From the NCBI GenBank assembly GCA_009701185.1, contig WLKQ01000005.1:1-43498 (forward strand): 43,498 nucleotides of DNA, written 5' to 3'. Positions 1 to 43,498 of the stretch are shown piece by piece. The stretch is from Actinomycetota bacterium. Its GTDB lineage: Bacteria > Actinomycetota > Actinomycetes > Nanopelagicales > Nanopelagicaceae. The first letter of the stretch is position 1. Each line of letters opens with the position of its first letter. Position numbers and translations under genes: made by a program. The notes beneath the pieces were generated by a model, which saw only the letters and a program-made list of their open reading frames with translations, searched no databases and was not told where the DNA came from.

Positions 1-568
1 CGTCTGGAGCAACAACTAGTACGGCTCCTTTTTTGGCAGCTTTAGTAATTTGTGCGCAAATTTGGAAAGCAGGGCTCTCGTACGGTTTGAAGGCGTAAAA
101 AAAATCTTTTTCAGTAGATAACGATTGCCTAGTTGCCATGTGCGTAGACGGCGTAAATGTCTTATCAACAGAGGCTACACGTGGCGGGATTGCTAAACGA
201 AAAACATCATACGGATTTGTAGACCAGCGTTGGGCGACTGCCGAGACCAGAGCTAGCGATTGTGGAGTAGCGATAGGGTGAACCGAAAGCACTTTCGAAA
301 TCTGGCGAAGACGGCCCGATTTATCAGCGGTTTCCTTACGTTCAATGACTATACCTTCGACTTCACGAGTCCCAAAAGGTACTTGCACTCTAATACCAGT
401 ACTGATGATTTCCGATAAATCTTCTGGAATTAAATAATCGTACGGCTGATCTAAATGGAATACACCAGTATCAACCCAAATACGCGCAACTGGAAATTGC
501 TTTGCCGATTGCTTTTCTGACCGAGGAATAACTTCGGCTTTAAGACGAAAGAGTCGCGGCGTGGCCAC
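1..568 (-). CDS. priA: Primosomal protein N' (PriA), N-terminal part; gene truncated by window start
   Basis: Reverse-strand open frame from GTG at 568 (VATPRLFRLKAEVIPRSEK...VARIWVDTGVFHLDQPYDYLIPEDL...GIRVQVPFGTREVEGIVIE), a typical PriA 3'-DNA-binding domain; absent from the ORF track because truncated; adjacent to metK/coaBC as in other actinobacteria. Confidence 0.88.
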   Translation of the reverse strand, partial: MATPRLFRLKAEVIPRSEKQSAKQFPVARIWVDTGVFHLDQPYDYLIPEDLSEIISTGIRVQVPFGTREVEGIVIERKETADKSGRLRQISKVLSVHPIATPQSLALVSAVAQRWSTNPYDVFRLAIPPRVASVDKTFTPSTHMATRQSLSTEKDFFYAFKPYESPAFQICAQITKAAKKGAVLVVAPD

Positions 569-571
569 GTT

Positions 572-1762
572 CTACTTTATTGCCTTTTGCAAAGCATCGA
601 CCCGATCAGTCTTTTCCCATGCAAACTCTGGAAGTTCGCGACCAAAGTGCCCATAAGCACTCGTTAGAGAATAGATAGGGCGTAGAAGTTGTAAATCACG
701 AATAATCGCAGCAGGGCGTAAATCAAAGGTAGACAAAAGCGCATCTTGAATTTTATTGACCGGCACAGTTTCGGTACCAAAAGTTTCAACAAAAAGACCA
801 ACTGGCTGGGCTTTACCGATGGCATAGGCAACTTGTACTTCGCAGCGACGGGCTAAACCGGCGGCTACAACATTCTTGGCGACCCACCGCATTGCATAGG
901 CTGCAGATCGATCCACCTTGGAAGGATCCTTCCCACTAAATGCTCCCCCACCGTGACGTGCCATTCCACCATATGTATCAACGATAATTTTACGACCAGT
1001 CAATCCAGCATCTCCCATAGGGCCACCAATAACAAAGCGACCTGTCGGATTAATCAGCGTCTTGAGATTGTTACGAGGTAAATCAATGGTTGAAATAATC
1101 GGTTCAATAACATATTCAATAATCTCTGGTGTTAGAACCTTAACCACGTCAACATCTTCACTGTGTTGACTAGAGATTACGACGGTATTTAAGGCAACCG
1201 CACGATCACCATCGTATTCGATAGTAACTTGCGTCTTTCCATCTGGGCGAAGATATGCAAGTTGTCCAGATTTACGAACCTTGGTTAATTGGGCAGCTAA
1301 AGCGTGCGCCAACCAGATAGGTAGAGGCATTAACTCTTTAGTGTCATCGCATGCATAACCAAACATCAGACCTTGATCACCGGCACCTTGAAGATCTAGC
1401 GGATCAGCACCAGCGGCGACACGGTGTTCATAGGCATCATTAACGCCTTGAGCAATGTCTTGAGACTGTTGCCCAATAGAAATTGAAACGCCACAACTAT
1501 TACCATCAAAGCCTTTGTCTGATGAGTCATACCCAATATTTAGTACGGTGTCGCGAACAATTGTATTGACGTCTGCATATCCATCAGTAGTGACTTCACC
1601 AGCAACATGTACTTGGCCGGTAGTAATGAGGGTTTCAACGGCAACTCGACTCTTACTATCTTGCGATAGCAGTGAATCAAGAACCGCATCTGAAATTGCA
1701 TCTGCAATCTTGTCGGGATGGCCTTCTGTAACCGACTCAGACGTAAAAAGACGTTGTGACAT
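572..1762 (-). CDS. metK: S-adenosylmethionine synthetase
   Basis: 396 aa; [58 protein letters not shown] motifs. Confidence 0.98.
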
Positions 1763-1767
1763 GAGTT

Positions 1768-2952
1768 CTAACCTAACTGCCGGATGGCGTGATCAAGGAG
1801 TACATCTGAGAGAGCGTCTTTGGAGACTTCCTTGAGCGCTATTTCCTCACCGTTTCGTAGAAGGATTGTACCGTGAGTAACATCCTTTCCGAATATTGCG
1901 CCACCGCTAACGTCGTTAACATAAATGATATCGAGGCCTTTGCCTGTCAATTTTGAGCGTGCTGACTCAATATGGTTACTTGTTTCAGCGGCAAAACCAA
2001 CCATTACCTGATTAGTTTTGGTCACGGATAACTCGGCCAGTAAGTCAGGATTCGCTTCTAATTCGATTGAGGTAAAAAAAGCCTTCTTTATTTTTTCGGT
2101 AAGTTTTTGAACTGGCCGTGCATCTGCCACCGCAGCGCACATAATTAAGATGTCCGTAGAAGTAAACTCAAGATTTAACGCCGCTTGCATATCGCGAGCA
2201 CTTTCAACGCTGGTAATCGAGATACCGGATAAATAGGAGGTATCCATATTTGCCGCTATGAGATGAACATTCGCGCCACGTAATTGGGCCGCACGCGCAA
2301 GAGCTATCCCTTGCTTGCCCGAGGACTTATTTCCAATAAAGCGAACTGGATCAATTGCCTCGCGTGTACCACCGGCTGTTATAAGAACATTTTTACCGCG
2401 CAGATCTTGTTTGTGCCCTGTCATTGCATCAAAATTCTCAACGATACGTGCGGTCTCGGGGAAACGGCCCTGACCGGAATCATTACCCGTAAGGCGCCCA
2501 TGATCTGGATCCATAACAATAAAGCCACGATTACGAAGGGTTTGAATGTTTGCCTGTGTTGCTGGATCGTTCCACATCTTTGGATGCATAGCTGGAACGA
2601 GCATCTTTGGCACATCACTTGCGAGAATTAAATTCGTCAATAAGTCATCGGCCCGACCAATTGCTATACGTGCGATGAGATCTGCAGTTGCCGGGGCAAT
2701 AATGAAATATCCAGCTTTTTGTGCAAGAGAAATATGTGCGACTTCGTGAACATTTTCCCACACTTGCGTTGGTGCGGGTCTACCGGATAGCGCTTCCCAG
2801 GTGGCGCTTCCCACAAAATTAAGTGAGGCTGGAGTCGGGATTACCGTGACGCTATATCCACGCTCTTGTAAACGTCGAAGAAGATCGGCAGATTTATAGG
2901 CGGCAATACCTGCGCCAACCCCGAGGATTACCTCACGGCTGGTGGAAGACAT
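1768..2952 (-). CDS. coaBC: Bifunctional phosphopantothenoylcysteine decarboxylase / phosphopantothenate-cysteine ligase
   Basis: 394 aa; [58 protein letters not shown]. Confidence 0.97.
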
Positions 2953-2964
2953 TGTGGAAGAGCT

Positions 2965-3213
2965 TTAAGCCGTTGGTTCGAGATTTTCGATTGTTACTTT
3001 GCCTTCGTTAATTTCGCGAAGGGCAATTGATAATGGCTTCTCATGAACGTGTGTATCAACCAAAGGTCCCACGTACTCGAGCAGACCCTCGCCGAGTTGT
3101 GAGTAATAAGCGTTGATCTGACGAGCGCGCTTTGCAGCATAGAGAACGAGGCTGTACTTAGAGCCACTCTTCTCTAGAAGTTCGTCAATAGGTGGATTTG
3201 TGATGCCATCCAT
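2965..3213 (-). CDS. rpoZ: RNA polymerase omega subunit
   Basis: 82 aa; [20 protein letters not shown]...[14 protein letters not shown]; between gmk and coaBC. Confidence 0.95.
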
Positions 3214-3241
3214 AGTTATCCCCGCTCATGTGCTGTTTTGG

Positions 3242-4114
3242 TCAAGATATCAATCCTATCAGTTGTTCTACAACCCGCTCGACCTGATCATTGACGATCA
3301 CCACATCAAAGGATGAGGCGGCGGCAAGCTCTTCCTGGGCAAGGGCTAAGCGTTCGGCCCGTCGCTCAGGCCCATCTGTCCCACGGCCTTCCAATCGAGA
3401 TACGAGCTCCTCCCATGTAGGAGGCTCCAAGAAAACCAGAATTGATTGAGCAAGGTGGCTTTTGACTTGCTTAGCTCCCGCAATCTCAATCTCTAATAAA
3501 ACATTTCTTCCCTTCAAAAGCGCCTCTTCAACTGGTGAACGTGGTGTTCCATACCGGTTGCCCGCAAACTGCGCCCACTCCAGAAATTCATCATCCTTGA
3601 TACGGCGCGTAAACTCCTCATCAGAAATAAAGTAATAATCAACGCCATCGTGTTCATTTATTCGTGGAGAGCGCGTGGTGGCCGAGATGCTGACCCAAAA
3701 ATCTCCAGATGTTCGCAGGGTGCTTGCGACTGTACTTTTTCCAACTCCCCCAGGTCCAGATAAAACCAAAAGTTTTCCAGGTGAAACAGCATGAGTAGAT
3801 TTCATAAATTCATGGCGCAACTGCTTGAGTTGGTGCCGACCCAATCCTTGGATTCGACGTGTAGGAGAAATATTTAAACGCTCCATCAATGTCGTCGCTC
3901 TAACTTTTCCAACACCAGATAACGCTTCCAATAATTCACGAACACGCATTTTCCCAACGCTATCTTCGTTAGCTGCAATTTCAAGAACTGTATCGATGGA
4001 AAATTCGCCACTTTTAATCTTGCCTTTAACTTCGGCTCTCCGTTTTCGCGATTGTGCAGCTTTGGCAAGCGCCATGGCCCTTTGCTCAGGCGTTAGTTGC
4101 GGAGGGGCTCCCAT
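3242..4114 (-). CDS. gmk: Fusion protein: actinobacterial integration host factor (mIHF) domain + guanylate kinase
   Basis: 290 aa single frame; residues ~1-103 mIHF-like (LTPEQRAMALAKAAQSRKRRAEVKGKIKSG...VGKMRVRELLEALSGVGKVRATTLMERLNISPTRRIQGLGRHQ), then Gmk (KLLVLSGPGGVGKSTVASTL...VSISATTRSPRINEHDGVDYYFISDEEF). Confidence 0.93.
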   Translation of the reverse strand: MGAPPQLTPEQRAMALAKAAQSRKRRAEVKGKIKSGEFSIDTVLEIAANEDSVGKMRVRELLEALSGVGKVRATTLMERLNISPTRRIQGLGRHQLKQLRHEFMKSTHAVSPGKLLVLSGPGGVGKSTVASTLRTSGDFWVSISATTRSPRINEHDGVDYYFISDEEFTRRIKDDEFLEWAQFAGNRYGTPRSPVEEALLKGRNVLLEIEIAGAKQVKSHLAQSILVFLEPPTWEELVSRLEGRGTDGPERRAERLALAQEELAAASSFDVVIVNDQVERVVEQLIGLIS

Positions 4115-4123
4115 GAGCTAAAT

Positions 4124-4837
4124 CTAGTCCACAGAGTTAATCTGTTGCGCTATTTCTATCGCTCGTTCGCGCATTGCATTCTCTCCATGTTGCCAATACT
4201 GCGTAATTGGCCGTCCAATCACTACAAGATTGGCTCCACGGTCGATGGCTTCACGTGGTGTCATCGTTCTTACTTGATCATCTGCAGCCGATGTATCACG
4301 AGGCCGGACACCTGGTGTAATAATCGTAGTTTCTTCACCAATGCTATGACGGATGGCGGTTATCTCTAGTGGAGAGCAAACTATTGCACGGGCACCAGCA
4401 TCGGTAGCTAATCGCGCTAAGCGTACGGCGCTATTTAGAGCATTATCTTTAAAACCAATATCAATGACATTTTCCTCAGATAGTGAGGTCAAAATAGTTA
4501 CTCCAGTTACAAATGTTGATGGCAACGCATCGACAGCCGCACGTACCATCGCCGATCCACCTGAAGCATGAACAGTTAAATACTTAGGATTCAAAGCGGC
4601 TACGGCTCGCGAGGCTCCGGCGACAGTATGTTCGATGTCATGGAGTTTGAGATCAAGAAAGATATCGGCGGATGTATTACTTGTAATCGCTCGAACTCCA
4701 TCTGCTCCAAATGTCAGATAGAACTCTAAACCCAATTTATAAACCGAGACAATATTTTCAGTTGCTTTTACCCAACTAATTGCAGTGCTTAAATCTGAGG
4801 TATCAACGGCTAAAACTATTGGTGCCTTATTCGCCAT
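4124..4837 (-). CDS. pyrF: Orotidine 5'-phosphate decarboxylase
   Basis: MANKAPIVLAVDTSDLSTAISW...DIFLDLKLHDIEHTV...ITPGVRPRDTSAADDQVRTMTPREAIDRGANLVVIGRPIT; ORF track extends to 4903, but start at the internal ATG (4837) is more likely. Confidence 0.95.
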   Translation of the reverse strand: MANKAPIVLAVDTSDLSTAISWVKATENIVSVYKLGLEFYLTFGADGVRAITSNTSADIFLDLKLHDIEHTVAGASRAVAALNPKYLTVHASGGSAMVRAAVDALPSTFVTGVTILTSLSEENVIDIGFKDNALNSAVRLARLATDAGARAIVCSPLEITAIRHSIGEETTIITPGVRPRDTSAADDQVRTMTPREAIDRGANLVVIGRPITQYWQHGENAMRERAIEIAQQINSVD

Positions 4838-5774
4838 CACTGACCTCGATCCGATGTGCGTAACCGATAGCTTCACGCAATGACGAGAAGCCTTTTGCAG
4901 CAAGCAAATCTCTCAACTCATTTTGAATAACGGGAATAGCGTTTGGATTTCCAAAACTGGCGGTACCTACTGAAACTCCGCTTGCACCAGCGATGATCAT
5001 CTCGAAGGCATCCCGACCAGAGGCAACTCCGCCCATTCCTAGGATAGGAACTTTCGGAAGCGCAGCGTGTACTTGGTAGATCGCGCGGACTGCGATTGGT
5101 CGAATGGCAGGACCTGATAATCCGCCGGTCTTGTTAGCTAGTTGCGGTCTCATTGTTTCTACGTTTATAACCATACCCAGAACAGTATTAATTAGGGCTA
5201 ATGCATCTGCCCCAGCTTCAACAACGCCTTTGGCAATGTGTACTAAATCGGTGACATCAGGTGAGAGTTTGGCAATAATAGGCAGTTCACCACCGATAGT
5301 GCGACGGACTCCATCAATGACACGACGAGAGGCCTCTGGATCGCAAGCAAAAACTAACCCTCTATTTTCAACATTCGGGCACGAGATGTTCACTTCAATC
5401 GCACTAATCCCAGAGACTCCACGTAACTTACGTGCCAGCGTTGAGTACTCCTCAACCGTCTCACCCGCTATAGAAACAATTATCCGTGCTTTTTTCTCTA
5501 ACAAAAACGGAATATCTTTTTCTAAAAACGCATCAATGCCAGGACCTTGAAGACCAATTGAGTTGAGCATTCCGCTGGGAGTCTCGGCCATTCGTGGAGT
5601 TGGTCGACCATGTCGGGCTTTAGACATAACTGATTTAGTTACAACTCCCCCGATCGAATGTAATTCAAAGAATTGAGAGAGTTCACGGCCAGAGCTTGCG
5701 CATCCACTGGCGGTAAAAATTGGGGCTGGAAACCAAGCATTTCCCAATGTGGTCGAAAGATCAACGGAGCTCAT
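4827..5774 (-). CDS. pyrD: Dihydroorotate dehydrogenase B, catalytic subunit
   Basis: 315 aa; NPV-type N-term, EVNISCPNVENRG, AKLSPDVTD, GGLSGPAIRPIAVRAIYQV, GMGGVASGRDAFEMIIAGAS; adjacent pyrK supports class 1B. Confidence 0.96.
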   Translation of the reverse strand: MSSVDLSTTLGNAWFPAPIFTASGCASSGRELSQFFELHSIGGVVTKSVMSKARHGRPTPRMAETPSGMLNSIGLQGPGIDAFLEKDIPFLLEKKARIIVSIAGETVEEYSTLARKLRGVSGISAIEVNISCPNVENRGLVFACDPEASRRVIDGVRRTIGGELPIIAKLSPDVTDLVHIAKGVVEAGADALALINTVLGMVINVETMRPQLANKTGGLSGPAIRPIAVRAIYQVHAALPKVPILGMGGVASGRDAFEMIIAGASGVSVGTASFGNPNAIPVIQNELRDLLAAKGFSSLREAIGYAHRIEVSDGE

Positions 5775-6607
5775 AGAGCTTTACCTACTTTGTCCCACAG
5801 CACAGTTTCGCCATCCATAACGGGTCCATCAATACATGAGCGCAGCATTGAAATAACGCCATCACTACCCATCGTCGGCAACACGCACGTCATGCAAATT
5901 CCAATTCCACAAGCCATCGACTCTTCAACGGCGCACTGGTGAATCACATCAGTGCCACGAGTTAACGAGTCAATAGCCGACAACATAGCCATCGGACCAC
6001 ATGAATAAATAACTGCGATATTCATATCATCGATGAGAGCTTTAATTGGGTCAGTAACTCGACCGGCCTGCCCCATTGATCCATCTTCGGTGTAAATTCG
6101 AAGTGAATTAACCGAGCGCTTGCCCTCCATTGGTGCATATATTTTTGATGCTGTGCTTGCACCTAAAAGCATGTCGACTCGACATCCACGAGCGTTGAGC
6201 ACCTCAGCTAAGCCAAATAATGGTGCAGATCCATAACCGCCCCCAACTAAAAGAACCTGAACGGGTTCAGTTGGAATTCCAAATGCTGTTCCGAGTGGGA
6301 CTACAACATCTAACATAGCTCCTTCGTTTTGCGAGCATAGCCAAGAGCTTCCTTGTCCATATGGAGCGACAATTAGCTCCATAGTTCCACCAGAGATTGA
6401 ATTTGCTGAAACGCGTGAAATTGCAAAGGCGCGTCTCAAAACCATCCGGGACGTATCACCACCAACATTGATTGCAACGAAATTTCCCGGCTTGCAATGA
6501 TTAGCCGCATCACCAATGTTGACAATCAGCTGGTGGTACTGGCCGACCCTTTTGTTGCTCACTACTGCTGCAGCGATCTGTTGGGCGTTTCTATTGATTG
6601 CACTCAT
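5771..6607 (-). CDS. pyrK: Dihydroorotate dehydrogenase B electron transfer (FAD/[2Fe-2S]) subunit
   Basis: 278 aa; RRAFAISRV, LLVGGGYGSAPLFGLAEVL, YSCGPMAML, CAVEESMACGIGICMTCVLP cysteine motif. Confidence 0.94.
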   Translation of the reverse strand: MSAINRNAQQIAAAVVSNKRVGQYHQLIVNIGDAANHCKPGNFVAINVGGDTSRMVLRRAFAISRVSANSISGGTMELIVAPYGQGSSWLCSQNEGAMLDVVVPLGTAFGIPTEPVQVLLVGGGYGSAPLFGLAEVLNARGCRVDMLLGASTASKIYAPMEGKRSVNSLRIYTEDGSMGQAGRVTDPIKALIDDMNIAVIYSCGPMAMLSAIDSLTRGTDVIHQCAVEESMACGIGICMTCVLPTMGSDGVISMLRSCIDGPVMDGETVLWDKVGKAL

Positions 6608-6608
6608 G

Positions 6609-9600
6609 CTAAGCCAACCAATCCTGTAACGGCTTAATCGAAAGTTCTTGTGATTGCAAAAAACGAATTCCTTCTACGGCAGCATTAAAGCCAGCGGTTG
6701 TAGTGATAATCGGAATCGATCGTTGAACGGCTGCCGTACGAATAGCCCAACCATCCTGACGAGTTCCACGGCCAACCGGTGTGTTAATGACCAAATCAAT
6801 ATCTCCCGCGTTAATCATCTCCACAATCGTGCGCTCACCCATCGGACCACTTCCTTCTGAATTCTTTCGCACAGTTATGGAAGGTACTCCATGTTCGGCT
6901 AAATAATCAGCAGTGCCCTGTGTTGCTAAAACTCTAAATCCAAGGCTAGCCAATCCAGCTGCAGCATCTACGCCATGCGCCTTATTTTTATCGGCCAGTG
7001 AGATAAATACTGTTCCAGTTTTTGGAAGTGGGCCGAAGGCTTGAATTTGCGATTTCGCATAGCTTTCGCCAAAGGTTGGTGAGATTCCCATAACCTCGCC
7101 AGTTGAACGCATCTCGGGTCCGAGCACTGCATCTACCCCTCGGCCATCAGTACGACGAAAACGATTCCATGGCAACACTGCTTCCTTAACCGAAATTCCT
7201 CGTGCTACCCCATCACCAGTGGTTGGTAATAATCCCTCTGCTCGTAAATCTGAAATTGAACTACCTAAAGAAATACGTGCTGCAGCTTTAGCTAATGGGA
7301 CTCCAGTCGCCTTAGACACAAATGGCACTGTCCGTGAAGCACGCGGATTTGCCTCTAGAACATAAAGTTTGGAATCTGCAATAGCGAATTGAATATTAAT
7401 CAAACCACGTACACCAACTCCGCTGGCAATCTTCACGGTTGCTTCTCTGATCTCTTTCAAAGCACTTGGTGTGACCGTCATTGAAGGTAGTACACACGCA
7501 CTATCCCCACTATGTATTCCAGCCTCTTCGATGTGTTCCATGACCCCGCCGAGGAATAAATCCTTCCCGTCGTATAAAGCATCGACATCGATTTCAATGG
7601 CACTATCTAAAAAACGATCAACTAAGACTGGATGATCTGGCGTGATATCGGTCGCACGAGAAATGAAACCAGCGAGTGCTTGATCATCGTAAACGATCTC
7701 CATACCGCGACCACCTAAAACGAATGATGGTCTTACTAGTACGGGGTAACCAATTCTCGAAGCGATAGTGATTGCCTCTAACTGAGAAGCGGCCATGCCA
7801 AACTCAGGGGCGGTTAGTTGCTGTTCATGCAAAATATTTCCAAAAGCTCCGCGCTCCTCAGCCAAATTTATCGCTTCAGGGCTTGTACCAAGAATCGTTA
7901 CACCGTTTGCCTTAAGGTCTGCGGCAAGACCCAATGGAGTCTGTCCGCCTAACTGGGTGATGACACCCAGTAAGGGACCTGCCTGGGATTCAGCATGAAT
8001 GACTTCTAATACATCTTCAAGGGTTAGAGGCTCAAAGTAAAGCCGATTACTCGTATCGTAATCCGTAGAAACTGTCTCCGGATTACAGTTGATCATGATG
8101 GTTTCATAACCCGCAGCGCGTAATGCAAAGGATGCATGCACGCAGGAATAATCAAATTCAATTCCCTGACCAATACGATTGGGTCCACTACCTAAGATAA
8201 TTACGGCTGGAACTGTCCGCGCTCTGACTTCAGTCTCTTCTTCATACGATGAATAATGGTATGGAGTGAAGGCTTCAAACTCAGCAGCGCATGTATCAAC
8301 GGTTTTATAAACAGGGCGAATACCCATGTGATGTCGGAGTTGGCGTACTTCATCCTCGCTCATTCCGCGCAATAGGGCGATTTGAGAGTCCGAAAAGCCG
8401 TTTGACTTAGCGGTTCGAAGAATTTCAGAAGTAAGCTCCCCTGGTTCTGCTACGCGCACTGCCTGCTCATTAATGATTTGGATTTGTCGCAAATACCAAG
8501 GATCAATTTTACAGGCAGCAAATACTTCGCCGATACTCGCACCAGCCCACATTGCGCGTTGGACTTGTTGCAAACGATATTCGGTGGGCACGGTAATAGA
8601 TGTGAGAAGACGGGCTTTCTCATCGGGGGTTACAACCGGCCAGGAGAATATCGCTTCTTTTCGCTCAAGGGAGCGAAGCGCCTTCATGAGCGCTTCCGAG
8701 AATGAACGACCAATTGCCATTGCTTCCCCGACACTCTTCATCGTCGTCGTTAGTCGCGGGTCGGCATCTGCAAATTTTTCGAAAGCAAAACGTGGCAATT
8801 TCACTACGACATAGTCCAATGTCGGTTCAAAAGAAGCTGGAGTAACCTTAGTTATATCGTTAGTTATTTCATCCAAGGTATAACCAATAGCCAACTTTGT
8901 AGCAATCTTGGCAATAGGAAAACCCGTGGCTTTAGAGGCTAATGCGCTAGAACGAGAAACTCTAGGATTCATCTCGATCACAATAATGCGACCGTTGACT
9001 GGGTTGACTGCGAATTGAATGTTGCAACCTCCAGTAGCCACTCCCACTTCTCGAATAATATCGAGCGAAAGATTACGTAGCTTCTGATATTCAACATCCG
9101 TCAACGTCATAGCTGGCGCAACGGTAATCGAGTCGCCAGTATGTACTCCCATTGGATCAACATTCTCGATGCTGCACACAATCACAACGTTGTCTTTGTG
9201 ATCACGCATTACCTCTAATTCATACTCTTTCCAGCCAATAATTGACTCTTCCAAAAGAACTTCTGATGTTGGACTATGTCGCAGCCCTGTTCCAGCAATT
9301 TGACGCAGCTGTTCTTCGTCGAAGGCGATGCCAGAACCTAAGCCACCCATAGTGAAAGAGGGGCGAACAACAACTGGATAGTGCAAACTTTCTACGGCAG
9401 CGAAGATCTCTTCCATCGTGTGGCAGATTTTAGAGCGCGCGGACTCACCGCCAACCTTCTCTACAATCGCTCTGAAGAGCTCACGATTTTCACCTCTGTT
9501 AATGGCATCTACGTCAGCACCAATAAGTTTCACGCCGTACTTTGATAACGTCCCACGCTCATAAAGTCCAATGGCAGCATTGAGAGCAGTCTGGCCACCC

Positions 9601-9869
9601 AGTGTCGCAAGGACTGCATCCGGTTTTTCACGAGCAATGATCTTTTCAATAACTTCTGGAGTAATAGGCTCGATATACGTGGCATCTGCAAATTCAGGAT
9701 CCGTCATAATCGTTGCTGGATTAGAGTTCACGAGAATGACGCGAATACCCTCCTCGCGCAATACGCGACAGGCTTGAGTACCTGAATAATCAAACTCACA
9801 CGCTTGCCCAATCACAATCGGTCCGCTACCAATGACTAAAACACTTTTTATTGAGGTATCTAGTGGCAT
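6609..9869 (-). CDS. carB: Carbamoyl-phosphate synthase large subunit
   Basis: 1086 aa; [32 protein letters not shown], duplicated ATP-grasp halves. Confidence 0.99.
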
Positions 9870-10984
9870 TACACGCCAACTTTCTTCGACATTAGATCCA
9901 CGAAACGATCAAAGAGGTATGCGGCATCATGGGGACCTGCGGCAGCCTCGGGGTGGTACTGAACTGAAAAGGCAGGACAATCCAACATCTGTAAACCTTC
10001 AACCACGCCGTCGTTCAGGCAAACATGCGTCACTTCACCGCGTCCATACACTGTTGTGAACTCACCATCAGTAGGTGCCGCTAGTGCAAAGCCATGATTA
10101 TGAGAAGTAATCTCAACTTTACCCGTCAATTTATCCATGACGGGCTGATTAATTCCTCGATGACCAAAGGCTAGTTTATAAGTTTCAAAGCCTAATGCTC
10201 GGCCTAGAATTTGATGGCCAAAACAAATTCCAAAAATAGGGAGCTTCTTAGCCAGTACCTCGCGAACAACTTCAATAACATCAACCATCGTCGATGGATC
10301 ACCAGGTCCATTAGAGATAAATAACCCATCTGGAGAAAGCGCCAGAATATCTGCCGCGCTTGAATCAAATGGAAGGACATGAACTTCAACGCCGCGTTCA
10401 GAAAGCGCCCTAGGAGTAGCGGCCTTGATACCTAGATCTAGCGCAGCCACTACGTACTTCTTTTCACCTTGAGCGCGCATTATATATGGCTTCTTTGTAG
10501 ACACATCTGAAACTAAAAACGCCCCTGACATCTGCGAGCTCTTTCGAACCTCGACCACCATTTCCTCGCGTGAGATCTCTAATCCAGAAAAGATTCCCAC
10601 CCGCATAGCACCTCTATCGCGCAGATGGCGCGTGAGTGCTCGAGTATCTATTCCTTGAATCCCAACCACATTTTGTGAGATCAACTCTGCTTCAAGCTCA
10701 TTTTCACTTCGCCAATTAGAGACAATTGATGAAGGATTTCGAACGACAAAACCAGCGACCCAAATTTTTTCCGATTCATTGTCTTGTGAGTTGAAGCCAG
10801 TATTTCCAATGTGTGGAGCTGTCATCACAACAACTTGCTTGTGATATGAAGGGTCGGTCAAAGTCTCTTGATAACCCGTCATGCCAGTTTGGAATACGGC
10901 TTCCCCGAAAGTTTTCCCGCTTGCACCCCATGATCGACCTTCGAAGATTCGACCATCGTCCAGTACCAAATATGCGTTAGCCAA
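9869..10984 (-). CDS. carA: Carbamoyl-phosphate synthase small subunit
   Basis: 371 aa; [64 protein letters not shown]. Confidence 0.99.
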
Positions 10985-12277
10985 TTAAGCGACCACCCCA
11001 TCGATAAGCGTGGCTTTTCCTTTGAAGAATGTGTGTGTAACTACACCTGGAAGTTCATAACCATGAAATGGCGTGTTACGACTTCGAGATTGAACAATGT
11101 CGCGATCTACAATCCATGTTTTGGATGGATCAATTACGCTGATATGTGCACGTGCACCAACAACCAATCCTTGACCTTGATCAAAATAGGCACCAATAGC
11201 CGCAGGGGCAGTAGACATGCGAGTGGCTACTCCCTGCCAGGTTAGTAATCCAGTATCTACCATTGTCTTTTGAACTATAGAGAGCGCAGTTTCCAGACCC
11301 AGCATTCCAAATGATGCCTCTTGCCATTCGCATTCTTTTGATTCCATCGTATGTGGCGCATGATCAGTTGCAACGATATCAATAGTGCCATCAGCCAAAG
11401 CCTCACGTAAAGCTTGTACGTCTTTTTCTGTTCGAAGCGGTGGATTAACCTTAAATATAGGATCATATGTACTAGCCAATTCATCAGTTAACAGCAGGTG
11501 ATGCGGAGTAACTTCAGCGGTCACATTAATTCCACGTGCCTTAGCCCACCTAATAATCTCTACTCCCCCTGCAGTTGTGACATGACATACATGCAGTCGA
11601 GATTGAACATGATCGGTGAGTAAAACATCTCTGGCGATAATTGCTTCCTCAGCAATCGCAGGCCATCCTCGCAAACCTAATCGTGCAGATATTTCGCCCT
11701 CATTCATCTGTGATCCAACGGTCAATCGTGGCTCTTGTGCGTGCTGAGCGATAACGCCATCAAATTTCTTTATATATTCAAGCGCGCGACGCATTACTAA
11801 TGGATCGAATACGCACATGCCATCATCACTAAAGACACGAACGCGTGCAACTGAATCAGCCATGGCGCCGATTTCAGATAACGCTTCACCTTTTAATCCT
11901 TGCGTTACAGCACCGATTGGAAATACATCTAGAAGGCCAGCAGCTTGACCTAGTCGATACACCTGCTCGACAACACCGGCATTATCTGCCACTGGCGATG
12001 TATTGGCCATCGCCGATAAGGCCGTAAAGCCACCTTTTGCTCCTGCACGAGATGCTGATTCAACAGTCTCTGCATCTTCGCGACCTGGTTCACGCAGATG
12101 CGTATGAAGATCTACCAAGCCAGGCAAAATAACGCTGCCAGTAACATCGATAATGGTCGCATCGGCCTCGTTCACCGTGGCATCAATCGCGCTGATTGAA
12201 TCGCCAACGATCAGAATGTTACGCATAGAGCCGTCAGGCAGTGAGCCGCCTTTAAGAACAAATTTTGTTTCAGACAT
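10985..12277 (-). CDS. pyrC: Dihydroorotase
   Basis: 430 aa; VLPGLVDLHTHLREPGREDAETVESASRAGAKGGFT; IVATDHAPHTMESKECEW. Confidence 0.98.
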   Translation of the reverse strand: MSETKFVLKGGSLPDGSMRNILIVGDSISAIDATVNEADATIIDVTGSVILPGLVDLHTHLREPGREDAETVESASRAGAKGGFTALSAMANTSPVADNAGVVEQVYRLGQAAGLLDVFPIGAVTQGLKGEALSEIGAMADSVARVRVFSDDGMCVFDPLVMRRALEYIKKFDGVIAQHAQEPRLTVGSQMNEGEISARLGLRGWPAIAEEAIIARDVLLTDHVQSRLHVCHVTTAGGVEIIRWAKARGINVTAEVTPHHLLLTDELASTYDPIFKVNPPLRTEKDVQALREALADGTIDIVATDHAPHTMESKECEWQEASFGMLGLETALSIVQKTMVDTGLLTWQGVATRMSTAPAAIGAYFDQGQGLVVGARAHISVIDPSKTWIVDRDIVQSRSRNTPFHGYELPGVVTHTFFKGKATLIDGVVA

Positions 12278-13224
12278 TAGTTCGACTCCGATCCTGATGG
12301 TGCTCCAGCGAGTAAGACGTAGAGAATTGCCATTCGTACGCTGACCCCGTTTGCCACCTGTTCGACTATGACAGATCTAGCGCTATCGGCAACTTCAGCT
12401 GCAATCTCTAGACCTCTATTCATCGGACCAGGATGCATGATGATCGCATGCGGCTGCATGAGAGCAAGACGCTGCAGATTTAACCCGAAATATCTGGAGT
12501 ACTCACGGGCATTGGGGAAAAAGAGATCGCTCATTCGTTCTTGTTGCACGCGAAGCATCATCACAACATCCACCTGCGATAGAACCGAATCCAGATCGTA
12601 TGAAATGGTTGCTGGCCAACTCTCTACTCCGACCGGCAACAAAGTTGGAGGCGCTACTAGAGTCACGTGCGCTCCGAGAAGATTGAGCAGCAAGACATTC
12701 GACCTTGCAACACGAGAATGCAACACATCACCCACGATTGCAACTTTAATCCCAGCCAAATCTGCGGCACCTTTGCCTAAATGTTTGCGAATCGTGAACG
12801 CATCCAAAAGCGCCTGACTAGGGTGCTCATGTGTTCCATCGCCGGCATTGATAACACTTCCGGTCATCCACTCTAAATCCGCTAAACGTTGCGGTGCACC
12901 AGATGCTCCGTGTCGAATTACCACTGCATCGGCTCCCATTGCTTGCAATGTCATCGCTGTATCTTTAAGTGACTCACCCTTACTGATACTAGAACCCTTG
13001 GCTGAGAAGTTAATAACATCTGCTGACAATCGCTTAGCCGCAGCTTCAAATGAAATGCGCGTTCGAGTGGAATCTTCTGCAAACAAGTTCACAATTGTTC
13101 GCCCTCGAAGCGTTGGAAGTTTCTTAACTTGCCCATCACTAATACGGGACAACTCTGTTGCTGTGTCTAGAATTCCAATGGCGTCAGTTAAAGAGAGATC
13201 ATTGATAGAGAGTAAGTGGCGCAT
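12277..13224 (-). CDS. pyrB: Aspartate carbamoyltransferase catalytic subunit
   Basis: 315 aa; [49 protein letters not shown]. Confidence 0.98.
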
Positions 13225-13757
13225 TAGTTGCTCTCCCCTTCGATTAATACTTCATCGATGCCATCTATCTCCGTTAAATGCACGCGAACCGATTGTGTCG
13301 GTGATGTTGGGAGATTCTTTCCAACATAATCAGCGCGAATAGGCAACTCCCGGTGTCCTCGATCAACTAATACCGCTAGCTGTACCGAACGTGGGCGACC
13401 GATTTCACCAAGTGCATCTAATGCTGCTCGTATTGTTCTGCCCGAGAAAAACACATCGTCAATTAATACAACGTCTCTACCTTCAATTCCAGAACTTGGT
13501 ATGGATGTTGGCATAATGGCTCTGAGTGGACGCATTCTTAAATCATCGCGGTGCATCGTAATGTCGAGCATTCCGACTGCTACGTCACGGCCTTCGATTG
13601 TTGAGATTGTTTGAGATATACGGGTGGCTAAATGAGCACCACGAGTTGGAATACCCAAGAGAATAATATTCTCAGCGCCTTGATTTCTTTCAAGGATTTC
13701 ATGGGAAATACGGATCAACGCACGTGAAATATCCGGTGCGGACAGGGCAACACTCAT
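13224..13757 (-). CDS. pyrR: Bifunctional pyr operon regulator / uracil phosphoribosyltransferase
   Basis: [44 protein letters not shown]...[20 protein letters not shown]; start at ATG 13757 preceded by AAGGAG. Confidence 0.96.
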
Positions 13758-13771
13758 CGTAAATCTCCTTC

Positions 13772-13789
13772 CCCATCTCACAGGATGGG
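13772..13789 (-). promoter_or_regulatory. Putative PyrR-binding loop in pyrR leader RNA, adjacent to Shine-Dalgarno
   Basis: Minus-strand RNA CCCAUC-CUGUGA-GAUGGG: 6-bp perfect stem with hexaloop matching CNGNGA of PyrR binding loops; AAGGAG begins 1 nt after the stem. Confidence 0.75.
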
Positions 13790-13834
13790 TCGTTAAAGGA
13801 TGCAGGCGCGAGCATATCACCGACCGCCCGGTGC

Positions 13835-13843
13835 TGTGGATAA
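13835..13843 (-). promoter_or_regulatory. Putative DnaA box
   Basis: Plus strand TGTGGATAA = TTATCCACA on minus, a perfect match to the DnaA 9-mer, in the bldD/pyrR divergent intergenic region. Confidence 0.5.
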
Positions 13844-13873
13844 CCCTCTGGGGTATGACCGCGCACCCTTAAA

Positions 13874-14377
13874 GTGGCAACTATGCACACAACAACCCAG
13901 ACAATCTCTGCCCGTCTACGCTCACTACGTCTTAGCAAAAACCTCTCTTTACGAGATGTCCAAATCCTTAGTAACGGTCGCATCCCTGCAGTAGTTCTCG
14001 GCTCATATGAACGCGGTGACCGATCCCTCAGCGTTAGCCGAGCTATACAAATTGCCGAGATTTACCAAATGCCCCTTACCTATCTTCTCTCTGAGCCTAA
14101 GCGGGTATTGGAGACTCAAAGTTATTGTGTGATTGATCTACGAAGATTGCGACTTCTTATATCAGAGCGCTCCCTAATCGCTAATGATGATGAACTAATG
14201 CGCGCGATTATTACTTTCATTTCGGCAATCGTGGAGTTGAGGAATGATTGGAATGGTGAAGTCTTATCGATTCGCGAGAGTGATGTAAAGCTAGTAGCTC
14301 TAGCATCAGGAAGCGATTGCGAAAGCATTGTGGTTGAATTGGAACGAAATGAGTTGCTTATAAAACTAGAGCGATAA
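13874..14377 (+). CDS. bldD: BldD-family XRE/HTH transcriptional regulator with c-di-GMP-binding signature
   Basis: HTH SARLRSLRLSKNLSLRDVQILSNGRIPAVVLGSYERGDRSLSVSRAIQIAEIY; C-terminal RNDWNGEVLSIRESD; pyrR-bldD-nusB-efp neighbourhood as in Streptomyces. GTG 13874 or ATG 13883 could be the start. Confidence 0.93.
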   Translation: MATMHTTTQTISARLRSLRLSKNLSLRDVQILSNGRIPAVVLGSYERGDRSLSVSRAIQIAEIYQMPLTYLLSEPKRVLETQSYCVIDLRRLRLLISERSLIANDDELMRAIITFISAIVELRNDWNGEVLSIRESDVKLVALASGSDCESIVVELERNELLIKLER

Positions 14378-14788
14378 ACTCTCTTTTATTGAAGCAATAC
14401 GTCCTAGGACTCCGTGAATAAATCCGGCAGAGTCATCAGTGGAGAGTTCGCGAGCTAAATCCAAGGCTTCATCAATTGCAACGGCATCTGGGATCTGCTC
14501 GCCCCAAAGTATTTCATAAATACCTAGTCTTAAGATATTTCTATCAACTGCTGGAAGTCGATCCATATCCCAGCCTTGAGCATAAGTAGTAATCAATTCA
14601 TCGATTTTACGATAGTGCTCGCTGATGCCAACAATCAACTCTCTTGTGTAGTCGCGAATCGGACGTGCATCGGGTCCCTCTTCAACGACGTCACGTACAA
14701 CTAAGGTTTCAAGTGCGTTAGTCCCGCGAATATCGGCTTCAAATAATAAATCAAGTGCGGCCTTACGAGCTTTACTGCGTGCTGACAC
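14366..14788 (-). CDS. nusB: Transcription antitermination factor NusB
   Basis: 140 aa; SKARKAALDLLFEADIRG...DRNILRLGIYEILWGEQIPDAVAIDEALDLARELSTDDSAGFIHGVLGRI. Confidence 0.96.
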   Translation of the reverse strand: MSARSKARKAALDLLFEADIRGTNALETLVVRDVVEEGPDARPIRDYTRELIVGISEHYRKIDELITTYAQGWDMDRLPAVDRNILRLGIYEILWGEQIPDAVAIDEALDLARELSTDDSAGFIHGVLGRIASIKESLSL

Positions 14789-15348
14789 TAGTTAGCGCGA
14801 CCTTGGTATGACCCATCGCGAGTATCGACCATGACAACCTCGTCCTGCTTTATAAAAAGTGGAACCTGAATTTCAATTCCAGTTTCAACTGTCGCTGGCT
14901 TAGTTCCACCAGAAGAGCGATCTCCCTGAATTCCCGGCTCAGTGTACGTAATCTTTAAAGGAACAGAGGCGGCGAGTTCAATATAAAGAGGGTTTCCTTC
15001 GTGGACGGCTACAACGGCATCGGTATTTTCAAGCATGTAATTTGCCATATCGCCAACTGTGGCTTGAGAAATAGTCATTTGATCGTATGTCTTTGCATCC
15101 ATAAAAACGAAGTCGTCACCCTCTTTGTAGAGATACTGCATATCACGCTTTTCCAAAATTTCGATATCAATCTTGACGCCTGAGTTGAATGTGCGATCGA
15201 TAACCTTGCCGGTCAAAACCGATTTCAACTTTGTTCGAACGAATGCTGGTCCCTTGCCTGGTTTAACGTGCTGAAACTCAACAACATTCCACAATTGACC
15301 TTCAATATCTAAGGTGATGCCATTCTTAAGATCAGCTGTTGTTGCCAC
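14788..15348 (-). CDS. efp: Elongation factor P
   Basis: 186 aa; [36 protein letters not shown]. Confidence 0.98.
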
Positions 15349-15428
15349 GGTAAAACTCCAGTCGCTTAGATAGTTTTTCGGCCACCGATTCTGATGGCAA
15401 GGGTGTAAGGATACCCGTTAAAAGTACG

Positions 15429-15451
15429 TGCTCAGTTCGCCCCGCTGAGCA
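15429..15451. terminator. Hairpin over aroQ stop codon; possible bidirectional terminator
   Basis: TGCTCAG-TTCGCCCCG-CTGAGCA (7-bp arms, 9-nt loop); followed on plus strand by GGTTTTT, on minus strand by CGTACTTTT. Confidence 0.45.
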
Positions 15452-15872
15452 GGTTTTTCAGAGCAATAATGGCTAAGACATATGAGTTGGGGCCAAATCC
15501 TGCGATTGTTCCATGCGCAACGCCCGAAATAACAGATGTATGTCTGAACTCTTCGCGGGACATTGGATTAGATAGATGAACTTCAATTAACGGCGCTTTC
15601 AAAAGCTCGGCTGCATCGCGAATTGCATACGAATAATGCGTAAATGCGGCTGGATTAATAATGACTGGAGTACGTGAGTCAGCTGCATCGTGCAGCCAAC
15701 CAATAATCGTTGCCTCATCATCGCTTTGACGCACCTCTGCATCAAGACCATGGGATTTAGCAGCGCTTTCAATAAGACTCTTTAGTTCACCGTAATTAAG
15801 GTCACCGTAGATAGATGAGTCCCGGATATCTAATCGTGCCAAATTAGGGCCGTTGATCACAAGAATCTTCAT
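15432..15872 (-). CDS. aroQ: 3-dehydroquinate dehydratase, type II
   Basis: 146 aa; ILVINGPNLARLDIRDSSIYG, INPAAFTHYSYAIRDA, IEVHLSNPMSREEFRHTSVIS. Confidence 0.96.
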   Translation of the reverse strand: MKILVINGPNLARLDIRDSSIYGDLNYGELKSLIESAAKSHGLDAEVRQSDDEATIIGWLHDAADSRTPVIINPAAFTHYSYAIRDAAELLKAPLIEVHLSNPMSREEFRHTSVISGVAHGTIAGFGPNSYVLAIIALKNLLSGAN

Positions 15873-16924
15873 GAGCTAATTCTCTCATATGCACTGCGTA
15901 GTTCACTCTCGTTGAGATCTTCTAGGCGTATGGTTTGACCCAGAGCATTGAGCACAACAAATCGAAGTTGTGAACCCCGTGATTTCTTATCTAGGGCCAA
16001 GAGCGGCCATAGAGCAGGCCATGCTGAGGCTGGATAGTCAATAGGTAAACCAAGCTCTGATAGCAGACGGCGATGTTGGGCAACTATTTGCGAATCAATC
16101 AAGCCTCTGGCGTGTGCCAGTTCAGCGGCGTAGACCAAGCCAATCGAAATCGCTTCCCCATGGCGCATTGAATACTTTGCGTGAATCTCAATGGCATGGC
16201 CCAAAGTGTGACCGTAATTGAGAACTTCACGGGCAAAACTTTCTTTGAAATCACTACTGACAACATCGGCTTTGACTTGAACCGAACGCGATATCAAATC
16301 GATAACTACGTCAGAATCGACGCGCACAGTTTGAAGACTCCGTCCATCCAGAAGATTCAATATCTCAGTATCACTTATGAATCCACATTTAATGACTTCG
16401 GCTAAGCCCGCAGCGAAGTCACGATCAGAGAGAGTATTGAGCCACGCTATATCGATGATCACCGTAAGTGGAGAATAGAATGCACCAATTAAGTTTTTGC
16501 CGTAATCACTATTAATGCCGGTCTTGCCACCCACCGAAGCATCAACCATTCCGGCAACACTCGTTGGTACGGCTATCCAATCTATTCCGCGCAACCAGGT
16601 AGATGCTGCAAATCCTGCTAAGTCAGTTACTGCGCCTCCACCTATACCGATAATCAAGTCTGAGCGAGTGAAACCAGCAGCACCCAGCCAATTCCAAACC
16701 GAGGATAAGGTCGCAATACTCTTAGCTGACTCTCCATCGCTTACTTCGAAGAAGTGAAACTCTGCATCAACATCTGCATCAAAGCGAATGGCATCTCGCA
16801 TCGTTGTTGAATAAATTACCGCAACACGTGAACGACCTTGGGCCATCTTGAGTACTTCACTCTTCCAGTCACATCCAATAATTACTTCATAACTTCTCTC
16901 GGCATGTACGGCAATGCTCTTCAC
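15869..16924 (-). CDS. aroB: 3-dehydroquinate synthase
   Basis: 351 aa; GIGGGAVTDLAGFAASTWLRGIDWIAVPTSVAGMVDASVGGKTGIN, NYGHTLGHAIE. Confidence 0.98.
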   Translation of the reverse strand: MKSIAVHAERSYEVIIGCDWKSEVLKMAQGRSRVAVIYSTTMRDAIRFDADVDAEFHFFEVSDGESAKSIATLSSVWNWLGAAGFTRSDLIIGIGGGAVTDLAGFAASTWLRGIDWIAVPTSVAGMVDASVGGKTGINSDYGKNLIGAFYSPLTVIIDIAWLNTLSDRDFAAGLAEVIKCGFISDTEILNLLDGRSLQTVRVDSDVVIDLISRSVQVKADVVSSDFKESFAREVLNYGHTLGHAIEIHAKYSMRHGEAISIGLVYAAELAHARGLIDSQIVAQHRRLLSELGLPIDYPASAWPALWPLLALDKKSRGSQLRFVVLNALGQTIRLEDLNESELRSAYERISS

Positions 16925-17424
16925 TGGGTGGCCTCGACAATCTGTGCAACGAGTTCTTTCACGCTACTTCCCTCAACTTTAATAACTGCAGTTGCTAAAC
17001 GCTCATACACTGGGCGGCGCACTTCATTGAGTTCTTGCCATTGTGCGCGAGGATTACCCAACAAAAGTGGACGATCTCGATTAAAACCTACACGTGCAGC
17101 GGCAATAGCAAGTGAGACGTCAAGAAAAACTAGATGCGCATCAACTTCGACTAGCAGTGCCTGAGCGCGTTCGGCTATCGGTGCTCCCCCACCAAGAGAC
17201 AAGACGCAATCTGGAATTAATAGACACTCATTAAGTACGTCAAATTCGAGATCTCTAAAGAACTCTTCGCCTTTTGTAATGAAAATATCTGAAATCTTCA
17301 TTCCACTTTTTTCCTCGATGACAACATCTGAATCGACGAATGCGATTTTCAAATGTCTGGCAAGGGCCTTACCTACGGTGCTCTTACCGGCCCCTGGAGG
17401 ACCAATTAAAATAATATGTGGCAT
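16921..17424 (-). CDS. aroK: Shikimate kinase
   Basis: 167 aa; ILIGPPGAGKSTVGKALA, DSDVVIEEKSG, LSLGGGAP. Confidence 0.96.
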   Translation of the reverse strand: MPHIILIGPPGAGKSTVGKALARHLKIAFVDSDVVIEEKSGMKISDIFITKGEEFFRDLEFDVLNECLLIPDCVLSLGGGAPIAERAQALLVEVDAHLVFLDVSLAIAAARVGFNRDRPLLLGNPRAQWQELNEVRRPVYERLATAVIKVEGSSVKELVAQIVEATQ

Positions 17425-17429
17425 AAGTC

Positions 17430-18611
17430 CTACTTGAAGTTGAGATTTTGAATGTAACTTTCAAAGTTACGACGAGTCTCACCGACAGAGTCTCCACCAA
17501 ACTTTTCTAGTACGGCCTCGGCTAATACAAGTGCGACCATCGCTTCAGCTACAACTCCGGCGGCCGGAACCGCGCAGACATCTGAACGCTGATTGATAGC
17601 TTTGGCTGGCGCACCTGTTGCGACATCGATTGTGTCCAACGCTTTAGGGACCGTAGAAATAGGTTTCATGGCTGCTCGAACACGCAGAATTTCACCATTA
17701 GACATTCCACCTTCGGTACCGCCTGCGCGATCGGTACGTCTTACGATTTTGCCATGGGAGTCTTTTTCGATTTCATCATGTGCTTTAGAGCCACGACGTT
17801 CGGCAGTTGCAAAACCATCACCTAGCTCTACTCCTTTAATGGCTTGAATACCCATCAATGCACCTGCTAGTCGAGAATCTAAGCGGCGATCCCAATGAAC
17901 GTGGGAGCCTAATCCGGGCGGCATATTAAATGCTAAAACTTCAACCACGCCACCCAATGTGTCTCCATCTGAGTGTGCGCTTTCGATTTCAGCGAGCATG
18001 CGTTCACTTGTTGGAAGATCGGCACAGCGAACAGGATCGCTGTCAATGCGTTTCATATCCGAAGCCTGAGGTAGAGCGGAATCATCAGGTACTCGCACAG
18101 ATCCAATTGATAACACGTGACTAAGAATCGTTATTCCTACACTCTGTTCTAAAAACTGACGCGCTACTGCACCAAGTGCCACGCGAGCTGCTGTCTCACG
18201 TGCACTAGCTCTCTCTAGAATTGGTCTGGCATCATCTAAATCATATTTTTGCATTCCAACTAAATCTGCATGGCCAGGGCGTGGTCGTGTCAATGGTGCA
18301 TTGCGCGCAAGATTTTTGATCTCATCTTCTGACACCGGGTCGGCTGACATAATCTTTTCCCATTTTGGCCACTCAGAATTATCGATCTGAATTGCAATCG
18401 GGCCGCCTTGAGTCTGACCATGTCGAACGCCACCGAGAATTGTTACTTTATCGGCCTCGAAAGTTTGACGTGCGCCACGTCCGGCTCCGAGTCGGCGACG
18501 TTGCAAGTGATAATCAATATCAGCGGTCGTCACAGAGACACTTGCAGGAATCCCCTCTAGAATTGCACTGAGGGCTTGACCGTGTGATTCACCAGCTGTT
18601 AACCAACGCAT
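17430..18611 (-). CDS. aroC: Chorismate synthase
   Basis: [58 protein letters not shown]-like C-term (ORF extends to 18638). Confidence 0.97.
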
Positions 18612-19038
18612 GTGCATATTCTTGCAGAAAATCCACACTTCCCGCGCACAAATAGAGCCCTACCCCCATCAATATTGCTGGTGCCAGCGCAATCTGACGT
18701 GGAATACGAGCATTCACAACAAAGTAAATGATCACCATAAGTGAGGCAGATACACAGATTGCCAGAAGCAAAAGCCCCAGTTGGAACGCACGTGAGAGAT
18801 TCAATGTTGCGCAGATCAGAAGAATGAGCTTAACGTCTCCCATTCCTATTCCTGCGATACATTGAAGTACAAACAGTAGTGAAGCGGCAAGCAGAAAAAT
18901 TTTTACAGAAAACACTCCTGTTAAAATCTGTTCTAGCGCGACAACATAAAAGATCAGAATCAGATAGATATTTGGAATGCGATGATACTTTATATCGGCG
19001 ATGCAGATTGGAAGAGCCAGGACAATTAGTGCAGCCAT
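18589..19038 (-). CDS. Short type IV prepilin peptidase (A24 family), lacking the N-terminal methylase domain
   Basis: 149 aa, hydrophobic; [10 protein letters not shown] (first Asp) and [11 protein letters not shown] (GxGD motif); between aroE and aroC. Confidence 0.85.
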
Positions 19039-19075
19039 CTAGGAAGGCTAGTAGTAGTCGCCATAATCCGGTCTG

Positions 19076-19894
19076 CTATGTGGATGAGTTCAATTCTGCT
19101 AAGGCAGAGGCTCTCATGAGCTGCGCCATTTCGGGGCGATTAATCTGTTTCTCTGTGAAAATCTCCACCTGTGAGATCGCTTGATGAATCAATAAATCCA
19201 AACCATCAATCACGTATCCAGAATTCTCTCGCCAACGTACTAATGCCTGCGTTGGCCATGGTTTGTACAACACATCGAAAAAGATTGATCGTGGTCGCTC
19301 TGGGAATATTTCTATCAATGAGTCTGTAGCAGCTTCTGGCGTGGTACTAATTATTAATTGTGCATCATGAATTGATTCCTGGTCTCCCCATGAAACAAAC
19401 TCCATCTCCGATGAATCTACGCACTTAAATATCTCATCAGCACCCCGCGAAGACCGAGCCATGATGGTGATGTGCGAGGCTATTCCGTCACATGATGCTG
19501 CCGCCGCTCTAGCAGTTGCACCTGCTCCAATTATCACAACTTTTCCAGAAATCTCAGCTCCATGACTTTGGAGTGCATACGTAAAACCTGCGACATCAGT
19601 TGTTGTTGCTTGCCATTCTCCGTCTCTTCGAAACAAAGTATTGGCACTCCTTATTTTCTTACTAAGGGTACTGACATTTTCGACGCAATTTACTATCTCT
19701 TCCTTCAACGGCATCGTGAGTGAGAATCCGTTCCATGATTGATCAAGGGAGGCAAGAAATGTGGCAAGCTCCCCCGCGCGCACTTCAATCTTTGAATAAT
19801 CGCCAAGGACTCCTAACTCCCTGTAAGCACAAATATGGAGAAGTGGACTTAACGAGTGCTCAATAGGTGATCCCAACACTGCAGCTTTTATCAT
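19076..19894 (-). CDS. aroE: Shikimate dehydrogenase
   Basis: 272 aa; AAVLGSPIEHSLSPLLHICAYRELG, SLTMPLKEEIV, VVIIGAGATARAAAAS. Confidence 0.95.
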   Translation of the reverse strand: MIKAAVLGSPIEHSLSPLLHICAYRELGVLGDYSKIEVRAGELATFLASLDQSWNGFSLTMPLKEEIVNCVENVSTLSKKIRSANTLFRRDGEWQATTTDVAGFTYALQSHGAEISGKVVIIGAGATARAAAASCDGIASHITIMARSSRGADEIFKCVDSSEMEFVSWGDQESIHDAQLIISTTPEAATDSLIEIFPERPRSIFFDVLYKPWPTQALVRWRENSGYVIDGLDLLIHQAISQVEIFTEKQINRPEMAQLMRASALAELNSST

Positions 19895-20907
19895 TTGAAC
19901 GCCCCTGCTTTTCTATTCTTTTCATACAGGGCTTTCCATGTCACAAATTGCGAGTTTGAACGAGTGAATCGTGTATCTCCCGGTGCGACAGTGATGAAGA
20001 AAAGCCAATCACCTTGAGCTGGATGAAGAGCTGCAGTGATAGCTAGCGCACCTGGATTACCAATCGGACCAGGTGGAAGGCCATAGTTCTTGTATGTGTT
20101 GTAGGGCGATGCAATCAATGTTGAGGATGTACTTAAAAATATCTGACCTCGTACACCTTTTATATAGTGAACCGTTGAATCCATCTGTAAAGGCATTCCC
20201 ATTTCCAGGCGATTTCTAATCACTCGCGATACCTTAGCAAAATCAGCATTATCGCCTTCTGACTGAACGATGGACGCAATCGTTAGAAGTTGTAGTGGTG
20301 AGTACTTACCGACAGAACCAAGTAGCTCTTGTCCCACGGATTCACTTTCGAAACGCTTAAGCATGCTAGCGACAGCTTTTTCCGGCGTAGTACCTTTTGG
20401 AAAACTGTACAAAGCGGGAAACAATAAACCCTCAGCGCTCTTGAAACCGGCAGGCAGAGCAAGGGTTCTAAATGCTGATTGAACCTGCTTTTTAGTGAAA
20501 CCGTATGTGACTAAGGAATCGGTTACTTCACTCTTCCACGCACCTTCAAAGATTTTGATGAGATTTGGGAGTCGCGAAGAGTCTAAAAGCTGATCCAAAG
20601 CTTGGCTTGCTGAAATTCGCAACGTTAATCGATGCGCTCCGGGAGCCACTTTCTCGGAGCGAATATCGGCAACTGCGGTTCGAAAATATGCCTCTGAAGA
20701 TTTCACTACTCCGGCCTGAAATAAAATTCTAGCAATGTCACTTCCAGTTGCTCCACTTGGAATCTCTATGGTCACTTGCGGATCTGACATCTGCACCGTA
20801 CGTGTTTCAAAATTGGCGAAACCTACGCTATGTGTCCGTACCACATGCAGTCCATAAGTCAGCGAGGTTATGAAGACAAGTGCAAAAACAATACGACGAA
20901 TCTTCAT
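19891..20907 (-). CDS. mltG: Endolytic murein transglycosylase MltG (YceG-like)
   Basis: 338 aa; N-terminal TM, VTIEIPSGATGSDIARILFQAGVV, LLTIASIVQSEGDNADFAKVSRVIRNRLEMGMPLQMDSTVHY, YNTYKNYGLPPGPIGNPG. Confidence 0.95.
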   Translation of the reverse strand: MKIRRIVFALVFITSLTYGLHVVRTHSVGFANFETRTVQMSDPQVTIEIPSGATGSDIARILFQAGVVKSSEAYFRTAVADIRSEKVAPGAHRLTLRISASQALDQLLDSSRLPNLIKIFEGAWKSEVTDSLVTYGFTKKQVQSAFRTLALPAGFKSAEGLLFPALYSFPKGTTPEKAVASMLKRFESESVGQELLGSVGKYSPLQLLTIASIVQSEGDNADFAKVSRVIRNRLEMGMPLQMDSTVHYIKGVRGQIFLSTSSTLIASPYNTYKNYGLPPGPIGNPGALAITAALHPAQGDWLFFITVAPGDTRFTRSNSQFVTWKALYEKNRKAGAFK

Positions 20908-21329
20908 GGTCGATTCTTCTCGATCGAAAGTGCAAACTCCAAAATAGCAACAGCTGCAGCTTGATCAATCCTTGATTTAGCATCTTTTGCGGTGACTCCA
21001 GAATCACGCATGCTTCTGGAGGCACTCACAGTAGACATCCGTTCATCGATGAAGGAGATCTGCGCTTGAGTAACGCCGGCAACTAGGTGTCCGAAGCTTT
21101 CAGCTTTATCTACCGCAGCTCCGCTACTGCCATCCATATTGGAAGGCTTTCCAATATAGATCGCAATAGGTTCATATTCATCACACAAGGCACGAAGCTG
21201 ATTTTCAAGATCTCTATCACCTGTCTTCAAAGTTGTGACTGGTGATGCAAGAATTCCATCGGGGTCACAGACCGCAACACCGATACGAACATCTCCGAAA
21301 TCAAAGGCTAAACGGCGACCGCGTTGCAT
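20904..21329 (-). CDS. ruvX: Holliday junction resolvase-like RuvX (YqgF)
   Basis: 141 aa; RRLAFDFGDVRIGVAVCDPDGILASPVTTL, DERMSTVSASR. Confidence 0.95.
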   Translation of the reverse strand: MQRGRRLAFDFGDVRIGVAVCDPDGILASPVTTLKTGDRDLENQLRALCDEYEPIAIYIGKPSNMDGSSGAAVDKAESFGHLVAGVTQAQISFIDERMSTVSASRSMRDSGVTAKDAKSRIDQAAAVAILEFALSIEKNRP

Positions 21330-21337
21330 AAAACGTA

Positions 21338-24010
21338 CTATCCCTTTATTGATTGCGAAATAGCAGAGAGCGCTTCCTGTGCTTTGTCGGGATTACTGCC
21401 GCCACCTTGTGCGAAATCATCTTTACCGCCACCGCCACCACCAAGAACTGCAGAGCCAACCTTGACGAGAGCACCAGCTTTTAAACCTTGAGCGCGGGCC
21501 TCATCACTGACTGCTGCAACCAAAACTGGCTTACCTTCATTGATACTGATGAGCGCAACGACTGAGTTGGAGGATTTGCCACGTAATTCGAGTGCAATTT
21601 TACGAAGATCGTCACCTGAAATGCCATCGTTGAGCTTGGCAAGAGTTGCAGTCACTCCATTAATTACTGTTGAAGTTTTAGAAATTTCACCAATTTGTGC
21701 AAATGCTTGCGAAGAACGCACTGTCGCTAACTCTTTTTCAATGTCTTTTATTTTGTTGAGAAGATCGGAGATTCGCTCTGGTAACTCTTCTACGCGTGCG
21801 CCCTTAATCAGCTCGGTGAGCGAGTTCAAAAGGATATGTTCACGAGCTAAAAACTTATAAGCGTCAGCTCCAACAAGTGCCTCAACGCGACGCACTCCGG
21901 CGCCGATTGATGATTCACTCAAGAGTTTCACTACTCCTAGCTGTGCCGAACCTGAAACGTGAGTTCCACCGCAGAGTTCACGGGCCCAATCTCCGACACT
22001 CACAACGCGAACCTGATCGCCATACTTTTCGCCGAAAAGCGCCATAGCTCCAATTTCTTTAGCTTGCGCTTGCGTCATTAATTCTGCGCTTACTTGCAAA
22101 TCCTCTAAGAGCAGAGCATTCACTCGCGCTTCAACATCATTAATCACGCTCGTTGGGACTGCGCCGGTAGATGGAAAGTCGAAACGGAAGCGCCCCGGAG
22201 AGTTTTCCGAGCCAGCTTGTGTTGCAGTCTCTCCCAAGATTTCGCGGAAAGCTTTATGCACCATGTGTGTTGCGGTATGCGCACGTGAGATGGCATTTCG
22301 ACGCTCTACATCGATTGTTGCAAGTGCTTGGTTTCCAACGTCGAATGAGCCTTGCACAACTCGCCCCCGGTGAACAAATATTCCGGGTACCGGAGTTTGA
22401 ACGTCATCAATTTCAATACTCGTTCCATTACCAAATGAGATAAGGCCACCATCGGCTAACTGACCGCCACCCTCAGAATAAAAAGGAGTGCGATCTAAAA
22501 CAACTTCGATCTCATCGCCCTCTTTGGCGCTCTTAACAAGAACTCCATCAAGAAGGATTGCCGAAATAGTTGATTCGGCAGATGTTTGCGTGTAACCAAC
22601 AAACTCATTTTTACCACTGGCATCTGCAACGCTGCGATAAATACTGACATCGGCATGGCCACTCTTTTTCGCACGTGAATCTGCTTTGGCGCGGTCTTTT
22701 TGCTCTTTCATAAGACGCCTGAAACCCTCTTCATCAACTTCCAGGCCTTCTTCGCGCGCCATTTCCAAAGTTAAATCAAATGGAAAACCATATGTATCAT
22801 GGAGTTTGAATGCATCAGCCCCAGGAAGAACTCTGCCCTGCGATTTCTTTAAACCGGCGCTAGCAACGTCGAAAATAGTTGTTCCGCTTTTGAGTGTCTG
22901 TAAGAAACTCTCTTCCTCTGACACACTTACTGAGAGAATCCGTGCACTATCACTTACGAGTTCTGGGTACTGCGGACCCATCGCACCAATTGCTGCAACT
23001 GTAAGTTCAGACATGATGGGATCCATAGATCCCAATAAACGCATATTTCTAATCGTACGACGCATCATTCGACGCAGAACATATCCGCGTCCTTCATTTC
23101 CTGGAGTTACGCCATCACCAATGAGCATCGCTGACGTTCTAGCGTGGTCTGCGATTACACGAAGAGAGACGTCTGACTTTGCATTTGCGCCATATGTAAC
23201 ACCAGTTAGTTCAGAGGCTTTCTTTAAGATCTGCATAGTGGTATCGATTTCGTAAATATTCTCGACACCCTGCAATAAAGCAGCCATGCGTTCTAGGCCA
23301 AGACCAGTGTCGATACTTTTCGCTGGCAACTCTCCAAGAATAGGGAAATCATCTTTACCGCTGCCTACACCGCGTTCATTTTGCATGAAAACCAAGTTCC
23401 ATACTTCCATGTAGCGATTTTCATCAGCGATCGGTCCGCCTTCAGCGCCATACTCTGGACCTCGGTCGTAATAAATCTCAGAACATGGCCCACACGGTCC
23501 AGGAACACCCATAGACCAGAAGTTATCCCCCATGCCCATGCGTTGAATTCGCTCTTTTGGTACGCCAATCTTTTTATGCCAAATATCAGCGGCTTCATCA
23601 TCATCTAGAAAAACAGTGACCCATAATTTATCCGGAGAGAAACCATAACCACCATCATTGGTTGCTCGCGTGAGCAGCTCCCACGCCAATGAAATTGCTC
23701 CCTCTTTAAAGTAATCCCCAAAAGAAAAGTTTCCGCACATTTGGAAGAAAGAGGCGTGACGCGTTGTTTTTCCAACTTCATCAATATCTAATGTACGCAC
23801 ACACTTTTGAACTGAGGTTGCACGTTGATATGGCGGTGTTACTTCACCCAGAAAATACGGCTTGAAAGGCACCATTCCGGCATTTACTAACAATAAATTT
23901 GGATCATCAGCGATTAATGATGCTGATGGGACAACTGTGTGGGCTAAACCTTGTCGGTTTTCAGATTCAAAGAAGCGCAGCCAGCGCGCACGGATCTCGG
24001 CGGATTCCAC
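21338..24010 (-). CDS. alaS: Alanyl-tRNA synthetase
   Basis: 890 aa; [73 protein letters not shown]. Confidence 0.99.
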
Positions 24011-24019
24011 AGTTGAGGA

Positions 24020-24379
24020 TCACTCAGCCTTCTTCTTGGCACGCGCTTTTTTAGCTGACGCGACAGATAAAAGTGCACCGGCGACCTTTACCGCCGAGCC
24101 GTTTTTATTCAAGAAGGAGTGAGCTGTTTCATTGACCTTATCGGATAAATCCTCAGCATTTTTAGTAATTCGATTAATGCTCTTCAATGGACCATTAACG
24201 AGCGAGACCGTCGTGTGGACCTCTTCGATAAGTGGTGCAGTCTCATCAGTAAGAGCCTTCAGCGAAACTTTAGCCTCATCGATAAACCGACCGACACGGA
24301 TGACCACATAAGCAATTGCGATTGCGATGATGAGCAAACCACAACTTGCAATAATCGTTGCAATACCACCGGGACCCAT
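24020..24379 (-). CDS. DUF948 domain-containing membrane protein
   Basis: 119 aa; single N-terminal TM, GRFIDEAKVSLKALTDETAPLIEEVHTTVSLVNGPLKSINRIT; between alaS and aspS. Confidence 0.8.
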   Translation of the reverse strand: MGPGGIATIIASCGLLIIAIAIAYVVIRVGRFIDEAKVSLKALTDETAPLIEEVHTTVSLVNGPLKSINRITKNAEDLSDKVNETAHSFLNKNGSAVKVAGALLSVASAKKARAKKKAE

Positions 24380-24383
24380 ATGA

Positions 24384-26135
24384 CTAGCCTACCTGAGGCC
24401 CGGTCTTAGGAGCGCCATCAATACCACTTTCCTTACGTTGTGCCGCAGTAATTGGTGTTGGTGCTCCGGTTAACGGATCACCTCCACTTGCCGTCTTAGG
24501 AAATGCAATTACTTCACGAATAGAGTCAGAGCCAGTTAGTAGCGCACAGACACGATCTAGTCCTAATGCAATGCCACCATGTGGCGGTGGACCGTAATTA
24601 AATGCTTCTAGTAAAAAGCCGAATTTGCTTGCCGCTTCTTCATCACTTAATCCGATAACACTGAAAACATCTCTTTGCATTGTGCGGTCATGAATTCTTA
24701 TCGATCCACCACCAAGTTCGGTTCCATTAAGAACTATGTCATAGGCATAGGCCAATGCACTTGCTGGGTCACTAGCAAAGGTTTTAGCAAACTCTGGCTT
24801 CGGACCGGTAAATGGATGATGAACTGCAGTCCAACCGCCATTGTCAGTTGGTTCAAACATAGGTGCATCGACAACCCATAAAAACTCCCATGTATCTGGA
24901 GTAATTAAACCGCAGCGCTTACCAATCTCTAAGCGGACGGCGCCTAATAGATTTTGTGAAGCGACTCGTTCTCCGGCAGCGAAGAAAATAGCATCTCCCG
25001 CAGAAGCGCCCGTAGCTGCAGCGATTCCATTGCACTCTTGCTCAGAAAGATTTTTCGCGACTGGCCCGCCCAGAGTTCCATCTTCATTAATCAAAATATA
25101 TGCAAGGCCCTTAGCTCCGCGAGCCTTTGCCCAGTCTTGCCACGCATCTAGTTCGCGGCGAGGTGAAGATGCACCTTTAGGCATAACAACTGCTCCGACA
25201 TACGGTGCTTGAAATACTCGGAAAGTTGTTTGCGCAAAGTACTGGGTCTGTTCAGAAAGTTCATTTGAAAAGCGCAGATCGGGTTTGTCTGAACCAAATC
25301 GCGCCATCGCATCGGCATACGTCATGCGCTGTAGCGGTAGCGGAATTGTGTAACCCACCGCCTCTTGCCAAATTTTTGCAACAATTTTTTCGGCAACTGC
25401 CAAAATATCTTCTTGGTCAATGAATGACATCTCAATATCTAGCTGCGTGAACTCTGGTTGGCGATCGGCACGAAAATCTTCATCACGGAAGCAGCGTGCG
25501 ATTTGATAATACTTTTCCATTCCCGCAACCATGAGTAGCTGCTTGAACAATTGTGGTGATTGTGGAAGGGCGTACCAGCTGCCAGGTTGTAAGCGCACAG
25601 GGACTAAAAAGTCACGTGCACCCTCCGGCGTTGAACGCGTTAAATATGGTGTTTCGATTTCCAGGAAATCCTCTTGCTCCATCACTCGACGAATCGTTGA
25701 TGTAACTTTTGAACGAAGTCGAAGATTCGCTGCAGGTTTTTCACGGCGTAGATCCAGATATCGATACTTCAGGCGTACTTCTTCACTGATGTCAGAATCA
25801 TTTCCGCTATCAACTGGAAATGGCAAGGGCGCTGATTCACTCAAAACAACAATTGAGTCACCCATAACTTCGATATCACCGGTAGCGATTCCCGCATTCT
25901 GGTTACCGTCTGGTCGTGCTAAAACTTCTCCAGTGATTAACAAACACCACTCGGCGCGCAAAGCTCCCGCCATTTTTTCATCGCGGATGACTACTTGGAC
26001 CGAACCAGATGCATCACGAAGATCAATAAAGGCAACACCACCGTGGTCGCGACGGCGTGATACCCAACCGGCCAAAGTAACGGTCTGACCAATATGGGAG
26101 GTACGTAGTGATCCGGCTTCGTGGCTTCTTAACAT
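24384..26135 (-). CDS. aspS: Aspartyl-tRNA synthetase
   Basis: 583 aa; [69 protein letters not shown]. Confidence 0.99.
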
Positions 26136-26156
26136 GTGTGGGTACGGTTCCTATGC

Positions 26157-27407
26157 CTAAAGTTCGTTGATTAAGGAGTCAATCCTAACCGATGCGGTGG
26201 CACCAGTGTTCATCTGCTTCAACTCAACATGACCACTGGCGATTTCTGAATCTCCCAGTACGACTACATATCGCGCGCCACTCTTATCTGCAGCTTTCAT
26301 TGCTCCCTTAAGTGCGCGATCACCAAAGGCAATCTCAACTGTTTTGTTGGCATGACGCAATCGTGCTGCAATCTTTAGGGCTTGCTCCTTAGCTAACTCC
26401 CCCAGCGGAATTATCATCAAATCAGAGACAAATTCTTGGCTAGCGATCACTCCTTCAGCTTCGGCCGCTAAAACTGCGCGATCAATACCTAGGCCGAATC
26501 CAATTCCAGATAACTCTTGACCGCCAAGTTCGGCCATTAATCCGTCGTATCGCCCACCCCCGCCGATGCCAGATTGCGCACCAAGAAGTTCATGAACAAA
26601 TTCAAAAGTAGTACCCGTGTAATAGTCCAGACCGCGAACCATGTGAGGATTTAAAACATAGGAAATTCCTAAAGCATCCAGATATTTCTTCACTTGGTCA
26701 AAGTGCGCACGCGATGAATCACTTAAATAATCCATCAACAATGGCGCCTTAGCCATCGCAGTTTGCATCTCTTCGCGCTTATCATCAAACAAGCGCAGTG
26801 GATTGATTGCTGCACGCGCAGCAGTTGCTTCGTCAAAATCAAGAGTTGCTATATACGTCACTAGATCTTTTCGGTGAGCTGCGCGTGATTCGGCATCTCC
26901 CAAAGAGGTGAGATCTAATCGGTATTTAGTTAAACCTATTGCTTTGAAACCTGCATCTGCGATAGCAATAACTTCTGCATCAATTGCTGGATCATCTAAA
27001 CCTATTGCTTCAATACCGACTTGATAGAACTGACGGTAGCGCCCAGCTTGTGGACGTTCGGCCCGAAAGAAAGCACCCGAATACCAAACTTTGACTGGAA
27101 GTGGTCCGCGATCTAATCCATGCTCAATCACTGCACGCATAACACCGGCCGTGCCTTCTGGTCGCAACGTTATAGAACGATCTCCGCGATCAGTAAAGGT
27201 GTACATCTCTTTTGACACAACATCGGTAGATGCACCCACTCCTCGTGTGAAAAGTTCGGTATCTTCAAATACCGGAAGCTCCATGAGTGAATAACCTGCA
27301 CGTCGCGCGGGGTCTATGAGTGCTTGGCGAACAAACTCGAAAACATCCGAGCGTGGCGGCATGTACTCACTGACACCTTTAGGCGCTTGAATTTTCTTTC
27401 CAACCAT
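26157..27407 (-). CDS. hisS: Histidyl-tRNA synthetase
   Basis: 416 aa; [67 protein letters not shown]. Confidence 0.97.
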
Positions 27408-28069
27408 TAGTAACGCCCTTTAATAGAATTCAAGTAAGGATTATTTTTGCGCTCGTTTGCCATCGTGGTCGCTCTTCCATGTCCAGGCAGAACCTGTAAG
27501 TGGTCAGGTAAAGGTAAGACCTTTTTTCGCAACGTTTCATCCATATCTTTTGCCGAGCCTGTCGGCTGATCTGTACGTCCAATCGAACCAGCAAAGAGAA
27601 CATCCCCGCTGACTAATACCTCGTTGTTGACTTCAAACATCACCGAACCCCGTGTGTGTCCGGGAGCGTGAATCGTTGTGATCTGCAGACCAACAATCTC
27701 GATGACTTCGCCATTTCGCAATTCTCTTACATCGGCTGGTTCTGCAAACTCCATAGCCTCCAATGTCGCTGCGAATTCTGGGCTCACCCAACGCTGCGGA
27801 TGGATAAGACTGCCCCGATCCTGGCTATGAATATAGGCCGGGATTTCGTATCCATCGGCGATGGGACGTATCGAAAAAGTATGGTCAACGTGGCCATGTG
27901 TGGCTAGTACCGCGACTGGTTTCAGGGCATATTCCTCAAGGATGGCAGAGAGCTGATGACTGACATCTGGCATTCCAGGGTCGATTACTATGCACTCGGC
28001 GCCTTTACCAGTGGCTAGAACCCAGCAATTGGTGGCAAACATAGGGGCAGCAAATGACTCAATGAGCAT
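27407..28069 (-). CDS. MBL-fold metallohydrolase (glyoxalase II-like)
   Basis: 220 aa; [64 protein letters not shown]; strong AGGAGG upstream. Confidence 0.92.
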
Positions 28070-28110
28070 ACCTACCTCCTATGTCTAGTAATTGACGCCG
28101 AACGGCATAG

Positions 28111-28131
28111 ACAGGGTACCTTTTACCCTGT
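28111..28131. promoter_or_regulatory. Perfect inverted repeat in MBL/DUF349 divergent intergenic region
   Basis: ACAGGGTA-CCTTT-TACCCTGT (8-bp arms, 5-nt spacer). Confidence 0.55.
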
Positions 28132-28193
28132 TGAAATGCTCACTTCACGCCCTATGAGTTCGCACTCCTAAGGCCAAACGAATACATAGCGAC

Positions 28194-28205
28194 GTTCATA
28201 TGAAC
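28194..28205. promoter_or_regulatory. 12-bp perfect palindrome upstream of DUF349 gene
   Basis: GTTCATATGAAC, 23 nt before the ATG at 28229. Confidence 0.4.
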
Positions 28206-28228
28206 AACGCGCTGAAAGGATCACCACC

Positions 28229-29527
28229 ATGACCGAGATTAATCCGATGATGCAAGCATCAGCAGCAAGTGCGCTGATTGGAGATCCTGCAGCCTTTGGC
28301 CGCGTAGCCGAAGATGGAACTGTTTATGTTCGTACCAGCAATGGTGAAGTAGCCGTAGGTTCATACCCTGGTAAAACTGCTGATGAAGCACTCACATACT
28401 TTGTTCGAAAATTTGAAATGTTAGCCGCAGAGGTTGCACTACTTGCTGCGCGTATCAAGAGCGGTGCTCTAGTTCCTTCCGATGCTTATGCCGCGGTAAA
28501 GAAACTGCGTGAGCAAGTTAAGGAACTCAATGGCGTCGGTGATCTCGAGGCGCTAGCTGCCTCCGTCGAGCAGATTGAACCTCTCATCGAAGGCCATCGT
28601 GAGGCCTATGAATCTAAGAAAGCTGCCGAAGTTGCGGCCAAGAAAGAGCGACTAGAGCAAATTTTAGTTGAAAAAGAAAAGATTGTTGCAGAGGCAGAAT
28701 CACTTGCTCTCTCTGAAAGTTGGAAAGTAACAGGTGATCGTCTTAAAGTTTTGTTAGATGAGTGGAAATCTGCGCCTCGTTTGGATAAGAAGAGCGATGC
28801 CGATTTATGGAAGCGTTTTTCTTCCTCTCGAAATAAGTTTGATAAGCGTCGCCGTACACACTTTGCCGCACTTGAAGCAACGCAGAGTGTCGTAGCAGAT
28901 GCCAAGAAGGCGATTATTGCAGAGGCGGAATCTCTAGCAACATCAACTGATTGGGTGCCAACGGCTAAAAAGTTCAAAACGCTTATGGATGCCTGGAAGG
29001 CCTCTGGTCGTGGCAAACCAAGTGATGATGCAAAGATGTGGGCCCGATTTAAAGCTGCTCAAGATCAATTCTTCACTGCAAAAATCGCTGATCTTGAAAA
29101 ACGCGATACAACTATGGCTGCAAATTTAATCAAGCGTGAAGAGTTAGTTATACAGATTGAAGCGTTAGTTCCATTTACAAACTTAGATGAAGCTAAAAAG
29201 GCACTCCGTGAGCACATGAATTCATGGAGCAAAATCGGTATGACGCATCGAGATAAGCGCGCCGCCCTAGATGCACGTGTACACGCAGTAGAGAGCGTGA
29301 TAAAAGAGGCAGAGGCCGAGAATTGGCGAAAGACAGATCCAGCCGCAAAAGCCCGTGCTGGTGAAGTTGTTAAGCAACTTGCTGATTCGATAGAGAGCTA
29401 CGAGAAGATCGCCGCTAAATCATTAGCTGCCGGAAACTCGAAGAAGGCTGCCGAAGCAACCGAGTCAGCGGCTGCACGTCGCGTCTGGTTGGCTGAAGCC
29501 GAGAAAGCTTTAGCTGAATTCAACTAA
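28229..29527 (+). CDS. DUF349 domain-containing coiled-coil protein
   Basis: 432 aa; repeated modules EAESLALSESWKVTGDRLKVLLDEWKSAPRLDKKSDADLWKRFSSSRNKFDKRRRTHF / EAESLATSTDWVPTAKKFKTLMDAWKASGRGKPSDDAKMWARFKAAQDQFF; next to rel as in other actinobacteria. Confidence 0.93.
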   Translation: MTEINPMMQASAASALIGDPAAFGRVAEDGTVYVRTSNGEVAVGSYPGKTADEALTYFVRKFEMLAAEVALLAARIKSGALVPSDAYAAVKKLREQVKELNGVGDLEALAASVEQIEPLIEGHREAYESKKAAEVAAKKERLEQILVEKEKIVAEAESLALSESWKVTGDRLKVLLDEWKSAPRLDKKSDADLWKRFSSSRNKFDKRRRTHFAALEATQSVVADAKKAIIAEAESLATSTDWVPTAKKFKTLMDAWKASGRGKPSDDAKMWARFKAAQDQFFTAKIADLEKRDTTMAANLIKREELVIQIEALVPFTNLDEAKKALREHMNSWSKIGMTHRDKRAALDARVHAVESVIKEAEAENWRKTDPAAKARAGEVVKQLADSIESYEKIAAKSLAAGNSKKAAEATESAAARRVWLAEAEKALAEFN

Positions 29528-31686
29528 TTATTAGTTGTTCGATAGACGTCGTAGACGCCTTCGATAGTTCGAACCGCTGCCAGAACTGCATCTAAGTGTG
29601 TTGCATCTGCCATTTCGAAAGTGAATCGCGAGAAGGCAGTTCGATCTTTTGAGGTGCTCACCGATGCACTCAAAATATTTACATGTTGATCCGAAAGCGT
29701 GCGCGTAACATCTGCCAAAAGTGAAGCTCTGTCGAGGGCTTCAACTTGAATGTTAACGAGGAAGACCGAGCCTGCACCTGCCCGCCAACTGACTTTAACA
29801 ACTCGATCCAACTGTGTTTCACGTAAATCTGCAGCGTTGACGCAATCACCGCGGTGAATAGATACACCGCTCCCCTTTGTAATGAAACCCATAATGTCAT
29901 CACCGGGTACAGGCGTACAGCATCGTGCTAATTTCACAAGGACATCATCGGTACCCTCAACATCTACAGCATTACTTGACCTGCGTGTTGCAGGTGCTCG
30001 CGTTGGAAGTACATCCATAGTCGGCTCTGGATGTGAATCATCTCCCCCAAGTGCTACGACCAACTTATCGATAATTGATGCCGCAGAAACATGGCCATCA
30101 CCAACAGCTGAATACAAACCTTCAATATCGCTATAACGAAGTTCGTGTGCTAGCTCTAGCAATGAATGGCCAGCGAAAATCTTTTGCAACGGTAAGCCCG
30201 CTTTTCGCATCTGGCGCGCAATAGATTCACGCCCTGCATCAATAGCTTCCTCGCGGCGCTCTTTGCTAAACCATGCTTTAATTTTAGAGCGAGCTCGAGG
30301 GCTTTGCACAAAATTCAGCCAGTCTCTACTCGGTCCAGCGTGCTCTCCCTTATTGGTAACAATCTCCACGACATCACCATTGTTAAGCCTAGATTCGAGT
30401 GGGACTAAACGACCGTTAACTTTTGCTCCTGCACATCTAATTCCAACATCGGTGTGTACAGAGAAAGCAAAGTCCACTGGTGTGGATCCACCAGGTAGTG
30501 CAACAACGCTGCCTTTAGGAGTAAAGACAAAGACTTCTGGGGAACCTAAATCAAAGCGCAAAGATTCCAAAAATTCAGATGGATCTTCAGTCTCTTTTTG
30601 CCATTCATGAAGTTGACGCAGCCAAAGCATCTCTGGTGATGTCTCATTGTTCTCGTGGCCTTGCTTGTACTTCCAGTGCGCAGCAATACCGAACTCAGCC
30701 CGTGTATGCATGTCATAGGTACGAATTTGAATCTCGATCGCTTTACCCGTCGGACCAATCACTGTGGTGTGTAGAGATTGGTATAAGTTAAATTTGGGCA
30801 TCGCGATGTAATCCTTAAAGCGGCCTGGAACTGGCGACCATCTAGCGTGGATAGATCCCAGAACTGCGTAACAATCCCGAACATCATCAACTAAGACTCG
30901 GATACCAACCAAGTCATAAATATCATTGAATTCACGGCCGCGAACTACCATCTTTTGATAGACAGAGAAGAAATGCTTTTGCCTACCGGTCACTGTCGCA
31001 TGGATTGAATCCTTAGCTAAATCGTCAGTGACAACCTCAATAACTTCACGTGTTAATAAATCTCGAGAAGGTGATCTCTCGGCAACTAAACGCGAAATCT
31101 CTTCGAACTTTTTGGGCTCTAGAACTTCAAAAGATAAGTCTTCTAGCTCCCACTTGATTGCATTCATTCCAAGGCGGTGCGCAAGCGGTGCATAAATATC
31201 TAGCGTTTCGCGTGCCTTTCTTTCAGCACTTTCTACGGCTACGAATCTCCAGGTTCGAGCGTTATGTAAACGATCAGCGAGTTTGATAACCAGGATTCGG
31301 ATATCGCGAGACATTGCAACAACCATCTTGCGCACTGTTTCAGCTTCTGCTGTTGGTCCATAGGTAAGTCGATCTAACTTTGTTACTCCATCGACTAAAT
31401 TGGCAATCTCGTCACCAAAATCATGCCGTAACTCTCGCAAGGAGTACGACGTATCTTCAACGGTGTCATGTAAAAGCGCGGCGATCAATGTCTCGGAGTT
31501 CAAGCCGAGATCAGCGAGAATTTGAGCAACGGCAACCGGGTGTGTAATGTAGCGTTCACCAGATTTACGTAACTGCCCCTCGTGGGCCTTTTCAGCAACT
31601 AGAAACGCACGCTCAACATCAGCGACATCGGTTCCGGCATGGTTTTCCTTGAGCGCACTAATTACTGGTGCAATCAAGGTGTCCAC
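29524..31686 (-). CDS. rel: Bifunctional (p)ppGpp synthetase/hydrolase (Rel/SpoT-type)
   Basis: 720 aa; HPVAVAQILADLGLNSETLIAALLHDTVEDT (HD), synthetase YQSLHTTVIGPTGKAIEIQIRT, TGS, C-terminal ACT. Confidence 0.98.
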   Translation of the reverse strand: MDTLIAPVISALKENHAGTDVADVERAFLVAEKAHEGQLRKSGERYITHPVAVAQILADLGLNSETLIAALLHDTVEDTSYSLRELRHDFGDEIANLVDGVTKLDRLTYGPTAEAETVRKMVVAMSRDIRILVIKLADRLHNARTWRFVAVESAERKARETLDIYAPLAHRLGMNAIKWELEDLSFEVLEPKKFEEISRLVAERSPSRDLLTREVIEVVTDDLAKDSIHATVTGRQKHFFSVYQKMVVRGREFNDIYDLVGIRVLVDDVRDCYAVLGSIHARWSPVPGRFKDYIAMPKFNLYQSLHTTVIGPTGKAIEIQIRTYDMHTRAEFGIAAHWKYKQGHENNETSPEMLWLRQLHEWQKETEDPSEFLESLRFDLGSPEVFVFTPKGSVVALPGGSTPVDFAFSVHTDVGIRCAGAKVNGRLVPLESRLNNGDVVEIVTNKGEHAGPSRDWLNFVQSPRARSKIKAWFSKERREEAIDAGRESIARQMRKAGLPLQKIFAGHSLLELAHELRYSDIEGLYSAVGDGHVSAASIIDKLVVALGGDDSHPEPTMDVLPTRAPATRRSSNAVDVEGTDDVLVKLARCCTPVPGDDIMGFITKGSGVSIHRGDCVNAADLRETQLDRVVKVSWRAGAGSVFLVNIQVEALDRASLLADVTRTLSDQHVNILSASVSTSKDRTAFSRFTFEMADATHLDAVLAAVRTIEGVYDVYRTTNN

Positions 31687-31697
31687 AAGAAAATCCC

Positions 31698-32753
31698 TTA
31701 CTTGCGACCTTTGCGCTTTGGTTGATTGCGTGGGCCTCGTGGGCGATCTGCTAGATCAACGGCTGCAGGTGTAGGAGTTACGGTTGGTGCAACTCCTCGA
31801 CCATTTACACGCTTAGCTAGAGCAACCATCGCAGGTTCTTTCTCGCGAAGTTGGGCCAATACAGGCGGTGCGATGAAGACCGATGAATATGTACCTACTG
31901 CTAAGCCGATAAACAGAGCAAGTGAAAGATCTTTCAGAGTTCCGGCTCCAAGAAGACCGGCTCCAACAAAGAGAATAGATCCCACTGGTAGAAGTGCAAT
32001 CAAAGACGTATTGAAAGATCGAACCAAGGTTTGATTCACTGCAAGGTTGGTGGCCTGTGAATACGTTTGTTTTGAAGTTGCCGTGATAGTTCGTGTATTT
32101 TCACGAATCTTGTCAAAGACAACAACGGTGTCATAGAGCGAGTAACCCAAGATTGTTAAGAAACCGATCACCGTTGCAGGCGTAACATCAAAGCCAACTA
32201 AAGCATAAATTCCCACAGTAATGAAAACATCGTGCACTACGGCGACAATTGCCGCAACTGCCATCTTAGGTTCAAAGGCCATTGCCAGATAAAGCATGAC
32301 GCAGATTAAAAATCCAATAAGACCATAGAGAGCTTTACGCGTAATCTCTTTACCCCATGATGGTCCAACGATTTGAGAATCAATAGAATCGGTAGTTACG
32401 CCAAACTTTGCCGCTAAGGCGTCTTGAACTGCATTGTTTTGTGCGTTATCGAGTGCAGCTGTCTGAACGCGAACCTTATCGGTTCCAATGTTCTGAACAA
32501 TTATTTCGCCAGGAACACCAGATGTAGCCACCGCTGCTCTTGCATCTTCTATCGATGCATGCGCTTTTGTAACAGTGAAGGATGAACCACCCTTAAATTC
32601 GATTCCAAGGTGCACGCCTTGAAGAGTTAATGCGCCAATCGAAGCCAGGATAAATAACGCAGAAATGGAATACCAGCGTTTGCGGCGTCCAATGAAATCA
32701 ACAGAAGTTTCGCCTCGATAGAGACGACCACCTAAACCTGAGAGCTTTGACAT
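31698..32753 (-). CDS. secF: Protein translocase subunit SecF
   Basis: 351 aa; GIEFKGGSSFTV, TILGYSLYDTVVVFDKIREN, NQTLVRSFNTSLIALLPV. Confidence 0.98.
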   Translation of the reverse strand: MSKLSGLGGRLYRGETSVDFIGRRKRWYSISALFILASIGALTLQGVHLGIEFKGGSSFTVTKAHASIEDARAAVATSGVPGEIIVQNIGTDKVRVQTAALDNAQNNAVQDALAAKFGVTTDSIDSQIVGPSWGKEITRKALYGLIGFLICVMLYLAMAFEPKMAVAAIVAVVHDVFITVGIYALVGFDVTPATVIGFLTILGYSLYDTVVVFDKIRENTRTITATSKQTYSQATNLAVNQTLVRSFNTSLIALLPVGSILFVGAGLLGAGTLKDLSLALFIGLAVGTYSSVFIAPPVLAQLREKEPAMVALAKRVNGRGVAPTVTPTPAAVDLADRPRGPRNQPKRKGRK

Positions 32754-32756
32754 TTC

Positions 32757-34268
32757 TTATGCCTCCTTAACAACTGGCAGTGTTCCAGTGCTCTTAGCCG
32801 ATAGACCCGAATAGCGATGGCCAGATGAATAGAAGTTCACACGCGAAAGAATTGTTACGAGCGGTTTAGTAAAGACAAATACAACAATTAAATCCACAAG
32901 AGTCGTAAGTCCGAGAGTGAAGGCAAAACCACGTACGCCACCCACTGCAAAGAAGTAGAGAAGAACTGCGGCAATAATTGAAACGAAGTCGGCAACCAAA
33001 ATCGTATGGCGTGCACGTTGCCAGCCGGTTTCAACAGCCGTACGCAGAGTGCGACCTTCTCGGATTTCATCTCTAATACGCTCGAAGTAGATAATAAATG
33101 AGTCAGCCGTTACACCGATTGCCACGATTGCTCCAGCGATTCCCGCCAAAGTCAGCGTGAAACCAATCCACTTACCGAGCAACAGGAAGAGTAGATAAAC
33201 AAGTGACCCAGCTACGACAAGTGATCCTACAGTCACAAGGCCGAGGCCTCTGTAGTAGAGAAGTGAGTACAAGAGAACGAGGCCAAGACCCAACGCACCA
33301 GCGATTAAACCTGCATTGAGCTGGTCGGCACCAAGAGTCGGTGAAATTTGTTGAACTTCTCCGCGATCAAATGCAAGTGGCAATGCGCCGTACTTCAATA
33401 CATTTGCAAGATCTTGCGCTTCTACTTGAGAGAAACTTCCTGTGATTTGGGCGTTGCCTGAAGGAATTGGTTCGTTAATTCGCGGAGAAGAAACAACTAA
33501 ACCATCGAGAACAATCGCAACTTGATTCGTTGGCTCTGGCAATGAAGTAACGCGAGTTGTCAGCGCTCCAAACGCCTTAGTGCCTTCACCATTGAAAGTA
33601 AGGCTTACATACCAAGCGCTACCACCTTGTGTATCAATTCCTGCTGAAGCCTTAGAAATCTGACGACCCAAAACCTCTGCGGGAGCCAAAATATACTTAG
33701 TAGTTCCAGCGCGATCACATACGGCAATCGCTTCGGTCGGAGAATCCGTTCCTGTTCCTTGCAAATTTGCTAACTTCGTACAATCGAGCGCGGCAAATTT
33801 TGCATTAAGTGCAGCACTTACTCCAGCTGCAGGCGTTGCAGTTTTATCAGCTGTGCCATTCGAAATCGCACTTGCTAATACCTGACGGAATCTGAGTTCT
33901 GCTGTCTGACCAACTAATTCGACGACGCGTCGGCCTGTATCCCCCGGTACTGAGATAACAATCTGTCGATTAGTACCACTTCCCTGCGCAGCTACTTCAG
34001 ACTCGGCAACACCGAGTGAGTTAACGCGCTGACGGATAATGGAGACTGCTTGGTCGATTGCTTCATTAGTAACTTTTCCACTTTCACCTGGCGCAATGCG
34101 AGGTTGAAGAGTTACTGACGTTCCGCCGCGGAGATCAAGACCGAGTCGCACTGCCGTTGCTCCCTGGACAAATACCAGCCCGGTCATGGCGATGAGCACC
34201 AGGCCTAGGATGGCAAGTGAGCGAGCTGGGCGTGCAGTCGTCTTTACCGGTTTATTAGTTGTAGACAT
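32757..34268 (-). CDS. secD: Protein translocase subunit SecD
   Basis: 503 aa; RLGLDLRGGTSVTLQPR, LAGIAGAIVAIGVTADSFIIYFERIRDEIREG. Confidence 0.98.
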   Translation of the reverse strand: MSTTNKPVKTTARPARSLAILGLVLIAMTGLVFVQGATAVRLGLDLRGGTSVTLQPRIAPGESGKVTNEAIDQAVSIIRQRVNSLGVAESEVAAQGSGTNRQIVISVPGDTGRRVVELVGQTAELRFRQVLASAISNGTADKTATPAAGVSAALNAKFAALDCTKLANLQGTGTDSPTEAIAVCDRAGTTKYILAPAEVLGRQISKASAGIDTQGGSAWYVSLTFNGEGTKAFGALTTRVTSLPEPTNQVAIVLDGLVVSSPRINEPIPSGNAQITGSFSQVEAQDLANVLKYGALPLAFDRGEVQQISPTLGADQLNAGLIAGALGLGLVLLYSLLYYRGLGLVTVGSLVVAGSLVYLLFLLLGKWIGFTLTLAGIAGAIVAIGVTADSFIIYFERIRDEIREGRTLRTAVETGWQRARHTILVADFVSIIAAVLLYFFAVGGVRGFAFTLGLTTLVDLIVVFVFTKPLVTILSRVNFYSSGHRYSGLSAKSTGTLPVVKEA

Positions 34269-34279
34269 AGAGGCAGAGT

Positions 34280-35335
34280 CTAGGCATCAATCGCCGGTGT
34301 GTCGAAAAGCGAGGCGATTTGAGCAGGTGGTGTTCGTCCTATGTGCGAATATCCCAGTGCTGTGGCCACTCTGCCCCGAGGCGTCCGTGCCATAAACCCA
34401 TTTCGGACTAAAAACGGTTCGGCCACTGATTCAACGGTCTCAATCTCTTCTCCTACCGCGATAGCCAATGTCGATAGTCCGACCGGTCCACCATTGAATC
34501 GTTCGACTAAAGCGGTCAATACCCCTCTGTCTAGTCGATCGAGTCCCATCTCATCGACTTCATAAATCTCAAGGGCAGTTCGCGCACCCGATAAATCAAT
34601 CTGAGAGGCTCCCTGAACTTGACCATAATCACGGACGCGACGAAGTAGGCGATTTGCAATACGTGGCGTACCTCGTGAGCGCCGCGAGATCTCTGAAATC
34701 GCATCAGGTGAAATTGAAATCTTTAATAACGCAGCACTTCTTGAGATAACTTGTTCTAACTCTTCATCTGAATAAAAATCTAAATGCGCAGTAAAGCCGA
34801 AACGATCGCGCAATGGACTAGTCAATAAACCACTTCGAGTTGTTGCACCTACTAAAGTGAAATGTGGAAGTTGCAAAGGTATCGCCGTTGCACCTGGACC
34901 CTTGCCAACAATTACATCGACTCTAAAATCCTCCATGGCTAGGTATAGCAATTCTTCGGCCGGACGTGGCAAGCGATGAATTTCATCGAGAAAAAGAATT
35001 TCGCCTTCAACAAGTGATGACAGAATTGCGGCTAAGTCTCCCGCATGTGTAATTGCGGGACCGCTTGTAATGCGAATTGGTGCTGACATCTCACTTGCTA
35101 AAATCAAAGCTAACGTAGTTTTTCCAAGTCCAGGTGGACCCGATAATAAAATATGATCTGCCGGCGTTTTACGATGTCGCGCAGCAGTCAGCAATACATC
35201 GATTTGTGCGCGAACTCTATGTTGGCCTATGAACTCGCTGAGATTATTCGGACGAAGCGCATGTTCAAGTGCAGACTCCTCCCCTTTTATTGCGGGCTCC
35301 ACTAGTCGATCCTCAGCCACGGGAGTTCTTTCCAT
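34280..35335 (-). CDS. ruvB: Holliday junction branch migration ATPase RuvB
   Basis: 351 aa; [71 protein letters not shown]. Confidence 0.99.
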
Positions 35336-35927
35336 TAGCTAGTGCGTCCTTAAGTAAATCACTCATGTCAACGCTTGAAGCATCCACACCCTCACTCTGT
35401 AAACGATTAACCAGCGCCCCTATTGCGTTATCGGATTCTTTAGGCGAAAAACCTAGTGAAACTAAGGCGCTAGATAATTGCTCACGCCATGCAGGTTGAT
35501 GGCCCTGATATGTACCACTCTCTGAAAGATCTGACAGCTTTCCCTTGAGTTCTAAGATCATGCGTTGGGCACCTTTGCGGCCGATTCCGGGAACGCGTTC
35601 TATGGCCGATACATCTTCTTGGGCTATCGCTCTGCCTAAGTCCTCTGGAGTTAATACGCTTAAAATTGAGAGTGCAACCTTAGGACCTACACCTGAAACC
35701 GTTTGCACTAACTCGAAAAGTGAGCGCGCTTGTTCGCTAAGAAATCCAAATAAAGTCAACGAATCTTCGCGCACTACAAGAGATGTAAATAGTTGGACTG
35801 ACGAACCCAACGTAACTGCGCCACTTGTTGATGGATTTACTAAGACACTTAAACCAATGCCACCGACTTCGACAACAAGTCGATCACTATGGATAGATCT
35901 AACAGTTCCAGTGATCAGAGAAATCAT
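35313..35927 (-). CDS. ruvA: Holliday junction DNA helicase RuvA
   Basis: 204 aa; [64 protein letters not shown]. Confidence 0.97.
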
Positions 35928-36464
35928 TTATCCACGCAAACCTTTAAGTCGAATTTTTTCAGCGGCAAGTGCATCTGCTATTTTCGCATTTGCTGCACCT
36001 CGCCAAATATTACAAATTGCCAGAGCTAGCGCATCGGTTGCATCAACGGGCTTAGGGATAGAGTCGAGGTTCAAAAGTTTTTGTACCATCTGCGCAACTT
36101 GAGCTTTGTTGGCTCGGCCTGATCCAGTAACCGCAGCTTTGACCTCACTAGGTGTATGCATCATTACGGGTATTCCGCATTTAGCCGCAATCAAAAGTGC
36201 AATGCCTGCGGCCTGACCTGTACCCATAACAGTTCGCACGTTGTGCTGTGCAAAAACACGTTCAACGGCAATTACATCGGGTTTCCAAATATTGACCCAC
36301 TCATTAATTTGACGATCAAGTTCTAGAAGTCGAGACTCAAGTGGCAGCTCGGTAGGCGTGAGAATTACTCCAACGCCGACCATAGTTAATGGAGCGCCCA
36401 CAGTTCCTTCGACGATGCCTATTCCACAACGGGTTAAGCCTGGATCAATTCCCAGTACTCGCAT
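35928..36464 (-). CDS. ruvC: Crossover junction endodeoxyribonuclease RuvC
   Basis: 178 aa; [56 protein letters not shown]. Confidence 0.98.
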
Positions 36465-36500
36465 CTATCCACCCGATTTCTTTTCCATTAACTAAGTATT

Positions 36501-36514
36501 AAAGCCTAGGCTTT
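36501..36514. repeat. 14-bp perfect palindrome between ruvC and yebC
   Basis: AAAGCCTAGGCTTT in the 62-bp ruvC/yebC gap. Confidence 0.4.
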
Positions 36515-36526
36515 GACGGCAAAGAG

Positions 36527-37279
36527 TTAGTCCAGGCTCGCCATAACTTCATCTGAAACATCAAAGTTGCTGAATACATTCTGCACATCATCGAGCTCTT
36601 CTATTGCATCGATGAGTTCAAAAACCTTTTTAGCACCTTCTGCATCTAATTCGATATGCATAGATGGTAGAAATGACGAGTCGGCAGATTCATAGTCAAT
36701 GCCAGCGTTTTGTAGAGCTGTTCGAACTACAACCAGATCACTGGATTCACTGACAACTTCAAAAGCTTCACCTAAATCATTGACCTCTTCAGCACCTGCA
36801 TCTAAGACTGCCTCAAGAATTGTATCTTCCGTTAAACCAGAGATTTTCTTAACGATGATGACACCTTTGCGATTAAAAAGATAAGCAACCGAACCAGGAT
36901 CAGCCATTGATCCACCGTTTCGCGTTACTGCTACACGTACCTCTGATGATGAACGATTGCGATTATCAGTTAAACACTCAATCATGATTGCTACACCGTT
37001 AGGACCATAGCCTTCATACATAATGGTTTGATAATCGGCTGCACCCAGCTCTAATCCAGCACCACGTTTGATCGCGCGCTCAATATTATCGGCCGGCATT
37101 GAAGATTTCTTGGCTTTAGTGATCGCATCAAAGAGAGTTGGATTGCCTTCAATGTCAGCTCCACCATTTCGTGCCGCAACTTCAATTGCACGAATCTGTT
37201 TTGCGAAAACTTTTGCACGGCGGCTATCGATGATCGCCTTCTTATGCTTGGTTGTCGCCCATTTGGAATGGCCTGACAT
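36527..37279 (-). CDS. yebC: YebC/PmpR family protein (TACO1-like translational/transcriptional regulator)
   Basis: 250 aa; [75 protein letters not shown]. Confidence 0.98.
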
Positions 37280-37306
37280 GGTGAACCCCTTTTTCCTTGA
37301 CTCGAA

Positions 37307-37903
37307 CTACTGTACCTTCTGTAATGCTGGCTTTGCCACTTCCTCAATAAAGTATCGATGAATACGGTGATCTGCTGTTAACTCTGGATGAAAAGATGTA
37401 GCAAGCAGATGTCCAGAACGAACCGCAACTGGATGGCTATCCACACTAGCTAGGACTTCAACATTTTTGCCCACTCGTTCAACCCATGGCGCTCTAATAA
37501 AGACGGCACGGATCAAATCCGTTGAACCATCATTGAATGCAATGTCAGACTCGAAAGAATCTACTTGACGTCCAAATGCATTTCGTCTAACAGTTATGTC
37601 TAGGCCGCCAAATGTTTTTTGACCCTCTTTGGCATCTAAAATCTCATCGGCCAACAAAATCATTCCGGCACATGATCCGTAAACGGGCATTCCTGCAGCG
37701 ATTCGCCTAGCCAGCGGTTCAAGAAGACCAAATATCTCAGCTAATTGAGCGATTGTCGTTGATTCACCGCCTGGCAAAACTAGTGCGTCAACAGCAGCTA
37801 ATTCACTGGGCCTACGAACAGTTGTTGGCTGGACTCCACATGCAATGAGTGCGCTTATATGTTCGCGGACATCACCTTGTAATGCGAGTACTCCAACTTT
37901 CAT
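37307..37903 (-). CDS. pdxT: Pyridoxal 5'-phosphate synthase glutaminase subunit PdxT
   Basis: 198 aa; [68 protein letters not shown]. Confidence 0.98.
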
Positions 37904-37915
37904 ATATTTGTTTGA

Positions 37916-38803
37916 TTACCAACCGCGCTCAGCAAGACGGTGTGGCGCTGGAAGATCGGCAACATTGATGCCGACCATAGCTTCACCTAACCCGCGAGAT
38001 GCATCAGCGATAACCTTTGGATCATCCCAGAATGTTGTTGCACGAACGCATGCTGCTGCGCGTTGGGCGGGATTACCTGACTTAAATATTCCGGAGCCGA
38101 TAAAGACACCATCTGCGCCCATGCTCATCATCAATGCAGCATCTGCAGGTGTTGCAATACCTCCGGCAGTAAAGAGAACAACTGGAAGCTTTCCCTTCTC
38201 TGCAACCTCTTTAACTAATTCATACGGAGCTTGCAACTCTTTAGCAGCTACATAGAGTTCGTCTTCACGCATAGAAGATAGGCGACGAATCTCGCCATTG
38301 ATTTCGCGCATATGTTGCATCGCATTTGAAACATCTCCTGTTCCGGCTTCACCTTTTGAACGAATCATTGCAGCACCTTCATTGATACGGCGAAGTGCTT
38401 CACCAAGATTTGTAGCACCGCATACAAATGGAACGGTGAAATTCCACTTATCAATATGGTTCTTGTAATCAGCAGGTGTCAAAACCTCTGATTCATCGAT
38501 GTAGTCAACGCCTAATGACTGTAAAACTTGAGCTTCAACAAAATGGCCGATGCGAGCCTTAGCCATAACTGGAATTGATACTGCGGCTTGAATCTTTTCA
38601 ATCATGTCAGGATCTGACATGCGAGCTACGCCACCTTGGGCGCGAATATCGGCAGGTACGCGCTCAAGGGCCATGACTGCAACAGCGCCAGCATCTTCGG
38701 CAATCTTTGCCTGTTCAGCGTTAACGACATCCATAATGACGCCGCCTTTGAGCATCTCTGCCATGCCGCGCTTGACTCGTCCAGTACCTGTTACTTCAGT
38801 CAT
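37916..38803 (-). CDS. pdxS: Pyridoxal 5'-phosphate synthase lyase subunit PdxS
   Basis: 295 aa; [45 protein letters not shown]. Confidence 0.99.
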
Positions 38804-38844
38804 TGCCGTTCTCCGATTTTCTGAGCTCCATTAGGTGGACCATC

Positions 38845-39882
38845 CTACTTTGTCGCAGAGCTACTCGCTTGCGGAATTGGATGGGTGAAATCAGGGGCCT
38901 TGTCCGTGAGAGCGATCCAAATCTGACCCGGGGCAAAGAGGATAGGTGCACCTAGTGCATCAGTCCATGTCGTCCCTACATCTGGACTATTTCGGACCCA
39001 GGTGCCAGCGAAAGTTTGACCATCGCGCAGTATGAATCCAGCGCCGGTACCAACCGTATTAGAAAAGGGTGTAACTCCCCCAACTTTGTCGAAATACTCA
39101 GAGTCAGTTATTGAAACCAATTGGATAACTAAGGTTGTAGGACACAGCTGTTTACCGGTGCGTACAACATTTGGATGTGAGTTATGGAAAAGTAACCAAC
39201 ATTTATCTTTTGCCGACCAATCGGCTCTATATCGCGCAGCCGGCCAATGCATCGTCGCTGTGGTTGTACTCACTCCATTTTTTGGTGCCTTACCAAAACT
39301 CCAGCCGACTGATTTTGCTGTATCAACTACATAGGATTTTTCAGCAACTTCTGCCATCAATAAGTCTGCACGCAGCACCATTGAATACGGATTCACCCTC
39401 GTAGGATCACGCGTATAAATAGTTGGCGGCTGTGCTTGTGCGCCAAGATTTTGTAAATTCGCTGCAGCAATCACTGGCAAAAGTTTCTTTTGCGCACCAC
39501 TGTAAGCAAATGCAACTCGACCATATTGACTTAGGATTTCTATATCTGAAATTCGTGCACTTCTAACTGGGCCCACTTCTGTTGGAAGTCGTGAAGAGAA
39601 GATTACTGCCAATCTAGTAAGTCCGCCTTCTACCTGCTCTATATAGACAACATCGGCATCTTCTAGGCCAATTTGAGGGTGGGCCAAATTTGTATCATCA
39701 ATTTTGACCACAAGCAGTTTTCCATTGGTGCCTTCACGACCGCTCAGTACATTTGTTGCAACGTGCTTCGGTTTTAGTTTGCTGATCGCCGTTGATACTG
39801 AGCTACAACTTGTGAGAGTAAGTGAGATGGAGACAATGAAGACCAGGGTTAGGTATTTAGAGCGCATCGGTCTCAAACTCAT
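38845..39882 (-). CDS. DUF3048 domain-containing (YerB-like) putative lipoprotein
   Basis: 345 aa; signal with lipobox LTSC; LLVVKIDDTNLAHPQIGLEDADVVYIEQVEGGLTRLAVIFSSRLPTEVGPVRSARISDIEILSQY; alternative start MRSKYL at 39867. Confidence 0.88.
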   Translation of the reverse strand: MSLRPMRSKYLTLVFIVSISLTLTSCSSVSTAISKLKPKHVATNVLSGREGTNGKLLVVKIDDTNLAHPQIGLEDADVVYIEQVEGGLTRLAVIFSSRLPTEVGPVRSARISDIEILSQYGRVAFAYSGAQKKLLPVIAAANLQNLGAQAQPPTIYTRDPTRVNPYSMVLRADLLMAEVAEKSYVVDTAKSVGWSFGKAPKNGVSTTTATMHWPAARYRADWSAKDKCWLLFHNSHPNVVRTGKQLCPTTLVIQLVSITDSEYFDKVGGVTPFSNTVGTGAGFILRDGQTFAGTWVRNSPDVGTTWTDALGAPILFAPGQIWIALTDKAPDFTHPIPQASSSATK

Positions 39883-40360
39883 ATGTCACCGGTAATGGCG
39901 CAGTACCGGCTAAGCGAAAAAGGCGAATTGCAACTCTTTTTCGAACTGCCTGCGTAGATGAAACCGAATCGGTGTGAAGTGAGATTGCAATGCGTATTTT
40001 GGCAGTTAACAGTGAGAGCTCACTGAAAAGTGCCGCTTCAGCTGGAGTTGCCTGCTCTTGGCCATCGATAAGAAGAAATGAGAGAGCTCCAGATAATGCA
40101 GACTCTGCGCCAGATCTCTCTTGCACACTGGCTTCACGTGCTTGATATGCCGCCGAAGTGAGCAACAAGGTTGAAGCGGGATCTGCAAAATCACTGCGTG
40201 CAATTTCTAATGCGATCGCCGCCCTGCGCTGAAGTAAGCCATCAAGATTGGCCCAACTTGTTTCAACGCGATGATGCAAACGATCTAAACGCGTAGCTAG
40301 AAACGATAGGTACCAAGCAAAGGTTAATAAAACTAAAATAACGAGAAGTGTTGTCTTCAT
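39857..40360 (-). CDS. Membrane-anchored LemA-like protein
   Basis: 167 aa; N-terminal TM then RLDRLHHRVETSWANLDGLLQRRAAIALEIA, similar to the LemA start; remote similarity only. Confidence 0.55.
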   Translation of the reverse strand: MKTTLLVILVLLTFAWYLSFLATRLDRLHHRVETSWANLDGLLQRRAAIALEIARSDFADPASTLLLTSAAYQAREASVQERSGAESALSGALSFLLIDGQEQATPAEAALFSELSLLTAKIRIAISLHTDSVSSTQAVRKRVAIRLFRLAGTAPLPVTYEFETDAL

Positions 40361-41541
40361 TTCTTATCTTCATCACGATTGAGGAGTCGATTCCATGAGC
40401 GACTTTCTGAAACTAAACTGACGCCTTCGCCACCGACTAATGCCATCTCATAAATAGAGAAAATCTGCTGAGCAACAACTTCCCAATCAAATATCTGAGC
40501 ATGTGCTTTCCCGGCCTTGGATAAATCGTTTCGTTTATTGTCATCGCGCAGAAGATCAATAATCACTTTGGCAAGTGCAGTTGAGTTCTCGGATTCAAAT
40601 AGTGCGCCAAACTCCCCACCACCTAACAAAGAGTCAAAAGCAGGAATGTCACTGGCCACCGCACACGCTCCACCGGCTAACGCTTCAGCCAAAATAATTC
40701 CAAAGGATTCACCACCAGTATTTGGGGCTACATAGAGCGCAACTGACGCCATGAAATCGGCTTTATCCTGCTCGCTAATACGCCCTAGAAACTCAAATCG
40801 TTGACGCAATTGCGGATCGATAGCCTTAATAAAATCTTCTGGGTCACCGGGTCCTGCAACAAAAACTTTCACATCGGGAGCAAACCTGGCGATTATCGGC
40901 AGTGCATCGACTAATACTTGTAAACCTTTTCTTGGCTCCTCAAAGCGGCCGATAAAGCCAATCGTGTTTCCGCTCCACTTTTCTTGATGCACTCCATTTG
41001 CATAACGCGAAGCATAAATACCGTTTGGAATTACCACTGCGTCTGTATCTAAGTGGTTGGTTAAAGTAAGGCGTGCAGCTTCAGATACTGCAATACGTGC
41101 AGAAAGTTTTTCAATTGCTGGCTCTAGAATCGGACCAATCGCATAAATAACTTTTTGATGTTTAGCTGCAGCATGGAAGGTTCCGACCATAGGACCTTCT
41201 GCAGCCCAGCACGCCAATAGAGAAATCGATGGAATGGCAGGTTCATGAAGATGCAAGAGATCGAAATCTCCCTCACTAATCCAATGCTTCACTCGATTGA
41301 AAGCAATGGGACCAAATAAAACGCGCGCGACTGCGCCGTTATAAGGAATCGAAATTGGTTTACCGGCACTAGTCACATAACTAGGCAATGTTGACTCATC
41401 GATCACGGGTGCAAGCACTGAGACGGTGTGACCGGCGGCAATAAGAAACTCTGCTAAATCACGAATGTGGTTTTGCACTCCCCCAGGTGTGTCCCAACCA
41501 TAAGGACAAACAATTCCAATGCGGAGTTTTTTCGTCAGCAT
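40357..41541 (-). CDS. pimA: Phosphatidylinositol alpha-mannosyltransferase (GT4)
   Basis: 394 aa; LRIGIVCPYGWDTPGGVQNHIRDLAEFLIAAGHTVSVLAP, IGFIGRFEEPRKGLQVLVDAL, SFGIILAEALAGGACAVASDI; syntenic with pgsA/acyltransferase. Confidence 0.93.
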   Translation of the reverse strand: MLTKKLRIGIVCPYGWDTPGGVQNHIRDLAEFLIAAGHTVSVLAPVIDESTLPSYVTSAGKPISIPYNGAVARVLFGPIAFNRVKHWISEGDFDLLHLHEPAIPSISLLACWAAEGPMVGTFHAAAKHQKVIYAIGPILEPAIEKLSARIAVSEAARLTLTNHLDTDAVVIPNGIYASRYANGVHQEKWSGNTIGFIGRFEEPRKGLQVLVDALPIIARFAPDVKVFVAGPGDPEDFIKAIDPQLRQRFEFLGRISEQDKADFMASVALYVAPNTGGESFGIILAEALAGGACAVASDIPAFDSLLGGGEFGALFESENSTALAKVIIDLLRDDNKRNDLSKAGKAHAQIFDWEVVAQQIFSIYEMALVGGEGVSLVSESRSWNRLLNRDEDKK

Positions 41542-42425
41542 TATTCGCGATCCTTAAAATCGCCATCAATCCAGATCCGTTGCATCATGTGCCAATCGTG
41601 AGGATAGGCAGTGATTCCCTGAGCAAAAAGATCGGCGCTATTTTGAACAATCTGAGCGATTCGTTCAGCCTCAGTTCCCACAGCTGGAATAGGGACCAAA
41701 GAAAAATCAATGTGTATTCCATTTTCCGTGTATGAAATCATTGCGCAAATTAATGGTGCACCCGTCTTTAAGGCCAGGATAGCCGGCCCTGCTGGCATAC
41801 GCGCCGGTCCACCAAAAAAAGTAACATCGATGCCAGAGCGAGATAAATCCCTATCTGCAGCCAAAGCTATGACGCATCCAGATCGGATGCGTTGTGACAA
41901 TGTGGGAAGTACACGGCCATCTAAAGGCAGGGCCTCCATTCCAAATGCTGCACGGTATTCCAAAAATTTCTTAAACAAGGCTTCAGGTTTTAAGTGTTCT
42001 GCAACCGTAACAATCTTTGCACCCTTGCCACAAAAGTATGCTGCTGCGTGATCATAGTTTCCAACATGCGGCAAAGTGACTATTGCGCCTTTACCTGCAG
42101 CTATCGCATCCAGAAGCAAATGTTCATCCGTTGCCGTCACGGTGTCATTGATACGTTGCGGTGACCAATCTGGCAATCGAAATGTGTCACACCAATATCT
42201 AATTGCTGATCTCATAGCTTTATAAACTAGAAGATCCAAATCAAGTGCTGTTATGTCTTTCTGCGTTCTGGCTAAATTTGAGCGCAAACGAACCACGCTC
42301 TTGCCATTTCTTTTTGTCAAAATATCTGCTACGCGATTGGCATTTGTGTAGACAAAGTTTTCAGGTAGCCAACGTAGAACACGCCAAGCGGTGAAATAGC
42401 CCCATGCAGATATTGTTTGCATCAT
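41541..42425 (-). CDS. Phosphatidylinositol mannoside acyltransferase (LpxL/HtrB-like)
   Basis: 294 aa; GAIVTLPHVGNYDHAAAYFCGKGAKIVTVAEHLKPEALFKKFLEYRAAFGMEALPL; AADRDLSRSGIDVTFFGGPARMPAGPAILALKTGAPLI. Confidence 0.93.
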   Translation of the reverse strand: MMQTISAWGYFTAWRVLRWLPENFVYTNANRVADILTKRNGKSVVRLRSNLARTQKDITALDLDLLVYKAMRSAIRYWCDTFRLPDWSPQRINDTVTATDEHLLLDAIAAGKGAIVTLPHVGNYDHAAAYFCGKGAKIVTVAEHLKPEALFKKFLEYRAAFGMEALPLDGRVLPTLSQRIRSGCVIALAADRDLSRSGIDVTFFGGPARMPAGPAILALKTGAPLICAMISYTENGIHIDFSLVPIPAVGTEAERIAQIVQNSADLFAQGITAYPHDWHMMQRIWIDGDFKDRE

Positions 42426-43022
42426 TTACTTCAGGGCTCGCTTTACAATCAGCATTCTTTGCATAACAGTTACAATTCCTAAGATTGCCAACAACCACAT
42501 TCCGAAAGTCAAAATATATGGAACACCAAGGCCATCCAAGGCAATAGCTGACATAGAAATCATCAAACGTTCGGTTCGCTCTGCTATTCCCCCGTTGCAT
42601 GCAATCTGATAACTCTCAGCTTTTGCGCGGATATATGGAACTAACATTCCAGTTACTAGGCTGGCCAAAACCACATAACTGAGTACATCGTCTTGGCTTA
42701 TCAAATAGATCGTTATGCCAACAAGAATCGCAGAATCTGTAATTCGATCGATAGTTGAATCGAGGAAGCCTCCCCATGTACTAGCTCCGGTTTGAGAAAC
42801 TCTGGCCATAGTTCCATCGAAGAGGTCGCTAAGTGCGAAGATAAAGATAACCGCCGTGCCCAGAAAAAACTCACCTCTTGGATAGAAATACAGGGCGCTG
42901 ATAACGACGCCGAGGGCTCCCACCCACGTCACTGCATTGGGCGTAATGCCAATTCGCAGAGCAAACCTGGCTACGGGTGTTATTAATCTCGTAACCAGTG
43001 GTTTCAAAGTACGACTAATCAT
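42426..43022 (-). CDS. pgsA: CDP-alcohol phosphatidyltransferase, probable phosphatidylinositol phosphate synthase
   Basis: MISRTLKPLVTRLITPVARFALRIGITPNAVTWVGA; motif DLFDGTMARVSQTGASTWGGFLDSTIDR; ORF extends to 43067, but ATG 43022 is preferred. Confidence 0.92.
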   Translation of the reverse strand: MISRTLKPLVTRLITPVARFALRIGITPNAVTWVGALGVVISALYFYPRGEFFLGTAVIFIFALSDLFDGTMARVSQTGASTWGGFLDSTIDRITDSAILVGITIYLISQDDVLSYVVLASLVTGMLVPYIRAKAESYQIACNGGIAERTERLMISMSAIALDGLGVPYILTFGMWLLAILGIVTVMQRMLIVKRALK

Positions 43023-43046
43023 CAGGTCCCATCGTAGGCTGAGCAG

Positions 43047-43498
43047 GTGAAAACCCAAGCATCCCAACTAGCTATCGCCATATATGGCCACATAAGCGCC
43101 GATCCTGCCGCCGTGGCCGAGGCTCTAGGTGGCCACCTTGGCTCCAGTCCAGATCCCCACACCGATTGCGCAATTTTCGTCGTCAATCCCGCCATGGGTA
43201 TTGATCAAGAGAGCATCGATATCTGGCAGAGCTTGGACGAGTTTCAAACTCCACGCATGGTTGTCGTTACACATTTAGCTGACTCAACCTCTGATTTTGA
43301 TGATGCGGTCATGTTAGCAAACCGCGTTTTTGACCAGATGGCAACACCTTATTTAGTTCTCCACGATGAAGCCGGTCTGCCCTGTGCCCTTATCTCTTTA
43401 GAGACGATGCGTATCATCGATTACAGCACGGTTCCTGCTACCGATAGCGCATGCGAACCAGAACATGAGACCTTGGTGCAAGAGTTTCGTGATGAGTA
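43047..43498 (+). CDS. EF-G2/FusA2-like elongation-factor-G family protein with degenerate N-terminal G domain; truncated by window end
   Basis: Open frame from GTG 43047 to window end: VKTQASQLAIAIYGHISADPAAVAEALGGHLGSSPDPHTDCAIFVVNPAMGIDQESIDIWQSLDEFQTPRMVVVTHLADSTSDFDDAVMLANRVFDQMATPYLVLHDEAGLPCALISLETMRIIDYS...; resembles EF-G2 after the switch region; divergent from pgsA as in related genomes; not in ORF track because truncated. Confidence 0.7.
   Translation, partial: MKTQASQLAIAIYGHISADPAAVAEALGGHLGSSPDPHTDCAIFVVNPAMGIDQESIDIWQSLDEFQTPRMVVVTHLADSTSDFDDAVMLANRVFDQMATPYLVLHDEAGLPCALISLETMRIIDYSTVPATDSACEPEHETLVQEFRDE

Follow-up and report, generated by a model that had tools for sequence, protein, structure and literature searches.

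The DNA analysed here, a stretch of 43,498 nucleotides that we refer to as the window, belongs to a MAG that totals 1.38 Mb over 84 contigs and is 88.6% complete. Among named relatives, those nearest to this genome are Candidatus Planktophila and further MAGs of freshwater actinobacteria; the single-contig record of strain IMCC25003 is one of them. On the minus strand, a detail absent from the initial annotation, a single open frame carries the nucleoid protein mIHF directly into guanylate kinase (Gmk). The fused gene lies within a pyrimidine operon, carB-pyrK-pyrD-pyrF. Its neighbors on the same strand, some named by recognition from sequence, we take to be carB, pyrK, pyrD and pyrF upstream and rpoZ, coaBC and metK downstream. 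The features of the locus are as follows.

4124 to 4837, minus strand: pyrF-like gene, upstream of the fusion across a gap of 9 nt (from the open reading frame list, start set at MANKAP)
3242 to 4114, minus strand: mIHF-Gmk fusion gene, 290 aa, a single open frame with its ATG at 4114 and its stop codon at 3242-3244
3806 to 4102, minus strand: mIHF domain, residues 5-103 (NF041260, 2.6e-36, above cut-off)
3854 to 3859, minus strand: Arg86-Arg87 within ISPTRRIQGLG, the conserved basic patch of mIHF (from alignment with solved sIHF and mIHF)
3779 to 3805, minus strand: linker, residues 104-112 (MKSTHAVSP), the stretch separating the two family matches
3803 to 3805, minus strand: internal in-frame ATG (Met104), without support as a start (no Shine-Dalgarno pairing, not conserved)
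3251 to 3778, minus strand: guanylate kinase domain, residues 113-288 (TIGR03263, 1.2e-64, above cut-off)
3734 to 3757, minus strand: P-loop GPGGVGKS, residues 120-127 (G120, P121, V124, G125 and K126 invariant in 64 fused proteins)
2965 to 3213, minus strand: rpoZ-like gene, downstream of the fusion across a gap of 28 nt and followed by coaBC and metK (from the open reading frame list)
29524 to 31686, minus strand: full-length Rel with HD, RelA_SpoT, TGS and ACT domains

With a full-length Rel in the window, the organism probably makes (p)ppGpp. Beside rel, on the opposite (plus) strand at 28229-29527, is a gene for a DUF349 protein with three repeats. The genome also has two HU-type genes. 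In M. tuberculosis the gene order is likewise mihF-gmk-rpoZ (PMC6155035).

That the 290-residue frame joins an mIHF to a guanylate kinase, as proposed in the initial annotation, was borne out by curated family models, both of which scored above their cut-offs. The NCBIfam model actino_IHF (NF041260) matched at 124.2 bits against a cut-off of 60, over model positions 3-101 of 102, and guanyl_kin (TIGR03263) matched at 217.2 bits against a cut-off of 160.45, over positions 1-177 of 180. Pfam placed H2TH_5 (PF22525) at residues 33-103 (3.9e-25) and Guanylate_kin at residues 114-286 (2.6e-44), and structure matches paired the N-terminal part with sIHF of Streptomyces (4itq; residues 4-104) and with mIHF (6tob; residues 2-103), and the C-terminal part with many guanylate kinases. 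The two domains are thus both complete and are joined by about nine residues. The mIHF domain had previously been described as near-complete; its presence stands, but its extent was understated, since the match is essentially complete. The junction sequence had been quoted correctly. The NCBI model for the IHF part is of the equivalog-domain type, which is in line with its curators knowing of IHF inside larger proteins.

Given that the window stems from an 84-contig MAG, a frameshift or assembly error might have fused two separate genes, an error that the initial annotation had itself named as fatal to its reading. In a genus sample of 101 genomes, however, 91 had a match and 90 of these carried the full-length frame without a stop, at 57-100% identity; the sole exception (G057) was a fragment. 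Eight of the 90 are single-contig genomes that are 99-100% complete, and the fusion protein is 94% identical to that of an independent MAG over 290 residues. An assembly artefact is therefore excluded for practical purposes. A search of the window's own genome for a second mIHF or Gmk, a check suggested earlier for mIHF, found neither in this 88.6% complete MAG, in which H2TH_5 had a single match.

The fusion is not unique to this genome either, being genus-wide, present in most sampled genera of the family and present in nearly all of family f32. Every member of our order sample belonged to one family, Nanopelagicaceae, with 15 genera represented; the genes were fused in nine of these (g1, g2, g3, g4, g6, g9, g10, g12 and g14) and separate in g5, g7, g8, g11, g13 and g15. 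The class sample, with which the proposed search for IHF-Gmk fusions across Actinomycetota was extended, revealed the unbroken frame in family f32 and in genus g89 of family f30 as well. In f32, sampled at one genome per genus, 58 of 60 genomes had the fusion, with NCBIfam matches for both domains. Canibacter oris (Microbacteriaceae) falls with f32 on the tree with a support of 97, and f32 is therefore probably Microbacteriaceae, a family for which some database guanylate kinases are listed at about 300 residues. In f30 the genes were fused in four g89 and three g102 genomes, and no fusion was present in the other genera or in two g102 genomes. Within g102, the genomes with fused and with separate genes (L161, L162 and L163 versus L151 and L166) form a close natural pair in which the effect of fusion could be compared. 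The fusion was absent from 60 further genomes across the phylum, in which mIHF and Gmk genes were commonly adjacent, in agreement with the initial description of separate, neighboring genes as the usual actinobacterial arrangement.

Several other records deserve mention. Two small f32 genomes of 1.4 and 1.5 Mb (L158 and L159; G437 and G439) encode a stand-alone Gmk and have no mIHF match, a state that can be read as loss or re-splitting of the fusion. In some other actinobacteria (L147, L150, L152, L153 and L075), gmk had no recognisable adjoining mihf. The sequences in two public MAG records (L015 and L042) are clearly Planktophila-like although their titles name Streptomyces griseus and Bifidobacterium breve; these titles look wrong.

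How often the two genes became joined was addressed with a tree built from 88 sequences, each a concatenation of mIHF and Gmk, on which the fused state needs five changes, at least three of them forced by well-supported branches. For AU tests, groups were named by family beforehand, the fused set itself being already known. A single origin of all fusions was rejected, whether Nanopelagicaceae and f32 fusions were constrained to one clade (p-AU 0.0012) or f32 and f30 fusions were (p-AU 0.013); one clade of Nanopelagicaceae fusions was not rejected (p-AU 0.27). As judged from these trees, the Nanopelagicaceae, f32 and f30 fusions are of separate origin, giving at least three origins. Since the fusion was found in none of the 60 further genomes and adjacency is common there, adjacency is ancestral and fusion derived. 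The unfused relatives, in which the two genes are usually adjacent, suggest a route. In most g7 and g11, several f30 and other genomes, the start of gmk and the stop of mihf share 4 nt, and in other unfused relatives the two genes are spaced by a few nt, so that one small mutation could fuse the frames. We propose that an ancestor within Nanopelagicaceae lost the stop codon between adjacent, often overlapping and translationally coupled mihf and gmk, through a small mutation that either was in frame or restored the frame, and that comparable fusions arose separately in other families.

Whether the fused frame yields one protein or two depends on the status of the internal ATG. The initial annotation noted that this codon lacks an evident Shine-Dalgarno sequence, and indeed the pairing energy between the 20 nt upstream of Met104 and the anti-Shine-Dalgarno is +0.4 kcal/mol, compared with -1.7 to -6.8 kcal/mol for eight gene starts in the window. 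By itself this is weak evidence, because the fusion's own start (-3.0 kcal/mol) and other starts of the operon also pair weakly. A stronger argument for one polypeptide is provided by the sequences of relatives: Met104 is retained in one subclade only (about 25 sequences), is replaced by TTA in the close relative L014 and is missing from most other lineages, yet the frame remains open at every sampled junction despite variable linker sequence. The absence of a Shine-Dalgarno match together with this lack of conservation makes a single polypeptide the most likely product, and the earlier suggestion to that effect is probably right. The alternative is that one frame gives two products, the fusion and a Gmk-only protein initiated at codon 104 or at TTG codon 116, which would leave the enzyme partly free. 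It draws on the position of the ATG exactly on the domain border, on its retention in the subclade, on the starts of the family's unfused gmk genes, which occupy corresponding positions, the furthest immediately ahead of the first strand, and on nine relatives (L023-L026, L028, L030, L034, L052 and L058) in which the internal ATG follows a stretch that is rich in purines and resembles a Shine-Dalgarno (-6.9 to -8.6 kcal/mol), with GAGGAG in some. Relatives with such a stretch may make a minor, second, Gmk-only product. The stretch, however, also simply encodes Glu-Glu close to the ATG, and with no such pairing at the ATG of the window and no retention of the codon outside the subclade, we consider two products distinctly unlikely here.

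Both halves of the putative single polypeptide have the hallmarks of maintained proteins. Across 64 fusions there is little or no variation at R23 and R26 in mIHF or, in Gmk, at the P-loop, TTRxPR, GMP-site and catalytic residues, and the Gmk motifs GPGGVGKS, SxSxTTRxPR, GxRYGTP and LEIEIxGA are conserved. Among the basic residues of mIHF, R23, R26, K30, R86 and R87 are conserved in fused sequences (R86 in 40 of 40 and R87 in 38 of 40 from the family), and position 89 is Gln instead of Arg. Values of pN/pS were 0.19 for mIHF, 0.32 for the linker and 0.15 for Gmk, which are rough figures, as the set used is close to saturation at synonymous sites; on this comparison of sequences, both domains are under purifying selection. 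No decay of mIHF after fusion was seen, judging by the conserved basic residues, by a net charge similar in fused and unfused mIHF, and by its pN/pS. The linker is variable in sequence and nearly fixed in length within most Nanopelagicaceae lineages: the span from mIHF Gln95 to the Ser-Gly of the P-loop is 20-25 residues in most of the family and 23 in the majority, with 34-35 residues in g10 and 23-27 in f32. An AlphaFold2 model of the fusion (mean pLDDT 89.6, lowest at 62 in the linker block; pTM 0.60) predicts two confidently folded domains, a short flexible linker and an uncertain relative placement. A Foldseek search with the Gmk part of the model gave M. tuberculosis Gmk (1s4q and 1znw) as the best match, at 44% identity and an E of about 1e-21.

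Two mIHF positions are the columns most associated with fusion. Of 37 unfused sequences, 25 have a basic residue at position 89 (window 3848-3850) and 11 an acidic one at position 60 (window 3935-3937); of 51 fused sequences, none is basic at position 89 and 50 are acidic at position 60. Significance is unreachable for this pattern because there are only three independent contrasts. A non-basic residue at position 89 could mean altered DNA binding in the fusions. We do not read the lost Arg89 as evidence of such a change, given the three independent pairs and given that the unfused genus g7 carries the fused-type residues at both positions. The pattern fits equally well with g7 having split a former fusion, with a shared ancestor and with a functional change.

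Taken together, we favor, with a probability of roughly 70%, the reading that the fused mihf-gmk gene encodes a single bifunctional protein, about 32 kDa in size, whose domains work side by side. The N-terminal domain would be the cell's actinobacterial-type IHF and the C-terminal domain its guanylate kinase, no other copies having been found in the MAG. As nearly all genomes of the genus, including single-contig ones, have one match per genome, it should be this protein that provides the essential GMP kinase. With no other Gmk found in the genome, we infer the corresponding activity (ATP + GMP to ADP + GDP). The mIHF domain would bind and bend DNA, as does M. tuberculosis mIHF, which is nucleoid-located (PMC3724605). 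Its basic motif is kept, and if it does bind DNA, it follows from the architecture that a GMP kinase would be tethered to the nucleoid, with part of the Gmk held there and the two activities in a forced 1:1 stoichiometry. Such a product would presumably retain both activities, and no special regulation would be needed to account for it.

A more elaborate possibility is that the fusion is a regulated device, in which GMP, GDP or (p)ppGpp bound to the kinase alters DNA binding by mIHF, or DNA binding alters the kinase, linking the state of the nucleoid to GTP supply, and in which a Gmk dimer would create a bivalent, DNA-bridging mIHF. The initial annotation had raised GMP/ppGpp influence on DNA binding and had pointed to Gmk as a (p)ppGpp target in some bacteria; in indirect support, (p)ppGpp does inhibit the GMK of several phyla, via the dimer interface (PMC6783271). 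Regulation of this kind would also be in keeping with the full-length Rel in the window, with at least three origins and near-universal presence in f32, and with the nearly fixed linker length in most Nanopelagicaceae lineages. Repeated fusion is, however, to be expected anyway because the genes already overlap; the linker is predicted to be flexible with an uncertain placement of the domains, closely related genera have the genes separate, and two small f32 genomes have a Gmk and no mIHF that we could find. We therefore regard a regulated device as unlikely. Highly doubtful is its specific form as a nucleotide-sensing nucleoid protein, with a dimeric Gmk turning mIHF into a bivalent bridger of DNA that binds differently with GMP, GDP or (p)ppGpp, directly coupling guanine nucleotide supply to chromosome organisation; if true, it would explain the repeated origin of the fusion and its fixation in whole lineages.

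If the fusion is made as one polypeptide, as we favor, an essential enzyme of the GTP pathway would be carried by a DNA-binding nucleoid protein in very common freshwater bacteria and in nearly all sampled f32 genera. Actinobacterial IHF would then tolerate a C-terminal load of 20 kDa, and both proteins would be made 1:1. The natural series of separate, overlapping, fused and apparently re-split genes makes a clean comparative system, which bears on whether the fusion of a nucleoid protein to a nucleotide enzyme is functional or a neutral outcome of gene overlap in an operon. In the open-access papers that we searched, we found no description of an mIHF-Gmk fusion.

Three known systems offer a comparison. 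The fusion resembles actinobacterial IHF (mIHF of Mycobacterium, sIHF of Streptomyces) in its complete domain, H2TH fold and conserved basic residues, in an identity to relatives in the range of 40-50%, and in its location at the same spot between pyrF and gmk. It is unlike them in having no stop and running in frame into guanylate kinase, and in that Q89 replaces the third basic residue of RRxR. With bacterial Gmk, such as M. tuberculosis Rv1389 (1s4q/1znw), it shares a complete domain, the P-loop and the GMP-site residues, and it is the only Gmk found in its genome; it differs in its N-terminal DNA-binding domain of about 105 residues and in that its Gmk part has no start codon or Shine-Dalgarno of its own. 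The third is the 'guanylate kinase' of about 300 residues from f32, which has the same two domains in the same order and in one frame, but which is of separate origin on the tree and has a longer, unrelated linker and an AGPTAVGKG P-loop. The fusion protein is best described as a fused form of two known families, real and little discussed, in which both halves look like ordinary working proteins.
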